A stretch of DNA of 64,000 nucleotides, from contig LJUY01000002.1 in NCBI GenBank assembly GCA_001304015.1, forward strand, positions 68,299 through 132,298. The letters run 5' to 3'. Source of the DNA: a candidate division Zixibacteria bacterium SM23_81. Lineage in GTDB: Bacteria; SM23-81. A program made the translations under genes and the position numbers. The notes beneath the pieces were generated by a model, which was given only the letters and a program-made list of their open reading frames with translations, did no database searches and was not told where the DNA came from. Numbering within the stretch: the first letter of the stretch is position 1; the number at the start of each line of letters is the position of its first letter. This document shows, piece after piece, positions 1-64,000 of the stretch.

Positions 1-789
1 CGGCGAAATCTGAGGTTCGTTTCGCACGGGACAAGCCGCCTGGCAATCACCACATCCGGTACACCTTTCTTCGTCTATGGCTCTGGCTTTCTTGAGGACC
101 TTGACCTTGAAATTCCCCACATACCCAGAGATATCCTCCACCTCAGAATGGGTGTATAGCTTAATATTCGGATGTTGCCCCACATCCACCATCTTGGGTG
201 TCAAAATGCACTGGGAGCAATCCAGCGTGGGAAAGGTCTCCGAAAGTTGCGCCATATGGCCCCCTATGGAGGGAGCTTTGTCCACCAAAACGACCTCGTA
301 GCCGCTGTTGGCGATGTCCAGAGCTGCCTGAATGCCTGCGATGCCGGCGCCGATGACTATGGCACGACGGGTAACGGGAACGCTGATGGGCTCCAGAGAC
401 TCATCCAGCCGCACCTTTTCGACGAGGCTTTTGATGATCTTGATGGCCTTGGCAGTGGCTTCATCTCTGTCCTCGTGAACCCAGCTACATTGCTCCCTGA
501 TATTGGCAATCTCAACCTGATAGGGATTCAAACCCATGGTCTCTGAGGTTCGGCGAAAGGTCAGTTCGTGCAGGGTCGGCGAACAGGCAGCCACGATGAT
601 CCCGTCCAGCTCCTCTCGCTCGATGGCCTCCTGGACCATTTTCTGGCCGGGATCGGAGCACATGTATTGGTAATTCACGGCGTAGGCAACGCCGGGGTAA
701 TGACGAATTTCCTCGACGACTTTATCCACATCCACCGTTGTGGCGATGTTAATACCACAGTGACAGACGAAAACTCCGATTCTTTTCAT
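1..789 (-). CDS. hdrA: HdrA-like heterodisulfide reductase subunit A, 3' part missing
   Basis: The reading frame is open from an ATG at 789 (AGGAGA ribosome site just upstream) to the left edge, giving 263 residues without a stop. The N-terminus MKRIGVFVCHCG is the classic HdrA start. A FAD-binding GxGxxG motif (VIGAGIAGIQAA) lies near residue 145, followed by the conserved CSQCILTPKM segment and the beginning of a 4Fe-4S motif (CTGCGDCQAACP) close to the edge. HdrA is the flavoprotein of Hdr complexes, which pass or bifurcate electrons between ferredoxin, thiols and other carriers in the cytoplasm. It is the last visible gene of the run hdrC-hdrB-hdrA. The C-terminal ferredoxin domains, if present, lie outside the window. 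The physiological electron partners cannot be read from the sequence. Confidence 0.93.
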   Translation of the reverse strand, partial: MKRIGVFVCHCGINIATTVDVDKVVEEIRHYPGVAYAVNYQYMCSDPGQKMVQEAIEREELDGIIVAACSPTLHELTFRRTSETMGLNPYQVEIANIREQCSWVHEDRDEATAKAIKIIKSLVEKVRLDESLEPISVPVTRRAIVIGAGIAGIQAALDIANSGYEVVLVDKAPSIGGHMAQLSETFPTLDCSQCILTPKMVDVGQHPNIKLYTHSEVEDISGYVGNFKVKVLKKARAIDEERCTGCGDCQAACPVRNEPQISP

Positions 790-862
790 CGGTTCTCCTA
801 CTGGTGAGAACTTCTAGAATAAAGATTTTCACATCAAAACCATTTCATCAGCGTCTGTCGAC

Positions 863-1783
863 TCAAACCAGTTCCCTTTCCTTCAACAGCGGGATGGGAT
901 CGACAAAATGCCTCTCAAATCCCAAAACCTGCGGGTCCAAACCGAGAGCCAAGGCGAGAAGCTGCGTGAAGAAAAAGACGGGCATGGGCCGAAAGCCGGG
1001 GAAATGTTGACCGAATTCCTTCTGTTTCTGCTCCAAGTTATAGAAACACATAGGGCAGCTGAGCATGATGGCGTCGGCACCACTTTTTCTGGCTGATTCC
1101 AGAATATTGTGGGAAAGCCGTCGAGCAGCCTCTGGAGAGGATAGGGATAAAAAGGACCCACAACACTCTATACGATAGGGGGATTCCACCACGCTGGCTC
1201 CAATGTGCTCCAAGAAATCCTCCATTATCCTGGGATTCTCCGGATCGTCGAATTCCATTTCCGCTGGAGGACGAAGAAGATTGCAGCCATAGTAGGGGGC
1301 CACTTTCAGGCCCGAGAGGGGCTTTTCCACGGCTTTTGCCATAACGTCAAAGCCCAGTTCCTCTCGAAGCATCTGTAGATAATGAAGGACCGTCACGCCG
1401 CCATCATATTCTTGCCCCTCCCCCACCTGTTGACCGCTCGCGGCCCATCGGCGATCGTCATCTTGCAAGAAGGCATTCATGCGCTGTCGTTTCACGGGAT
1501 CCTCATGGATGGCGAGATTGGCTCTTTTGAGCACGTTATAACAAAAATCGCAGATGGTGACAAGTTTGTCGCTCCCGGCCTCGCTCACCTCCTTCAGGAT
1601 TCGGAAAGGGGCCACCAAGTTAACGATTTTGGTCTCGCTCACTGGATAGACGGCCCCACAACAGGTCCAATTGGGCATCTCCTCGAGCTGGATGCCCAGT
1701 TTTTCGGCGGCGGCCAAGGCGGTGGCCTCTAATTGAGAGGTTCTATCCTTTAGAGTACAGCCAGGATAGTACGGCAACTTCAT
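863..1783 (-). CDS. hdrB: HdrB-like subunit with two CCG domains
   Basis: This 306-residue protein carries the two cysteine-rich CCG domains of HdrB. The first is made of PGCTLK near the N-terminus, TCCGA near residue 42 and CDFC further on. The second has a CCGS segment followed by a CPMC segment near residue 245. In characterised enzymes these domains hold the unusual 4Fe-4S clusters where disulfides are reduced. The length is normal for the family. It lies 37 bp after hdrC and 73 bp before hdrA, so the three are probably cotranscribed. A heterodisulfide substrate is not implied: in non-methanogens such subunits usually serve other thiol/disulfide or electron-transfer reactions. Confidence 0.93.
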   Translation of the reverse strand: MKLPYYPGCTLKDRTSQLEATALAAAEKLGIQLEEMPNWTCCGAVYPVSETKIVNLVAPFRILKEVSEAGSDKLVTICDFCYNVLKRANLAIHEDPVKRQRMNAFLQDDDRRWAASGQQVGEGQEYDGGVTVLHYLQMLREELGFDVMAKAVEKPLSGLKVAPYYGCNLLRPPAEMEFDDPENPRIMEDFLEHIGASVVESPYRIECCGSFLSLSSPEAARRLSHNILESARKSGADAIMLSCPMCFYNLEQKQKEFGQHFPGFRPMPVFFFTQLLALALGLDPQVLGFERHFVDPIPLLKERELV

Positions 1784-1820
1784 CTCTTCCTCCGATCAAT
1801 GAGCCGATGGCAGCGACGCA

Positions 1821-2228
1821 TCATGCACTTAACTTTCGAACCACGGTGACCAACACCTGCTGAGGGGCTTTGGCCAATTCTGATGGGGAAATTTCCACAG
1901 GACCAAATCGATCGACCCCCCCCTCCATGGCCATCTGTCGCAACGCATCCATGATCTTGGAGATGTCGATACCTCGAGGGCAGCGGGAGAAACACTGAAA
2001 ACAAGAGGCGCACAGCCAGATGGTCTTTGAGGACAACAGCTCTTCCTCCAGACCCAATTGAACGTATCGAATCACCTGGTTGGGCAAAAGATCCATCTCC
2101 TCGGCGACGGGGCAGCCCGAAGAACAACAGCCACATTGATAACAAGCCCAGATGCTCTGTCCGCTGAGCTCCTCAACCTTTTCGAGGAAATCTCCTTTCA
2201 CTTTGTCCGCAGAAATCTCCGTGCGCAT
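1821..2228 (-). CDS. hdrC: HdrC-like iron-sulfur subunit
   Basis: A small protein (135 residues from the ATG at 2228; GAGG is 8 bases upstream, while the TTG at 2234 sits closer to it). It has two 4Fe-4S cluster motifs, CYQCGCCSSGCP and CASCFQCFSRCPRG, about 40 residues apart, as in HdrC. It would carry electrons between HdrA and HdrB. It is the first gene of the hdrCBA set and follows the fumarase beta gene by about 60 bp, which suggests one transcript from elbB or fumarase through to hdrA. Nothing unusual is seen in its length or cysteine pattern. Confidence 0.9.
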   Translation of the reverse strand: MRTEISADKVKGDFLEKVEELSGQSIWACYQCGCCSSGCPVAEEMDLLPNQVIRYVQLGLEEELLSSKTIWLCASCFQCFSRCPRGIDISKIMDALRQMAMEGGVDRFGPVEISPSELAKAPQQVLVTVVRKLSA

Positions 2229-2290
2229 GACCAAGTCCTCTCTTTAACGGTGACGCCCCTTTCTGCTTTAAAATCATCGGCACAATGGGA

Positions 2291-2848
2291 TCAGGATCGC
2301 TGGTATTTCCGGATGCCCTCCTGATAGAGGTCACCACCATGAGCGTCCTGAGCCACGATCACTGGGAAATCCTCCACCACCAGACGACGAATAGCCTCCG
2401 TTCCCAAATCCTCATAGGCCACAACTTCAGCGCCTTTGATCGCCTTGGCGATGAGAGCCGCCGCACCACCCACCGCACCGAAATACACCGATTTGTAACG
2501 CTTCATCGACTCCACCACCGTCTCTCCCCGCGGTCCTTTGCCGATCATCCCCTTGAGACCTTCCGCGATGAGCTTGGGAGCGTAGGGATCCATGCGATAG
2601 CTGGTGGTGGGTCCAGCCGATCCAATGGGCTTTCCCGGTTTGGCCGGCGACGGCCCCACGTAATAAATAACTTGGCCCTGAATGTCTATGGGCAGGTCCT
2701 GACCCTGATCAAGAAGCTCCACAAGACGTTTATGCGCCGCGTCTCTTCCTGTATAGATAACACCGTTGAGGAGCACCTTGTCTCCAATTCTCAGCTTGGT
2801 CACATCTTCATCCGAGAGCGGCGTTGTGAGTTTTATCGTTTCCGCCAC
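2291..2848 (-). CDS. Class I fumarate hydratase, beta (C-terminal) subunit
   Basis: 185 residues matching the C-terminal half of class I (iron-sulfur) fumarases and the beta subunit of tartrate dehydratase-type enzymes. The typical opening of this subunit (LTTPLSDEDVTKLRIGD, then YTGRDAAHKR) and the GPTTSYRMD stretch are present. With the alpha subunit it would interconvert fumarate and malate in the cytoplasm. The two-subunit form is common in anaerobes and thermophiles, and its 4Fe-4S cluster is oxygen-sensitive. The alpha gene ends 70 bp upstream. Tartrate dehydratase is the alternative, but the lack of tartrate genes and the link to hdr favour fumarase. Confidence 0.9.
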   Translation of the reverse strand: MAETIKLTTPLSDEDVTKLRIGDKVLLNGVIYTGRDAAHKRLVELLDQGQDLPIDIQGQVIYYVGPSPAKPGKPIGSAGPTTSYRMDPYAPKLIAEGLKGMIGKGPRGETVVESMKRYKSVYFGAVGGAAALIAKAIKGAEVVAYEDLGTEAIRRLVVEDFPVIVAQDAHGGDLYQEGIRKYQRS

Positions 2849-2918
2849 CGTCTTCCCCCTTTGACAAAAGAAAAAGCCCGAGCAGATCTTCAGGCAGCTT
2901 TGGAAGGGCCGGACTGCC

Positions 2919-3764
2919 TCAGATGACAGCCTCTTTATGCCTTGAGGCGTGGCACTGCATGTTCACAGCGGCTGGCATGCTGGCGATGTGGCATGGATAG
3001 ATCTCCACGTGCACGTCCAGCGCCGTCACCCTGCCGCCCAAACCCATGGGGCCAATGCCCAAGTCGTTTACTCTACGGAGGATTTCTGTCTCCACCTCAG
3101 CAAATCGAGGATCGGGATGACGCTGTCCCAGAGGTCGGAGCAAAGCCTTCTTGGCCAGCATGGCGCACTTCTCAAAGGTACCGCCAATGCCCACCCCCAC
3201 GACAACCGGGGGGCAGGGATTGCCTCCGGAGCGTTTGACCTTATCCACCACGAAGTCCTTGACGCCCTCGATGCCATCGGCAGCCTTCATCATCTTCACC
3301 TCGCTCATGTTTTCGCTGCCACCCCCCTTGGTGGCGATGGTGATGCGAATTTTATCTCCCGGTACGACCTGGGTATGAATCACTGCTGGGGTGTTATCCC
3401 CCGTGTTTTTACGGTCGAGAACAGGATCGTCTACGATGGACTTACGTAGATACCCCTCGGTGTAGCCTTGACGAACACCTTCGTTGATGGCCTCTTCTAA
3501 ACCCCCATCCACTATATGAACATCCTGCCCCAGCTCTACGAAAAAGACGGCGAAACCCGTGTCTTGACAAATGGGTACCTGCTCCTCTTCGGCAATGCGA
3601 GCGTTTTCCAAAATGAGCTCGAGAATCTCCCGTCCAGTGGGAGATTCTTCCAATTTAAGGGCCTGCTTGAGGGATTGAACGACGTCTTCGCCTAAAGAAT
3701 AGTTAGCCTCCATGCACAGACCTTTTACTGCCTCTGTGATCTGTTCAGCCTTCACTTCCCGCAT
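2919..3764 (-). CDS. Class I fumarate hydratase, alpha (N-terminal) subunit
   Basis: 281 residues, the usual length for the alpha subunit. It carries the conserved stretch around QDTGFAVFFVELGQ and later cysteines expected to bind the catalytic 4Fe-4S cluster (the CQDTG cysteine, GNPCPPVVVG, and one in the ECAML-like region, here FEKCAML). GGGSENMSEVKM is another family block. The ATG at 3764 has a GGGAG site upstream and overlaps the 3' end of elbB by 20 bp, so translation of the two is probably coupled. The beta subunit follows. Pairing with hdrCBA suggests fumarate/malate metabolism tied to anaerobic electron transfer, but this is inference. Confidence 0.92.
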   Translation of the reverse strand: MREVKAEQITEAVKGLCMEANYSLGEDVVQSLKQALKLEESPTGREILELILENARIAEEEQVPICQDTGFAVFFVELGQDVHIVDGGLEEAINEGVRQGYTEGYLRKSIVDDPVLDRKNTGDNTPAVIHTQVVPGDKIRITIATKGGGSENMSEVKMMKAADGIEGVKDFVVDKVKRSGGNPCPPVVVGVGIGGTFEKCAMLAKKALLRPLGQRHPDPRFAEVETEILRRVNDLGIGPMGLGGRVTALDVHVEIYPCHIASMPAAVNMQCHASRHKEAVI

Positions 3765-4440
3765 AATTGGCTCCCTTGTGAACGAGCTCTAAAGTCCCTC
3801 TGACCAGATTTTGAATCCCATGGGCCATCTGAGCGATCCCGGCTCCTGATAGAGACGCACACGTGCTGACCAATCGGTTCTCCTCGTCGACGAGCGCCTC
3901 ATCTGCTTTCGTTGGCACATGAACTCCCCCCATAGCGTGAATCTTCCCGGCCAATTCCGCGTCGTTGCCCACCGTCAAAGTAGGGTTGATTCCCTCCCGG
4001 TTTTTGAGAATTCTGGCCAGCAACACGACAGCCATGGAGAGAGCTCCCACGGGCTTTTTCCTGCGAACCATACCGACCACCAGATGGCGAACCTGCTCGT
4101 CAACGCGACAGTTTTCGCCCACGTCCTCGAAATCGCTCAAATTCTTCACCACCCCCAAACCTCCCGGGATAAGCAATGCATCCAGCTCGCTGGAGTTCAC
4201 CGTGTCCACTGCCTTCATCTGTTGTCCCCCTATTCTGGAAGACTCCACCAGGATATTTCGTCGTTCGTCCGCCAATACTCCCGTTCGGTGATCAACCACC
4301 TCTTTTTGCGCACGGTCGGGGGCCAGGAAAACTACCTCGGCGCCAGCCTCGGAAAGAAAAAGGTAGGATAGCACCGTCTCTAGAATGTTTGAACCATCTC
4401 CATGACCTACTCCGCTTAACAAGATGCCCACCTTTGCCAA
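3745..4440 (-). CDS. elbB: ElbB-like DJ-1/PfpI superfamily protein
   Basis: From a TTG at 4440 (AGGAG 7 bases upstream) the protein begins MAKVGILLSGVGHGDGSN, which fits the N-terminus of ElbB, a DJ-1/PfpI-type protein reported to have weak glyoxalase activity. A longer frame starts at 4497 but has no ribosome site and adds residues foreign to the family. Middle blocks DALLIPGGLGVVKNL and the ALSMAVVLLARIL region match ElbB, where a nucleophilic cysteine normally sits; here the position that usually reads C-I-A/S appears as LSMA, so the catalytic cysteine may be absent. That should be checked by alignment. It overlaps fumarase alpha and probably opens this operon. Confidence 0.8.
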   Translation of the reverse strand: MAKVGILLSGVGHGDGSNILETVLSYLFLSEAGAEVVFLAPDRAQKEVVDHRTGVLADERRNILVESSRIGGQQMKAVDTVNSSELDALLIPGGLGVVKNLSDFEDVGENCRVDEQVRHLVVGMVRRKKPVGALSMAVVLLARILKNREGINPTLTVGNDAELAGKIHAMGGVHVPTKADEALVDEENRLVSTCASLSGAGIAQMAHGIQNLVRGTLELVHKGANYAGSEG

Positions 4441-4507
4441 AACGCTGCTCCTACAAAATTCCCCCTGATCCGAGACAGCTCGTGAAAAATTTCTCAATTA
4501 TTGCGCT

Positions 4508-4546
4508 AAAAAAAAGCCCCACCTGACCATTACGATTCGATGGGGG
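4508..4546 (-). terminator. Candidate intrinsic terminator of rpmA
   Basis: On the minus strand a short C4-5/G4-5 stem (plus-strand CCCCA 4517-4521 with TGGGG 4541-4545) is followed by eight T residues (plus-strand A run 4508-4515). The stem overlaps the last codons of rpmA and the loop is long, so strength is uncertain. It would separate rpmA from the elbB-fumarase-hdr run. Confidence 0.5.
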
Positions 4547-4805
4547 ACGGATCAACAGAGTAAACGCTCACCTGCTTGCGGTGGCGACCCTTGCGCTCAA
4601 AGGCCACGATGCCGTCTATTTTAGAAAACAAGGTGTCATCGCCACCCAAACCGACATTATGTCCCGGATGGAACTTGGTGCCCCTCTGTCGAACCAGGAT
4701 GCTTCCCGCCAAGACCCTGTGGCTCGAGAAACGTTTTACGCCCAATCTCTGAGCGGCACTATCCCTTCCATTGCGAGAGCTTCCCACGCCTTTCTTATGT
4801 GCCAT
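4530..4805 (-). CDS. rpmA: 50S ribosomal protein L27
   Basis: 91 residues with the typical L27 sequence: [16 protein letters not shown] at the N-terminus (the tail that reaches the peptidyl-transferase centre), then [14 protein letters not shown] and [11 protein letters not shown]. There is no extra N-terminal peptide needing removal, unlike the Firmicutes form. The ribosome site GGAGG is upstream of the ATG. L27 is normally directly downstream of rplU (L21), but here the upstream neighbour is tamB and rplU is not in the window. The gene has its own promoter at 4859-4887. Confidence 0.98.
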
Positions 4806-4858
4806 GCCAACCTCCGTACCATCGTCACAAAAATTTCACAACTTGCTAATATTTATAT

Positions 4859-4887
4859 ATTGTAATACATCTTTACTAAGCAGGCAA
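4859..4887 (-). promoter_or_regulatory. Sigma-70-type promoter of rpmA
   Basis: On the minus strand TTGCCT (4887-4882), a 17-base spacer and TACAAT (4864-4859) lie about 54 bases ahead of the rpmA start. The surroundings are strongly AT-rich. The match explains how rpmA is expressed without rplU. Confidence 0.75.
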
Positions 4888-4928
4888 GAAAAAATTTTAT
4901 GAAGCTTTAAAATTATTCCCTCCTCTAT

Positions 4929-7900
4929 TTAAAAAGGGAAATTGTGCGTGATCTGGACTCTCTTGTCGCTTGAAGTTCTCACCTTTTTGTCGCCTTCGGT
5001 CAGGTCGCGTTTATAGTCGTACTCAAAATCCAAGACGGTGCTGCCCCTGAGTCGAAATTCCAAGCCAAAACTGTGGATGATGCCCAAGCGGTCATCAAGG
5101 AATTCATCTGTTCTGGTCTGAAACTTGCCCAGATAGCTGAGAAAGCAGCTATCGGTAACATACTCGCCTATAAGCAAGCTACTGCGTGGAAACAGAAATT
5201 GTCGCGATAGAGACTCCGTCTCCCCGGGAGGTCGTCTATTTTGAACCAGGAGGTTTCGGGCTAAACCCGGTTGAAACCGAACAACGTCGATGCCCAGAGC
5301 TCTCTTGATGGTCCTCTCTACGGGCTCTAACACGGGACGAATGAAGTGATTTTCCAGTTTTGGACCCAGTGTGACTTGTAAAAACTGCAAAGCCTTATCA
5401 CCATAATCACCTGTGTATCCCAGTTTCGCCAAAACTTTCTCCTGGGTATCATCGCTGGGATCGCTCGAGGAGAGCTCCAACTTATAGTCTCCCCACTTTC
5501 CCCGAAGCGTCCTTTCACCGGTTTCCGGGTCGATGGCATACAGGGTGATAAAGATGTCCGTGGCCACCCCCGTGGACTCGGAGTATACGGTGGTCCTGAA
5601 CTGTCCTGCAACATGAGGCCGATTGTCGTATCCTTCCCCAGAGGATTCTTCATGGCCCTCGAAATCCAACTCCAACTTCACTACCTGAAAGCGCCTGTCC
5701 AGATAGGTGACATCACCCCGATCTGCCTCCGCGTGTCCCGCCACCCTCAAGCTTCCCTCGTCCCCGGAGCCGGTGAAATGCAGTTGGGATCGAGTGTCCT
5801 TCACCCTCAAGTTGGCAAAATCGTTATGGTACCATACGTCTTTCAGGGCCACCAACATCAGATCCCAATGAACCTGCGACAGAAAAGACAGCTGAGCGCC
5901 CTCATCGGATGAGGAAGGAGGGTAGGTGAAATCTAGGTGGTTCAATCCCACCATCCCGAAGACCCTCGGTGACTCCAGAGGGCCGGCGAGCATAAGAGGC
6001 CCCAGCGCATCGAAGTCAGTCAGTCGGATCTTTCCCCTCTCTCCGATGGCCATCAAACCAGGAACGTTGGCCTCTACCCCGTTTTCTCCTGTCTTGATGC
6101 CTAAAATGCCCAGATTTAAACCCAAGCCGGGAATACGGAGTGGCTCCAGGGGCCCGGTGTCCGACTCCAGTTCTCGTAAGTTGGTGACTTTCAGAGAACT
6201 CCCTTCTACAGTACCGACCAGCTCCTTGATCTCAAGGAACTGGTCCTCAGCGTCGATCTCCAGCCACCCATCAAGATCTTCCCATTGCTCCAAAAAGATG
6301 GCCGGTTTCATCCGACCTTCCTGAAAATGAAGTCGGCCGCTCCCCAAGACCAGGGCTTCAGGGGTCCCTCCCAGCCGAAAACTGGCTTGGCCCTTCCCGC
6401 TGGCCTCCTTCACCAATGACGTAAAGGAGGGTAGAAGAGAAAGCACGTCTCCTTCTATTTCGACGGATATGTCTATTTCCTCTTGCCTGAAGGGTCTTTT
6501 GGAGAAGCCGAAAATGGTGTAAGGCAAGGAACCGGTTATAAAAATCCGTCTCTGATCACTTTTGGCCATGGTGAACTGCTCTAATCTCAGTCGTCCTTTC
6601 TCCCCCCTCAGGTCAACCCGTAAGTCATCGAAATCCAAACCCTTTAGCTGACCTTGAACCAATCGCATTTGCCCTCCGAAAACAGGAGATCTGAGAGATC
6701 CGCTGATCTGACCGTGAAAGTCCAGCACGCCACTTACCTCTGGGGAAATCTGGCCAAACAGCTGAGCCATAGTCTGAGCCTCAATCCGCTGCCCCCAGGC
6801 TTGAAGGGATAAAGTGCCCGAAGCAGTCACCTTCCCTGTGAGAACCGCCATCCGATGATCCTGACGGCTCAGCATAGCAGGCCCCAGATGGAGCATATCC
6901 CCGGACACCCATAGGGGCAGGTGGCAAGAGAGATCCTCCAAGCGTCCGAGGCGGCCATGAGTCCACTTCACCTCACCTAAGGCTTTTGGACTCTCTGCGG
7001 TTCCAGCTACTTCCAGCCGACCGGAGATAAGTCCTTCCCAGGGACTCTGGGCCAGATCCGGAAAAGCTAGTCCGCCGAGCCATCGGATATCTGCCTGGGA
7101 AAGGGTCAGCTGCCCCGTTAGCCCCCGCTGACCGACCGTTTCCATGACTCCAAACACCCTAAGTTGATCATTGAGATTAAACTCCCGCAATTGTAGCTGC
7201 TCCTGATCCAGAGAAAAAAGGAGCCTCATGGATATGGGAATATCCTGGACCTCCCAGCTCCGTGAAACCGCCTCTGCTTCTAAACACCACCGGCCTTGAT
7301 CTTGCAGGGAAAACTCCCCCCAGCTATGGAAATGGCCCTGCACCCCTGGAATTCCCTCAAGCTTAACCTCTCCCATAACCTTCGCCTGCGCCGCCGAACC
7401 TGAGAAGATCCAGTCTCCAGAGAGTTTTCCGCCCCCTTCTTCTTTCTCCATATCACCCAGGAGTTTCCTTAAGGACAGCTTCCTAAGATGCAGAACTGCC
7501 TGGTGGCCAGAATTCTTAGACCAACCCACCCCCCCACCTTCAAATAGAATCCGCCCATCTGGAGACTCTAATCTATAGGTCAACCGGCCAACTCCCCATT
7601 GAAATCGTCCCCGGACCGCATCTACAGGCAATCTGCGTCCCCTAAGCTTCGATAGCTGGAGCCCACCCCTCAGGAGTGGTGCTTCAATAGAGCCACTCAA
7701 TTTACCTGCCAGTACTCCCTTCCCCAGGACAGTGCCGAGACCCAACCGTCTGGAAATCTTCGCCATGTCCAACTTATCCAAGCACCACTCAGCCTCTAAA
7801 GCAACCGGCAACTTGGCGAAATCCAACCTCCCATGCAGGCGCAACGTGGCCCATGGTAGACGAGTCTCCAGACCCTTCACGTGAACAGAAGAGCCCTTAA

Positions 7901-9056
7901 CGTCTAAAAGGGCTCCCAGGTTGCTCAGATGATGACCGGAAAGCTCAAGCTTTGCTGCGCTGAGTTGACCCCGAAAGGTGAGGTTCTCGCCCCAACCCTC
8001 CAGGACACCCTGCAGGTCAACAGCTCCTCGAGGCATCTGCTCCTCTGGTTCATTGAATATTTTCGCCAACAACGGAGCCGCCTCCAGATCCTCAGCCTCG
8101 ACAAGAAGGTGGCAGGTCGGTTTAAATAGATTGGCAATTCTGCCCCGGACCCTAACCTCAACATCCTCGAGGTTGGCCTCAATTCCCTCCACCAGCACAT
8201 TCATCCCCTCCAGGCGAGTCTGTGCCCTGACCTGTTCCAAACATACTCCCAGCTTCTCATCGATCACATCTCCGACCTCCAGTGTTAGTCTTCCCAGGAG
8301 CTCTGTCTTTTGCTCCTGGGAGCCTTTGTCTGCGGTCAGAGAGAACCACACCAGACCTCCATCGATGTCATACCGTGGGGGCAGAGCTGGGCCCAGCACA
8401 CGGGCGAGGTTGGCTTCTCGAAGTTCAGCCCGAAGAGCATAGGTTTCGAAGAGGTGGCTAAAGGTGCCGGCGCCCACCATGTTTTTCACTCCCCCCCCTC
8501 CCCAGACGCCAGACCAACGGAAGCTTCCCTTCCGGTCTTCTCCTATTTCCAGCCAACCATCGATTTCAGTGAGCTGACTCCGGCGATCTTCCCCGGCACT
8601 CACCAAGATGATGGAGCCATTCACTACCGTAATACGCTCCGGTAAATCCTCTTGAAAAGCGAAAAGCCCCAGAGAAGTCCTGTCCCTGGCCAAGGAAAAC
8701 CGATTCATATCCACCCTCAAGCGCGGCTGACTGAGGAGCACTTCTGTGAGGGCCGCTGTGGTTCGAAAACCGCCCGTGATAAATTCCACCATAGAAAAAC
8801 CGAGTCGAGCCTGGTCAACGATCAGGGAGAAACCCCTATCCTCATCTACCACAGTCACTCCCGTAAGCTTGACATAGCCGAGCCCCAGATGAAAACCCCT
8901 GACATCTGCCCGGGCTCCCGCCACGGCGGCTATCCGTGACAGGAAGAAGGCCTCGACCCTCTGGCCGATTCTCGCCCGCCGCCAGCCCAGATACAGTCCA
9001 ACGGCCAACAGGCCAGCAATAAAGACGCAGACGAGAACCCATAGGCGAGCTTTCAT
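4929..9056 (-). CDS. tamB: TamB-like translocation and assembly module protein (DUF490)
   Basis: A 1,375-residue protein with one N-terminal membrane anchor (about residues 7-25, hydrophobic VLVCVFIAGLLAVGLYLGW) followed by a very long, beta-rich periplasmic region and a C-terminal DUF490/TamB domain. TamB-like AsmA-superfamily proteins span the periplasm and are linked to lipid transport and outer-membrane protein assembly. Length and layout are normal. The C-terminus ends in alternating aromatic/hydrophobic residues (ITHNFPF), as in proteins that contact the outer membrane. No BamA/TamA gene is adjacent. A terminator separates it from clpC upstream; its own promoter was not recognised. Confidence 0.88.
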   Translation of the reverse strand: MKARLWVLVCVFIAGLLAVGLYLGWRRARIGQRVEAFFLSRIAAVAGARADVRGFHLGLGYVKLTGVTVVDEDRGFSLIVDQARLGFSMVEFITGGFRTTAALTEVLLSQPRLRVDMNRFSLARDRTSLGLFAFQEDLPERITVVNGSIILVSAGEDRRSQLTEIDGWLEIGEDRKGSFRWSGVWGGGGVKNMVGAGTFSHLFETYALRAELREANLARVLGPALPPRYDIDGGLVWFSLTADKGSQEQKTELLGRLTLEVGDVIDEKLGVCLEQVRAQTRLEGMNVLVEGIEANLEDVEVRVRGRIANLFKPTCHLLVEAEDLEAAPLLAKIFNEPEEQMPRGAVDLQGVLEGWGENLTFRGQLSAAKLELSGHHLSNLGALLDVKGSSVHVKGLETRLPWATLRLHGRLDFAKLPVALEAEWCLDKLDMAKISRRLGLGTVLGKGVLAGKLSGSIEAPLLRGGLQLSKLRGRRLPVDAVRGRFQWGVGRLTYRLESPDGRILFEGGGVGWSKNSGHQAVLHLRKLSLRKLLGDMEKEEGGGKLSGDWIFSGSAAQAKVMGEVKLEGIPGVQGHFHSWGEFSLQDQGRWCLEAEAVSRSWEVQDIPISMRLLFSLDQEQLQLREFNLNDQLRVFGVMETVGQRGLTGQLTLSQADIRWLGGLAFPDLAQSPWEGLISGRLEVAGTAESPKALGEVKWTHGRLGRLEDLSCHLPLWVSGDMLHLGPAMLSRQDHRMAVLTGKVTASGTLSLQAWGQRIEAQTMAQLFGQISPEVSGVLDFHGQISGSLRSPVFGGQMRLVQGQLKGLDFDDLRVDLRGEKGRLRLEQFTMAKSDQRRIFITGSLPYTIFGFSKRPFRQEEIDISVEIEGDVLSLLPSFTSLVKEASGKGQASFRLGGTPEALVLGSGRLHFQEGRMKPAIFLEQWEDLDGWLEIDAEDQFLEIKELVGTVEGSSLKVTNLRELESDTGPLEPLRIPGLGLNLGILGIKTGENGVEANVPGLMAIGERGKIRLTDFDALGPLMLAGPLESPRVFGMVGLNHLDFTYPPSSSDEGAQLSFLSQVHWDLMLVALKDVWYHNDFANLRVKDTRSQLHFTGSGDEGSLRVAGHAEADRGDVTYLDRRFQVVKLELDFEGHEESSGEGYDNRPHVAGQFRTTVYSESTGVATDIFITLYAIDPETGERTLRGKWGDYKLELSSSDPSDDTQEKVLAKLGYTGDYGDKALQFLQVTLGPKLENHFIRPVLEPVERTIKRALGIDVVRFQPGLARNLLVQNRRPPGETESLSRQFLFPRSSLLIGEYVTDSCFLSYLGKFQTRTDEFLDDRLGIIHSFGLEFRLRGSTVLDFEYDYKRDLTEGDKKVRTSSDKRVQITHNFPF

Positions 9057-9074
9057 TCCTTAGCCCCTCAACCT

Positions 9075-9100
9075 AAAAAGGGGAGCATGTTCCGCTCCCC
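9075..9100 (-). terminator. Intrinsic terminator after clpC
   Basis: On the minus strand a perfect 7-bp stem GGGGAGC/GCTCCCC (9100-9094 with 9086-9080) and a 7-base loop are followed by TTTTT (9079-9075). It lies between the clpC stop and the tamB start, closing the lysS-to-clpC run. Confidence 0.85.
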
Positions 9101-9123
9101 CCTCAGACAGCATGGGTCAGATT

Positions 9124-11507
<2,384 letters not shown>

Positions 11508-11511
<4 letters not shown>

Positions 11512-12611
11512 CTCGGGGATCCTCCCTTACCGCGTTGACGATCATCCTCAGTATGGTCGCTCAGGGGGGTCAATTTTCCTCTGACCAACTCCGCCCGCCG
11601 CACATCCCGCTCGTTGGCATCCATCGTCTTCCTGGACAGCTTCTGGAGATGGGCAGGCTGCATCAACATGATCAAATGGTTTAAGGTGGCGATGTCAATA
11701 GATTTGATAATCCTAAGACTCACGCCCAGACGCACCGCGGAAATCAGGCTCATCAGCTCTTGAGAGGACAGCACCCGGGCATTGTTTAGAATTCCATAGG
11801 CCCTCCAGATCTTATCCTCGATCTGTGGCCGGGCGTCCGCCAGGAGCGTTTTACGTGCATTTTCCTCGTAGTCGATGATCTGTCGGGTAACCCTTTCGAT
11901 ATTATCGACGATGTCCTCCTCGGAGCGGCCCAACGTGGTCTGGTTAGAAATTTGGAATAAGTTTCCCAAAACCTCAGTGCCCTCTCCATAGAATCCGCGC
12001 ACTGCGAGGCCGACTTGGCTAATGCCCTTGATGACTCTGTCGATGTCCTTGGTCAGGACCAAGGCGGGCAGGTGGATCAGCACCGAAGCCCTCAGCCCAG
12101 TGCCCACATTGGTGGGGCATGCGGTGAGATACCCGTATTGATCTGAAAATGCATACTCCGTGTGCTCGCTTAGTTCGTCGTCTATGCGATCTATGATCTC
12201 CCAGGTGTCTCTCAGTTGAAGACCGGACTGCATGGCTTGAAGACGGATATGATCCTCCTCGTTGACCATGACACTGACCACCTCATGATCGCCTATATAC
12301 AATCCCCGGCTCTTCTTCCCCTTGGCCAGATCAGGACTGATCAGATGTCGCTCCATCAGGAAGCCGCGATCCAGATTCGACAGCTGGCCGATGTTGATGA
12401 GCAATCCGCCCCGGAGGAATTTGCTCTCCTGGGCTGCCAGACGAAATTGATCCAGAACCTCATTGAGCTCTTGATCCCCCAAGCGATTAGTAAAGGGATA
12501 CGCTCTCAGGTTCCGGGCCAACCTGATCCGACTGCTCAGGACGATGCTGGACATGGGCCCGGTCCCATCAAGCCATGAGGCGACTTCTTTGACCAGCTCC
12601 TCTACCGTCAC
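11508..12611 (-). CDS. mcsB: McsB protein-arginine kinase
   Basis: 367 residues of the ATP:guanido phosphotransferase fold. Family blocks include SSRIRLARNLRAYPF near residue 27, TACPTNVGTGLRAS (nucleotide-binding, catalytic region) and GFYGEGTEVLGN. The RDVRRA motif at about 335-340 is the RDxxRA phospho-arginine-binding signature that separates McsB from creatine/arginine kinases. It would phosphorylate arginines of client proteins and mark them for ClpC. It overlaps clpC by 4 bp and mcsA by 4 bp. The Firmicutes target CtsR is not encoded nearby, so regulation of this operon must differ. Confidence 0.96.
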
Positions 12612-13138
12612 AAGGAGTCCTCCTGCTCGGTCTTCCCGGTTCTTTTATGTTGTAGCTTCCGAATTTTATCCCGAAAAGCCGCGGCCTCTTCGAAATCTTC
12701 TCTCTCCACCGCCCTTTTCATCTCCCTTTGCAGCTTCTTAAGCTCTTTTCGAACGATGAATTTCTCCTGGGCAGATCGCGGCACTTTTCCCGCATGATCG
12801 TTGCTCCCATGTATTCTCCGGAGCAGGTCTTTCAAGTTGTCGAAAAAGGTCTCGTAGCAGCGATGACACCCCAAACGTCCATATTCACGAAAATCCTGAT
12901 AGGACAGGCCGCAGCCTTGACACTTAATCTTGGGCAAAGGCTTAGTGCCGGCTTCTTCGCTTTCCTGAATGAAACTGGCCAGAATATTGCCCAGGGAAAA
13001 AGAACCAGTGGAAAGACTATTTTCAAAACCCCTGTTCCGCGCACAGTCCAAACAAAGATTCAAGGCGGTTTTCTTATTGCTCACGATCTGGGTAAAGTGA
13101 ACCGTAGCCTTTTTCTTACCGCAATCCTCACAGAGCAT
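12608..13138 (-). CDS. mcsA: McsA, zinc-binding activator of McsB
   Basis: From the ATG at 13138 (GAGG 5 bases upstream) the protein begins MLCEDCGKK, the standard McsA start; a frame extending to 13168 lacks a better site. It has two paired-cysteine zinc modules: CEDC with CLDC, and CQGC with CHRC. A UVR motif closes the C-terminal region (DFEEAAAFRDKIR, about residues 145-160). McsA binds metals and activates McsB. It lies between lolD and mcsB, with its 5' end close to the lolD stop and its 3' end overlapping mcsB. Length 176 is normal. Confidence 0.95.
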   Translation of the reverse strand: MLCEDCGKKKATVHFTQIVSNKKTALNLCLDCARNRGFENSLSTGSFSLGNILASFIQESEEAGTKPLPKIKCQGCGLSYQDFREYGRLGCHRCYETFFDNLKDLLRRIHGSNDHAGKVPRSAQEKFIVRKELKKLQREMKRAVEREDFEEAAAFRDKIRKLQHKRTGKTEQEDSL

Positions 13139-13149
13139 AACGTCCTCTA

Positions 13150-13872
13150 TTAAAGAGTTTCCGGCCACAGCCTCCCGTCGGAAAGACGGAGCAGACGGTC
13201 AGCCTTGGCGGCTAGCTTTTCATTGTGAGTCACGATGACAAAGGTCTGGTTTTTAGATCGACTGAGGCGCCAGATAAGATCGTGCAGCATCTCACTGTTG
13301 GCTCTATCTAAATTGCCCGAGGGCTCATCAGCCAAGATAATCAAAGGACTCTTGGCCAGAGCTCGCGCAACGGCCACCCGCTGTTGCTCACCACCCGAGA
13401 GCTCGCCCGGCTTTTGATCCACGCACCCATCCAATCCCACCTCCCCCAACAGTCCGCGTGCCACCTCCTCAGCTTCTTTAGGCTTGCGACCATCGATGAG
13501 CAAGGGCATGGCCACATTTTCGAGGGCTGTGAATTCCGGCAACAGATGGTGAAATTGAAAGATAAATCCCATGGCCCTGTTGCGCACTCGGGCCAGCTTC
13601 TTGTCCGAGAGGGAAAAGATATCTGTAGCGTTCAACTCGACCGTTCCCCGGGTGGGATGGTCCAGAGCACCCAGAATATGCAGCAAGGTGCTCTTGCCCA
13701 CACCCGAGGCTCCGACGATAACTAAGATTTCGCCTCGATGGACCTCCAGGTTTATTCCAGTGAGCACATCGAGGCGAGTCGGCCCCGAAAGATAGCTTTT
13801 GTCCACATCTTGAGCTCGCAGCAAAATCTGGGCCTGTTCCAGGCGTTCCTTGTCTGTAGAGAGCTTATTCAT
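13150..13872 (-). CDS. lolD: LolD-type ABC transporter ATPase
   Basis: 240 residues with Walker A GASGVGKS (54-61), signature LSGGEQQRVAVARAL and Walker B LIILADEPSGNLD. The HLLPEFTALENVAMP stretch is typical of LolD/MacB-type ATPases. With the membrane protein encoded upstream (overlap of 8 bp) it should release lipoproteins from the inner membrane toward the outer membrane. A MacB-like exporter is possible, but the LolC-type partner supports Lol. It forms part of the lysS-lolC-lolD-mcsA-mcsB-clpC run. Confidence 0.92.
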   Translation of the reverse strand: MNKLSTDKERLEQAQILLRAQDVDKSYLSGPTRLDVLTGINLEVHRGEILVIVGASGVGKSTLLHILGALDHPTRGTVELNATDIFSLSDKKLARVRNRAMGFIFQFHHLLPEFTALENVAMPLLIDGRKPKEAEEVARGLLGEVGLDGCVDQKPGELSGGEQQRVAVARALAKSPLIILADEPSGNLDRANSEMLHDLIWRLSRSKNQTFVIVTHNEKLAAKADRLLRLSDGRLWPETL

Positions 13873-15106
13873 AGCGAATGGCGTCCACGGGAACGAGCCT
13901 GGCCGCCTTGCGAGCGGGATAGACGGTCGCTAAAAAACACAGTCCCATAGCGGCAAAGGCCACCTTGGCGAAATCCATAACCTTCATCTCGATGGGCAAG
14001 GTGTTGATGAAATAGATTTCGGCAGGCAGAGAGAAAAAGTGAAAGGTCTCCTGAGACCAACAGATCAGATACCCTCCCAGGCACCCCAAAAGAGTTCCCA
14101 CCAGGCCCACCAGCAGTCCCTCTATCATGAAGATACGCATGATGCTACTGGAGGTGGCCCCCATGGATTTTAAGATGCCGATATCCTTTGTCTTCTCCAT
14201 CACCACCATGATCAGGGTGCTGATGATGTTGAAGGTGGCCACGATGACGATGAGGCTGAGAACGATGAACATCCCCCACTTCTCCAAGGTCATCCAGGAG
14301 AAGAGATTTTTGTGCATGTGCATCCAGTCAACGGTATAATAGGGATAACCTAAGACCTTGCCGATGGACTTAGCTACTGCACCTGCCTGGTACAGATCGT
14401 CAGTCTTCACCTGGAGGCCGGTAACCCTATTGCCAAGCCCAAAAAGCCTCTGAGCCTCTTGGATGGAGATGTAAGCCAAGGTTGCATCATATTCGTACAT
14501 CCCCGTCTCGAACAGTCCGACCACACGAAATTGAGCCGCTTTAGGGACCATCCAGCTGGCTGCATCGCCGGTATCGCGCAGGCTCAGCAAGGTGACTTTG
14601 TGGTCCAAAACAGCCCCCAGGGCTTCGGCGAGAGTGGCACCCAAGACGATGCCCGGTAAAACGTTTCCATCCTTGTCGGATTGAGATTCTAGACGAAGCT
14701 GGCCATACAGGATATTATTTTCCAGACTCGTCACCCTGGCCTCCAGGGTGGCATCAATTCCCCGGACCAAAATGCCGTCGCTGCGTCGTCCTGAGCGTAT
14801 GGCCGCTTTATAATAGATAAATGGTGCAGCGGCCACCACATGCGGCACCTCTTCGACCATGGGAAGGATTTCCTGATATTCCTCTATACCTTCGTCGTGA
14901 AAAGCTAACACGTTGACATGCGCTGTAGTCCCCACGATTCGAGAGCGAACCTCGCTCTCGAAGCCGTTCATCACGGACAGAACGATGATCAGGGCGGCCA
15001 CTCCAACGAAAACACCACCCACCGAAAACAGGGTGATCACCGAGATGAACTTCACTTTGCGCTTGGAGCGCAGATAACGTCGGGCCACGAACAGCTCATA
15101 GGACAT
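13865..15106 (-). CDS. lolC: LolC/LolE-family lipoprotein-releasing permease
   Basis: 413 residues with the MacB-type layout: FVARRYLRSKRK at the N-terminus, a first membrane helix at about residues 20-48 (ITLFSVGGVFVGVAALIIVLS in part), a large periplasmic domain, then three C-terminal helices, ending in the YPARKAARLVPVDAIRYE-like tail typical of FtsX/LolCE. Only one such gene is present, so the complex would be a homodimer (as with LolF), not the LolC/LolE heterodimer of enterics. It follows lysS by 23 bp, an arrangement found in many diderms. Confidence 0.92.
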   Translation of the reverse strand: MSYELFVARRYLRSKRKVKFISVITLFSVGGVFVGVAALIIVLSVMNGFESEVRSRIVGTTAHVNVLAFHDEGIEEYQEILPMVEEVPHVVAAAPFIYYKAAIRSGRRSDGILVRGIDATLEARVTSLENNILYGQLRLESQSDKDGNVLPGIVLGATLAEALGAVLDHKVTLLSLRDTGDAASWMVPKAAQFRVVGLFETGMYEYDATLAYISIQEAQRLFGLGNRVTGLQVKTDDLYQAGAVAKSIGKVLGYPYYTVDWMHMHKNLFSWMTLEKWGMFIVLSLIVIVATFNIISTLIMVVMEKTKDIGILKSMGATSSSIMRIFMIEGLLVGLVGTLLGCLGGYLICWSQETFHFFSLPAEIYFINTLPIEMKVMDFAKVAFAAMGLCFLATVYPARKAARLVPVDAIRYE

Positions 15107-15129
15107 AGACGCATATCCCCTGGCTCTCT

Positions 15130-16596
15130 TCAGAACTTCTCCTGCCTCATGTGGGGAAAGAGAATCACATCTCTGATGGATGGCGCATCGGCGAGCAACA
15201 TCACCAAACGGTCGATGCCCATCCCCAAACCCCCAGTGGGTGGCATCCCATATTCTAGGGCCCGGAGAAAATCCTCATCTAAGACCTGCGCTTGGTCATC
15301 TCCGGCCCGACGAAGCTTCATTTGCTCCTGGAAGCGCTGTCGCTGGTCAAGGGGATCGTTTAGCTCGCTGAAGGCGTTGGCCAGCTCTTTACCGGCAGTG
15401 AAGAACTCGAACCGTTCCACCAAGTCCGAATGTTTGCGATGCCGCTTGGCCAGGGGAGCGCTCTCCAAGGGATAATCGATGACGAAGGTCGGTTGGATGA
15501 GCTCGGGTTCCACCACGGCGTCGAAAAGCGATTCCAATAATCGGCTGCGATGGATCCCTTCACGGGCCTCTATTTCTCGCTGGGCCAGCGACTCTCTGAG
15601 CTCTCTGACTCCCCACTGAGAGACATCCTGGCCCAGACGTCCATTGAGGGCGTCAAAGAACGAAATACGTTTCCATGGCGGGGTCAGATCGAGAACGTGG
15701 TCCCCGTATCGAATCTGAAGAGAGCCAACCACCTCCTGGGCCACATGGGGGATCATCTCCTCCATAAGCGCCATCATGTCCTCGTAGTCGGCATACGCTT
15801 GATACAGCTCCAGAAGTGTGAACTCGGGATTGTGGTCTCGATCAATCCCCTCATTTCGAAAATTTTTAGAGAGCTCGTAGACCCGGTCGAAGCCCCCAAC
15901 AATCAAACGCTTCAGGTAGAGCTCATCCGCAATACGCAGAAAGAGCTTTATACCTAAGGCCTTGTGCCGGGTCACAAAGGGTTGGGCGAAAGCCCCTCCA
16001 TAAATGGGCTGAAGAACTGGAGTCTCGACCTCCAAGAACCCGCGCTCGTCTAAAAAACAGCGCACCGCCCTGATGACCTGTGTTCTCAACTGAAAAAGCT
16101 CTTTGACGTGAACGTTGGCGATGAGATCCAGGTACCGCTGGCGATAACGAATCTCCTTATCTCTGAGTCCGTGCCACTTTTCGGGCAGAAGTCGGAGGGA
16201 CTTGGCCAAGAGAGAATATCCCTGAACGCGAACCGTGACCTCCCCAGTTTTCGTCTTGAACACGGACCCCCATGCGCCGATGATGTCGCCGACATCCAGG
16301 AACCGAAACAGCGTAAATAGCTCCTCTCCCACCTCTTCCTGGCGCATATAGATCTGAATTTTGCCGGTCCTATCCAGGATGTGTGCGAAATTGCTCCTCC
16401 CGTGTTCCCGTGCCGAGATCATTCGCCCGGCGACGCGCACCTGTCGTTCCGAGACCATCAGGTCTTTGAATTCCTGAAGAACCTCTGCAGACAGATGGGT
16501 TCGGGAAAAATTATGCGGGAAGGGATCCAGACCCTTCTTCCGCAACTTCTCTAGTTTTTCAAGTCGTTGTTGACGTAGATCGCTTTTCGGCTCCAC
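15130..16596 (-). CDS. lysS: Lysyl-tRNA synthetase, class II
   Basis: 488 residues, the usual class II LysRS length. The OB-fold anticodon domain covers about residues 55-150; class II motif 2 (FRNEGID) and motif 3 (GLGMGIDRLVMLL near the C-terminus) are clear. It charges tRNA-Lys. The start is a GTG at 16596 preceded by an AAAGGG-type site. No T-box leader is visible. It is the first gene after the prfB terminator and leads the lolCD-mcsAB-clpC run. Confidence 0.97.
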   Translation of the reverse strand: MEPKSDLRQQRLEKLEKLRKKGLDPFPHNFSRTHLSAEVLQEFKDLMVSERQVRVAGRMISAREHGRSNFAHILDRTGKIQIYMRQEEVGEELFTLFRFLDVGDIIGAWGSVFKTKTGEVTVRVQGYSLLAKSLRLLPEKWHGLRDKEIRYRQRYLDLIANVHVKELFQLRTQVIRAVRCFLDERGFLEVETPVLQPIYGGAFAQPFVTRHKALGIKLFLRIADELYLKRLIVGGFDRVYELSKNFRNEGIDRDHNPEFTLLELYQAYADYEDMMALMEEMIPHVAQEVVGSLQIRYGDHVLDLTPPWKRISFFDALNGRLGQDVSQWGVRELRESLAQREIEAREGIHRSRLLESLFDAVVEPELIQPTFVIDYPLESAPLAKRHRKHSDLVERFEFFTAGKELANAFSELNDPLDQRQRFQEQMKLRRAGDDQAQVLDEDFLRALEYGMPPTGGLGMGIDRLVMLLADAPSIRDVILFPHMRQEKF

Positions 16597-16633
16597 CCAT
16601 CACCCTTTCGGCGCGTATTTTCAGTGACTCTAT

Positions 16634-16664
16634 AAAAAAATATAACACCTCTCCATAGGGGTGT
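16634..16664 (-). terminator. Intrinsic terminator after prfB
   Basis: Minus-strand stem of 7 bp (plus-strand ACACCTC 16645-16651 with GGGGTGT 16658-16664, one G-T pair) followed by a T-rich run of seven T residues (plus A run 16634-16640). It separates tyrS-prfB from lysS. Confidence 0.8.
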
Positions 16665-16720
16665 CAAGGGAAAAGCAGGGCTCAGCCCCTCAGCTTGGTT
16701 CCTGGAGACAGATCACCCGC

Positions 16721-17813
16721 TCAATGAGAGGTGAGATAGGCTTGGATGAAATCATCTAGCTCCCCATCCAGAACCGCTTGGGCATTACCGATTTCCTTGT
16801 CCGTCCTATGGTCCTTGACCATGGTATAGGGGTGTAACACATAAGATCGTATCTGGCTGCCCCACTCGATCTTTTTCTTTTGGCCCTCTCGTTCCGCTTT
16901 TTCACTCATCTCTTGTTCCAGGTAATGCTGGTAGAGGCGAGCACGCAAGACCTTCAGGGCATTTTCCCGATTGCGATGCTGAGAGCGCTCCGCCTGACAC
17001 TGTACCACGATACCCGTGGGAAGGTGCGTGATGCGCACTGCCGAGTCGGTTTTGTTGACATGCTGGCCTCCTGCCCCGCTGGCCCGGAAGGTGTCCACTC
17101 GCAAATCCGATGGGTCGACCTCTACCTCGATGGCATCCTCCACCTCGGGATACACAAAGACAGAGGCGAAAGAAGTGTGGCGTCGTTTGTTGGCATCGAA
17201 AGGGGAGATGCGCACCAAACGATGGACTCCGATCTCCGCCTTGAGATATCCATAGGCGAATTCGCCCTGCACCTCGACCGTCACGTTCTTGATGCCGGCC
17301 TCATCGCCCGGCTGGAGGTCTAAAACCCGAGTTGCATACTCCCTGCGTTCCGCCCAGCGCAGGTACATGCGCATGAGCATTTGAGCCCAATCCTGTGATT
17401 CTGTGCCGCCAGCTCCTGAGTGGATGTTCACAATGGCGTCTTTGCGGTCGTCTACTCCTCCCAAAGTGTGCTGAAATTCTATCTCAGAAAGGCCATGCTC
17501 AAGCTGGCCCAGCTCCTTCTCCACCTCTCGGGCGGCCTGCTCATCGTCTTCTTCCTCCGCCAGCTGGAGAAATTCGGCCAACTCCTTCTGCTGACGGTGA
17601 AGCTGAGCCCATTGATCAACCCATCTCTTCTGTACCTTGACCGTCTCCACCACCGTCTGAGCTCTCTCGCTGTTATCCCAAAATCCGGGGGCGGCCATCT
17701 CCTTTTCCAGCTGGGCGACCTCCCGCTCCTTGGTTGCTAAGTCAAAGAAAATCCCTTGCTTTTGTCAACCTCTCATCACATTCCTGTAGCCTGAGGCGCA
17801 ATTCGCTGAACAT
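16721..17813 (-). CDS. prfB: Peptide chain release factor 2, with programmed +1 frameshift
   Basis: Translation starts at the ATG at 17813 (AAGGAGGG upstream) as MFSELRLRLQECDERLTKARDFL and reaches an in-frame TGA. A +1 shift at CTT-TGA-C (17747-17741) joins it to the main frame (DLATKEREV, then MAAPGFWD), giving 363 residues. The main frame has the UGA-selective SPF tripeptide (RISPFDANKRR) and the catalytic GGQ (ASGAGGQHVNKT). A caller that ignores recoding would start at 17698 and lose 38 residues. RF2 reads UGA and UAA stops, so its own UGA makes a feedback loop. tyrS lies 17 bp upstream, a terminator downstream. Confidence 0.97.
17741..17747 (-). promoter_or_regulatory. prfB: RF2 autoregulatory +1 frameshift site
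   Basis: Minus strand CTTTGAC at codon 23-24 of prfB: CTT slips forward by one base at the TGA stop. An AAGGGA stretch a few bases upstream can act as the internal Shine-Dalgarno-like stimulator, although its spacing (four T residues before CTT) is slightly longer than the enteric version. Confidence 0.93.
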
Positions 17814-17830
17814 GAGCCCTCCTTTTCTCA

Positions 17831-19048
17831 CTAGGTTTTGCGTATAACCCGTAGGAATCTTCTTTTGCCCACCTTCAGGGTCAACTCCCGATTCACATCG
17901 AGCTCGAGATTCTCATTAGCCACGCGCTGACCGTTAATGGTCACCCCCCCTTGAGCGATAAGCCGCCGCGCCTCGCCGTTGCTGGAGGCCATTCCACTGG
18001 CTGTCAACAATTTGACGATCCAGATGGGAAGATCCTCGGCTGAAACTTGGAAAAGGGGGATCTCATTGGGCAGGCAGCGATCTTGGAAAACCCGCTTGAA
18101 TTCCTCCTGGGCAGCCTTGGCAGACTTTGAGTCGTGATACATGGTGACAATCTCTTGGGCCAACCTCATCTTCAAGTCCCGGGGATTGACCTCTGTTCCC
18201 TTCATCTGGTTTTCCATGGTTTCCAGCTCAACCAAGGGAACGTCCGTGCACAGCCGGAAATAGGGAATGATCAACTCGTCGGGAATGGACATGGTTTTGC
18301 CGAACATCTCGTTGGGGGGCTCGCAGATGCCTATGTAATTGCCCAAGCTTTTGCTCATCTTCTCCACCCCATCGGTGCCCACCAATAACGGCATGGTAAT
18401 CACCACCTGAGGTTCCTGTCCATACTCCCGCTGTATTTCTCGGCCCACCAGAAGATTGAAGATCTGGTCCGTTCCCCCCAGCTCCACATCGGCATGCAGG
18501 GCCACGGAGTCGTAGCCCTGCACCAGGGGATACAGGAACTCCAAGACGCTGATGGGGCGATTAGACCTGTATCTTTCGGCAAAATCCTCCCGCTCCAGCA
18601 GCCGAGCGATGGTGTATTTAGAGGCCAGCTCCAAAACATCTGCGAAGCTCATCGGATTGCACCAGCGGCTGTTGAACTCGATTCGAGTTTTATCGGGATC
18701 CAGAATCTTAAAGACCTGCTCCTTATATGTCTCGGCGTTTTTCAGCACCTCCTCCCGGCTGATCTGCTTTCGGGACTCCAGCATGCCACTGGGATCGCCG
18801 ATCATGCCGGTAAAGTCACCGATAAGGAAAATAACTTCATGTCCCAGATCCTGGAACTGTTTCAGTTTGCGAATGGTCACAGCACTGCCCAGGTGAATGT
18901 CAGGCGCAGTGGGATCAAAGCCTTCCTTGATGCGCAAAGGCGTATTGGTCCGCACCGATTTCTCTAATTTCACGATGAGCTCCTCCTCGGGCAGTATTTG
19001 CTCGGTGCCCCGCTTGATCATCTCCAGCTGAGTTTCAACTGGAAGCAT
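17831..19048 (-). CDS. tyrS: Tyrosyl-tRNA synthetase
   Basis: 405 residues of class I TyrRS, TyrZ-like longer form. The HIGH-type motif is HLGS (near residue 52, in PDIHLGSAV) and the second signature is a perfect KMSKS. An S4 RNA-binding domain follows at about residues 340-400 ([20 protein letters not shown]). It charges tRNA-Tyr. The ATG has an AGGAGGG site, and a promoter lies 56 bases upstream at 19104-19132. The leader is only about 50 nt, so there is no T-box. It is cotranscribed with prfB. Confidence 0.97.
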
Positions 19049-19103
19049 CTAACCCTCCTGATCGCCATTCATCCTCTGGTTGAATCATTTAGTTTCCTTG
19101 GAC

Positions 19104-19132
19104 ATAATACGCCATGTCAACGGTAAAGGCAA
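19104..19132 (-). promoter_or_regulatory. Sigma-70-type promoter of tyrS-prfB
   Basis: Minus strand TTGCCT (19132-19127), 17-base spacer, TATTAT (19109-19104). The predicted transcript start is about 50 bases before tyrS. Confidence 0.72.
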
Positions 19133-19174
19133 GAGGAAAATCCTCATACAACCAAGCACTTTTTGATAAGCCTC

Positions 19175-19203
19175 TTGACTTTGTCCTCTGAATTCCCTAT
19201 ACT
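19175..19203 (+). promoter_or_regulatory. Sigma-70-type promoter of mrcA
   Basis: Plus strand TTGACT (19175-19180), 17-base spacer, TATACT (19198-19203), 48 bases before the gene start. It is back to back with the tyrS promoter. Confidence 0.78.
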
Positions 19204-19250
19204 TTCGGCGAGACCCACCGATACCTCGCAATCCAGAGCACGAGGACTCA

Positions 19251-21380
19251 ATGCCATTCTCGGCCGCTCACAGAAACAAGAACCAGTGGTGGAGATTGTT
19301 CAAGATCTCCGCTTTGCTCTATCTGTGCATGTTATTCCTGCTGCTGCTGATCGCCATCGTCATCTGGCTCTCCTATCGTTCCGACCTGCCCTCCCTCAGC
19401 CAATTGGAAAGCTATGAGCCCAGTTTGATCACACGGATATACTCTGATGATGGGAAGGTGCTCAAAGAATTCTACCAGGAGAGGAGAATCCTGGTGCCCC
19501 TGGAAAAAATGCCCTCCACTCTCCGCGACGCTCTCATATCCAAGGAGGACAGAAAATTCTACAAACACTGGGGAGTGGATCTCCACCGCCTGATCGGCGC
19601 CCTCTATGCCAATCTGAAAGCCCTGCGATATGCCCAGGGGGCCAGCACCATCACTCAGCAACTGGCCAGGATGCTCTTTTTGACCAGAGAGAAAATTCTG
19701 ACCCGTAAAATCAAGGAATGGATGACGGCCATCCAAATAGAGAGAAAGTACTCCAAAGATCAAATCTTGGAGATGTATCTCAACCACTACTACTTTGGCC
19801 AGGGGGCCTATGGTGTCCAAGCCGCGGCTCAGACTTTCTTCAGTAAAAACGTCGAGGACCTCACTCTGGGCGAATCTGCCCTGCTCATCGGACTCCTGGG
19901 ATCTCCCTATCGATACGATCCCCTAGAACACCCAGAGGTGGCCATGCAACGCCGGAATATCGTGCTGGGAGCCATGGAGGATTTCGGCACAGTCTCCTCT
20001 GAGGAGGCTCAGCATGCCATGAGTGAGCCCCTACACCTCAATCCCCATGCCTATCAAAGTGGTCTTGCTCCCTATTTCGTGGAGCATGTGCGCCAGTATC
20101 TCGAGGCGAAATATGGAAGTCAGATCCTCTACCAGGGAGGCATCTCCGTTTTCACGACCCTCGATACGCGCCTTCAAGCCATCGCCGAGCAGGCCACGGA
20201 GAAGAAAGCAGAGGAGCTACAAGCCACAGTCGACGCTAAGGCCTCTCAAGGAGACTCTTTGTATATAGTACTCAGCACCACGGCTTCTGGAGAAGACACA
20301 CTCGCGTCCAGACAAATCCAGACGGCATTGGTGGCCATGGACCCTAAGACCGGCTATATCAAGGCCCTGGTCGGCGGTCGTGATTTTCGCACCAACAAAT
20401 TTAACCTGGCCACCCAAGCTCCGCGACAGCCTGGGTCGGCCTTTAAGCCCTTTCTCTACGCTGCCGCCATAGACAATGGTTTCAAGACCACCGACATCAT
20501 CTACGATGCCCCCATCGTTCTGCCCGCCATGCACGGCCAAGAGGAATGGCGACCGCGAAACTACGACCGGATCTTTCGGGGACCAGTGACCTTGCGGGAG
20601 GCCCTGAGAAGATCCATCAACTTGGTGGCTATCAAATTGCTGCAGCGGATCTCCCCATCACAGGTCATTTTTTACGCCCAGCGCATGGGCATCAAAACCC
20701 ATCTCTCCCCGGTGCCCTCCCTGGCCATAGGCACCGAGGAAGTGAAGCTGCTGGAGATCACAGCCGCCTACGGCGCCTTTGCCAATGGAGGCATTCGCCG
20801 CGAGCCCATCTGGATCTATCAGATTCTGGACCGGGACGGAAATATCATAGAGGAAAACCAACCCTACGAGGAGGAGGTCCTCAGTGCTCCCACAGCCTAC
20901 GTGGTCACCAACATGCTCCAGAGCGTCATGGACGATCCTGGGGGGACGGGCCGCACAGCTCGCTTAAACAATTTCACCCGCCCGGCAGGGGGAAAAACGG
21001 GAACGACGGACGAATACACCGATGCCTGGTTCATCGGCTTTACGCCCCAGATGGTTACCGGCGTCTGGACTGGATTCGCCGAGGGGATGATCCCCATTGG
21101 CGATAATCAGACAGGAGCCCGTGCAGCGCTTCCCATCTGGACAGAATTCATGATCGGCGCTCATCAGGGGCTGCCCGTAGAGGATTTTCACATCCCCCCC
21201 GGAGTCGTTTTTAAAACTATTTGTGAGGAAACACAACTTTTAATCAACGAAAGCTGCCCCCTGACACATAGAGAAGTCTTTATCAAGGGCACGGAACCCA
21301 CAGAAAAATGCCCCCTTCGTCATCAAGATCTGATGCCAAAGGAGGAATCGGAGCCGGGCTCTGAACGCCATTTCTTCTAA
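19251..21380 (+). CDS. mrcA: Bifunctional penicillin-binding protein 1A
   Basis: 709 residues. One N-terminal membrane helix (about 20-41); a GT51 glycosyltransferase domain with the catalytic Glu99 in KEDRKFYKHWGVD and the GASTITQQLARMLF block; then a transpeptidase domain with SAFK (Ser396, Lys399), SIN near 454 and KTGTT near 582. It polymerises and cross-links peptidoglycan at the inner membrane. The length suits class A PBPs without long C-terminal extensions. The ATG follows a GAGGA site. Its stop codon overlaps that of the convergent deoA gene by four bases. It is one of four plus-strand genes here. Confidence 0.96.
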   Translation: MPFSAAHRNKNQWWRLFKISALLYLCMLFLLLLIAIVIWLSYRSDLPSLSQLESYEPSLITRIYSDDGKVLKEFYQERRILVPLEKMPSTLRDALISKEDRKFYKHWGVDLHRLIGALYANLKALRYAQGASTITQQLARMLFLTREKILTRKIKEWMTAIQIERKYSKDQILEMYLNHYYFGQGAYGVQAAAQTFFSKNVEDLTLGESALLIGLLGSPYRYDPLEHPEVAMQRRNIVLGAMEDFGTVSSEEAQHAMSEPLHLNPHAYQSGLAPYFVEHVRQYLEAKYGSQILYQGGISVFTTLDTRLQAIAEQATEKKAEELQATVDAKASQGDSLYIVLSTTASGEDTLASRQIQTALVAMDPKTGYIKALVGGRDFRTNKFNLATQAPRQPGSAFKPFLYAAAIDNGFKTTDIIYDAPIVLPAMHGQEEWRPRNYDRIFRGPVTLREALRRSINLVAIKLLQRISPSQVIFYAQRMGIKTHLSPVPSLAIGTEEVKLLEITAAYGAFANGGIRREPIWIYQILDRDGNIIEENQPYEEEVLSAPTAYVVTNMLQSVMDDPGGTGRTARLNNFTRPAGGKTGTTDEYTDAWFIGFTPQMVTGVWTGFAEGMIPIGDNQTGARAALPIWTEFMIGAHQGLPVEDFHIPPGVVFKTICEETQLLINESCPLTHREVFIKGTEPTEKCPLRHQDLMPKEESEPGSERHFF

Positions 21381-22711
21381 GGAAAGGCGCTTTCATATCC
21401 CTCATCTAACCTCACCAACTCACCGATCAGTGGCCTTGGAGGGGAGGGATTTTCAGAAACGGTCAGCGCCTCCAGAAGCTGACTCAGGGCGGCCTGACCC
21501 CTATTGGCGTCGTTAGCCAACACCACCCCAACCGCTTCTCCACAAGAGACGGCATCCCCCACCTTTTTCATAAAGCGAATACCCACCGCCGGATCTACTT
21601 TGTCATTGAGAGTTGCCCTACCGGCGCCCAGCTGCACACAGGCGCTGCCAACCTTTCCGGCGTCGAGGACCTGAACATATCCCTTGGCCGGACTCTTCAG
21701 TTCTATGGTCAACTTGGCCTGGGGAAGCAAACCGAAATCATCTACCACCCTGGCATCCCCCCCCTGCCGATGAACCAGGGTCTTGAACTTCTCCAAACCT
21801 TCTCCGGAGTCCAGGATGGACCGGAGCTTCTTTTCGGCTTCCAGATGTGTTTGAGCTGCACCTCCCAGCATGAGCATTTGCGCCCCCAAGGCCATAGTCA
21901 CTTGAACCACATCCTCCGAACCCTGTCCTCGTAAACACTCGATGGCTTCCATCACCTCCACAGCATTTCCCACCGACCAGCCCAGGGGTTGATCCATGTG
22001 AGTCAGCAGAGCCACAGTTCGTCGACCCATAGCATGACCAATTCTGGTTAGCATCTCGGCGAGCTCTCGTGCTTCCCCAGCGTTTGTCACCACAGCTCCC
22101 CGACCCACTTTGACATCAAAGACTAGAGCTTTGGGTCCAGCAGCTAACTTCTTGCTCATGATACTGCTGGCAATCAGCGGCAGGCTGTTCACCGTGGCGG
22201 TCACATCCCTCAAGGCGTAGAGTTTACCATCTGCCGGGGCGATATTGTCACTCTGTCCCATGATGGCCACGCCCACTTGGATTACAGCGTCGACAAACTC
22301 CTGAGGATCCAAAGATGTTCGAAAACCGGGTATAGCCTCTAGCTTATCTAAAGTACCACCGGTATGGCCGAGCCCACGGCCGGAGAGCATAGGAACCGGT
22401 ACGCCGGCGGCGGCCACAAGAGGAGCCAGCACCAGAGACACCTTGTCCCCCACTCCCCCCGTGCTGTGTTTGTCCACAGTGATGGCAGTGATGGAGCTCA
22501 AGTCTAACACTTGGCCAGTATGTATCATGGCCTCGGTAAGGTGTATGACCTCCTCCCAAACCATACCTTTCAGGTAAATGGCCATGAGCAGGGCTGAAAC
22601 CTGATAGTCTGGGACTGTTCCCTGCACATATCCTGAAATGACGAATTCGATTTCCTCGGGTGATAGGCTCTCGCCGTCTCTTTTTTTGGCGATGATTTCA
22701 TAAACGCGCAT
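21377..22711 (-). CDS. deoA: Thymidine / pyrimidine-nucleoside phosphorylase
   Basis: From the ATG at 22711 (AGGAAA upstream; a TTG at 22729 overlaps that site) the protein begins MRVYEIIAKKRDG, the typical start. Motifs of the family are DKHSTGGVGDK (phosphate and nucleoside binding) and the glycine-rich SGRGLGHTGGTLDKLE. It cleaves pyrimidine nucleosides with phosphate, releasing (deoxy)ribose-1-phosphate, which the neighbouring deoB product converts to the 5-phosphate. Thymidine versus broader specificity cannot be decided. It is about 110 bp downstream of deoB. Confidence 0.94.
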   Translation of the reverse strand: MRVYEIIAKKRDGESLSPEEIEFVISGYVQGTVPDYQVSALLMAIYLKGMVWEEVIHLTEAMIHTGQVLDLSSITAITVDKHSTGGVGDKVSLVLAPLVAAAGVPVPMLSGRGLGHTGGTLDKLEAIPGFRTSLDPQEFVDAVIQVGVAIMGQSDNIAPADGKLYALRDVTATVNSLPLIASSIMSKKLAAGPKALVFDVKVGRGAVVTNAGEARELAEMLTRIGHAMGRRTVALLTHMDQPLGWSVGNAVEVMEAIECLRGQGSEDVVQVTMALGAQMLMLGGAAQTHLEAEKKLRSILDSGEGLEKFKTLVHRQGGDARVVDDFGLLPQAKLTIELKSPAKGYVQVLDAGKVGSACVQLGAGRATLNDKVDPAVGIRFMKKVGDAVSCGEAVGVVLANDANRGQAALSQLLEALTVSENPSPPRPLIGELVRLDEGYESAFP

Positions 22712-22820
22712 GGAATTTCCTGTGCTCAAAAGGAGCTAACGCCCCAGGAATCGCCCCCGGCAAATGAGTTTCTGCAATATGCGGGGGATCCTTGAGGTCC
22801 CATCTCAGCGGGGTCCTCAC

Positions 22821-24011
22821 TTACTGGCCTGATCCCGCGATCTTGCCCCAAAAACTTTGTCCCTGTCCAGTTCCCGGCAATTGAAAAAACTCCGCTACGG
22901 TGGCGGCTACATCGGCGAAGGAGCCTCTGACGCCGAGAGGCACACCCTTCTTCACATTGGGCCCATAGGCCAACAGAGGCACGTATTCCCGAGAATGGTC
23001 CGTGCTGGGCGTGGTGGGGTCATTGCCATGGTCGGCGGTGATGATCAATAGATCCTCGGTTTGCATCAAGGGAAGGATGTGACCGAGCTGGACATCAAAA
23101 TCCTTCAAACCCTGGGCATAAGCCTGGGGATTATTACGGTGTCCCCAGAGCATATCGAAATCCACCAGGTTGACCAGGATGGCTCCACCCGTGACCAATC
23201 CCATCTGTTCCCGCAGCCGCACCATGGTTTCCTGGTTGCTCTTGGTGTGGATAGCCTGGGTTATGCCCCTACCGGCGAACAGGTCTTCGATCTTGCCGAT
23301 GCCCACCACGGGCAGATTCGCTTCCTTCAGCTGGTCTAAAAGGGTCGGGCTTGGCGGGTACAGAGAAAAATCCTTCCTGTTGGCCGTCCGAGTGAAATTG
23401 CCCCTCTGGCCCACAAAAGGTCTGGCAATTACCCTTCCCACGGCGTGCTTCCCGGTCAGCTGTTCACGGGCTACCTCACAAATACGGTAGAGCTCATCCA
23501 GGGGTATGACCTCCTCGTGAGCGGCAACTTGAAACACGCTATCCGCGGAGGTGTAGACGATGGGCTTTCCCGTGACGACGTGTTCCTGGCCAAGTTCCTG
23601 GATGATGACCGTCCCGGAGGCGGTTTTATTGCCCAGGGTCTCTCGCCCGATGGCTTCTTGAAAAGGTTCCATCACCTCGGGGGGAAAACCGTCGGGATAT
23701 GTGGGCAAAGGCCGCTCCGTCACAAGGCCCATCAATTCCCAGTGTCCAGAGATGCTGTCTTTCCCCACGGACTTTTCGGCCATTTTGCCGAAATTCCCCG
23801 TGGGATTAGCCACCCGTGGCACCCCCAAGATGGGCGCGATGTTCCCCAATCCCAAACTTCCCAAATTGGGCACCTGTAAACCGCCTGCCACCCGGGCTGT
23901 GTTGACTAGCGTGTTACTTCCTTGATCTGAATAAAGATGGGCATCAGGAAGCTCTCCAATGCCCACGCTATCTAGGACGATGAGGATGAATCGCCGTGAG
24001 TCTCCGCTCAT
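22821..24011 (-). CDS. deoB: Phosphopentomutase
   Basis: 396 residues of the alkaline-phosphatase-like metalloenzyme family. N-terminal metal site [17 protein letters not shown], the phosphorylated-Thr region [13 protein letters not shown] (about residue 155), and C-terminal metal ligands [17 protein letters not shown] are present. It moves phosphate from C1 to C5 of (deoxy)ribose, linking nucleoside breakdown to the pentose pool together with deoA. Its start overlaps the slipin stop by 4 bp. The deoC aldolase is not in the window. Confidence 0.96.
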
Positions 24012-24772
24012 TTCTCCTGATCCGCCTTACCCATCATCAGTTTCTGAAACGGCTTGAACAAATCGATGGGCACGGGAAAAACGATGGTGGAGTTGTTCTC
24101 CGCGGCCACTTCCGATAAGGTCTGCAGATACCTGAGCTGTAGAGCCATAGGGTGATCTCCGATCACCGTGGCCGCCTCAGCCAATTTCTGAGAAGCTTGA
24201 AACTCGCCCAGGGCATTGATCACCTTGGCCCGACGATCCCGCTCCGCCTCAGCCTGTCGTGCCATGGCCCTTTGCATCTCCTGGGGCAGATCCACGTGCT
24301 TGATCTCCACGGTGCCCACCTTGATGCCCCACGGATCGGTAAGCTTATCCAGAATGGTCTGCAGCTCCTTGTTGATTTTATCCCTGGCCGCGAGGAGCTC
24401 ATCTAACTCAGCCTGACCGAGCACGCTCCTCAGAGTCGTCTGGGCTAGCTGAGAGGTGGCGTAGAGGTAGTTCTCCACCTCCACGATGGCCTTCTCTGGC
24501 TCCATGACTCGAAAGTAGACCACGGCGTTTACCTTGACGGAGACGTTATCCTTGGTGATGACATCCTGCGGCGGTACGTCCATGGCCACGGTGCGCAAGC
24601 TGACCCGATTCATCTTGTCCACCAAAGGAATGAGCAGGATCAAGCCAGGCCCCTTCGCTCCCACCAGCCGTCCGAGCCGAAAGATAACCCCTCGTTCATA
24701 CTCTCGCAGAACTCTGATTGCGCTGGCCAAGATGAAGATAGCCACGACCAATAGAGGAAATAGGAAAGGCAT
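24008..24772 (-). CDS. Slipin (stomatin/prohibitin-family SPFH protein)
   Basis: 254 residues. A short N-terminal membrane segment ([18 protein letters not shown]) is followed by an SPFH/Band 7 domain beginning [13 protein letters not shown], with the typical [16 protein letters not shown] and a C-terminal helical [14 protein letters not shown] region that drives oligomerisation. Slipins form membrane rings and are nearly always coupled to an NfeD protease, encoded here one base upstream. Probable role: membrane-microdomain or membrane-protein quality control. It overlaps deoB by 4 bp. Confidence 0.94.
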
Positions 24773-24773
24773 T

Positions 24774-26087
24774 TCATCCCTCCTGTTCAGTGAGCTTCAC
24801 AACTTTCAGCTTAAGATGGTCTACGGCGACCACCTTCACCTTCTCGCCCTTCTTCACCACGTTCTGACATTCGGCGTTCCACAGCTCGCCATGGAGGAAA
24901 ATCTTGCCCTCGGGAGCCAGCCTCGTCTCGGCCACACCGATTTCCCCGATGAGCCCCCTTTTGCCCGTGGTGGGCTTGCGCAAACGGGCTTTAAGGGCCA
25001 TGCCCAAGGCAAAGAGAAAAAAGGCAGCCGTGGCCAAGGTCACGAGCAGGATAATCTGCCAGGAGATACGCAAATACGGCGATGGCGAGCCGATAAGCAT
25101 AAGAGACCCCAATATCATGGCGATAATCCCCCCGGTGGTGAGGAAACCAAAGGTGGGCGTGAGCACCTCGGCCACAAAAAGAATGATGGCGAACAAAATC
25201 AGCAACAGTCCGGCGTAGTTGATGGGCAACACCTGAAAAGCAAAGAAAGCCAAGATAATGCAGATGCCGCCCACGATGCCCGGCAGGAAAGCCCCCGGGT
25301 TGGAGAGCTCAAAGAAGAGACCGTAAAAACCGAGAATCAAAAGGATATAGGCCACGTTTGGGTTAGATATGATGTTCAGGACCCGGTAGCGAAAACCTAG
25401 ATCGATTCTCCTGATCTCGGCGCCCTTGGTCTCCAGGGTGACCTGTCCCTGGGTCGTCTCCACCTGACGCCCATGGATAGCGTCCAGGAGTTGACCCAAA
25501 TCCTGGCAGATCAGGTCCACAACGCCCAGCTCCAGGGCCTTCTCTGCCGTCACCGACTGGCTCTCCCGAACGGCGCTCTCGGCCCAATCGGCATTGCGCC
25601 CCCTTTCGGTGGCGATGCCCCTGATGTAGGAAACAGCGTCGTTGGTGACTTTTTCCTTCATCTCCTCTTCCATCTTCTGGCCCATGGTCACGGGATGGGC
25701 CGCTCCGATGTTGGTTCCCGGAGCCATAACCGCCAGATGTGCCGCCAGAGTGATGAACACTCCAGCGGAGGCGTCCTGGGCACCAGACGGAAAAACGTAC
25801 ACGACCACCGGAATGGGGGCATTCATCAATTTTTTAACGATAGACCGCATGGACTCCATCAGTCCACCGGGAGTGTCCAATTCCACGATGAGACAGTGGG
25901 AACCATCCCGGTGGGCACGGTCTATGCTCTCCTCGATGTACCGAGCGGCTACCGGGCTGATGGCCCCCTCAACTCGAATGATGTCTACGCTTTGTATGGC
26001 AAAGACGGTGGCGCTGAAGACCAGGACCAATAGGCCGAAGAGAGAAATCCCTAGGATCTTTCTCTGCCAAAAATGTTTCTGCAACAA
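24774..26087 (-). CDS. nfeD: NfeD-type membrane-bound ClpP-class serine protease
   Basis: 437 residues. A signal-like helix (about 12-30) is followed by a ClpP-class protease domain with PGGLMESM and the catalytic serine in GAQDASAG, then four or five membrane helices (about 235-375) and a C-terminal OB-fold NfeD domain (about 380-435, [14 protein letters not shown]). This is the full-length form, paired with slipin in an operon. Known relatives cut stomatin-like proteins near their C-terminus. It lies 13 bp from the aldehyde dehydrogenase gene upstream, so all may share one transcript. Confidence 0.94.
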
Positions 26088-26100
26088 TCCCGTTTACTCC

Positions 26101-27513
26101 TCAGGTTTGAAAACAGACCAGCCGAATTTCGGTCATCTCCTCAACGGCGTACTTTAATCCCTCTCGACCCAGCCCACTCCCCTTCACGCCTCCGTAAGGC
26201 ATGTGATCCACTCGAAAGGTGGGAACCTCGTTGATCATTACTCCACCCACCTGAATTCTTTTGGCCGCCTCCAGAGCAGCAGCCAGGTCCTTTGTGAAGA
26301 TACCCCCCTGTAGCCCATACTGAGAATCGTTTACCAGAGTTATGGCATGATCGAGATCGTCCACGGCATTGATCACCACCAGGGGGGCAAAGGCTTCTTC
26401 ACAGCAAACCCGACAGTCGCCAGGGACATTCTGCAAGACTGTCGGCCAGAGCAGAGAACCCTCCCGCTGGCCACCGCAGACCCGTTCTCCTCCTCGGTCC
26501 AAGGCCTCCTGAATCCAGCTCTCGGCCCTCTCCGCAGCGGAAATGGAGATCATGGGCCCCACTTGTGTGCTATCTTCCAGAGGGTTGCCCACTCGCAATT
26601 TCTCGGTCCTGGAGGCCACTTCCCTGACCACATCCTCAAACACCTCTCTATGCACATAGACTCGCTGAACAGATATACACACTTGCCCCGCCAGGGCAAA
26701 AGCACCGGCTGTGATCCGGTCGGCAGCCCTCTCCAGATCGGCATCCTCCATGACGATCACCGCTGAGTTGGATCCCAGCTCCAGGGTGGCCTTCTTCAGG
26801 CCGGCGTGGGCCATAAGCCTTTTGCCCACCTCCAAGCTTCCCGTAAAGGAGATCATCCTCCCGCGGTCATCGGCCACGAGAGCATCGCCAATTTCTCCAC
26901 CGTAGCCAGTGATTAGATTGAGAGCCTCATTGGGGAGACCCGCCTCCAAGATGATGCGTCCCAGCATCACATCGGCCAGAGGGGTATCTGTGGCTGGTTT
27001 CAGGACCACGCTGTTGCCCGCGGCCAGGGCCGGGGCTACCTTATGGGCAGCCAGATTCACTGGGAAGTTAAAGGGGGTGATGGCCACCACTACCCCCACG
27101 GGAACCCTGATGGTAAATCCCAACTTGTTTTCCCCCCCAGGGGCGGCGTCCATAGGAACACTTTCTCCATAAATCCTCTTCGCCTCCTCGGCCGCAAAGG
27201 TAAAGGTTTGAATCGTTCGGGAAACCTCACCCCGAGCCTCCCGAATAGTCTTCCCCACCTCCTGAGTCATGGTTTGTGCCAACTCCTCCGCCTGTGCCGT
27301 GATACCTTCGGCAGCTCGCTGGAGGATCTGGTAACGCTCTTGAGCGGACAGCTTGGCCATCTGCTCTGCACCCCTGACGGCGCTGGCCATGGCATGGTCC
27401 ACATCTTGCAGGTCTGATCTGGGCACCTGATCGATGATTTCTTCATTGAAGGGATTCGTCACCGGTATGGTCTCATCTTTCCCTACCCACTTGCCACCTA
27501 ACAGCATCTCCAT
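26101..27513 (-). CDS. NAD(P)-dependent aldehyde dehydrogenase
   Basis: 470 residues from the ATG at 27513 (GGGAGG upstream; the longer frame to 27528 starts inside that site). It has the Rossmann motif FTGSLEVGK, the glutamate block TLELGSN and the catalytic cysteine in GQVCISVQRV. The GQVCISVQRV form resembles the group holding lactaldehyde, sulfoacetaldehyde and non-phosphorylating glyceraldehyde-3-phosphate dehydrogenases, so a small hydroxy-aldehyde is a reasonable substrate guess. It precedes nfeD by 13 bp; a metabolic link is not evident. Confidence 0.9.
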   Translation of the reverse strand: MEMLLGGKWVGKDETIPVTNPFNEEIIDQVPRSDLQDVDHAMASAVRGAEQMAKLSAQERYQILQRAAEGITAQAEELAQTMTQEVGKTIREARGEVSRTIQTFTFAAEEAKRIYGESVPMDAAPGGENKLGFTIRVPVGVVVAITPFNFPVNLAAHKVAPALAAGNSVVLKPATDTPLADVMLGRIILEAGLPNEALNLITGYGGEIGDALVADDRGRMISFTGSLEVGKRLMAHAGLKKATLELGSNSAVIVMEDADLERAADRITAGAFALAGQVCISVQRVYVHREVFEDVVREVASRTEKLRVGNPLEDSTQVGPMISISAAERAESWIQEALDRGGERVCGGQREGSLLWPTVLQNVPGDCRVCCEEAFAPLVVINAVDDLDHAITLVNDSQYGLQGGIFTKDLAAALEAAKRIQVGGVMINEVPTFRVDHMPYGGVKGSGLGREGLKYAVEEMTEIRLVCFQT

Positions 27514-27583
27514 CCGTACACCTCCCAAAGTCCCAAGGAGAAGCTCATCTATGTCGGCTCGCTCTCATCCTTCCAGACGAAGC

Positions 27584-29227
27584 TTATCCCCACCACACCT
27601 CGTCGTTCTGGCCAACGACGAAAACCTGATTACGCCCACTCTTCTTGGCCGTATAAAGGGCCTCATCGGCCCTCTCCACCAGATCTTTTCCGTTATCAGC
27701 GTCCTCCGGGTAACTGGCCACCCCTATACTGACCGTCAGCCGCTTCTGCGGTTGGAGCTGTCCGTGAGGAAATTTGTAATCCCCAATCTTCTTGCGGATT
27801 CTCTCGGCCACCTTCCAGGCACCCATTTTGTTTGTCTCAGTGAGGATGATGGCGAATTCCTCGCCACCATAACGAGCCAGGATATCGATGTCCCTGATCT
27901 CGGCCTTAATCAGCTGTGCTATGATTCTGAGGATTTTATCTCCCGTGGGATGTCCACACACATCGTTGTAATGTTTGAAGAAGTCGATATCCAACATGAT
28001 CACCGAGAAGCTCCGATGGTGACGATGGCTACGGCTCTCCTCGTCCCTCAAGCGTTCCTGAAAATGCCTGTGATTGAAGAGTTTCGTAAGACCGTCGGTG
28101 ATGGAGTGCTGCTTGGCATTCTGGTAAGCCCGGGCATTTCCCAGGGCCATGGAGACCTGATCGCTCAGAGCACCCCAGAACAGCTCATCGTAGTCGCCAA
28201 AGGCGGTATCCCCTTGGCTCATCAACATCAACAGGCCGATGAGTTTTTCCTGCACCTTTAAGGGAAGCAAAGCAGTAAATCCACCCTTTTGGGAGGATTC
28301 CTCTTCCTTGTGATGGAGACTAAGCTCTGCTGAGATCACCGGCCTGCCCTTTTCGACCACTTGTTGAATCAAACCTTCCGCTTCGGCTAGCTTGGCCAGC
28401 AGAACGCGAGAATCGCCTTTGGGCGCTCCTTCAGTCCACTCCTCTCGCTCCTCATCCCACAGCAATATGGCGCATTGTCGACATTTCAGACGTGCTTTAA
28501 CGACCTCCACTATTCTTTCCAGCAAAAGATCAAATTCCAGGAAGCTCCCGATTTCCCTGCTGATTTCGCAGAGGATATTCAAGCCTTTGGCCGGAACCCT
28601 GGGTGGTTCGGGAAGCGTCAGGTTCTGGAGAGCCTGAGTCGCCTGGATGGCGAATAATTCCAAGAGAGCGATGGTCTGAGCATCTGGTCCTTGCCCATCG
28701 AGAGGTCCATCTACGGACATCACACCCAGCAGTTTTCCGTCGGTCCGAACCAGAGGAGTAAAAAGAGTGCCATCGGGATACCTGCTGGTTCGATGAGCGG
28801 ATTGCCCCTCCATTTTCAGATCAGATTTCGGGGCAGTGCCCTGCTGGTTGTTGATGAAATAGGAGTTGCTGATTTTATGCTCATCCTGAAAAAACTGGAA
28901 AAAGTAATCCTCCGGCACCCGCTGCCCTTTAAACCTCTGAAATACCTCCTGGCTCAATCCCGCCTGGGCTTTTCGTATAAACATGTGGTGATCCCTGTCA
29001 TATAGGCTGATGAGCACTCGCCGAAATCCCAGGCTGCGTTGCACCGCTTGGGCCACTTGATCCAGAAGATCTTCCAGTTCGAGCTGCCGACCAAGGACCT
29101 GGCTGAGATTTTGGATCTCACTCAGCCAGCGAGTCTGTGCCTCCAGTTGGGCATTTTTTCTCTCTAGCTCCTGACGAAGCGTATCCAAAGATCGAAAGTC
29201 CACCTTTTCTCCTTCCCGCTGGGCCAT
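27584..29227 (-). CDS. GAF-GAF-GGDEF diguanylate cyclase
   Basis: 547 residues from the ATG at 29227, which has GGAGGA 10 bases upstream (a longer frame to 29368 would run through the promoter). A short coiled coil (about 10-45) precedes two GAF sensory domains (about 40-190 and 205-370) and a C-terminal GGDEF domain with an intact GGEEF active site (ARYGGEEFAIIL). It should make c-di-GMP in the cytoplasm in response to an unknown GAF signal. No RxxD inhibitory site was confirmed. An HD-GYP gene with a c-di-GMP riboswitch lies about 21 kb away. Confidence 0.93.
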   Translation of the reverse strand: MAQREGEKVDFRSLDTLRQELERKNAQLEAQTRWLSEIQNLSQVLGRQLELEDLLDQVAQAVQRSLGFRRVLISLYDRDHHMFIRKAQAGLSQEVFQRFKGQRVPEDYFFQFFQDEHKISNSYFINNQQGTAPKSDLKMEGQSAHRTSRYPDGTLFTPLVRTDGKLLGVMSVDGPLDGQGPDAQTIALLELFAIQATQALQNLTLPEPPRVPAKGLNILCEISREIGSFLEFDLLLERIVEVVKARLKCRQCAILLWDEEREEWTEGAPKGDSRVLLAKLAEAEGLIQQVVEKGRPVISAELSLHHKEEESSQKGGFTALLPLKVQEKLIGLLMLMSQGDTAFGDYDELFWGALSDQVSMALGNARAYQNAKQHSITDGLTKLFNHRHFQERLRDEESRSHRHHRSFSVIMLDIDFFKHYNDVCGHPTGDKILRIIAQLIKAEIRDIDILARYGGEEFAIILTETNKMGAWKVAERIRKKIGDYKFPHGQLQPQKRLTVSIGVASYPEDADNGKDLVERADEALYTAKKSGRNQVFVVGQNDEVWWG

Positions 29228-29323
29228 TTTTCTAATTTTCCTCCTGCCAGTTGGGCGGCCCCCCAACGCTGAAAAAACCGGCCAGAGGATTACCCGTGCC
29301 CATCGCTCCTGAGGCTCACAAAA

Positions 29324-29352
29324 AACATACTCAATTCTAGCTCTCAATGCAA
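29324..29352 (-). promoter_or_regulatory. Promoter of the GGDEF gene
   Basis: Minus strand TTGCAT (29352-29347), 17-base spacer, TATGTT (29329-29324). The leader of about 90 nt contains a 6-bp hairpin (29250-29267) shortly before the ribosome site. Confidence 0.6.
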
Positions 29353-29361
29353 GCATTTTTC

Positions 29362-29390
29362 TTGACAAGAGGGGCCGGAATAGCTAGATT
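29362..29390 (+). promoter_or_regulatory. Promoter of mazG
   Basis: Plus strand TTGACA (29362-29367), 17-base spacer, TAGATT (29385-29390), about 35 bases before the ATG. It starts 10 bases beyond the -35 of the divergent GGDEF promoter. Confidence 0.78.
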
Positions 29391-29424
29391 CTTCATAGGT
29401 TCGCCGTTCAAACCCGGAGGATAC

Positions 29425-30246
29425 ATGTCTACCAAATTTGAACAGCTCAAAGAGATCATGCGTCGGTTGCGAGGACCGGGCGGCTGTCCATGGGACAGAG
29501 AGCAAACCCACTCGAGTCTGAGACCCTATCTCATCGAGGAGGCCTACGAAGCACTGGAGGCTATCGATGGCGCAGATGACCAAAAATTGGCCGAAGAGCT
29601 GGGTGATTTGCTTCTGCAGATCATCTTTCACAGCCAAATCGCACAAGAGGATGGCCGCTTCGACATCGAGGACGTCATCGCTGGTATCATCGAGAAATTG
29701 AAACGCAGACATCCCCACGTTTTCGGCGACAAGAAGGTCAAGGATAGCCGCGATGTCCTCATCGGATGGGAGAGGATCAAACAAGAGGAGAGGGAGAAAA
29801 AGAAAGGGTCCTCTATCCTGGACGGTGTCCCAGGGCAGCTGCCTGCCCTGCTGAAGGCTCACCGAGTACAGGAAAAGGTCTCACGAGTTGGCTTCGATTG
29901 GGAGCACATCGACCAGGTTTTCGCCAAGGTAGAAGAGGAGCTGGCCGAGTTCCGCTCCGCCTATCGGAAACACCACAGAGAACAGGTAGAGGAGGAACTG
30001 GGAGACATCCTCTTTGCCCTGGTCAACCTGTCCCGATACCTGGAAACAAGTTCAGAGGATGCCCTGCGCCGGACCATCGATAAGTTCATCGCCCGCTTTA
30101 AATATGTGGAATCGGCCCTCCAGCGCCAGGGATTGAATCCCAAAGAAGTGGGGCTTGAGGCAATGGATAAGTTGTGGGACGAGGCGAAATCCCGGGAATC
30201 TGGGAAACACCTTAAGGGCGGAAACACATCGCAAGGGAACCGATGA
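29425..30246 (+). CDS. mazG: MazG nucleoside triphosphate pyrophosphohydrolase
   Basis: 273 residues from the ATG at 29425 (GGAGG upstream), giving the MazG start with LRGPGGCPWDREQTH. Two MazG repeats are present: the first has EEAYEALEAI and EELGDLLLQIIFH, the second EEELAEF and EEELGDILFALVNLSR; both keep the EExxE...ExxD metal-binding pattern. It hydrolyses NTPs/dNTPs to monophosphates and pyrophosphate, cleaning damaged nucleotides or tuning (p)ppGpp. It is the full two-domain form. It is transcribed alone, divergently from the GGDEF gene. Confidence 0.95.
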   Translation: MSTKFEQLKEIMRRLRGPGGCPWDREQTHSSLRPYLIEEAYEALEAIDGADDQKLAEELGDLLLQIIFHSQIAQEDGRFDIEDVIAGIIEKLKRRHPHVFGDKKVKDSRDVLIGWERIKQEEREKKKGSSILDGVPGQLPALLKAHRVQEKVSRVGFDWEHIDQVFAKVEEELAEFRSAYRKHHREQVEEELGDILFALVNLSRYLETSSEDALRRTIDKFIARFKYVESALQRQGLNPKEVGLEAMDKLWDEAKSRESGKHLKGGNTSQGNR

Positions 30247-30837
30247 AAACAAAATCCTTTTCTCAAAGAGGGCCGAACCCAGGAGTACTGGGAAGCAAGG
30301 CATTCCTCAGTTGCTTGAGAAGGTTCTCGCTAAACATCCCGCCGCTCTGGCATGTATGCGGTCTTTTCTGGAAAAATCGCTCCATGACCCATACTGGACC
30401 CTATTCCATATAAGGGATCCGATTGACACCTCTCTTCAAAATCATCACGGGAACGTAGAGATCCCTCGCGTCAATTTCCCCGCCTCATAGAACCATCTCC
30501 CACCACCCCGATGTTAACCTCTCCCCCGAAGGAACTCGCCACCATCATGTCGATCTACTGATAGTCAAAGTGGTGCGGCTCCAAGCCAATCTTTCATCAC
30601 CTCCATCTGAGGATGGCCCCGAAACATATCCACAAGGTGATACCAACATCGACTACCTGGACACCTTCGGGATGACCGAGCTCTGGTCCAGGATGACCAT
30701 ATGTGCAAAATGTTGCAACTTTCTCCTCCAGGCCCTCGTGGCACTTGAGCACATCATTGAGGTTCGCGTATTACATAATTCCCTAAAAAATAAAATATTA
30801 CACGGATTTTCCGGTGTCATCTGGCAACCGGGCCTTT
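30247..30837 (+). other. Gene-poor stretch before the PEP-CTERM gene
   Basis: No convincing gene on either strand. Short open frames occur (for example plus 30155-30490) but lack ribosome sites and family-like sequence. The last 60 bases are AT-rich and lead into the sigma-54 promoter, so this stretch may hold activator-binding sites. A TTGCAA-type palindrome with AT flanks near 30715 is one possible site. Confidence 0.4.
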
Positions 30838-30853
30838 TGGCATGGTCCTTGCA
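30838..30853 (+). promoter_or_regulatory. Sigma-54 (RpoN) promoter of the PEP-CTERM gene
   Basis: TGGCATGGTCCTTGCA matches the -24/-12 consensus TGGCAC-N5-TTGCA at all but one position, with the essential GG and GC exactly 10 bases apart. It lies about 90 bases before the GTG start at 30944. PEP-CTERM genes in some bacteria are known to be RpoN-dependent. Confidence 0.8.
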
Positions 30854-30943
30854 TGATCATGATGATCAGCTCCTAGGTTTCCTGAAAAAGCTCTCCAACG
30901 CATCGACTGTCTTTGGGGAGCATGAAAAAGGAGGCTGGTTTCC

Positions 30944-31660
30944 GTGAGAAGTTTTTTTCCAATCCTCGCCGCTACTGCTCTGCTAGCCGTCACAACGGCG
31001 GAGGCGTATGTGATCAACGGCCTGCTCGACGATTGGGGCGTGCAGCCTCATATTCAATGGATCCCGTCCTCAAATTCTGTCAACTGGATCGAGGAGGACA
31101 ACTGGGGCAGCGGACATCCGAACTTTCCCAGCGGCGGCGAAATTTATGACGCTGAGGCCCTATACTACGACTTCATGGGCGGTATGGCCTATGTGGCCTT
31201 GGTCACCTCTTTCCCCAGCAACGGTTACATGTATTCCTATCCTGGTGATATCGGCATCGACCTTGATCGGAATGGGAGTTACGAATACGGCCTCAAGACC
31301 ACGGGGCACCTCCAAGGGGGATTCTTCGCCAATCCCACATGGACCAACGCCAGCACTTACCCATCCTCAGGTCCCGCTCGAATTATCGGCGGCACCATGC
31401 TAGACGTGCAACCTCTGGTCTACTTTGAGACAGAGATTATAGAAAATGGTTTTCCCACCTACATCATCGAGGGGAGATTCGACTGGTCCGCATTGGGGAA
31501 TCCCAGCCAACCATTCAACCTGCACTGGACCCAAAGCTGCGGCAACGACGTGCTGAATTTGACCGTCACTCCGGTGCCCGAGCCCGGGAGTCTTTTCTTG
31601 CTAGGCACAGGTTATGCAGCCCTATGTGGGCTTTCATGGAGGAGGAGGAAGAAGAAGTGA
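30944..31660 (+). CDS. PEP-CTERM sorted surface protein
   Basis: 238 residues from a GTG with AAAGGAGG 11 bases upstream. A signal peptide (about 1-21, cut near AEA-Y) leads a domain with many Trp, Gly and Asn residues that I do not recognise. The C-terminus is a PEP-CTERM tripartite signal: VPEPGSL, a hydrophobic stretch and the basic RRRKKK end. Such proteins are cut and sorted by exosortase, usually in strains making extracellular polysaccharide or flocs. No exosortase gene is in the window. A sigma-54 promoter sits upstream. The GIDLDRNG segment may bind calcium, but this is a guess. Confidence 0.85.
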   Translation: MRSFFPILAATALLAVTTAEAYVINGLLDDWGVQPHIQWIPSSNSVNWIEEDNWGSGHPNFPSGGEIYDAEALYYDFMGGMAYVALVTSFPSNGYMYSYPGDIGIDLDRNGSYEYGLKTTGHLQGGFFANPTWTNASTYPSSGPARIIGGTMLDVQPLVYFETEIIENGFPTYIIEGRFDWSALGNPSQPFNLHWTQSCGNDVLNLTVTPVPEPGSLFLLGTGYAALCGLSWRRRKKK

Positions 31661-32004
31661 CCTCTTACCGGACAAAAGAAGGATGAGCAGAAGGTGGAGG
31701 AATACTTCTGGGTGATGTGATTTCCATGGGGAGTGTGCAAATTGGTTCACTTTTTGTGCCCGAAAATGCGACATTCGGGGAAGGAGTTCACATCCGGAGG
31801 TTTACTCCCGGTAGAGGAAATTCTCGATCTCTTATACTGTCCTGGAGGAAAAGGGAAAATTCCTGAAGGGCACCTCTGGCCCAGCGTAAGGGCCATGGTA
31901 AAAAACGAGAACAGGTGTGTGCTTCTGCGAATGTGATGCGCTTCATGTGACCAATCTGTCAGGGCGGCTTAGCGACCGATTATGATGAACGGAGGCGATT
32001 TCTC
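31661..32004 (+). other. Intergenic stretch without a clear gene
   Basis: A 67-codon open frame (31733-31936, GTG start) lies here, but the nearest purine-rich site touches the start codon and no family is recognised. I see no strong terminator after the PEP-CTERM gene. The last part supplies the GGAGG site for the next gene. Confidence 0.4.
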
Positions 32005-32409
32005 TTGCGAAAACGAGATCTAGATCTCATCCAGCACAACTTGTTGAAGATGCGCAGGAGGTTGATGGAAAATCTTCAGCGCATAAAAGAAGATAACCTG
32101 CAGGCTCCTCCCCGAGTGGCCACTGGTGACTCAGGGACATCTCAGTCCCATATGGCCGATCTGGCATCAGATCATTTTGATCGGGAGAATTCCCTTCAAC
32201 TCTATCTCTACGAGCGAAGGTTGCTCCATGCCATCGACGAGGCTTTGCACCGTATCAAAGAGGGCACCTACGGCATATGCGCTGTATGCTCCAGCCCTAT
32301 CAATCTTCGTAGGCTCATGGCCGTGCCCAATACAAAGCTGTGTATCCGCTGCCAAGAGGAGAAGGAAAGAAACGGAGTCATCTCCAAAGCTCTGAAGTCC
32401 AGGGGCTAA
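32005..32409 (+). CDS. DksA/TraR-family C4 zinc-finger protein
   Basis: 134 residues, starting at a TTG with GGAGG 11 bases upstream. An N-terminal coiled coil (about 1-35) is followed by the DksA/TraR zinc finger, CAVC near residue 92 and CIRC 21 residues later (KLCIRCQEEKER). DksA-type proteins enter the RNA polymerase secondary channel and modulate transcription with ppGpp; others in the family (YteA/YocK type) have less clear roles. The coiled-coil tip lacks an obvious DxxDxA, so it may not be a true DksA. It is convergent with the NUDIX gene. Confidence 0.85.
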   Translation: MRKRDLDLIQHNLLKMRRRLMENLQRIKEDNLQAPPRVATGDSGTSQSHMADLASDHFDRENSLQLYLYERRLLHAIDEALHRIKEGTYGICAVCSSPINLRRLMAVPNTKLCIRCQEEKERNGVISKALKSRG

Positions 32410-32429
32410 CAGATGCTGAAGGGAAGAGC

Positions 32430-32888
32430 CTAACGGTCCCATCTGCCCGTTCGATAATCCTCCAGAATGGCGGCATGGTCGAAGGCCAGTGCCTCGGGCA
32501 GGCTATTCAGGGGAAATACTTGAGCTCGCTGAGCATCGTCACCCGCCAGGGGTTTGCCTCTGGCTGTAGCTATATAAACGGTGGTCACGGTATGTTGGCG
32601 CGGGTCCCGGTGGGGATCTGAGTAAGTATGCAGCTGACGCTTAAGCTGAACCGCTAGACCCGTCTCCTCTCGAGCTTCCCGAACGGCCGCCTCCTCCAAA
32701 CTTTCACCGTATTCCACGTAACCCCCCGGAAGTGCCCATCCGTACGGGGGGTTTTTCCGTTTGATCAGGGCAATGCCCTGGCCTTCTACTTCGATGATAA
32801 CATCGACGGTGAGGAAGGGATTTCGATACTTCTTGACCTCTGCTGAGAGGACCACGGAAAAATCCTCTTCTCCGGAAGAGCCCTGCAA
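32430..32888 (-). CDS. NUDIX hydrolase
   Basis: 152 residues with a complete Nudix box, [20 protein letters not shown] followed by ETGL, so the Gx5Ex7REUxEExGU pattern is intact. The sequence before it ([17 protein letters not shown], then GWALPGG) resembles the ADP-ribose/8-oxo-dGTP type. The start is uncertain: the TTG at 32888 gives the full frame; a GTG about 11 codons downstream has a better GAGG site. It lies 1 bp from the Mth938-like gene, so both are probably on one transcript. Substrate unknown. Confidence 0.9.
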
Positions 32889-32889
32889 C

Positions 32890-33240
32890 TCAACAGGTCA
32901 GATGCAGGGCCGCAACTGTTCTCTTCGAAGGACTTAGCCGATTGTACGTGTGACAAGCCCTCTGGGTTCTCTCCACCACCAGTTGGATGCCCAGATGACG
33001 AATCAGCCGGCGGGTCTCTTCTGTCACCACCATCATGCCGGACCCACCGGTGCCCACCACTAAAATCTCAGGATTCCGGTCTAAAATGGATTTGACATCA
33101 TGGGGGCTAAGGGAGTGGCCCTGCATCCTCCACCAGTCTGGCTCGACGCCCTGGGCATGTATGATCACGTCCGAGCTGTAGGAACGCCCATCGATGACGA
33201 TGTACCCGAACCGATATTCCTCGATCTTGGGGCTGAACAT
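32890..33240 (-). CDS. Mth938-like domain protein (DUF498/NDUFAF3 family)
   Basis: 116 residues matching the Mth938-like fold: [20 protein letters not shown], then [28 protein letters not shown] and a C-terminal [15 protein letters not shown] block. The eukaryotic homologue NDUFAF3 helps assemble respiratory complex I; bacterial members have no settled role. It follows the EF-Tu-domain-2-like gene by about 30 bp and precedes NUDIX by 1 bp. The length is normal. Confidence 0.88.
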
Positions 33241-33272
33241 GTGGGGCCTCTGGAAGGCGGCCAGAGCCGGGG

Positions 33273-33527
33273 CTATTCCACCACCTTATAGATTTTGTCG
33301 TGGGCGCGGCAACGTTCCTTGACCTTGATGCCCACGGAATCGCCAGGTTTGGCCTCCTCAATGAATGCATGCTCAATCTGCATGGAATCCACAGTCTGCT
33401 GAAAATCGCTGGTGTGGCCCTTGATATGAATGGTATCGCCCACAACCAGTTGACCGGTTATCTCGATGCCGGCAACCCCGATCTTGGCGAAGTAATCCAC
33501 CACTCTTCCCACTTCCTGTTCCTCCAT
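33273..33527 (-). CDS. Small elongation-factor-like protein (EF-Tu domain 2 fold)
   Basis: 84 residues that look like a free-standing EF-Tu/IF2 domain 2 beta barrel: EVGRVVDYFAKIGVAGIEI, LVVGDTIHIKGHTSDFQQTV, then PGDSVGIKVKERCRAHDKIY. There is no GTPase domain. Such proteins are annotated as translation elongation factor-like and occur in many anaerobic bacteria and archaea; their role is unknown. The ATG has AAGGAGG-type sequence upstream (AGGAGGTGAAACC). It lies 13 bp after the UPF0173 gene. Confidence 0.85.
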   Translation of the reverse strand: MEEQEVGRVVDYFAKIGVAGIEITGQLVVGDTIHIKGHTSDFQQTVDSMQIEHAFIEEAKPGDSVGIKVKERCRAHDKIYKVVE

Positions 33528-33540
33528 GGTTTCACCTCCT

Positions 33541-34143
33541 TCATAGGATCTTTACGGGAACCTGGCATAGCTCCTGAAATTTTTCGGCATCCCTCCGGGA
33601 ACCAACGATGGTCCCAAAGTGCATGGGGATGGCGAAGCGAGGGCCGATGGCGTTGGCAGCTTGCGCTGCCTCCTCGGCCGTCATGGTGTAGGTTCCACCC
33701 ACGGGTAGAAGTGCGATATCGGCTTTGATATGGTCCATTTCGGGAATGAAATCAGAGTCGCCGGCGTGGTAAATGCGCTGCCCCTCTATGGTAACGATGA
33801 ATCCAATCCAGCCATTGGCTTGAGGGTGGAAGTCCTTGTTCAGATTGTAAGCGGGAACTGCCTCCACCTCCACCTCATCCACGGTCATACGCTGGCCTGG
33901 CGCGATGACCCGTACATCTCCAGAGAGCTTTTGGGCACAGTCTGCGGTGGTGATGATCACCGTCTTTTCACCTTGGATTTTGGATACGTCCTCGGGTACA
34001 CAGTGATCGTAATGATCGTGAGTGATGAGGATGATATCGGCCTTTTCCTCACTGCCCCGAAGTTTCCAGGGATCGATGTAGATCACCTTGTCGCTTTTGA
34101 TCTGAATTGAGGCATGCCCCAACCATTTGATCTTGTCGATCAT
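33541..34143 (-). CDS. UPF0173 metal-dependent hydrolase (metallo-beta-lactamase fold)
   Basis: 200 residues from the ATG at 34143, which has a strong AAGGAGG site; a longer frame reaching 34218 overlaps suhB and is unlikely. The metal-binding THDHYDH motif, the HAGDSDF segment and the C-terminal IPMHFGT histidine place it in the UPF0173 branch of the metallo-beta-lactamase family. No signal peptide, so cytoplasmic. Substrate unknown. Thirteen bp separate it from the suhB stop. Confidence 0.93.
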   Translation of the reverse strand: MIDKIKWLGHASIQIKSDKVIYIDPWKLRGSEEKADIILITHDHYDHCVPEDVSKIQGEKTVIITTADCAQKLSGDVRVIAPGQRMTVDEVEVEAVPAYNLNKDFHPQANGWIGFIVTIEGQRIYHAGDSDFIPEMDHIKADIALLPVGGTYTMTAEEAAQAANAIGPRFAIPMHFGTIVGSRRDAEKFQELCQVPVKIL

Positions 34144-34156
34144 GCAGCTCACCTCC

Positions 34157-34936
34157 TTAACGGAAACGAGATGTATCTGTGCACAACACCTCCACCATTT
34201 GGCCGTGTATCCTTCCATTTGAAGCTAAAATCTCCCTGGCGTCTATCCCAAAAGGACCGCCACAGAAATTAGTGACCACACCCCCCGCCTCAGCCACCAT
34301 CAAAGCTCCGGCAGCCATGTCCCAGGGAGCCAGTTTCATTTCCCAAAATCCGTCAAATCGCCCAGCGGCCACGTAACAAAGGTCCAGCGCCGCGGAACCG
34401 GCCCGTCTTATGGCCTGGGCACGAACGGCCAAACGGGCAAAATTATCCAGGTTGTTATCCCGGCTTCGACGGATATCATAAGGAAAGCCCGTCGCCAGCA
34501 GGCTATCGGTGAGATCTTCCGTTCCAGACACAGTCAACTCCTCTCCATTCACAGTGGCCCCATGCCCCTTGCGAGAGACGAAAATTTCGTCGAGAACCGG
34601 GTTATAGATGACGCCTAGGGCAATCTCCCCCTCATCTTCCACCGCAATGGAGACACAAAAACATGGATATCCATGGGCATAATTGGTGGTTCCATCCAGG
34701 GGATCTACAATCCAGCGCACATGGCCCTCTCCTCCCCGGCTGGTTCCCTCTTCCGTGAGGATCAGGTGGTCCGGGTAAACATCCCGGATGGCCTTCACGA
34801 TGGCTAGCTCGGAGCGGCGATCGACATCGGTCACCAGGTCAATCTCCCCCTTGTGCTGGACCCTTTGACGAGGTCCGAAGCGCTCCATGAGAAGCTGGCC
34901 GGCCATCTTGGCCGTCTCCTGTGCCAGCTGTAACAT
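34157..34936 (-). CDS. suhB: Inositol monophosphatase family protein
   Basis: 259 residues from the ATG at 34936 (GAGGGG just ahead; a TTG at 34945 overlaps it). Metal sites of the family are seen: ILTEEGTS, DPLDGTTNYAHG and WDMAAGALMVAEAGG. It should remove phosphate from inositol-1-phosphate or related sugar/nucleotide phosphates; in proteobacteria SuhB also works in rRNA antitermination. It lies between the DUF763 gene (13 bp upstream) and the UPF0173 hydrolase. Physiological substrate uncertain. Confidence 0.93.
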   Translation of the reverse strand: MLQLAQETAKMAGQLLMERFGPRQRVQHKGEIDLVTDVDRRSELAIVKAIRDVYPDHLILTEEGTSRGGEGHVRWIVDPLDGTTNYAHGYPCFCVSIAVEDEGEIALGVIYNPVLDEIFVSRKGHGATVNGEELTVSGTEDLTDSLLATGFPYDIRRSRDNNLDNFARLAVRAQAIRRAGSAALDLCYVAAGRFDGFWEMKLAPWDMAAGALMVAEAGGVVTNFCGGPFGIDAREILASNGRIHGQMVEVLCTDTSRFR

Positions 34937-34948
34937 GCCCCTCAAAGA

Positions 34949-36022
34949 TCACACCTTCCCCATGCGGTTCAAGCGGCCCATGGCCTCTGCCCTCTCCCGC
35001 CGCCCGACCCTGGCCTTTTCCACGGCCCGCCGCAGAATTTGAATGCTCTCATCATAGCCGTGGCGATTTACAGGAAAGGGGTGGCCGTCCTTTCCCCCGT
35101 GTGCGAAGGCGAATCGAGCCGGGTCTCGAAAGCTGGGCTTCACCCCGTGGATCAGCTCGGAAATCAAACTCAGGGCTCGGATGGTTTTTGGCCCTACCCC
35201 CTTGAGGCTCAACAGGGTCTCGAAATTCTCCGGCTGGCGCTGATAGGTGGTTAAAAATCCATTTTTCAGGCGGTGGGGATGAATATCCTGTAAAACAATA
35301 TGGTGACGTCTGGGCAGACACAGACGCTGCAATTTCCTCATATCGGCCACCAAACAGTCTGGCCGTTGTGCCGCCAAAGATGTGATGGTGGCTCGGGCTT
35401 GCTCGCTTTCCCGGGCGACCAAGTTCAAGGGTTTTGCGACGGCCTGAGCGCAGACGGCTGCGTGAGGCTCGTGAACGAAATCCTCCATTTGGGAGCTCAG
35501 CCAGTGATATCGGCGTGCGAAACCGGTTCTCGGATTCAGCCCCTGCTGAACCACCGCCCATGATCCCGCTCTGTCAAAGAAGAAACAATGGTGATAAATC
35601 TGATGGCCATCCTGAAGGGCACTGCTATCGACTTTGGCCGCCATTCGGCTGGCATAAACCAGGTCTTCTCCATCTACAGAGATCGCCTCGGCTCCCAGGC
35701 GTATTTCCTGTGGGGTTCGCTGGGACACACGTCCTTTGCCCCCGGTCACCCACAAGCCCAGCTCTTTTTCTAAACCCCTTAGACCCACCTTTAGAGCTCC
35801 ACAAACGGTGGTGGTCACGCCGCTGGAGTGCCAATCGAAACCCAGAACGCATCCCAGGGATTGGAACCAGAAGGGATCGGAGAGCCGATTCAGCATCTGT
35901 TCAGACCCCCATTGATCCACCATGAAGATGGTAATTTCCCGGGCCAGCTGGCACATCCTGGTGAACAGCCAGCGGGGGACTTTTCCTCGGTGAAGAGGCA
36001 GATCGGCAATTCCAGTTCTCAT
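34949..36022 (-). CDS. DUF763 protein with helix-hairpin-helix
   Basis: 357 residues from the ATG at 36022 (GAGGGG upstream), beginning MRTGIADLPLHRGKVPRWL, the hallmark DUF763 start. Blocks VTTTVCGALKVGLRG and RRHHIVLQDIHPHRL are family features. Toward the C-terminus FETLLSLKGVGPKTIRALSLI is a helix-hairpin-helix that suggests DNA binding. The function of DUF763 is not established; it is common in archaea and thermophilic bacteria. Its neighbours nth-like and holA fit a nucleic-acid role, which is inference only. Confidence 0.9.
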   Translation of the reverse strand: MRTGIADLPLHRGKVPRWLFTRMCQLAREITIFMVDQWGSEQMLNRLSDPFWFQSLGCVLGFDWHSSGVTTTVCGALKVGLRGLEKELGLWVTGGKGRVSQRTPQEIRLGAEAISVDGEDLVYASRMAAKVDSSALQDGHQIYHHCFFFDRAGSWAVVQQGLNPRTGFARRYHWLSSQMEDFVHEPHAAVCAQAVAKPLNLVARESEQARATITSLAAQRPDCLVADMRKLQRLCLPRRHHIVLQDIHPHRLKNGFLTTYQRQPENFETLLSLKGVGPKTIRALSLISELIHGVKPSFRDPARFAFAHGGKDGHPFPVNRHGYDESIQILRRAVEKARVGRRERAEAMGRLNRMGKV

Positions 36023-36110
36023 GGACCCCTCGTCCCATAAAGAATTTCTCTCTTCAACTCTGTATAATACACCTAAAAAGACGTCTGTCAAGGGGAAAGT
36101 GGTACGGCGA

Positions 36111-36968
36111 TTACAGAAGGATGCAACAGACGCCCCCCACCATCATGGCCCCTCCCAACAGGCGAACTTTCACGTGGCTTTCCCCGAAGAAGAAATATCC
36201 CAGCAAGATGCTGAAGACCATACCAGCTCTTTTGATGGCAATGACGTAACTGGCTAGGGTCAGCCTGAAAGCCAACATCTGGAAGACGATCATCACGGCT
36301 CCCAGGAAGGCGAATGTCAGAAGTGCAGGAGCCTCTTTGATGACCTGCTGCTTCCATTGGTCCGCCTTGAGCCAAAGCACCGGGAAATAGAACAGCGGAA
36401 AAAGGACGTGAAAAACCGCCAGAAAAAAGAATGGGGAGGAGTTCAGAACAGCCACCTTGTCGGCAGCTGCCGAGATACCCCACAACAGGGCGACCAGGAT
36501 CATCAACAAGCTACCCCGCTCCCTGGCGATGTTCCGCAAAGGCGCCCAGAGGCCTTCCTTGAGCTTATCTAAATTCAGGAAATAAGCACCAATAACGATG
36601 AGACCAATGCCAACTATTCCAAGAGCGTCGGGCACCTCACCCAGGGCCACATACCCAGTGAGTATGAGAAAAAGCGGTGTGAAGGCCAGAAAGGGAAAGG
36701 CCAAGGACAGGGGTGACAGTTTGATGGCCCGCACGTAAAGGGTAACGGCCAGGAGGTTGACGCCCAACGTAACCGCCAGGGCTGGCCAAAATGAGGCCCG
36801 CACTTGAGGCAGACCATCGATTCCCAAGGCTAAAAGCAGAAAGGGAATGGCAAAGGCGAACATAGCCCAGGTGACTATATAGGGATGAATTCGGCCCAAA
36901 ATCCGCTTGCCATGGGCGCCCTGCAGGGCGAAGAAAAAGGAACACAGCAGGGCGAATAGAATCCACAT
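36111..36968 (-). CDS. EamA-family (DMT) transporter
   Basis: About 285 residues with ten predicted membrane helices in two five-helix EamA repeats. The second repeat contains FLGAVMIVFQMLAFRL and the closing LLGYFFFGESHVKVRLLGGAMMVGG. The start at 36968 has GAGG 7 bases upstream; the ATG at 36974 is too close to that site. Drug/metabolite transporters of this type export or import small metabolites across the inner membrane, and the substrate cannot be told. Spacing to neighbours (about 50-90 bp) leaves its operon membership open. Confidence 0.88.
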   Translation of the reverse strand: MWILFALLCSFFFALQGAHGKRILGRIHPYIVTWAMFAFAIPFLLLALGIDGLPQVRASFWPALAVTLGVNLLAVTLYVRAIKLSPLSLAFPFLAFTPLFLILTGYVALGEVPDALGIVGIGLIVIGAYFLNLDKLKEGLWAPLRNIARERGSLLMILVALLWGISAAADKVAVLNSSPFFFLAVFHVLFPLFYFPVLWLKADQWKQQVIKEAPALLTFAFLGAVMIVFQMLAFRLTLASYVIAIKRAGMVFSILLGYFFFGESHVKVRLLGGAMMVGGVCCILL

Positions 36969-37022
36969 GGTCATGCCTCAGGCATCTGGGAGTACACAGA
37001 GGGCGCTATCCCCACGAAACCT

Positions 37023-37763
37023 TTACCGGGTGGCATCTTCCCTTTGGTCATGTGGAGCTAGGAGGATCGGATAGGCTGGGCACAGCCGGCGAAGAGAACA
37101 CCCTTTACAGGAGGGATTTCTCGCTTTGCAGGTGGTCCGCCCGTGTTGGATGAGGTTGAGGTGAAATGAATATACCAAGTTTGCTGGAACGACAGCCTGC
37201 AGTAAGTGGTGGGCCCGGCTGGCGTTTGCTTCCTGGGGAAGCAATCCCAGCCGTTTGCTGACCCGCAAAACGTGGGTGTCCACGGGCATCACCGGTCTGC
37301 CCAATGAGAAGAGCAGCACACAAGCGATGGTCTTCTCCCCCACGCCCGTGAATTGCGCCAGGAAATCCCTGATGCGCCACGTAGGCCAGCCAGATAAAAA
37401 GGATAGATCACAGTCCGCATACTGGTGACAGATCTGAACCAGGATCTCTTTGATCCGACGAGCCTTGATCTGGGCTAGTCCCCCAGAGCGAATTGCTTTA
37501 GCCACATCCTGGACTGAGGCGTTGTGGACCTGGAGCCAGGTGGGAAAGCGCTCCCTCAGATTCTGAAAAGCCCGAAGGGAGTTGGAGTCCGTGGTATTCT
37601 GGGACAGGATTGTTTTGATGAGCTGAGAGAGAGGATCAACTTTTCGTTCCCAGCGCTTGGGCCCATATACCTCCTCTAGAAGATCGGCAATTCTTCTGAT
37701 CTTTGGGACCTTCCTCTGGCGGGATATCACACGTGGAGAGAACTTCACCTCATATCTAGACAT
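37023..37763 (-). CDS. Endonuclease III-like DNA glycosylase
   Basis: 246 residues of the HhH-GPD superfamily. The hairpin LAQFTGVGEKTIACVLLFSL carries the catalytic lysine position and VDTHVLRVSKRLGL the conserved aspartate, so it should be active. A 4Fe-4S loop at the C-terminus has the spacing C-x6-C-x2-C-x5-C (CKARNPSCKGCSLRRLC). It would remove oxidised pyrimidines or mismatched bases. The N-terminal 30 residues are basic and unusual for Nth. It overlaps holA by 8 bp, so they are coupled. Confidence 0.9.
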   Translation of the reverse strand: MSRYEVKFSPRVISRQRKVPKIRRIADLLEEVYGPKRWERKVDPLSQLIKTILSQNTTDSNSLRAFQNLRERFPTWLQVHNASVQDVAKAIRSGGLAQIKARRIKEILVQICHQYADCDLSFLSGWPTWRIRDFLAQFTGVGEKTIACVLLFSLGRPVMPVDTHVLRVSKRLGLLPQEANASRAHHLLQAVVPANLVYSFHLNLIQHGRTTCKARNPSCKGCSLRRLCPAYPILLAPHDQREDATR

Positions 37764-38775
37764 CTTCCCAATCTCCCATGGGACGGCACAGATGATAAAC
37801 CAGCAAGGTCATGGCCATCCTGGGCTCCTGGCTGCCCGTTTTCAGCTTGAGCTCCGTCTCATATATTTGGGCGAAGGCTTTCTCCAGATCATCTTCGTCC
37901 AAGTTTGCCGATTGTTGGATGATATCATTTACATGCTTCTTCGGGATGTGCAGGCCGACGGCGATCTGATGGGCGGATTTTCCCTTCCGGGAAATCTGCC
38001 CAACCCTAGCCAGCTTAACGAAATGCTGGCGAATGGCCCACACGATATGAGAGCGTGGGGCACCAGCCTCCTGCAGTTGGCTCAACAGGGTCATCGCCTC
38101 CGGCAAATCTCCCCTTCCAACGGCATCGCACAACTTAAAAACGGTTTGGGACCGCAGCTTCCCCACCACAGCTGCCACATCCCGTGCCTCAATAGTGGGT
38201 TTCTCCTCTACGTAGATGGCCAGCTTCTGGATCTCGTTGTCCAGGGCGATGAGGCTCTCTCCGATGCTGTCGCACAGGATCTGGACTGCCTCTGGCACGA
38301 TAGACTTTCCGTATCGCTGGATGCGCCGCTGCACCCAATCGAACAGCAATTTATCATTTAAGGGATAAAAGTTCACATGGCAGGCCAGGGAAGCGAGATT
38401 TTTGTAAAACCCCCTGCTGGCATCCACATCAGGGGCCGTTAAGATGAGACAGGTATGGTCAAAGGGAGTGCTCAAGTGTTGCAGAATTTTCCTTTTGTCT
38501 GTGGCTTCCAGGTTGTTGACGTCACGAACCACCACCACCCTACGCTCCGCCATCATGGGCAGAGCGGAGATTCGGTCGATGATCTGGACCCAGTCGGTCT
38601 CATCACCGTAAAGGATGTCCAAATTGAAGTCCCTCAGATCCGGTGGAACCGCCTTCTGGATGAGGGACTGAACGGCCTCCTCCTTGAGCAACTCCTCGCG
38701 GCCATAAAAAAAATAGACCGGAACGAGATCACCTCGGTTGATGTCGTTGACCAGGTTCTTGTACGTGCATTTCAT
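37756..38775 (-). CDS. holA: DNA polymerase III delta subunit
   Basis: 339 residues from the ATG at 38775 (GGAGG 5 bases upstream; the first ATG at 38799 has only a weak site). The typical HolA opening VPVYFFYGREELLKEEAV, the middle RISALPMMAERRVVVVRDV and the C-terminal helical domain (HIVWAIRQHFVKLARV) are present. HolA opens the beta clamp within the clamp loader. It is followed by the nth-like gene with an 8-bp overlap. An extended -10 promoter lies about 105 bases upstream. Confidence 0.93.
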   Translation of the reverse strand: MKCTYKNLVNDINRGDLVPVYFFYGREELLKEEAVQSLIQKAVPPDLRDFNLDILYGDETDWVQIIDRISALPMMAERRVVVVRDVNNLEATDKRKILQHLSTPFDHTCLILTAPDVDASRGFYKNLASLACHVNFYPLNDKLLFDWVQRRIQRYGKSIVPEAVQILCDSIGESLIALDNEIQKLAIYVEEKPTIEARDVAAVVGKLRSQTVFKLCDAVGRGDLPEAMTLLSQLQEAGAPRSHIVWAIRQHFVKLARVGQISRKGKSAHQIAVGLHIPKKHVNDIIQQSANLDEDDLEKAFAQIYETELKLKTGSQEPRMAMTLLVYHLCRPMGDWEDV

Positions 38776-38876
38776 CCGTCCCTCCAGCGGATACTCCATC
38801 TTTGATTATTCCACGTCCCCAAGATGCACATCGCCACTTTGGTGATGGAACACTAAGAGGAACCACGAGGAGGCTA

Positions 38877-38885
38877 ATTATAACA
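38877..38885 (-). promoter_or_regulatory. Extended -10 promoter of holA
   Basis: Minus strand TGTTATAAT: a perfect TATAAT (38882-38877) preceded by the TGn extension. No good -35 box is seen at 17 bases, as expected for extended -10 promoters. Confidence 0.6.
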
Positions 38886-38952
38886 AGTCTTTTTCAGATA
38901 AGCACTATTGGCATAAGACGCTTCATTGGTGTGTGCTGGACTCACAAACCGT

Positions 38953-39054
38953 TTATCCCTCCATATCCCCTCGATAAACTCGATAGGTAGGATAGGTGAA
39001 ATCGATGTCGGATTCCTGATCAAAGGCGTTCAAGAGTCTTCGCACACCTTTTCT
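38953..39054 (-). pseudogene. C-terminal remnant of an MscS-type channel
   Basis: A 33-codon open stretch without a start, ending in TAA, reads RLLNAFDQESDIDFTYPTYR and then VYRG. MscS-family channels often end with a very similar AFxxEPDIDFxYPTxRxY sequence. The rest of the gene is missing; the P-II-like remnant lies directly upstream in the same frame. It is probably what is left of a deleted channel gene. The match is short, so the call is tentative. Confidence 0.45.
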
Positions 39055-39398
39055 TCACACCTTGTTCAATCCTTCAACGAAATTAAGAGATATGGCGAAG
39101 AGAATCCCCTTACCGGATTCGTTCAGATCTCCTCAGATGGACTGAATTACCTCGATGGCCTTTTTTAATGTCTCCTCCCTTTCAATAACCGCAAAGAGAG
39201 TTTTATTGGTGGGTTGTTTTTCAGCCAGCGCCCTTCAATAATTTTTATGACCGTGACATCCGCCTTGCTCTCCAGCAAGATTCTGCCCATTCCAATACTA
39301 TCCTAAACCGTTGTGCCGGTCACCCCAATTTTGATCAGCCTCTCCAGAATCGTGGAAAGGTGCTCGGTATGCTCTAGTACATCAACTAGCAGAAACAT
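39055..39398 (-). pseudogene. Broken P-II-like regulator gene
   Basis: The ATG at 39398 opens MFLLVDVLEHTEHLSTILER, then an in-frame TAG stops it at 39305-39303 after 31 codons. The same frame continues DSIGMGRILLES, then a frameshift near 39230 is needed to reach NKTLFAVIEREETLKKAIEV, then a TGA, then GDLNESGKGILFAISLNFVE and the final stop. These blocks in this order match P-II-like proteins (DSxGMGRIL; DLxExGxGIxF). At least two stops and one shift make it a pseudogene unless the assembly is faulty. Confidence 0.72.
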
Positions 39399-39765
39399 TT
39401 CTTCCGCCCCCAAACCTAATATGACCTACTTTTGAAGCTCACTCCTTCACGCTGTACAGCCTTTTTTAAAAAAATGGACACCGGAGGTATTCATGGCTAT
39501 GATCATCTATATTCTTTTGAATTCAGGAGAATGGCCATTTGGGCAGCAACATCCATACAGTATTGGGTCCAGACTTTTTTAAGATACGGGCAGGCTATCT
39601 TTCAACCCTCTTTCCCTACAGAGAATTCAATTTTTGTTGGTTTTGCCTTCAATCGTATGTTTTTACGATCGCTTCTTGACGGATACGTCCCCCTATCCTT
39701 CTCAACGCCTTTGGTGTAATCTGGCTCCTTCACACCAGCAGCAACTCGCTTCGTCGCCTATGTGC
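39399..39765. other. Stretch without a recognisable gene
   Basis: No supported gene on either strand. The plus strand has a 29-codon frame after a GGAGG site (ATG near 39493), too short and unlike any known family. AT content is higher than in the flanking operons. It lies inside the region of decayed genes. Confidence 0.4.
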
Positions 39766-40137
39766 TCATCCTCCCTTTTCGCCTCGTGGTCTCGTCTCAG
39801 CCTGTTTCTCTTTCTCAAGCTCCTTTCCTTGTAACCGCTCAATTTCCTTTTCAGCGCCTTCGATCTTCTCTTCCAGTCCTTTGACCTTCTCTATTAGTTT
39901 CTTGACCTCGAGGTCACGATAAACCCGTGGTGCTTTCTCTTGGATGAGGTGGTAGACCCTCCCTCCAAGTTCGGTGAAATGGCCCTCCGTTGTGCGATTG
40001 AGATTGTGAATCTGAAGTTTAAGGTTGCCAATGTTAATTGCCTCTTGGGTTTTCTCGGCAACTGTCGTGGCTCCTTCCCTCATTGCCTCGGCGCCTTCTT
40101 GCAAGGCTTCTTTGACCTTTTTCCAAAACTGAGTCAT
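39766..40137 (-). CDS. Small coiled-coil protein, paralogue of the RCK_C protein
   Basis: 123 residues, soluble and highly charged, with AAGGAGG upstream of the ATG. It begins MTQFWKKVKEALQEGAEAM, has FTELGGRVYHLI near residue 55, and ends in a long coiled coil (about 70-110, KVKGLEEKIEGAEKEIERL) plus a basic tail. The first half matches the protein encoded at 41026-41670 (W-x-K-x-K-x-x-L at the start and FTxLGGxxYxL), but the RCK_C domain is missing. I know no function. Phasin- or YtxH-like helical stress proteins are a loose comparison. Confidence 0.75.
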   Translation of the reverse strand: MTQFWKKVKEALQEGAEAMREGATTVAEKTQEAINIGNLKLQIHNLNRTTEGHFTELGGRVYHLIQEKAPRVYRDLEVKKLIEKVKGLEEKIEGAEKEIERLQGKELEKEKQAETRPRGEKGG

Positions 40138-40447
40138 GTCATAATCCTCCTTGAAGGTTTCCCTCTGTTATTTAAAATTGATCCGTGAAATGGGTGTATT
40201 ATTGTTCTCCCTCTTTGTTCATTTCATGCTCAACCATTTTTCTTTTAATTGTTGAAGAATCTATTGTGATATTTAATTAAAATTTTTTTAAAAATTCCTG
40301 AGCTCTTGAGCCTTCGCTTTCTTTTCATATCTGGCTAATTGATCCACGATGGTAATTTGATACGCCAAAATATCTTTAAATTGCGCAAGTGAAGTCATTG
40401 TAGGCTGACTCACTATTCTGAATAAGAAATAAGTAAAGGTGCGGTTC
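40138..40447 (-). other. AT-rich leader region of the coiled-coil gene
   Basis: AT-rich, with long A and T runs near 40265-40290. On the minus strand a 36-codon frame (MTSLAQFKDILAYQITIVDQ, about 40288-40395) has no ribosome site; it may be noise or a further remnant. No promoter match good enough to name. Confidence 0.35.
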
Positions 40448-40881
40448 TCATTCAAGTACCTGCCGAAGCAAGAGCTGGTCAAGTGCAACGGTACGTTGAG
40501 CGGTGCCATCACCCCTGAATGGCACCTGACGTTTCCACCAGTCGTCGGCCACTTTGAGGTCGGTGCTCATGTAAATATCTAGGCGGCGCGTCGTCGATTG
40601 TTCATCTTATCAATAACGGTGGACACTCTGGGGAGGCCAACGGCTTTCACCTTGATGCCCTTGAACAATTCCATGGAGATCAGATCGCTTGAGACGGCGA
40701 TCGTCTTCATACCGAGCACAAGCTTTTCACCCCAAGCCGTGATTATGGGTTTGTCCTGGGATTGATCCGGAAGTGAGTTATAAGACGTCCCGGTGACCTT
40801 GAGGATGTGCTTGCCCTCACCTCAATCAAGGGAAGCCAAAAGAAAGAAGATCGTGAGGATGAGCCCAGATATGTAACGCAT
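40448..40881 (-). pseudogene. Broken gene for a secreted protein of unknown family
   Basis: The ATG at 40881 encodes a signal peptide (MRYISGLILTIFFLLASL) and hits TGA at 40824-40822. In another frame a protein-like stretch follows without a start: EGKHILKVTGTSYNSLPDQ, later ITAWGEKLVLGMKTIAVSS, up to a TAG at 40581-40579. A third frame carries LDIYMSTDLKVADDWWKRQ to a stop at 40450-40448. The three pieces abut in order, which fits one gene of about 140 codons broken by two frameshifts. I do not recognise the family. Confidence 0.55.
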
Positions 40882-41025
40882 GTCGTGAAGAAACATCAAC
40901 TCACATTCTCTCTAAAGCGATAATTGCTCTAGTAGGTCATGCCCACTTACAAAACCATGAGTAGGATGGCAGCAATATTGGGCTTCATCGCTTAGGGGAA
41001 TTTCTTATTTATGAGCTCGCTTCCC

Positions 41026-41670
41026 TCAGCACTGTGGTCTTATCTGCTCAATGGCTTTTTCAACGTCTTTCCTTTTCCCCAATAGAGTCACTTTGTCGCC
41101 CAGCTGAAAAGCGGTCTCGCCGTCAGGGATAATAACCTCTTCCTCGCGGACGATGGTTCCGACCAAGGTGTCTTCCGGCAATTTGATTTCTTTCAGCTTC
41201 TTGCCAAGAAATGGAGATTTATCCTCAATGACCGTTTGTTCAATCGCCCCACCACCAGCTTCCAGATCTTTTTTCAGGTCCTGGATATTTCTTTTGTCAA
41301 TGGATTCCATCTCAAAAACTTTGGGCAGTTGCTCTATCTCCCTCTCCTTGTTTTCCAGGTCCTTTTCCAGGAAGCGCAGTTTTTGGATATTTTCCCCAGT
41401 TTCTTTCTCCAGATCCGCCTCTCTGTTTTCGCACAAGAGGTCGTAGGTTTTTCCCCCTAAATCGGTAAACTCCCTTTCGATGTCCTTCTGAATACCTCGG
41501 TACTCCCATTTGAGCTTTGCCAATCTAGAACCATAGACAGTTTTTTCAGAGACCCTTTCTGCTCCCTCTTTAACCACCTCAGCGCTAGTCTTAAGCCACT
41601 CGGCAGCTTTCTCCGAAACGGTCGATGCCCCGTCCTCCAGGCCTTTCTTGATCTTTTCCCATAAATCCAT
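41026..41670 (-). CDS. Coiled-coil protein with C-terminal RCK_C (TrkA-C) domain
   Basis: 214 residues from the ATG at 41670 (AGGAGGAG upstream). Residues 1-60 are an amphipathic Ala/Glu/Lys-rich region (LWEKIKKGLEDGASTVSEK), about 60-72 hold FTDLGGKTYDLL, and 78-115 form a coiled coil. The last about 65 residues look like an RCK_C domain (LPEDTLVGTIVREEEVIIPD, then FQLGDKVTLLGKRKDVEKA), a ligand-binding module of potassium channels and transporters that can bind c-di-AMP or ions. No membrane helix, so cytoplasmic. This combination is not one I know; it may regulate a partner through the paralogous coiled-coil protein. Confidence 0.82.
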   Translation of the reverse strand: MDLWEKIKKGLEDGASTVSEKAAEWLKTSAEVVKEGAERVSEKTVYGSRLAKLKWEYRGIQKDIEREFTDLGGKTYDLLCENREADLEKETGENIQKLRFLEKDLENKEREIEQLPKVFEMESIDKRNIQDLKKDLEAGGGAIEQTVIEDKSPFLGKKLKEIKLPEDTLVGTIVREEEVIIPDGETAFQLGDKVTLLGKRKDVEKAIEQIRPQC

Positions 41671-41939
41671 AAGTTCACTCCTCCTTTCTATTTTGGACGT
41701 CAAGATAGATAAAGCATTTACCATTCATTTCCTTTGGCCTCTATATCGAGCACTACTTCTGTATACGGCTCCGCCTCATACCTCTTTCCCGTTAACGCCT
41801 CTGACCGCCAAGTATCCAGAGCAGGAAAGGATTCTCCTTTTGCGTTGCACCAAAATTGTTCTTTAATGACCGACCGAGTGAAAAACGGGTTAGAAAAATG
41901 TACCTCCTACCCTGAGTCTTTGGGAAACCTATTTATGGC

Positions 41940-43385
41940 CTACTTTCCTGCAGGTTGAATGACCACATCGATCCTACGATTCTTGGCCCGGCCCTCTAGG
42001 GTCTCATTGCTGGCAATAGGACGAGATTCGCCGTAACCTATAGCCTCGATTCTGCCCGAGGAAATATTCGTGTTGGCCAAGATATACTGCTTCACCGCCT
42101 CGGCCCGCTCACTGGCTAAGCGCTGGTTTGCGACATCACTGCCCTGAGAGTCAGTGTGGCCCTCGATGATCACCCTGCAGTCCGGAAACTCCGCGAAGGC
42201 ATTCTGTACCTTGGTGAGCAAACTGAAGTACTGAGGCTCGATGGTGGATTTGCCAACGGGAAAGCTAAGGCCGTACAATCGGATGATGACATTTTCACCA
42301 TCCAACAAGATGTTCCCTTCCGCACGGCTAAAGGATGCGCTAATGCGGTCCATTTTCTCCCGCCGAATCCGCTGCCACTGTACTTCTTCCCTCAGCTCCT
42401 CTTCCTTAGAGCCCAATTTAAGCAGCCGCTGTTCCATCTCTCCCCTTGCTTGGGCACACTTGATGTTTTCATCCTGCAGCTTCTCGATAACCTCCGCGAT
42501 TTGCTGAGCGGGGATATCCAACCCCTGATGAAATTGAGCCGTCATGTCAAGCATGGCCGCTATTTTATGCAATGGTCCTTCCCCTGCCAGCAGCACATCC
42601 TCGAAACTATTGTCATTGGCTTTCAACCTCTTGATCGTCTCAGATAAATAGATGGCGTGGACAGCCTCATATTCAGCCTGCTGGGCCAGTTGTCTCGCTT
42701 GGTCAGTGTCGTAGCGGTTTTTGGTCAGCAGTCCCTCGGCCTTTTGGACCAGATGGCGCGCCTTCTCGAGGGTCTTGGGAGCATGATCCTGAACATCCAT
42801 ATCCTCCGCCCTTTGAAGTGAAGACCAAGCCCCTTGTATGTAGTGCGTTTTAACGGCTTCCAATTCGGCCATACGATACATCGTCTCCACCTCTCCACCC
42901 TTTGACTTGGCCCCTTTCGCGTCTCCGCCTTCCAGGGTTCTGGCCGCCTCCTCGAACTTGCGCTCAGCTTTGTTCCAGCTTTCCGTAGCATAGTTGGTGA
43001 CCTCGGCACGCAAGGCGTCATTGCGGGCAGCTGCGACAGCGGCAAAAAAAACGGCTGCTACCTCGGTCGCCTCGGCAGCCTTCTTGAAGTGAACCTCCGC
43101 TTCCTTAAGCTTCTTGCGGATATCGTCAAGATTCTTGCCTTTACGAAGATCCACCTCAGCCTCTTTGTAACGCTTCATGCCTTCGAGAAATGCTTTTGGT
43201 GCATAGAGCTCGGCCTGTTTTTCCTGGGCCAGCTGCAGTGCTTCATCGGCGTTTTTAAAAAGAGATTTTTTGATGTCCTGCTGAGCCACTGAAGTTGATG
43301 TGACTAAAACTACGCTTCCCAGCATGAATAAAACTGCTGCCAGCATAGGAAACAGACCCACCCTGTTCGAAAATAGCCAATTCAT
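41940..43385 (-). CDS. OmpA-family protein with DUF4398-like helical region
   Basis: 481 residues from the ATG at 43385 (GAGGAGGG upstream; a longer frame to 43463 is unlikely). A signal peptide (about 8-33, LAAVLFMLGSVVLV) is followed by a long Ala/Glu/Lys-rich helical repeat region (about 40-280), where a DUF4398-like domain is usual, and a C-terminal OmpA domain (IEGHTDSQGSDVANQRLASE and AKNRRIDVVI) that binds peptidoglycan. It should anchor or stiffen the envelope, perhaps without a beta-barrel. No partner gene is obvious; the coiled-coil/RCK_C gene follows. Confidence 0.9.
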   Translation of the reverse strand: MNWLFSNRVGLFPMLAAVLFMLGSVVLVTSTSVAQQDIKKSLFKNADEALQLAQEKQAELYAPKAFLEGMKRYKEAEVDLRKGKNLDDIRKKLKEAEVHFKKAAEATEVAAVFFAAVAAARNDALRAEVTNYATESWNKAERKFEEAARTLEGGDAKGAKSKGGEVETMYRMAELEAVKTHYIQGAWSSLQRAEDMDVQDHAPKTLEKARHLVQKAEGLLTKNRYDTDQARQLAQQAEYEAVHAIYLSETIKRLKANDNSFEDVLLAGEGPLHKIAAMLDMTAQFHQGLDIPAQQIAEVIEKLQDENIKCAQARGEMEQRLLKLGSKEEELREEVQWQRIRREKMDRISASFSRAEGNILLDGENVIIRLYGLSFPVGKSTIEPQYFSLLTKVQNAFAEFPDCRVIIEGHTDSQGSDVANQRLASERAEAVKQYILANTNISSGRIEAIGYGESRPIASNETLEGRAKNRRIDVVIQPAGK

Positions 43386-43500
43386 GGTACCCTCCTCAGC
43401 TAAATGGCTTCTTTGAGATGAGTTTCTGACCCCTGACTTCTGGTTCCAGTTGTCGCTTGCCATAAACCATAACGGAGCAGCAAACGATCAACTGCAGGAA

Positions 43501-43698
43501 TCAACCTCCTGGGGCACTTGGATCAATTACTCCATGCGCCGCAACTTGCTTGCAGGCCTCCTTGCGCGAATCCCACTTGTTCTCAACACCTACCCTGACA
43601 TTTTCCCAAGCGTCTTCAACTGCATCGCGAGTCTCTCTTTTTCTTTCCTGGGCATCGATTATCCTTGATTGATCTCCTTTGTTTAGAGAGTTTTTCAC
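43501..43698 (-). CDS. Small hypothetical protein, doubtful
   Basis: 65 codons from a GTG, preceded only by a GGGG stretch. The product is charged and partly helical (RDAVEDAWENVRVGVENKWD). The frame is open for about 30 further codons upstream of the GTG without another start, which may mean a remnant. No family recognised. It lies upstream of the OmpA-family gene. Confidence 0.3.
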   Translation of the reverse strand: MKNSLNKGDQSRIIDAQERKRETRDAVEDAWENVRVGVENKWDSRKEACKQVAAHGVIDPSAPGG

Positions 43699-43701
43699 CC
43701 C

Positions 43702-43964
43702 AATTAACTTGCCACCCCTCCCCTTACATTTCCTGACTTCACTTGAAGCTTCTCCCGGATCAGCGTCACCTATGTAAACTTTCTTTGCCTTTCACCGACA
43801 GCTCTTTGGAACCTGACCAGGAGGGCAAAAGCCTCCACCTTTCCAACACAGAGAGTGCAGATAGAAAAAAGCCATATCTTCGCTGTAAATAGACTTTGTA
43901 AAACGATCTGTCTTCAGGGCATCCCTTCGTTCTCACATCAAATCTTCCACAATCATCTAGGATG
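43702..43964. other. Intergenic stretch downstream of larC
   Basis: No supported gene. A GGAGG/CCTCC hairpin (about 43819-43836) and a GGTGACGC-rich segment looked riboswitch-like but do not fit a known class. No strong terminator for larC is visible. Confidence 0.35.
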
Positions 43965-45143
43965 CTATGACTTCTCAGCTTCCCCTTGCTCCCAAGCTCG
44001 TCGCACCTCCTGGTACACCTCCCAGAGAGGCACACCATGCTCTGCGGCCACTCGGAAACAGTCCTCGAATTCCGGAGAAAGCCTTTCGGTGCCGTCGAAG
44101 AGAGACACCTTGGCTCTGAGTGGACCCCACCGGGTAGTCACCTGACGCATATGACGCGGGAGCTTGCTTCTGTGGACCCGCTGGGCTCGAATGCCCAGCG
44201 TGGTGGTGTGACGAAAGACGGTCTCGGTAACGGTTGAGACCTTTTCCTCGGGTACCAGAACCGTCAAGACCACCGCCGGGCGCCCTTTTTTCATAACCAC
44301 CGGGGTCAAATAAGCATCCCTGGCTCCCTCCGTGAACAGGACCTCCAGAAGAGGCCCGCACAGTTCTGGACTCATGTCGTCGATGTTGGTCTCAAGAACG
44401 ACCATCTGATCGTACTCCAGAGCCCCCTGGACCTGGCCGATGAAGATCCGCAGCAGATTGGGCATTTCCTTCAGGTCACGCTGGCCGACTCCATAGCCTA
44501 TCCGCTCTATCCGCAAGGGAGGCGAATTTTGAAAAGCTCGCGCCAGGGTGCTGATCACAGCAGCTCCGGTGGGAGTAACCAGCTCAGCCTCTACGTCGCT
44601 CATCTGCAGGGGTACATCTCTCAAAAGCTCCACCGAAGCCGGCGCCGGAACGGGAAGGGTTCCATGATGACACTGGAGAAAACCCCTACCCAACCGTACC
44701 GGGGAAGAAAAAATTTCCTTCACTCCTAAAAGTTTCAGCCCGACCACTGCACCCACAACGTCGATCAAGGCATCGGTGGCGCCCACCTCATGAAAGTGAA
44801 CCTGGGAAGGCTGAATCCCATGGACTTTCGCCTCGGCCTGGGCTAAACGGGAAAATACGGTCTTGGCCTGATTCACCAGCTCATCGCCCAGAGCGCTTCG
44901 GGACAGAATTTCTAGAACCTCCGGTAAAGCACGTTCCCGTTGTCCATCGGCCACTTCGACTTCCACACGGGTGCCGGAGATCCCCCCTCTCTGCTCACGG
45001 CGAGCTTGAATTTTCCAGCCGGATAGAGAGAGCTTGGCCAGCTCCTGTCGGAGAGAGTCCAACTCCAGACCAGCATCCAACAGAGCTCCCAGGATCATGT
45101 CTCCACTAATGCCCGCAAAGCAATCAAAATAGGCGATTCTCAT
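43965..45143 (-). CDS. larC: LarC nickel-insertion protein (pyridinium bisthiocarboxylate nickel transferase)
   Basis: 392 residues, beginning MRIAYFDCFAGISGDMILGA, the LarC signature, with HFHEVGATDALIDVVGA and VLETNIDDMSPELCG further on. LarC inserts nickel into the P2TMN precursor of the nickel-pincer cofactor used by lactate racemase and other LarA-type racemases. The gene is one continuous frame, unlike Lactobacillus plantarum where a ribosomal frameshift joins larC1 and larC2. It overlaps larB by 4 bp. larE and larA are not in the window. Confidence 0.95.
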   Translation of the reverse strand: MRIAYFDCFAGISGDMILGALLDAGLELDSLRQELAKLSLSGWKIQARREQRGGISGTRVEVEVADGQRERALPEVLEILSRSALGDELVNQAKTVFSRLAQAEAKVHGIQPSQVHFHEVGATDALIDVVGAVVGLKLLGVKEIFSSPVRLGRGFLQCHHGTLPVPAPASVELLRDVPLQMSDVEAELVTPTGAAVISTLARAFQNSPPLRIERIGYGVGQRDLKEMPNLLRIFIGQVQGALEYDQMVVLETNIDDMSPELCGPLLEVLFTEGARDAYLTPVVMKKGRPAVVLTVLVPEEKVSTVTETVFRHTTTLGIRAQRVHRSKLPRHMRQVTTRWGPLRAKVSLFDGTERLSPEFEDCFRVAAEHGVPLWEVYQEVRRAWEQGEAEKS

Positions 45144-45922
45144 CGGGCTTTTCTGCTCCCCACAAGCTTTGCCTGAGAGACGACTATCAAGCTGGCGGCG
45201 TAGCCAGCGCCGAAGCCGTTATCGATGTTCACCACCGTCACCCCAGCGGCGCAGCTATTCAACATGGCCAGCAGTGCGGTCACTCCCCCAAAACTGGTTC
45301 CATACCCCACGGAGGTGGGCACGGCGATGACCGGCTTATCCACCAATCCCCCGATGACGCTGGCCAGCGCCCCTTCCATGCCAGCCGCCACGATGATTAC
45401 GCTGGCCTGCTGAAATTTATCCCAGTGGCCCAGAAGGCGATGCAAACCGGCCACGCCCACGTCAAAGATGCGTTCTACTCGATGTCCCATGACCTCAACG
45501 GTGACCGCCGCTTCTTCGGCCACGGGTATGTCGGAGGTGCCCGCGGTGACGACTAAAACGAGAGGCCCTCTCTTGGCTATTTTGATGTCGGATGGCGTGA
45601 CGACTCTCGCCAGGGGGTGGTAACGAGTGCCGGGGATTTCTTTTCTAATGGCCTTGGCCATCCCCGGGTTTACCAGCGTGGCCAAGAAAACTTTATGGTC
45701 CTTGGCGATCTTCTTGAGGATAGTGACCACGTGATTCACCGTCTTGCCTTGACAAAGGACCACTTCAGGAAAACCTCGCCGAAGAGTGCGGTGATGGTCG
45801 ATGTGGGCAAAAGCGATGTCCTCGAAGGGAAGCTTCTTCAACGCCTCCATGCCCGTCTTAACGGTCATCTTCCCTTCTTTAACGGCCTCTAACACCTCCT
45901 GGACTCGATTTTTGTCAATCAC
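45140..45922 (-). CDS. larB: LarB nicotinate-adenine-dinucleotide carboxylase/hydrolase
   Basis: About 260 residues from the GTG at 45922 (GGGGAG 8 bases upstream); the frame extends to a GTG at 45958 without a ribosome site. The domain resembles PurE: FAHIDHHRTLRRGFPEVVLC, VVTAGTSDIPVAEEAA, DVGVAGLHRLLG, and the C-terminal VVNIDNGFGAGYAA. LarB carboxylates the pyridinium ring of nicotinic acid adenine dinucleotide and cleaves the pyrophosphate, the first step of nickel-pincer cofactor synthesis. larC follows with a 4-bp overlap. Confidence 0.95.
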   Translation of the reverse strand: MIDKNRVQEVLEAVKEGKMTVKTGMEALKKLPFEDIAFAHIDHHRTLRRGFPEVVLCQGKTVNHVVTILKKIAKDHKVFLATLVNPGMAKAIRKEIPGTRYHPLARVVTPSDIKIAKRGPLVLVVTAGTSDIPVAEEAAVTVEVMGHRVERIFDVGVAGLHRLLGHWDKFQQASVIIVAAGMEGALASVIGGLVDKPVIAVPTSVGYGTSFGGVTALLAMLNSCAAGVTVVNIDNGFGAGYAASLIVVSQAKLVGSRKAR

Positions 45923-46053
45923 GTCGGCGGCTCCCCAGTATAAAGAGTTTGCAGACACAAGAAACGCATCTGTTGTCTTAAAATATGCGATGAAATCACT
46001 TCACAGATTACATGAGATCATCATAAAAATTAGCTTGTTTACAAGTGCGTTAT

Positions 46054-47061
46054 CTATATTGTTCTTTCCGCAACCTGTGGAAACTTCTGAGAATAGCTGG
46101 CTCGCTCCCTTTGGTAGTTTTGGAAAACGCTCTCCACATCTTGCAGGCGCTCCAGCCGCACCAGGGTTCTGCGGAGCTGGGCTCCTCCAGGAAATCCTTT
46201 GGTATACCACCCGAAATGCTTGCGCATCTGCCGCAATCCAGTGAAATCCCCTTTGATAGCCAATAACTGTCGAGTGTGTCTCAGGCAGAGATCGATTCTC
46301 TGGTTCACAGAGGGAAACGTGAGGTCATCCTTGCCCTCCAACAAGGCCACTATCTGACTGAAAATCCAGGGATTTCCCAGGGCTCCTCGGCCGATCATAG
46401 CGGCATCGCAGCCAGTTTCCGCAAACATCCTGAGACCATCTTGCGGCGTGCGCACATCACCATTACCAATCACGGGGATTTCCACCCTTTCCTTCACCAT
46501 GCCAATGAGTTCCCAATTAGCCCTACCGGAGAAAACCTGTTGCCGTGTGCGGGGATGAATGGTGATGCCCGCGACTCCCAGTGCCTCGCATAAGATTGCG
46601 GCCTCACTGGCCACGATGGAAGTTTGGTCCCACCCGCTGCGAATCTTCACCGTCACGGGAAGATCTGTAGCCCCAACCGCTGCCCGGACCATTCCCTCCA
46701 TGAGAGTCAAGTCCTTAAGCACAGCCGCCCCCCCATTCTTGCGGACCACCTTCCGGGACGGGCATCCAAAGTTGAGGTCGATAAGATCCGGCTGCCTCTG
46801 TGTCACAATCTGGACGGCGTCAGCCAGAACTTCTGGCTGAGATCCGAAGAGCTGAACGCCGATGGGTCTCTCATCGTCCCCAAACTCCATCAAACGGCGG
46901 GTCTTTGCGCCCCCGCGCACCAAGCCCTCGGCGCTGATCATCTCCGTATAGACCAGGCCGGCGCCATGCTCCTTGGCCACCAGACGAAAAGCGGAATCGG
47001 TGATGCCCGATAAAGGGGCTAAGAAAACGCGATTGGATACTTCTAAGCGGTTCAATTTCAT
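46054..47061 (-). CDS. dusB: tRNA-dihydrouridine synthase, DusB type
   Basis: 335 residues of FMN-dependent Dus enzymes. VFLAPLSGITDSAFR opens the TIM barrel; the catalytic cysteine lies in LNFGCPSRKVVRKNGGAAVL, and VTVKIRSGWD and MIGRGALGNPWIF are family blocks. It reduces specific uridines in the tRNA D-loop. The ATG has no Shine-Dalgarno site, and the best promoter places the transcript start at or within a base of the A of the ATG, so the mRNA may be leaderless. It is a single-gene unit between larB and the metalloprotease gene. Confidence 0.96.
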   Translation of the reverse strand: MKLNRLEVSNRVFLAPLSGITDSAFRLVAKEHGAGLVYTEMISAEGLVRGGAKTRRLMEFGDDERPIGVQLFGSQPEVLADAVQIVTQRQPDLIDLNFGCPSRKVVRKNGGAAVLKDLTLMEGMVRAAVGATDLPVTVKIRSGWDQTSIVASEAAILCEALGVAGITIHPRTRQQVFSGRANWELIGMVKERVEIPVIGNGDVRTPQDGLRMFAETGCDAAMIGRGALGNPWIFSQIVALLEGKDDLTFPSVNQRIDLCLRHTRQLLAIKGDFTGLRQMRKHFGWYTKGFPGGAQLRRTLVRLERLQDVESVFQNYQRERASYSQKFPQVAERTI

Positions 47062-47067
47062 AAAGCA

Positions 47068-47096
47068 AATATACTATAACTCTTCTCATACTGCAA
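47068..47096 (-). promoter_or_regulatory. Promoter of dusB, predicted leaderless
   Basis: Minus strand TTGCAG (47096-47091), 17-base spacer, TATATT (47073-47068). Seven bases past the -10 is 47061, the first base of the dusB ATG. Confidence 0.68.
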
Positions 47097-47155
47097 GGTT
47101 TTTTAAGAAGGACCCTTGGGATGAAGTCGCTCCCGAGCTGGGGAAGGCCTTGGGG

Positions 47156-47182
47156 AAAAAAAACGGCGGACTGAGTCCGCCG
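47156..47182 (-). terminator. Intrinsic terminator of the metalloprotease gene
   Basis: Perfect 8-bp stem CGGCGGAC/GTCCGCCG with a 3-base loop (47164-47182), followed on the minus strand by eight T residues (plus A run 47156-47163). Confidence 0.92.
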
Positions 47183-47211
47183 ATGCACATATCACCAAGC
47201 TGGTTTCTTCC

Positions 47212-49080
47212 TTACCGCACCACAACCATCTTCCTGGTTTTCACGAAATCCCCGGCCTTAAGCTGGTAGAGATAGATCCCGGCAGACACCCGCTCTCCCC
47301 GAGCGTTGGTGCAATCCCACCCCCCCATCTTCCAGTCAGGGCCATCATGATGTCCCGGCTCTAGATATCCCTCGTACTTGTGCACTACTTGACCGTCTAT
47401 GGTGAAAATCCGGAAGGAGACTTGTCCCCCCGCGGCTACGTAAAAGGGAATGACCGTACGATCACCGACCACTGGATTGGGATAATTCTGGCCCAACCAG
47501 GTGACCGTCTGACTGGGCTCGGTGAGGCTGGAATCCGGCACTCCTCGATAGGCATATTGCAGGCCGCTCCCCGAGAGGGCAAAAGGGGTGATCACCAAGG
47601 TCACCTCTCCATATTGGCTCCAGTTGAGCATCTGACCTGATCCACGCCCCAAGACATTCAAGGAGATCCCGACGATCTCATGAGGAGGTCCGATGCCCAA
47701 CAGGGCGGCCTTCCATGAAACCTGTGGTTGACCTTCCAGCTCTATTCTCAGGCCACCCGGGGTGTCCTGGGTCACAAAGCGAGCATAGCTGGCGCCCAAA
47801 GGCTCAGGAGGATAGGAGACAGAGTCCACCACCACGGGATAATTCGAGTGCACATTGTCGGTATAAACGGCGACCTGAGGATATCGATTCCCCTCGGGAT
47901 AAAAAAGGTTCGTATCCGCGCGAGAGCCGGTGAAATAGTTCCAAATGGCAAATTCGTTATGCGCTGAGGCCAGAGTCATACCGCGACTGTCTAGAACCTC
48001 CCCCATGGCGTCCAGTGCCGTCTTTTGAACGCACCCCTCCCAGATTTCTCTCATTATGCGTCGGCCAAATCTTTTGGCCAAATAGTGGGCCCACACGCAA
48101 CTGCTGTACTCGTGGATCCCGTCAAATGTGACCAGTGAAAGCTCAGGACAGTTGAAAAGGGCGGAAGATCCAGAAGCGAGATAATAATAATAGTCGTTAA
48201 CCGCATCGTAGACCACGTCCTCCATCCAGGTGGAGGAGATTTCCATGAAAAAGCGCTCCTCCCGGGTGTCGTAAGCGAACTGAACGGCGTGAAAGAACTC
48301 ATGGGCCGCGGTGACCATCAATCCGGCGTTCCCAGGAGTCGGATAAATGGAGCTGGAGTAATCGTTGTCCACCACCAAGTAGCTCGTGGTGGCCAGCGGG
48401 TGACCCTCAGGAACGACATACTCGCTCTGGGTATATCCGTAAACCCAGTGGTTGTCAAGGTCTTCAACATAGACGTCGTATCGGGAATCCCCTCCATAGT
48501 CCTCATCCCCATACCAGGGCCCGTCAGCGGGAGGCTGCCTGTAGCCTAGAGAATCCACCTCCACCTCCCATACATGGTCGAAGACCTGGGCACAGAGATG
48601 GATCCAGTCGGGGATTGTGTCGCCGTGGGTATATACGGGTACTGGACTGTCGCGGGTGGAAGTGACGTACCAGATGCGGAAGTGACCGCCCGGGCTATCG
48701 TAGTAGACCGCCGGGACGAGATAGGAATGGCCGTAAGGAAAGGGTTCCTGACCAGGTTCGGTGGGCCGCAGCAAGTAAGGAGCGAGCATCGCCTTTGCCC
48801 GCGGACTTAAACTATCCCAGTGAGTTCGAACCTCCAGTAACAATGGGGTCAGCGATTTGAGGAATCTTCGGGGTTGGCTTTGAAATCTGGGGGGAAGCCG
48901 TTGCGGATCTAAAACCGCCCAGACCCGATACACCAGGGAGGTTTCAGCGTCCAGTTCCCCCCGTAGATGGGCCTGGGTAATCACATCAAGGGAGCTCAGC
49001 TCTCCGACATTGGCTTCTGGCTCCATGGCAGAGGTATAAAAAAGGGCTAGAACAAAAGCAAACACAAAGAAATTCCGCAA
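47212..49080 (-). CDS. Secreted metalloprotease with FlgD-like C-terminal sorting domain
   Basis: About 622 residues from the TTG at 49080 (GAGG upstream), which gives a clean signal peptide RNFFVFAFVLALFYTSA; the frame extends to a TTG at 49134 inside the PHP gene. A zinc-protease motif HEFFHAVQFAY lies near residue 260, like the MXAN_6640-type predicted metalloproteases. The last about 90 residues are a FlgD-Ig-like module (QNYPNPVVGDRTVIPFYV; SAGIYLYQLKAGDFVKTRKM) as used for C-terminal sorting or anchoring in FCB bacteria. No sorting machinery is nearby. A strong terminator follows. Confidence 0.85.
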   Translation of the reverse strand: MRNFFVFAFVLALFYTSAMEPEANVGELSSLDVITQAHLRGELDAETSLVYRVWAVLDPQRLPPRFQSQPRRFLKSLTPLLLEVRTHWDSLSPRAKAMLAPYLLRPTEPGQEPFPYGHSYLVPAVYYDSPGGHFRIWYVTSTRDSPVPVYTHGDTIPDWIHLCAQVFDHVWEVEVDSLGYRQPPADGPWYGDEDYGGDSRYDVYVEDLDNHWVYGYTQSEYVVPEGHPLATTSYLVVDNDYSSSIYPTPGNAGLMVTAAHEFFHAVQFAYDTREERFFMEISSTWMEDVVYDAVNDYYYYLASGSSALFNCPELSLVTFDGIHEYSSCVWAHYLAKRFGRRIMREIWEGCVQKTALDAMGEVLDSRGMTLASAHNEFAIWNYFTGSRADTNLFYPEGNRYPQVAVYTDNVHSNYPVVVDSVSYPPEPLGASYARFVTQDTPGGLRIELEGQPQVSWKAALLGIGPPHEIVGISLNVLGRGSGQMLNWSQYGEVTLVITPFALSGSGLQYAYRGVPDSSLTEPSQTVTWLGQNYPNPVVGDRTVIPFYVAAGGQVSFRIFTIDGQVVHKYEGYLEPGHHDGPDWKMGGWDCTNARGERVSAGIYLYQLKAGDFVKTRKMVVVR

Positions 49081-49112
49081 CCTCTTCCGAGCCTCTATCT
49101 TTTGGAGGTATC

Positions 49113-49955
49113 TTACGATCCCGACTGTAGCCAACGTTTACGCTTTTTCAAAGCAGTGACGCAGTGATATGGCACGGACAGTTTGCCCAGCATGGTCTCT
49201 TGACCAAATCGGGTTCCATGGCAATCTGAGCCACCGGTGACCAAGAGACCATAACAATTGGCCAGACGAAGGTAATGGCGCCTGGCCTCAGTATCGTGCC
49301 TGACATGATAGGCCTCCAGCCCATCCAGCCCTAATTCCACCAGAAACGGAATGAGATCGTCCCTTCCCAGGACTGCTGGATGCGCCAGCACGGCCACTCC
49401 CTGAACGGAATGGATGAGCTCGATGGCCTCCTGAGCCGTCAAACCTATCTTAGGAACGTATGCAGGAGCGTGATAGCCCAAATAGCGAGCGAAGGCCTCA
49501 CGATAGCTACCCACATATTCCTCGCGAACCAGGGCATCGGCCACGTGAGGGCGCCCCAACGGAGCCTCCCCGGCAATGGCCATCACCGTTTCCATCTGGA
49601 GATCGACCCCCAGTTGGTTGAGCTTATCGACGATCTTCTGCCCTCGATGATATCTGGCCCGCTGAAAACGCCGGATTTCTCTCAGCAGAGTTGGCGCGCG
49701 GTAATTCACCAGATACCCCAGCAGATGGACATCTGCACCGTCGTCGTCGACGCTCAGCTCCACCCCAGGGATAATCTCCAGCCCACTGCCCCTCGCAGCG
49801 CAAATGGCGTGATCTATAGCCGCAACGCTATCGTGGTCGGTGATGGCAATGGCCAACAATCCCCGATCGAGAGCTCGCTGAACGACCTCGTGAGCACTCT
49901 GTTGCCCATCCGATGCCGCGGTATGAATGTGAAGGTCAACTCTCTTTTTAGTCAT
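49113..49955 (-). CDS. PHP-domain phosphoesterase (RNase AM/TrpH-like)
   Basis: 280 residues. Metal sites are VDLHIHTAASDGQQS, ITDHDSVA, the PGVELS glutamate, GVAVLAHPAVL and the closing GGSDCHG. The family includes the 3',5'-nucleotide bisphosphate phosphatase and 5'-3' exonuclease RNase AM (YciV/TrpH). It probably clears pAp or RNA ends in the cytoplasm. It is followed within about 30 bp by the metalloprotease gene. No promoter assigned. Confidence 0.9.
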   Translation of the reverse strand: MTKKRVDLHIHTAASDGQQSAHEVVQRALDRGLLAIAITDHDSVAAIDHAICAARGSGLEIIPGVELSVDDDGADVHLLGYLVNYRAPTLLREIRRFQRARYHRGQKIVDKLNQLGVDLQMETVMAIAGEAPLGRPHVADALVREEYVGSYREAFARYLGYHAPAYVPKIGLTAQEAIELIHSVQGVAVLAHPAVLGRDDLIPFLVELGLDGLEAYHVRHDTEARRHYLRLANCYGLLVTGGSDCHGTRFGQETMLGKLSVPYHCVTALKKRKRWLQSGS

Positions 49956-50066
49956 GTGGCGCGTTTAGTCCCGCCCCGGTGTTTTTTGTTCCACTTATAT
50001 CTATGAAATTACTGTGTTAAAATTTATGGGTCGCAGGCATACCAAGACCAGCAAAACATCTCTCGC

Positions 50067-50720
50067 TCAAACAACCTCCTGGGTGCCGACCATAATTTTG
50101 CCCTTCGCAAAAGCCGCACAAAAGGCCTCCACTATTTGAGGATCGAACTGGGTCCCAGCTTCCTCTCGCAACTCTTGGAGGGCCTCCTGGGGCGATAAGG
50201 CCTTTCGATACGGCCGATTTGAGGACATCGCATCGAAAGAATCGGCCACCGTAAGAATTCGAGCCTCCAGGGGAATTTGGTCTCCCCCAAGACCATCTGG
50301 ATAGCCTCTGGCATCATAACGCTCGTGATGGTGCCGGATGACGGGAATGATATCGGCCAGCTGTTCTACCGACTCCAGAATACGAACACCCAGGAGGGGA
50401 TGAAGTCTGATGGCCGCCATCTCCAACTCGCCTAAGGGTGCTGGCTTGCTTAAAATGAATGCCTCTACGCCGATCTTGCCTATGTCGTGCAGCAGAGCGG
50501 CAATCTCCAGGCGTTCCAACCTGTGGGGCGAAAATCCCAGCTCGACACCAATGGCCAAGGCGTACTGACACACTTTCACGGAGTGACCTCGGGTATGAGG
50601 ATCCCGAGCGTCAATGGTTTGAGAAAGAGCATGCAGGAGACCTATGAATTGCTCCTGTAGATCTTTCACTTTCTTTTGGAGCCGGGCCTGATTGTTCTCA
50701 GCTCGCGTATGGCTCTTCAT
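50067..50720 (-). CDS. HD-GYP-domain protein, probable c-di-GMP phosphodiesterase
   Basis: 217 residues. A short coiled coil (about 8-30) leads into an HD-GYP domain: TRGHSVKVCQYALAIG, the HD pair in ALLHDIGKIG, HHHERYDARGYPDGL holding the GYP motif, and VADSFDAMSSNRPYRK. All expected metal residues are present, so activity as a c-di-GMP phosphodiesterase is likely. There is no sensor domain. Its transcript begins with a c-di-GMP-I riboswitch and overlapping terminator, which points to feedback by its own substrate. Confidence 0.92.
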   Translation of the reverse strand: MKSHTRAENNQARLQKKVKDLQEQFIGLLHALSQTIDARDPHTRGHSVKVCQYALAIGVELGFSPHRLERLEIAALLHDIGKIGVEAFILSKPAPLGELEMAAIRLHPLLGVRILESVEQLADIIPVIRHHHERYDARGYPDGLGGDQIPLEARILTVADSFDAMSSNRPYRKALSPQEALQELREEAGTQFDPQIVEAFCAAFAKGKIMVGTQEVV

Positions 50721-50802
50721 CCTACCCCCTACTTTTTAAAATATATGCTTAACTCAAATAATCTGCAACATTTTTCTTTCAGGCAGTCCCATCACGGGGC
50801 GT

Positions 50803-50852
50803 AGAAAAGCCGGGTTGCCATAACTACCCCTTACAGACTTCGGCAACCCGGC
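50803..50852 (-). terminator. Riboswitch-controlled terminator before the HD-GYP gene
   Basis: Perfect 11-bp stem GCCGGGTTGCC/GGCAACCCGGC (50852-50842 with 50819-50809), 22-base loop, then TTTTCT. The 5' arm is the 3' strand of the aptamer, so aptamer folding and terminator are mutually exclusive. Confidence 0.88.
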
Positions 50853-50984
50853 CGTCATATCAAGTCCAAAGCAGAAGCTTGAGCGGAGCCCAGATTTCCT
50901 GAGCCGGAAGGGAACTCCTGAATTGGACTTGACTTAGACCCGTAGCTTTGTGCACTACCCTTTCAGGTAGATTACCCTGATCGG
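50841..50984 (-). promoter_or_regulatory. c-di-GMP-I (GEMM-I) riboswitch aptamer
   Basis: Minus-strand RNA shows each part of the class in order: GGGTAA (50977-50972), a hairpin CTACCT-GAAA-GGGTAG (50970-50955) with the GNRA loop, the joining CAAAGC (50950-50945), ACGGG, the tetraloop receptor TCTAAG (50938-50933) with TATGA (50859-50855), and GGCCGGGTTGCCG (50853-50841). GGTAA pairs with TTGCC, a T-G pair replacing the usual C-A contact, and the receptor C-G is replaced by T-A; these paired changes support the fold. The third stem is extended to about 70 nt. Ligand binding should block the overlapping terminator, giving an ON switch. Confidence 0.88.
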
Positions 50985-51011
50985 TCTGTGATGATCGGGA
51001 TGATCTATCCG

Positions 51012-51041
51012 ATTATGACGAATCCCTCATCTGGTATGCAA
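51012..51041 (-). promoter_or_regulatory. Candidate promoter of the riboswitch-HD-GYP transcript
   Basis: Minus strand TTGCAT (51041-51036), 18-base spacer, CATAAT (51017-51012), placing the transcript start about 20-25 bases before the aptamer. Confidence 0.55.
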
Positions 51042-51550
51042 CTAATATGCAAAAAATGTGCCTACTTAGACCTCTTCCGCAACTTAGTTGTCTAAAAATG
51101 ATGCCTTTTCAACCTTTCTCTATAAAACGTCCTGATAACCAATTGTTTAATAAGAATTTGTACATTTAACTTGATCCCCCATCTGAGATGATGATGTGCG
51201 TCATACATGAAAGCTGAACCGCTCCCAATACGCCTCATTGGGTAAGGTTTTCTTTCCATCTGACGGTATCCGCTCGAATCCACTGGGATCACCTGTTTCA
51301 TCAACATGGCCTTCATAGCCTTTGCCTCTGTTAATCGTCCGCAACTGTTTTCTATCTGGCCAAAGGCAAACCCTGCATGAAGCATGCCTTGCACTCGCAA
51401 ACGGCAGGCCAAACGTGTTGAGATTATTTAAGTACTTTCCTGAAATTAGGTTATCTTCACGGCCTGGGGGGAAAAACAGCTGCCTGAAAACCTGGGCTCA
51501 GTTTGCAATTCAATTTTGCAGATTACAGCTTTTCCAAATAAACTCTTGAT
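51042..51550. other. Region between the riboswitch promoter and the ftcD operon terminator
   Basis: A minus-strand frame of 106 codons (51092-51412) is the only sizeable one. It has several internal methionines, no clear ribosome site and no recognisable family, so I do not call it a gene. No plus-strand gene is seen. Confidence 0.4.
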
Positions 51551-51583
51551 AAAAAAGCCGAGTCAGCACATTTCTGACTCGGC
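51551..51583 (-). terminator. Intrinsic terminator of the galT-ftcD operon
   Basis: Perfect 10-bp stem GCCGAGTCAG/CTGACTCGGC (51557-51583) with a 7-base loop, followed on the minus strand by six T residues. It lies 35 bp after the cyclodeaminase stop. Confidence 0.92.
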
Positions 51584-51617
51584 GAAGTCATTGAGATATT
51601 GCCTTGGAAAACAAAGT

Positions 51618-52247
51618 TTAAGTAAGTTTATCATCAACCATTTTAATAACTGAACTGTACAATGTTATTATTCTATTAGTTATTGCAGACATACTTTCCC
51701 GCGTATCAGTCACAAAGGATTCGTCCTGAAGACCGCCCAGGTTGATTTGAACATTGAGAGCTGCTCCCCGAGCACCAGCCCTGGCCATCTCTGCGGCCAC
51801 GCCAGCGTCACTTACAGAATTCACATTGCCCTTTGCGGCAACCACCTGAGAGAGCTCCAACACTCTCGCCGAGACGGAGAGGACCTCCAGGGGAACTTCG
51901 GTGGCCCGCCGGGTAGCCTCCTGTATCGCAGAAGATCTCTCACTTCTCTGCTCCTCCGTCTCCTTGGGTAACCGAAAGGCCGCCATGACACTATTGAAGG
52001 CTTCCGTATCGCGCTCCACAAGGCCTTCAAGCCTTTGACGCAGTTGTTCCGCCTCTGATAGAATCCCTCTAAGTTCTTCGCTAACCTCGGCGTATTTAGG
52101 CTTATCAACTGTCAAGCGGCAAACCATAGCAACCAAAGCTGCGCCCAGACATCCAGAAAGGGCGGCTACGCTCCCTCCACCAGGCGCAGGGGAGCTGGAA
52201 GCCAACTCTTGAAGAAATTGATCGATTTTTAGCTCCGTCAGCATCAT
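51618..52247 (-). CDS. Cyclodeaminase/cyclohydrolase (FTCD C-terminal-like)
   Basis: 209 residues of the all-helical formiminotetrahydrofolate cyclodeaminase fold. SPAPGGGSVAALSGCLGAALVAMV and SDAGVAAEMARAGARGAALNVQIN are the conserved folate-site blocks. It releases ammonia from 5-formimino-THF to give methenyl-THF, or acts as a methenyl-THF cyclohydrolase (FchA). It overlaps ftcD by 4 bp, so here the two activities that form one protein in animals are separate genes. Confidence 0.93.
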   Translation of the reverse strand: MMLTELKIDQFLQELASSSPAPGGGSVAALSGCLGAALVAMVCRLTVDKPKYAEVSEELRGILSEAEQLRQRLEGLVERDTEAFNSVMAAFRLPKETEEQRSERSSAIQEATRRATEVPLEVLSVSARVLELSQVVAAKGNVNSVSDAGVAAEMARAGARGAALNVQINLGGLQDESFVTDTRESMSAITNRIITLYSSVIKMVDDKLT

Positions 52248-53287
52248 AAGGCTCCTATCTGAAATTCGATGACTTTCTGGTCAGGTTCAAAGGTCCCCAG
52301 CTGGCTGAGCCCGAGATAGTCAGCGGTTACCGCGACCAGCTCTCTCTCGGTCAAATCAGCTCTTTTACCCTGGGAGCTCAGGTGATACCGAGCAGCCATC
52401 AGCAGCGCCTCAAGGGGGGTTAGGCCAACGATCTCACTTCCTGTCACCTCGACGCTCAGTTTAGCCCCCTCCTTTTTGACCTCCTCAAAAGCCACGTGAG
52501 GCGGAGTCACTTTATAATTCACTAAATTGATGGACACCTGAGCGATGTCGTGTTCCTCAAGAAGAACTCCCATGGCCTTCACGGCCTTGAGGGTGCCAGG
52601 CACTCGCTTGGCTTTTCCCATCTGGTCATGGATGGTCTGGCCCTTGTCATCCTTCAAGACCCGCCCGCTTTCCCTGATATTTTGGGCAATGGTCTGAGCG
52701 ATTGCCACGTCGTTCGTGGCCAGATTCACATTATAGGCGATCAGGAATACTCGAGCGCCAGCGATGGTGCCCCCAGATTTGGCATTAAAGATCTGAGGTC
52801 CGTAGTCTGGCTTCCACTGGGGATCTCTGAGCTTCTCTGCCAATCCCTCGTACTCGCCCTTGCGCACCTTGGCCAGGTTCCGCCGTTCCGGCCTGGTGGC
52901 CGCCTCCTCGTAGAGGTAAACCGGTATACCAAGCTTTTCCCCAACCTGCTGCCCATACTGATGGGCTAGTTGCACACACTCCTCCATAGTCACCCCAGAG
53001 ACGGGAACGAAGGGAACAACATCGGTGGCCCCGAGGCGAGGATGTTCCCCCTTCTGTTTGGTCATGTCGATGAGCTGGGCGGCCCTCTGGGTTGCGGCAA
53101 AAGCTGCTTGGACCACCGCCTGGGGCTCGCCCACAAAGGTGACCACCGTCCGGTTGTAATCCCGATCCGGATCCACACCCAGCAGCTTGACCTTATCCAC
53201 AGCCGTGATCTCAGCGGCAACGGCGTCGATGATCTGGCGGTCCCTCCCCTCGCTGAAGTTAGGGACGCACTCGACGATCTTCTCCAT
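52244..53287 (-). CDS. ftcD: Glutamate formimidoyltransferase
   Basis: 347 residues. The start VECVPNFSEGRDRQII is diagnostic, with EHPRLGATDVVPFVPV (catalytic His) and LEEHDIAQVSINLVNYKVT further on. It moves the formimino group between formimino-glutamate and tetrahydrofolate, linking histidine breakdown to one-carbon metabolism. The length beyond about 300 fits the full two-subdomain form. No hut genes are present. galT lies 18 bp upstream and the cyclodeaminase overlaps downstream. Confidence 0.95.
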   Translation of the reverse strand: MEKIVECVPNFSEGRDRQIIDAVAAEITAVDKVKLLGVDPDRDYNRTVVTFVGEPQAVVQAAFAATQRAAQLIDMTKQKGEHPRLGATDVVPFVPVSGVTMEECVQLAHQYGQQVGEKLGIPVYLYEEAATRPERRNLAKVRKGEYEGLAEKLRDPQWKPDYGPQIFNAKSGGTIAGARVFLIAYNVNLATNDVAIAQTIAQNIRESGRVLKDDKGQTIHDQMGKAKRVPGTLKAVKAMGVLLEEHDIAQVSINLVNYKVTPPHVAFEEVKKEGAKLSVEVTGSEIVGLTPLEALLMAARYHLSSQGKRADLTERELVAVTADYLGLSQLGTFEPDQKVIEFQIGAL

Positions 53288-53305
53288 GGGACCTCCTTAT
53301 GAGTT

Positions 53306-54361
53306 TCAGCACTTCGTTTCGTCAATCTTCAGGGAGATTGAACGTAGGTCCTGCACGGCCTTCTCGGGGGCAATGGGATTGATGTGAAAACCACTTCCCC
53401 ATTCGAAACCTGCTGTGCGCATAATCCGGGGGATGATCTCAAAATGCCAGTGATAGTCCTGGTCGATAGTCTGCCAAGCTCCTTTTTGGGGGACGGTGTT
53501 AGGTGCATCGTGGAGCACGCAGTTATAAGGCGGATCGTTCAGCACCTGATGGAGTCGGTTGAAGATTCTCTTGAACAGTTGGGCCAAACCCTTCAGCTCG
53601 GCATCCTCAATTTGGGAAAACTGGGCTCGATGTCTTTTGGGCAGGATTAAGCATTCGTAGGGGAACCGGGAGGCATAGGGAATCAGGCACAGAAATGTCT
53701 CATTCTCATCCACGACCCGGACGCCGTCCTTGAGCTCCTGTCGGATGATGTCGCAAAAGATGCACCGGTCCTTCATCTTGAAATACTTAAGCGTGCCATG
53801 AAGCTCCTGGATTGTCCGAATGGGCACTACCGGCGTGGCGATGACCTGGGAATGGGCGTGGGAGACATGCAGGGATCCGGCCGGTTTGCCGCGATTCTTG
53901 AATATGAGCACATATTTAAGACGCTGGTCCTTCTTTAAATCCACGATCCGATTCCGATAGGTGCTCAAGATTCTCACCACTTGCTCTAAGCTCGAGTTAT
54001 GATAATCGCAGTCATGGTGAGGTGTCTCGATAATCACCTCGTGCGCCCCGATGCTGTGCATCATGTCGAAAAGACCCAAGCCCTTCCGATCCAGGTTTGC
54101 CCTGACTGACAGCCAGGGACGAATGTGAGGAATGCACCGAACGAACCAGCCGGGCGTGTTGGGATAGGTACCCTCCTTTCGGTACGCGAAAATTTCCGGA
54201 GAGGTGCGATCCTCATGGCCTTCACAAAAGGGACAGTTTTCCGTGTCGCCATCGGCACCAACAGGCTCCCATTTCGGTAGCTCCCTCTGCCCATCAACAT
54301 AAATAATAGCCCATCTGCCTGTGATGGGATCTTTCCTCAACTCAGTGATATCGGCGTTCAT
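53306..54361 (-). CDS. galT: Galactose-1-phosphate uridylyltransferase
   Basis: 351 residues of the HIT superfamily. A zinc-type CPFCEGHE occurs near residue 42 and a second CIFCD near residue 200. The catalytic motif HVSHAHSQVIATP holds the nucleophilic His and the following Gln, and the late HWHFEIIPR is the other zinc/structural block. The group is the short, archaeal-like GalT, some of which use other sugar phosphates or act as nucleotidyl or ADP-sugar phosphorylases. It overlaps the deoxyhypusine-synthase-like gene by 4 bp. galK and galE are absent. Confidence 0.92.
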   Translation of the reverse strand: MNADITELRKDPITGRWAIIYVDGQRELPKWEPVGADGDTENCPFCEGHEDRTSPEIFAYRKEGTYPNTPGWFVRCIPHIRPWLSVRANLDRKGLGLFDMMHSIGAHEVIIETPHHDCDYHNSSLEQVVRILSTYRNRIVDLKKDQRLKYVLIFKNRGKPAGSLHVSHAHSQVIATPVVPIRTIQELHGTLKYFKMKDRCIFCDIIRQELKDGVRVVDENETFLCLIPYASRFPYECLILPKRHRAQFSQIEDAELKGLAQLFKRIFNRLHQVLNDPPYNCVLHDAPNTVPQKGAWQTIDQDYHWHFEIIPRIMRTAGFEWGSGFHINPIAPEKAVQDLRSISLKIDETKC

Positions 54362-55332
54362 CTTGCCCTCTCCCCCTGCCCACCATCTTTCGTCAGCCCA
54401 AAGCGTATTGCCGTCGCCAAAAGAGGAATCATGATCTCGTGATGACCAATCATCTGCAGCCCGCGACCTCCAACCAGCTCGGGACGCTGAACGAGGTTCA
54501 TGGTGGAACGATAGTGGCGGATCATGTCGAAATCAACGGTGGTAAATCCGGTCATTTTCCCTCCAATATTCCTGACAATGGACAGCGATTTCAGAAAAAG
54601 CTCCGGTAAAAAAACGGCTGACCCAAAATTCAGAACCACACCACCTCCGCTCAACTGAGAGACACAATGGGTGAAGATCTTGAAGTCACTGTAGCTCAAT
54701 CGACCAATAGCCGCTCCGTCGGCCGATGGATGTTGATGGATCACATCGGTGCCAAGAGCCACATGGACGGTCACTGGGATGGAATGCCGGTAGCCGGTGG
54801 CCAGAATGCTGTGATCTTCGTGAGGTGGACCCAATTGGCACAACCGTTGACCCACACATTCCCCGAATCCCAGATCAACCGGAGCCTCCTTGATGGCACC
54901 GTTGATCAGGTCCGCTGTTTCAGCGGCCATGCCGAAGCTGCCGTCAACCAGGGATTCGGCCACATCCTCGGAAGTATGCCCCCACATGGCTATCTCCACG
55001 TCATGAATGGCCCCAGCACCGTTCATGGCAACGGCAGAGAACACACCTCGACGCATCAGGTCCACGATGAGGTCAGCAAGACCGCATTTGATCACATGCG
55101 CGCCCATCATAAGAATGACCGGCTTGCTTCCCTTCACAGCGGCCAGAACGAGACCTACGATCTCACAGAACTCCTTTCCTGCTAGAATATTCGGAAGAAC
55201 CTGATCCAACTTATCAAACCAGGCCTCCGGTTCCACCACCTGGGCAAAATCTTCCACATGGACCTTGCTCTTCCGGCTCTCAATAGAGGTACTCTTAACT
55301 TTACTTAAATCGATCTGTGGATGTTTCGACAT
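54358..55332 (-). CDS. Deoxyhypusine-synthase-like protein of unknown function
   Basis: 324 residues. Blocks KPVILMMGAHVIKCGLADLI, VAMNGAGAIHDVEIAMWGHT, VTVHVALGTDVIHQHP, GGGVVLNFGSAVFLPE and FTTVDFDMIRHYR form a conserved, NAD-type Rossmann-like pattern that recalls deoxyhypusine synthase (NGAGxIHDxE). Bacteria lack eIF5A, and the reactive lysine region of the true enzyme is not evident, so the reaction must differ. Related genes are widespread in anaerobes without a known role. It sits between DUF3108 and galT (4-bp overlap), suggesting a sugar or envelope function. Family assignment is by resemblance only. Confidence 0.7.
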   Translation of the reverse strand: MSKHPQIDLSKVKSTSIESRKSKVHVEDFAQVVEPEAWFDKLDQVLPNILAGKEFCEIVGLVLAAVKGSKPVILMMGAHVIKCGLADLIVDLMRRGVFSAVAMNGAGAIHDVEIAMWGHTSEDVAESLVDGSFGMAAETADLINGAIKEAPVDLGFGECVGQRLCQLGPPHEDHSILATGYRHSIPVTVHVALGTDVIHQHPSADGAAIGRLSYSDFKIFTHCVSQLSGGGVVLNFGSAVFLPELFLKSLSIVRNIGGKMTGFTTVDFDMIRHYRSTMNLVQRPELVGGRGLQMIGHHEIMIPLLATAIRFGLTKDGGQGERAR

Positions 55333-55346
55333 TCCTCATCCCACCT

Positions 55347-56321
55347 TTAGGAGATCTGACCCGGCTTGAAGCTCTTGAGTTTGGCGTCGATGGATCCGAC
55401 GATGATCTTGCTCTTCATCAGAACGGGCATCTTGCGTTCGTCGGTGGTCAGCCATACCCAGATCCTGCCTTTGTGTTTAAACATCCCTCCCGCCTTCAGG
55501 ATGGGCTCTACCACGAAGCAGTCGAAGGACCCAGCCGGCACCTTTACTCGCTCCCGCCGGTGAACCTTCACTTCCAAAGGGTAGAGTTTCCGCCCGGAGT
55601 GATTGTCCACGTATAAAGGACGCCCCACCTCTAGGTCTTGAGTGCGCACGTAGTAAAGGGCTGAGAGCACATCCTGCACGTAAGGCGGCACTTCCATGTT
55701 TCCTTTGTTGGTGGTGGCGATGTGACGGATCTGGTCATAGTTGGCAAATCGATCTGCCCGATAATGGCCCTCCCTGAGGTGCTGCTCGAATTTCCAGGAG
55801 AAGATGCCTTTCACGTCGATGAAGGACTCCACCCGATCTTCCACCTTGAAGAAAGAAGAGAAGAACTTGTTAGACTTGGCCGTAGAAATAACGTGATAGC
55901 AATCCCGTTCGTTCAATTGAACGATCCGGCTAATTTCCATCACCGCCGTGCCGGCATTAACGGGACCATAGGAAATGCTGAAGACCAGCTTCTCACCCAG
56001 GCCAAAAGCATTATTTTCAATCTCCCGAAAGCCCTCAAAGGAGATGCTGTCAGGAACCGGAGTAAGCAGCTCCAGTGGCTCAACCTCCGGAGCCAGCGAA
56101 TCTGCCGGCAGAGAGTCCGCCATCAGAGTGTCGCTGTCCAAGGAATCGATCCACACCTGTTGGCCCCTGAGGGAATCCTGGGCCAAAGAATCGACTGCCT
56201 CAAAGAGGATCAGCGAGGTGTCCTGAGCTACCGGGATCTGACCATCGGTCAGGCCGGGACCCGAGGACCAGAGTGGCACAATCAACAGGATCAGTGTGCT
56301 GGTCAGTATGAGTCTCTTCAT
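55347..56321 (-). CDS. DUF3108 periplasmic protein
   Basis: 324 residues. A signal peptide (about 1-20) is followed by a low-complexity Ser/Asp/Leu-rich linker (about 45-85, with repeated DSL units such as SLDSDTLMADSLPADSL) and a DUF3108 domain from about residue 105 (FGLGEKLVFSISYGPVNAGTAVMEI to the C-terminus VWLTTDERKMPVLMKSKI). DUF3108 proteins are predicted beta-rich periplasmic or outer-membrane-associated proteins of unknown role. The DSL linker occurs in related FCB-type proteins. It opens the operon and lies 14 bp before the deoxyhypusine-synthase-like gene. Confidence 0.88.
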   Translation of the reverse strand: MKRLILTSTLILLIVPLWSSGPGLTDGQIPVAQDTSLILFEAVDSLAQDSLRGQQVWIDSLDSDTLMADSLPADSLAPEVEPLELLTPVPDSISFEGFREIENNAFGLGEKLVFSISYGPVNAGTAVMEISRIVQLNERDCYHVISTAKSNKFFSSFFKVEDRVESFIDVKGIFSWKFEQHLREGHYRADRFANYDQIRHIATTNKGNMEVPPYVQDVLSALYYVRTQDLEVGRPLYVDNHSGRKLYPLEVKVHRRERVKVPAGSFDCFVVEPILKAGGMFKHKGRIWVWLTTDERKMPVLMKSKIIVGSIDAKLKSFKPGQIS

Positions 56322-56646
56322 CCAGAATGCTCCTGGCCGCAGAGCAAGCCTGCTTCACGGATATCACGGGATACGAATCGGAACGCGGACAGCCCTTTCA
56401 TGGATACCGCGAACATTCTGGAATCTGCGGTGCGGCCATAAGGGCCTCAACGGTTAGGGCTTGTCCGATGACCACCCCCCAAATGTGAGTGCTGGTCCTC
56501 ATGACAACGAAAGCCTGAGGAAAATCCCTACCTAGAACCTCAAGATAGGCGTTTAGAGCAGGATGTCTTCCCCCTATCGGTCTGCCCAGCCAAAATGCGC
56601 GCGACGCTCTACTCTCCAATACCGTTTAGCCCGACCATCAGAAAGG
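56322..56646 (-). other. Gap with inverted repeat before the DUF3108 gene
   Basis: No confirmed gene. A 73-codon minus frame (56398-56619, TTG start) ends in protein-like sequence (YLEVLGRDFPQAFVVMR) that faintly recalls a SPOR tail; no ribosome site. An 8-base inverted repeat, CCAGAATG (minus strand 56421-56414) and CATTCTGG (56329-56322), brackets about 84 bases, and its second copy lies between the GGAG site and the DUF3108 ATG, so a hairpin could hide the start. Confidence 0.4.
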
Positions 56647-57792
56647 CTAACTGCCGGGCCATTTGACAAGTGCTGGCAAAATCCGCTCCAGCTCCCTCCT
56701 GATCTGGCGATACACTCGCTGATAGACGGGACGTGACTGGCCCATAGGATCCTCGATGTCTGCCAGATCCCCACTATCGGTGTTCAAAAAAGATGTGAGA
56801 AGATGTGTCTTGCGAGCAAATCTCCTGCCCATTCGCTCAATATGCCTGGCGTGAGAAAGGGTCATGGCCAGTATCAGATCCGATTGCCGAAGCAGATCCT
56901 TGGTGAGCCGGCGGGCGCGATGTTTGGACAGGTCAACTCCGTCCTCAGCCATAGCCACCTCTGTTGCCCAAGAAGCCGCCGGATTTCCGGCCACGGCATG
57001 GGTACCGGCAGACCGAATCTGAATATGATCGATACCTTTAGCTGAAATCATCTCCGTGAGCAATCCCTCGGCCATGGGGCTGCGACAGGTGTTTCCGGTA
57101 CAGACCAGCAGGATGTTAGCCGGTTCTGGGGATTCTGCCCCCATGGGCTTCCGAACGGCCACCACCTGTTGAATCTCCGTAAGGGTAATCCGGCCCCGAC
57201 GGATCAGAGTGGCTGGCTCTTCCCGGACGTCCAGGATAGTTGACGGAATGGCCTCGGGGGATTGACCACCGTCTAAAATCAGGTCGACGCGATCCCCTAG
57301 TTGCGCTTGAACTTCCGCGGCTGTCACAGGAGGAGGATAGCCGGCGAGGTTGGCGCTGGATGCGGTCAGGGGAACACGGGCCAAATCGAGGAGGGCCCTG
57401 ACCACTGGGCTTCCGGAAATGCGCAGGGCGATGGTAGAACCACCCCCCAACGCTTCCCCGGAAACTCTGGAAGAAGCCTCCAAGACTAAGGTCAGGCCAT
57501 CCGGCCAGAAGCGATCCATGAGGGCTTTGGCCGATGGGGGAAGTTCTCTAACAAGGGTTTTAAGCTCACGAAGATTGCGCACCAGCAAAATGAGCGGTTT
57601 GTCGGGCGACCGACCCTTGATTTCGAATACCCTTCTCACCGCTTTCCTGTCCAAGGCGTTGGCTCCCAGGCCATAAACCGTTTCTGTGGGATAGGCTACC
57701 ACACCCCCTTCCAGGATGGTACTGACAACAGGCCCGATGGCCGCCCTGGAAATACGCCGGGGGTTAATTTTCACTAACGGCACCCTCTTCAC
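56647..57792 (-). CDS. Fusion of TsaC/Sua5 (threonylcarbamoyl-AMP synthase) and YwlE-like arginine phosphatase
   Basis: 381 residues from the GTG at 57792 (GGAG 5 bases upstream; a TTG at 57813 is the other option). Residues about 10-205 are a YrdC/Sua5 domain (GGVVAYPTETVYGLG; KGRSPDKPLILLV; VPLTASSANLAG) that makes threonylcarbamoyl-AMP for tRNA t6A. Residues about 224-378 are a low-molecular-weight phosphatase with P-loop VCTGNTCRS (Cys231, Arg237) and the acid loop EDPMG (Asp348). Thr235 is the residue that makes YwlE specific for phospho-arginine instead of tyrosine. In Bacillus ywlC and ywlE are close neighbours; here they are one protein. Confidence 0.92.
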   Translation of the reverse strand: MKRVPLVKINPRRISRAAIGPVVSTILEGGVVAYPTETVYGLGANALDRKAVRRVFEIKGRSPDKPLILLVRNLRELKTLVRELPPSAKALMDRFWPDGLTLVLEASSRVSGEALGGGSTIALRISGSPVVRALLDLARVPLTASSANLAGYPPPVTAAEVQAQLGDRVDLILDGGQSPEAIPSTILDVREEPATLIRRGRITLTEIQQVVAVRKPMGAESPEPANILLVCTGNTCRSPMAEGLLTEMISAKGIDHIQIRSAGTHAVAGNPAASWATEVAMAEDGVDLSKHRARRLTKDLLRQSDLILAMTLSHARHIERMGRRFARKTHLLTSFLNTDSGDLADIEDPMGQSRPVYQRVYRQIRRELERILPALVKWPGS

Positions 57793-57846
57793 TTCTTCTC
57801 CTTGGAATTCCAAAGGGGGATATTTCTCTACAGTGTGGTCAGATTC

Positions 57847-58362
57847 TCAAGGGATGAGCTCATTGGGCACGGCGATGATGGTATATACCAACCAGGCATC
57901 ACGGTAGCCAAGGTCCTGGGCCACATTCAACAGCCCTTGGCCCTCAGCTTCCGTCTTACAATCGCCCACACGAACTTTATAATACGGTGCATCGTATTCT
58001 AAGTAAATCTCCTCTGTGAACTCAACGCGGGCCTGGGCCATAACCCGAGCAGCTTCCCGTAGGTTATCAGAGAGAAATATCTGTACGCGATACCCTTTGA
58101 TCGTGCCCGCTTCATCGGGACCAATTGGGATTTCCTGAGTTCCAAGAGCCTTCTGGTCTCTTTGGAGCATTCTTACTTGTTCCGAGCCTTCTTCTGGCTC
58201 GGTGATAACGATGGGCCTCTCCTGATCCTGAGTAAGAGGATCAAAACCTCTCTCGGCCTCAAGCAGGTCCTCTTGCTGCTTCTCCTGTAGTGGGGGCGAA
58301 GGTGTGCAGCCTAATCCCAGGCATAGAAACAAGAAGGTCGCGAACATGCACCTAAATTTCAT
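57847..58362 (-). CDS. SPOR-domain lipoprotein
   Basis: 171 residues. The N-terminus has a lipobox (LCLGLGC, lipidated Cys about 19) followed by an acidic, Glu/Gln-rich linker. Residues about 88-165 are a SPOR domain (GYRVQIFLSDNLREAARVM; YYKVRVGDCKTEAEGQ; YRDAWLVY), which binds denuded peptidoglycan at division or remodelling sites. It should be anchored to a membrane facing the periplasm. It lies 40 bp after manC and 54 bp before the TsaC fusion. Confidence 0.9.
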   Translation of the reverse strand: MKFRCMFATFLFLCLGLGCTPSPPLQEKQQEDLLEAERGFDPLTQDQERPIVITEPEEGSEQVRMLQRDQKALGTQEIPIGPDEAGTIKGYRVQIFLSDNLREAARVMAQARVEFTEEIYLEYDAPYYKVRVGDCKTEAEGQGLLNVAQDLGYRDAWLVYTIIAVPNELIP

Positions 58363-58402
58363 AGCATCAACTCCGTGGAAGGGAACTGAAATCAGCCATC
58401 TC

Positions 58403-59482
58403 TCACAAGTAGAGTTTCATATCGGGAATTTCCGCCAGCTTCTCCACCAAGTCCCGCACGTCTTGAGCTCTGCTGACGTGGACTACCAGAACGCAATTGG
58501 CCTTACGGGCCACAATCAGGTCGGAGACTCCTAAGGTGGCGATGACCCCACCGTCCTCATTGGCCAAGATGCACTCGAAGCTGTCCTTTGCCAAGCCATG
58601 ACCGATGATTACGTTCCCCTCCTGATCAGGCTTGTGAATACGCCTCATGGCCGTCCAGGTCCCCACGTCATCCCAGATAAAACCACCTTTGATGACCACC
58701 ACATTGTCGGCCTTCTCCATGATGCCGTAATCGATGGAGACGGATGGCGTCTTTCTATAGAGCTTCTCAATGGCCCGGTCCCGGTCTTTTTTGAGCTTCT
58801 TCGAGGCCACCAGCTTTAGACCGCGACTCAGATCCGGCATATGAGCGGCAATGGCCCTCAGAACGACATCTGCCTTCCAGACGAACATGCCGCTATTCCA
58901 AAGATAGCTTTTATCCAGATAGAACTTCTGTGCCATCAGCCGTGTGGGTTTTTCCTTGAACTCCTTCACCCGATAGACGACACCTCCAACCGCCGCGCTC
59001 AATTGTTCACCCACCTCGATGTATCCATACCCTGTTTCAGGACGCGTGGGGGAGATACCGAATGTAACCAGACAATCCTCCTCCTGAGCACACTGCACCG
59101 CGGTAGAGAGCGCGGCGAGGAACTTATCTCGAGGACGAATCTGATGGTCCGCGGAAAGCACCACCAGCATTGCTTGAGGATCCTTGGCTTGAAGGGTGAT
59201 GGCCGCTAGCCCAATGGCTGGAGCAGTGTTTCGGCTGCAGGGTTCCGCGATGATGTTCCTCGCTTTTAACTGAGAACATCCTTTGGCGATGGGCTTCACC
59301 AAATCCTTCCCCGTCACCACCAGAATGCGATCTTCCGGAATTAAAGGCAGGACCCTATCCACCGTTTCCTCTAACATGGTCTTTGCGCCAGTGATGGGCA
59401 ATAGCTGCTTGGGTCGATTGGCTCGACTCCATGGCCAGAAGCGCTCCCCTTTACCTCCCGCCAGAATGACCGCGTACAGCAC
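58403..59482 (-). CDS. manC: Mannose-1-phosphate guanylyltransferase
   Basis: 359 residues, the short form without a C-terminal phosphomannose isomerase domain. Nucleotide-binding ILAGGKGERFWPWSR and PKQLLPI, EPCSRNTAPAIGLAA, and the FKEKPTRLMAQKF block are all present. It makes GDP-mannose for polysaccharide or glycolipid synthesis, which agrees with the PEP-CTERM protein found 28 kb away. It is about 50 bp from iorA. Confidence 0.95.
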   Translation of the reverse strand: MLYAVILAGGKGERFWPWSRANRPKQLLPITGAKTMLEETVDRVLPLIPEDRILVVTGKDLVKPIAKGCSQLKARNIIAEPCSRNTAPAIGLAAITLQAKDPQAMLVVLSADHQIRPRDKFLAALSTAVQCAQEEDCLVTFGISPTRPETGYGYIEVGEQLSAAVGGVVYRVKEFKEKPTRLMAQKFYLDKSYLWNSGMFVWKADVVLRAIAAHMPDLSRGLKLVASKKLKKDRDRAIEKLYRKTPSVSIDYGIMEKADNVVVIKGGFIWDDVGTWTAMRRIHKPDQEGNVIIGHGLAKDSFECILANEDGGVIATLGVSDLIVARKANCVLVVHVSRAQDVRDLVEKLAEIPDMKLYL

Positions 59483-59534
59483 GATTTTCTTCCCCCTTCC
59501 CAGATTAGAGACGGCTCAAGAAGGACTTAACCCA

Positions 59535-61262
59535 TTATTTAATAGCCCTTTTCGGGCAGACCTGGAGACACAATCCGCAGCCTACGCAAAGGAACTCCTG
59601 AATTTGAGCCCGACCGTCATCCAAGCGCACCATGGCCGGACATCCCAAATCTAAACATAAACCGCAGGCGCTGCAGTCAGCCGGGTCCACTTTGAATGCC
59701 TTTTTGGCGACCCGAAATTCCTTCAACAGTACGCAAGGGCGTCGAGCGATGATCACCGAGGGCTCCCGTTGTTGGGTGGCCTTTTTGATCGCTTTGCGAG
59801 TGGCGTTCAGGTCATGAGGGTCAACCGTCAGCACATGTTTAACGCCTAGAGCCTTGCAGAGAGCTTCCAGGTCGATGTGCGCCGATGGCTCTCCCTGAAG
59901 GGTACGGCCAGTGCCGGGATGATCCTGATGTCCGGTCATAGCCGTGGTCCGATTATCCAGGATGATAACGGTGGTTGTTCCCCTGTTATACGCCACATCC
60001 AGCAGTCCGGTCATTCCAGAGTGAAGAAAGGTGGAATCTCCGATGACCGCCACCATCCGCTCGGCACCCTCCTGACCCATGGCCTTCTCCATGCCCAGGG
60101 CATTTCCGATGCTGGCTCCCATACAGACAGAGGTATCCATGGCATTGAGGGGCGGTAAAGCTCCCAGGGTATAGCAGCCGATATCTCCGGTGGCCCCGAT
60201 TTTCAGCCTCTTCAGGGTGTAGAAGAGACCTGTATGAGGGCAACCTGGACATAAAATTGGAGGTCGGGGCACGACATCACGATCCACTGGCCGCCGGCGA
60301 CGAGGCCCGAAAAAGGCCTCCCGCACCACCTCGATGCTGAGCTCCCCCTCAAGGGGAAGTCGCTCTTTACCAACTGCCTGGACGCCTGCGGAGATTAATT
60401 CCTCCTCTAGCACCGGCTCCAGCTCCTCCACCACATAGATCTTTTTCACTAGGCCGGCGAATTTCCGGACCAGCTTGCGAGGAAACGGAAAGGTAAAACC
60501 CAGCTTCAAAAAAGTGGCCTGAGGAAAGACCTCTCGGGCATATTGGTAGGCCACCCCACTGGTGACTACGCCGATCTCCGGGTACCCTCTCTCGATGCGG
60601 TTCAGGGAAGACTTCTCGGCGAAATGCTGCAACTCTTTGAGCCTTTGCTCCACAACGGTGTGCCGGAGCCGAGCGTGGATAGGAATAATCAGTCGCTTGT
60701 GGGCATCCTTTTCATAAGGCTTGCGGGCCACCCTTTTCCTTCTTCCCAGGCTGACTATGCCCTTAGAGTGGCAGACTCGCGTGGTCAGCCGGATCAGCAC
60801 CGGGGTGTCAAAACGCTCGCTAATATCCAGGGCGTGGCCCACGAAATCCTTGGCTTCCTGGCTATCGGAGGGCTCCAACATAGGGATCTTGGCAAATTTG
60901 GCATATCTTCGGTTATCCTGCTCATTCTGGGAACTGTGCATCCCAGGGTCGTCGGCGGTGATGATGACGAATCCCCCATTAACGCCCACATATGAGGAGG
61001 TGAACATCGGGTCGGCGGCAACATTAAGGCCCACGTGCTTCATGGCCACCAGAGACCGAACGCCTCCGAAGGAGGCCCCCATGGCCACTTCGAAGGCCAC
61101 CTTTTCGTTGGGCGACCACTGAGCCTGAATCTGTTTATAGAGGGCGATATTTTCCAGAATTTCGGTGCTGGGAGTGCCCGGATAGGCGGCAGCAAATGCC
61201 AGACCAGCCTCGTAGGCACCCCGGGCTACAGCCTCATTTCCCGAGAGGATGGCATTAGCCAT
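59535..61262 (-). CDS. iorA: Indolepyruvate:ferredoxin oxidoreductase alpha subunit
   Basis: 575 residues. An N-terminal pyruvate-oxidoreductase fold starts GNEAVARGAYEAG; the thiamine-diphosphate domain has CPGCPHTGLFYTL and VIGDSTFLHSGMTGLLD; two C-terminal 4Fe-4S motifs end the protein (CSACGLCLDLGCP and CVGCGLCLQVCPK). It oxidises aryl pyruvates from aromatic amino-acid breakdown to acyl-CoA with reduction of ferredoxin. The partner iorB, normally next to iorA, is absent here: the downstream gene is manC and the upstream gene purN. Confidence 0.95.
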   Translation of the reverse strand: MANAILSGNEAVARGAYEAGLAFAAAYPGTPSTEILENIALYKQIQAQWSPNEKVAFEVAMGASFGGVRSLVAMKHVGLNVAADPMFTSSYVGVNGGFVIITADDPGMHSSQNEQDNRRYAKFAKIPMLEPSDSQEAKDFVGHALDISERFDTPVLIRLTTRVCHSKGIVSLGRRKRVARKPYEKDAHKRLIIPIHARLRHTVVEQRLKELQHFAEKSSLNRIERGYPEIGVVTSGVAYQYAREVFPQATFLKLGFTFPFPRKLVRKFAGLVKKIYVVEELEPVLEEELISAGVQAVGKERLPLEGELSIEVVREAFFGPRRRRPVDRDVVPRPPILCPGCPHTGLFYTLKRLKIGATGDIGCYTLGALPPLNAMDTSVCMGASIGNALGMEKAMGQEGAERMVAVIGDSTFLHSGMTGLLDVAYNRGTTTVIILDNRTTAMTGHQDHPGTGRTLQGEPSAHIDLEALCKALGVKHVLTVDPHDLNATRKAIKKATQQREPSVIIARRPCVLLKEFRVAKKAFKVDPADCSACGLCLDLGCPAMVRLDDGRAQIQEFLCVGCGLCLQVCPKRAIK

Positions 61263-61294
61263 CTGTTTTCCCTTCGGATATCCCCGTTATTGGG

Positions 61295-61921
61295 TTATTT
61301 CGCTGGCAGGATGCGTGTTCGCCTATCATGAATACGAACCCGATGCTCGGCGAAAAGCTGGATGACCTCTTTATAGATCTGATGTTCTTGAACCAACACT
61401 CGCCTGGCTAAAATCTCAGGGGTATCGTCGTCCATGACCGGCACCACTCGTTGAGCCACGATGGGGCCATGGTCGTACTGCTCGTCTACCACGTGAACGG
61501 TCACTCCGCTGAATTTAGCTCCCGACTCGATGACTGCCTGATGTACCCGAATGCCATACATCCCCTGACCGCCAAAAGAGGGCAGCAGGGCAGGATGGAT
61601 GTTGAGCATACGATGACGGTAAGCGCTCACCACGGCGGGGCTGAGTAGCTTCATGTACCCAGCTAGGATGATCAGATCTGCTTTGTATTCTGCCAGGATT
61701 TCCAGCAGCCGAGTGTCGAATTCCTCCCGGCTATCAAACTGCTTACTGCTCAGGTGCACATCGGGAATGCCGTGCGTACGAGCCCGTTGGAGAGCCCCGG
61801 CGTCGCTGTTGTTGCTGACTACAAGGACCACCTGAGCGTCGATCTCACCGCCCTCACAGGCATCGATGATGGCCTGGAGATTGGTGCCACCTCCCGAGGC
61901 CAGCACGGCCAGTCGCAACAT
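61295..61921 (-). CDS. purN: Phosphoribosylglycinamide formyltransferase
   Basis: 208 residues. VLASGGGTNLQAIID binds the substrate; the catalytic Asn, His and Asp occur in MLNIHPALLPSF and VDEQYDHGPI. It transfers the formyl group of 10-formyl-THF to GAR in purine synthesis. The length is normal. It lies 32 bp upstream of iorA and no other pur genes are nearby. Confidence 0.96.
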   Translation of the reverse strand: MLRLAVLASGGGTNLQAIIDACEGGEIDAQVVLVVSNNSDAGALQRARTHGIPDVHLSSKQFDSREEFDTRLLEILAEYKADLIILAGYMKLLSPAVVSAYRHRMLNIHPALLPSFGGQGMYGIRVHQAVIESGAKFSGVTVHVVDEQYDHGPIVAQRVVPVMDDDTPEILARRVLVQEHQIYKEVIQLFAEHRVRIHDRRTRILPAK

Positions 61922-62240
61922 CGTTGCTCCTTGCGATCCATAAAAAGTCTTTCATGGAGGGGTCATCTTCTCGCTAACACAAGGGCTAAAGGAGCCCGCC
62001 TGTGGATGATCTAAGCTCGTCCGTCGGATTCGAAGCTTGTAACGAGACTCGAGATTCGAGATTCGTGATTCGTGAAGATCATAGTAGAAATTGGCAATGG
62101 CAGTCGGTTTTGGGGAACAGGGCAAATCTAAAATCTCAAATCTTCAAATTTCAATTTTTTTCATCGATTCTCGAATCTCGATCCACGATTCTCGAGTCTC
62201 GGATTTTCAAGGATTAACTGAAGTTCATGAATAATAACTC
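61922..62240. other. Intergenic gap holding a palindromic repeat
   Basis: No gene on either strand. Half of it is the element at 62043-62201. No purN promoter was found with confidence. Confidence 0.45.
62043..62201. repeat. 159-bp palindromic repeat element, MITE-like
   Basis: The ends are perfect 12-bp inverted repeats, CGAGACTCGAGA (62043-62054) and TCTCGAGTCTCG (62190-62201), continued by imperfect arms of about 30-38 bases built from the short units GATTCGAGA and GATTCGTGA. The middle is AT-rich with AAATCT/AAATTTC words. No target-site duplication or reading frame is seen. The layout fits a non-autonomous repeat, but a second copy is not in the window. Confidence 0.6.
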
Positions 62241-63044
62241 CTACCGCAGCATCAGGAGAAAAAGGCGGTAGATTTCCAGAAAATTAGCCCCCTGAGCCCT
62301 CACCGTCTGGGGACCGATCCGCTCCACATCGGGAACCAGCTGAGCCCGATCGGCTTGCTGGGTGCCCACGAACTCCACCTCCATCTCGATTGGTGGCGGG
62401 AGTATCAGGGGCTTGTAACGGGGCAGGTCCTTAAGTGCCTTTTGGGCTCCCACCCTCAGCAGTTGATGGACCTTTGCCTGGCTGAGGCTCTTGGCGGCCC
62501 CCCGCCCAATGGCCTTCTTGACCGTCACAGCCTGCACCGGTCCCAGGAAGGCCTTGGCCTCGGCGGCGGTCTTGTCGTCTCCGCTAACTAAAACCACGGG
62601 CACCCCGAAGTGGCCAGCCACCCGGGCGTTGATGCCGATCTCGCCGTAGGGCGTGCCGTTGAACCTCACGGCCATGACTTTTTCCTCGGAGTAGGTGTGG
62701 TCCATGCAGGCATCCTGGGTGCCCCGCATGGCGTGATACCCGATGAAGAATGCGGCGTCGAAGCCCTCTTGGATCCCCTCCATCATGCTCAGGGGCCTGT
62801 TGGACCCACCGATGAGGGCGGCCTTCTGGTGCAGATCGGGCAGCGCCAGGTTGATGGCCCCGGCGTGAGCGTCGGTGACCACGAACTCCTTGGCCCCGGC
62901 CTTGATGGCTCCCTCCACGGCGGCATTAACCTCCTGGGCCATCCAGCGCCGAGCCATCTGGTAGTCTTGCCCCTTGCGGCTGCGCTGCTCGTCGCCCACC
63001 ACGCCGGCCAGCCCCTCCATATCGGCGGAGATGAAAATCCTCAT
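62241..63044 (-). CDS. dppA: D-aminopeptidase, DppA/M55 family
   Basis: 267 residues from the ATG at 63044 (GAGGAG upstream; a longer frame reads through the ROK gene and is not real). It begins MRIFISADMEGLAGVVG, the M55 metal site, with VVTDAHAGAINL, GYHAMRG and HTYSEE further on. M55 peptidases form decamers and cleave D-amino-acid peptides, possibly in recycling of peptidoglycan. It overlaps the ROK gene stop by 4 bp, which suggests a shared role in sugar/peptide recycling, an inference. Confidence 0.93.
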   Translation of the reverse strand: MRIFISADMEGLAGVVGDEQRSRKGQDYQMARRWMAQEVNAAVEGAIKAGAKEFVVTDAHAGAINLALPDLHQKAALIGGSNRPLSMMEGIQEGFDAAFFIGYHAMRGTQDACMDHTYSEEKVMAVRFNGTPYGEIGINARVAGHFGVPVVLVSGDDKTAAEAKAFLGPVQAVTVKKAIGRGAAKSLSQAKVHQLLRVGAQKALKDLPRYKPLILPPPIEMEVEFVGTQQADRAQLVPDVERIGPQTVRAQGANFLEIYRLFLLMLR

Positions 63045-64000
63045 GGGATCAGCTCCTCTGGCTCGAGATTCATGGCGTCCAAGATCACGGCCAAGGGGGC
63101 ATAAACCCCCACCTGGTCCACCAGCTGTGCTGGAAGGATTTTCAGGTTTGGTGTGAAGACATCCCAAACCCGCTCCCGGACCAATCGATTCAAAGGCTTC
63201 AGAAAAAGATCGGGATTCTTGGCCACCATGGTCCCCAGCACGATGGCCTCGGGGTTGAGGATAAACACCAGATTGCTCAGGCCCGTGGCCAGATATTCCA
63301 GGGTCTGTTGGAAAAACTCTTGGGCCACAGCGTCCCCCTGGCGAACGGCCTGAGTTAAGATTTCCGCCGACAGCTTCTTCCGGTCGCCTCCAGCCAACTC
63401 CCACATGACGGAGTTTCCCTGGCCGAATATCTTCCGCAGGCGACGGGCTATTCCAGAGCCGCTGCACAAGGCCTCCAGGTGACCCAAAAGGCCGCATCCG
63501 CAGGGTGGCCCATCAGGCAGGATGACCTGGTGCCCCACCTCCCCGGCGTTGAAGTTTTTGCCACGGTATAACTTTCCGTCCAAAATTAAGCCGCCCCCGA
63601 TGCCGGTGCTCATGGTCAGATAGATCATATGATCGTATCCTCTTCCCGCCCCGAACTTCCACTCCGCCAGGGCCGTGGCGTTGGCGTCGTTATCCATATA
63701 CAAGGGGGCAGAGAAATGTTCCTCCAGCTTTTTCCGAATGCGAAATCCCTCCCAGCCGGGAAGATTGGGCAACTTGAAGAAGACGCCGGCCACAGGATCC
63801 AGGGGGCCGGGCACGCTCAAGCCGATGGCAGTCAGATCGTTTTTGGCCACCTGAGCTTGGCCTAAGATCTCCTCGGCCGTTTCCAGGATACGCTCCAGGC
63901 CCTTGTCCGGCCCATCTTTCGGTTGGGTGGGGATGCGTTTTTGGGCCAGAACCTCCCCATTGAGATGGGCGCTGACGATCTCGACCTTGGTGCCGCCGAG
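63041..64000 (-). CDS. ROK-family sugar kinase, 5' end missing
   Basis: 320 codons are visible to the right edge; the N-terminus begins at LGGTKVEIVSAHL, so only about ten residues are missing. ROK features are GLSVPGPLD, the catalytic MDNDANATALAEW, STGIGGGLILDG and the zinc block GEVGHQVILPDGPPCGCG followed by LLGHLEA. The third zinc cysteine of the usual CxCGxxGCxE is a histidine here (GLLGHLE). Glucose, N-acetylglucosamine or N-acetylmannosamine may be the substrate. dppA overlaps its stop. Confidence 0.92.
   Translation of the reverse strand, partial: LGGTKVEIVSAHLNGEVLAQKRIPTQPKDGPDKGLERILETAEEILGQAQVAKNDLTAIGLSVPGPLDPVAGVFFKLPNLPGWEGFRIRKKLEEHFSAPLYMDNDANATALAEWKFGAGRGYDHMIYLTMSTGIGGGLILDGKLYRGKNFNAGEVGHQVILPDGPPCGCGLLGHLEALCSGSGIARRLRKIFGQGNSVMWELAGGDRKKLSAEILTQAVRQGDAVAQEFFQQTLEYLATGLSNLVFILNPEAIVLGTMVAKNPDLFLKPLNRLVRERVWDVFTPNLKILPAQLVDQVGVYAPLAVILDAMNLEPEELIP

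Follow-up and report, generated by a model that had tools for sequence, protein, structure and literature searches.

The window, a 64-kb stretch of DNA from candidate division Zixibacteria bacterium SM23_81, carries an intact c-di-GMP-I (GEMM-I) riboswitch aptamer and an overlapping, mutually exclusive terminator in the leader of a gene for an HD-GYP domain protein. It is likely that this element is an ON riboswitch and that, with the phosphodiesterase operon behind it, it forms a negative feedback loop on c-di-GMP. The sensor class and the switch design are already known. The circuit is uncommon, and it would place a homeostatic c-di-GMP loop acting through a riboswitch in an uncultured candidate phylum. 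All features of the window given below lie on its minus strand (-).

The Rfam covariance model for c-di-GMP-I, RF01051, matches positions 50839-50986 over its full length (model positions 1-87) with 61.4 bits (E 1.4e-9), against a gathering score of 35 bits. No non-standard pairs are marked in the alignment. A preliminary description had placed a GEMM-I aptamer in the minus-strand leader of the HD-GYP gene and proposed an Infernal run with this model as the check, which is strongly positive. c-di-GMP-I is the sole Rfam family above threshold in the window, and no other RNA family was found in the leader at E <1. The aptamer is also the only GEMM-I copy found in the genome (3.07 Mb, 93% complete). 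With weaker clan matches left aside, the best clan model for 50839-50986 is RF01051 and not RF03167 (c-di-GMP-I-GGC). The leader (50800-51010) folds far more stably than shuffled versions of itself (z -5.8). The RNA is a genuine member of the known c-di-GMP-I class.

Each part of the aptamer is in place. The P2 stem (50950-50975) forms 8 of 8 pairs and carries a GAAA tetraloop of the GNRA type at 50964-50961, while P3a forms 7 of 7. The basal P2 pair is U-A where the consensus has C-G, which keeps the pairing. The joint CACAAAG is present and the tetraloop receptor in P3 reads CUAAG/UAUG, so the GNRA hairpin, CAAAG joint, receptor and paired substitutions described earlier all stand. A possible lower P1, with CAGAC (50984-50988) as its 5' strand complementary to GTCTG (50838-50834), forms in the aptamer-constrained fold. 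Ligand contacts were assigned by equivalence to Vc2, after PMC11218506 and PMC4759541. The equivalents are G20 at 50976 (RF01051 model position 11), A47 at 50949 (model position 38) and C92 at 50843 (model position 83), the last placed by alignment and not by a solved structure. The interhelical C44-G83 pair likewise has its equivalents, C 50952 and G 50852, in the alignment to the model. With these contacts intact, the aptamer is predicted to bind c-di-GMP.

A different ligand was considered. The aptamer could sense another cyclic dinucleotide, 3'3'-cGAMP, that the HD-GYP enzyme degrades. The best PDB sequence match of the enzyme is 5z7c, a 3'3'-cGAMP phosphodiesterase of V. cholerae, and its substrate is therefore not certain. 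The RNA argues otherwise. In cGAMP riboswitches (GEMM-Ib) an A replaces G20, a change that confers cGAMP binding, and the position here is G. cGAMP riboswitches also contact their ligand via A14 in J1/2, and the best clan model is plain c-di-GMP-I. A cGAMP sensor is thus very improbable, and we take c-di-GMP as the expected ligand.

Binding could be read out through an intrinsic terminator at 50809-50852. Its stem is a perfect 11-bp inverted repeat, GCCGGGTTGCC (50852-50842) and GGCAACCCGGC (50819-50809), with a stability of -24.5 kcal/mol. The tail that follows, TTTTCT (50808-50803), is a short U tract, which counts against the switch model. As the preliminary description had it, the 3' strand of the aptamer doubles as the 5' arm of this terminator: 50852-50842 lies inside the aptamer and contains the 3' strand of P3a, the C92 equivalent and its neighbour, and P1 nucleotides. 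Because the arm is built from these nucleotides, aptamer and terminator are mutually exclusive. Before the 3' arm is included, the aptamer fold (-72.8 kcal/mol) and the best fold (-76.4 kcal/mol) are 3.6 apart. Once it is included, the terminator fold (-93.7 kcal/mol) is ahead of the aptamer fold (-77.4 kcal/mol) by 16. These energies indicate that termination is the default and that the bound aptamer is the plausible route to read-through. The Shine-Dalgarno sequence lies ~70 nt beyond the U tract, making translational control unlikely.

The same arrangement bears on the direction of switching. In an OFF switch the ligand would promote termination, and high c-di-GMP would lower the phosphodiesterase and amplify the signal by positive feedback. 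In C. difficile, class I riboswitches do work as OFF switches (PMC11477304). Here, however, the 5' arm of the terminator consists of aptamer nucleotides needed for binding, and in the leader no alternative antiterminator was seen that could keep the terminator from forming when no ligand is bound. We give an OFF switch hardly any weight. An ON switch is the expected direction, by analogy with the same layout in Bc3, Bc4 and Bc5 and in pilM, discussed below.

The leader appears to be transcribed from a sigma-54-type promoter, GGCAC-N5-TTGCA at 51048-51062, found by motif match. The start expected from it, ~51037, suits the interval 50720-51041 that the preliminary description had assigned to the leader. 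The motif matches exactly at this one place in the window, where 0.26 matches would be expected, and the genome encodes RpoN. A comparison genome from a sister genus of the same family (G001; Ca. Zixiibacteriota CSMAG_1598, contig DAOVRJ010000051.1) has GGCACAATATTTGCA at the homologous place. Genome-wide the motif is weakly over-represented, with 17 occurrences vs 12 in a reversed control, so the case for the promoter rests on position and conservation. Sigma-70 promoters were rejected, as their count is near chance level. The upstream cyclodeaminase gene has a strong terminator of its own at 51557-51583 (10-bp stem, TTTTTTAT), ~77% identical in G001. This terminator points to the leader as a transcription unit of its own.

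The first gene behind the leader (50067-50720) encodes a stand-alone HD-GYP domain protein of 217 aa, a putative cyclic-dinucleotide phosphodiesterase (PF13487, E 5.9e-40), preceded by the Shine-Dalgarno sequence AGGGGG at 50730-50725. The protein has the HD_5/HD domain, the HD, H, HH and D metal ligands and the HHExxDxxGYP motif of an HD-GYP phosphodiesterase. The set is complete (H46, H78-D79, K82, H107, H130-H131, GYP 139-141 and D160) and conserved in G001, and these metal-binding and GYP motifs confirm the earlier identification of the gene. The enzyme would act on c-di-GMP in the cell, judging from its motifs.

Two further genes follow. A PHP-domain protein (49113-49955, PF02811), probably co-transcribed, resembles RNase AM and nucleoside bisphosphate phosphatase; against the nearest NCBIfam models for these, NF041577 and NF047791, it stays below both cut-offs. 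Its gene is directly 3' of the HD-GYP gene in both genera. The protein might clear pGpG or other short phosphodiesterase products; no match to the Orn (oligoribonuclease) family was found in the window's genome. The probable last gene of the operon (47212-49134) encodes a secreted MXAN_6640-type metalloprotease with a T9SS sorting tail (NF045524 and TIGR04183, both above cut-off). This arrangement loosely recalls that of PPEP-1 in C. difficile, likewise a secreted protease controlled by a c-di-GMP riboswitch of class I. A strong intrinsic terminator at 47164-47182 (8-bp stem, then TTTTTTTT) closes the probable operon. Because the PHP and metalloprotease genes lie on the same strand ahead of this terminator, the riboswitch probably governs all three genes. 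The genome encodes five GGDEF domains (c-di-GMP synthases). One GAF-GGDEF protein with a GGEEF motif, likely a diguanylate cyclase, is encoded in the window at 27584-29368.

In the proposed pathway, the transcript from the sigma-54-type promoter would open with the c-di-GMP-I aptamer. At low c-di-GMP, the 3' strand of the aptamer would be captured by the 3' arm once that arm has been synthesised, and the resulting terminator would stop transcription short of the HD-GYP gene. At high c-di-GMP, the bound aptamer would hold the strand of P3a, C92 and P1, and the terminator would be blocked. RNA polymerase could then go on to transcribe all three genes, those for HD-GYP, PHP and protease. The HD-GYP enzyme would in turn lower c-di-GMP, completing the negative feedback loop.

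G001, having the same gene order and no recognisable sensor half, offers a natural experiment on the ways in which riboswitch control may be lost or shifted between operons, and on what the long P3 arm may do alone. No further close relatives were found; a scan of genome contigs returned the G001 contig only, and viral contigs gave nothing useful. The orthologous HD-GYP gene in G001 is 64-67% identical, with the gene order the same. Fourfold sites of three neighbouring genes are 47-52% identical between the two genomes, which puts silent change close to saturation. Compared with this baseline, identity reaches 74% in the sigma-54 box, 78% in the P3 arm (83 ungapped bases) and 77% in the terminator segment, whereas the sensor half (50940-50989) is at the neutral level, 44%. 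The P3 arm differs significantly both from 50% (p 1e-7) and from the sensor half (p 8e-5).

What is left of the sensor in G001 is fragmentary. GGGC stands in place of the GNRA loop, P2 retains 3 of 8 pairs and P3a 4 of 7, and the C92 position holds U. Rfam finds no GEMM-I in this leader even at E 10. In place of the sensor half, the G001 leader (L052:1415-1634 (-)) has a new hairpin, GUCCAGGGACAG...CUGUCCUGGGC, with a predicted stability of -18.5 kcal/mol (z -2.0). The terminator is conserved (-27.7 kcal/mol, with one C-G to U-G change). Since the sensor half was lost and the rest kept, the lineage can do without c-di-GMP control of the HD-GYP gene. The one GEMM-I detected in G001 belongs to RF03167 (63.5 bits) and lies at L051:173-342, between prepilin-peptidase and pseudopilin genes. 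No GEMM-I was found at the syntenic pilin site of the window's genome (L162 ~2340-2490 (-)) at E<=1. In these two incomplete genomes, the pattern hints at a reciprocal loss or at control that moved between operons. The preliminary account of the leader is supported as far as sequence reaches, and what it lacked were the two further genes of the probable operon, the promoter of sigma-54 type and the finding that G001 no longer has the sensor half.

This loss also raises the prospect of an inert riboswitch. The aptamer would bind, but the promoter and a constitutive terminator would set expression, and the aptamer would be on its way out, as in the sister genus. There the sensor half has drifted to neutral identity while promoter, P3 arm and terminator were kept. 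The Bc1 precedent points the same way and counts against the switch model, in that a bound GEMM-I with terminators may leave expression unchanged (PMC11218506). The 16 kcal/mol by which the terminator fold is more stable than the aptamer fold fits as well. An unused aptamer should decay, however, and here all P2 and P3a pairs and all contacts are intact, one pair through compensation. We therefore regard an inert aptamer as improbable and retain the ON switch as the preferred reading.

The most interesting point raised by the leader is the function of its long P3 arm (50855-50940). The arm comprises the receptor CUAAG...UAUG and an extension of ~64 nt, which includes a conserved internal loop (7x7). 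An unusually long third-stem insert of about 70 nt had been pointed out before, and it is borne out by 64 residues outside the model alignment vs 3 in the consensus. The arm folds at -36.5 kcal/mol (z -4.3). Relative to G001 it has 18 substitutions, which break 2 of 29 pairs where 5.9 would be expected (P 0.02), and the internal loop is almost identical. Identity above the silent level and the few broken pairs indicate that selection maintains arm and terminator in a leader seemingly unable to bind c-di-GMP. The P3 arm thus seems to be selected independently of c-di-GMP sensing. A covariance model of the arm and terminator gave strong matches in G000 and G001 only among 290 genomes, and a weak match in G061, where it overlaps a GEMM-I aptamer together with a terminator. 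We rejected a short upstream ORF that would begin at the receptor AUG, since its G001 sequence stops after ~10 codons.

More speculatively, the arm could be a regulatory module in its own right, one that binds a protein or a second ligand and works through the terminator it shares with the aptamer. G001 would then have dropped the sensor half and kept module and terminator for the same phosphodiesterase. On this view the leader would respond to two inputs and be in the midst of rewiring, one genus having kept c-di-GMP sensing for the phosphodiesterase and the other for the pilin genes. We think this rather unlikely.

How unusual the circuit is was gauged from a survey of 36 genomes spread over bacteria, a sample and not an exhaustive set, with 103 GEMM-I aptamers and 92 downstream proteins. 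The window's aptamer is the longest (146 nt, median 83), owing to its extended P3 arm. By a simple script, 30 of the 103 have a terminator overlapping the aptamer, and the expression platform itself is therefore ordinary. The target is not. Of the 92 proteins, the window's alone is HD-GYP and one is GGDEF, as counted over the 25 commonest of 106 families, so that a lone EAL gene might have escaped the count. When every downstream frame was searched with an HD-GYP profile, the window's gene was again the only one found. New here, beside the conserved promoter and the comparison with G001, is the wiring: in the survey only the window's GEMM-I stands before an HD-GYP gene, and a self-correcting arrangement is rare.

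Among the closest known systems are Bc3, Bc4 and Bc5 of Bacillus thuringiensis, in which the ligand prevents termination and which are ON in E. coli reporters. In these too, according to the available text (PMC4759541), the terminator strand is drawn from C92, P1 and P3 nucleotides. Unlike the window's single aptamer, they form a tandem triple before a csp operon and not before a phosphodiesterase, and that text does not mention a long P3 arm for them. Bc1 of the same species has a c-di-GMP-I aptamer with G11, A38 and C81 contacts and terminators (PMC11218506). It differs in having two terminators, a chemoreceptor gene as its target and no in vivo response. The pilM switch of Geobacter metallireducens has the GEMM-I fold and a mutually exclusive aptamer and terminator, and is a tested transcriptional ON switch, but it senses c-GAMP and controls pilus genes (PMC9262584). 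Also close is the RF03167 riboswitch before the pilin genes of G001, of the same clan and from the same family of organisms as the window's aptamer, but of another subfamily and on another operon.
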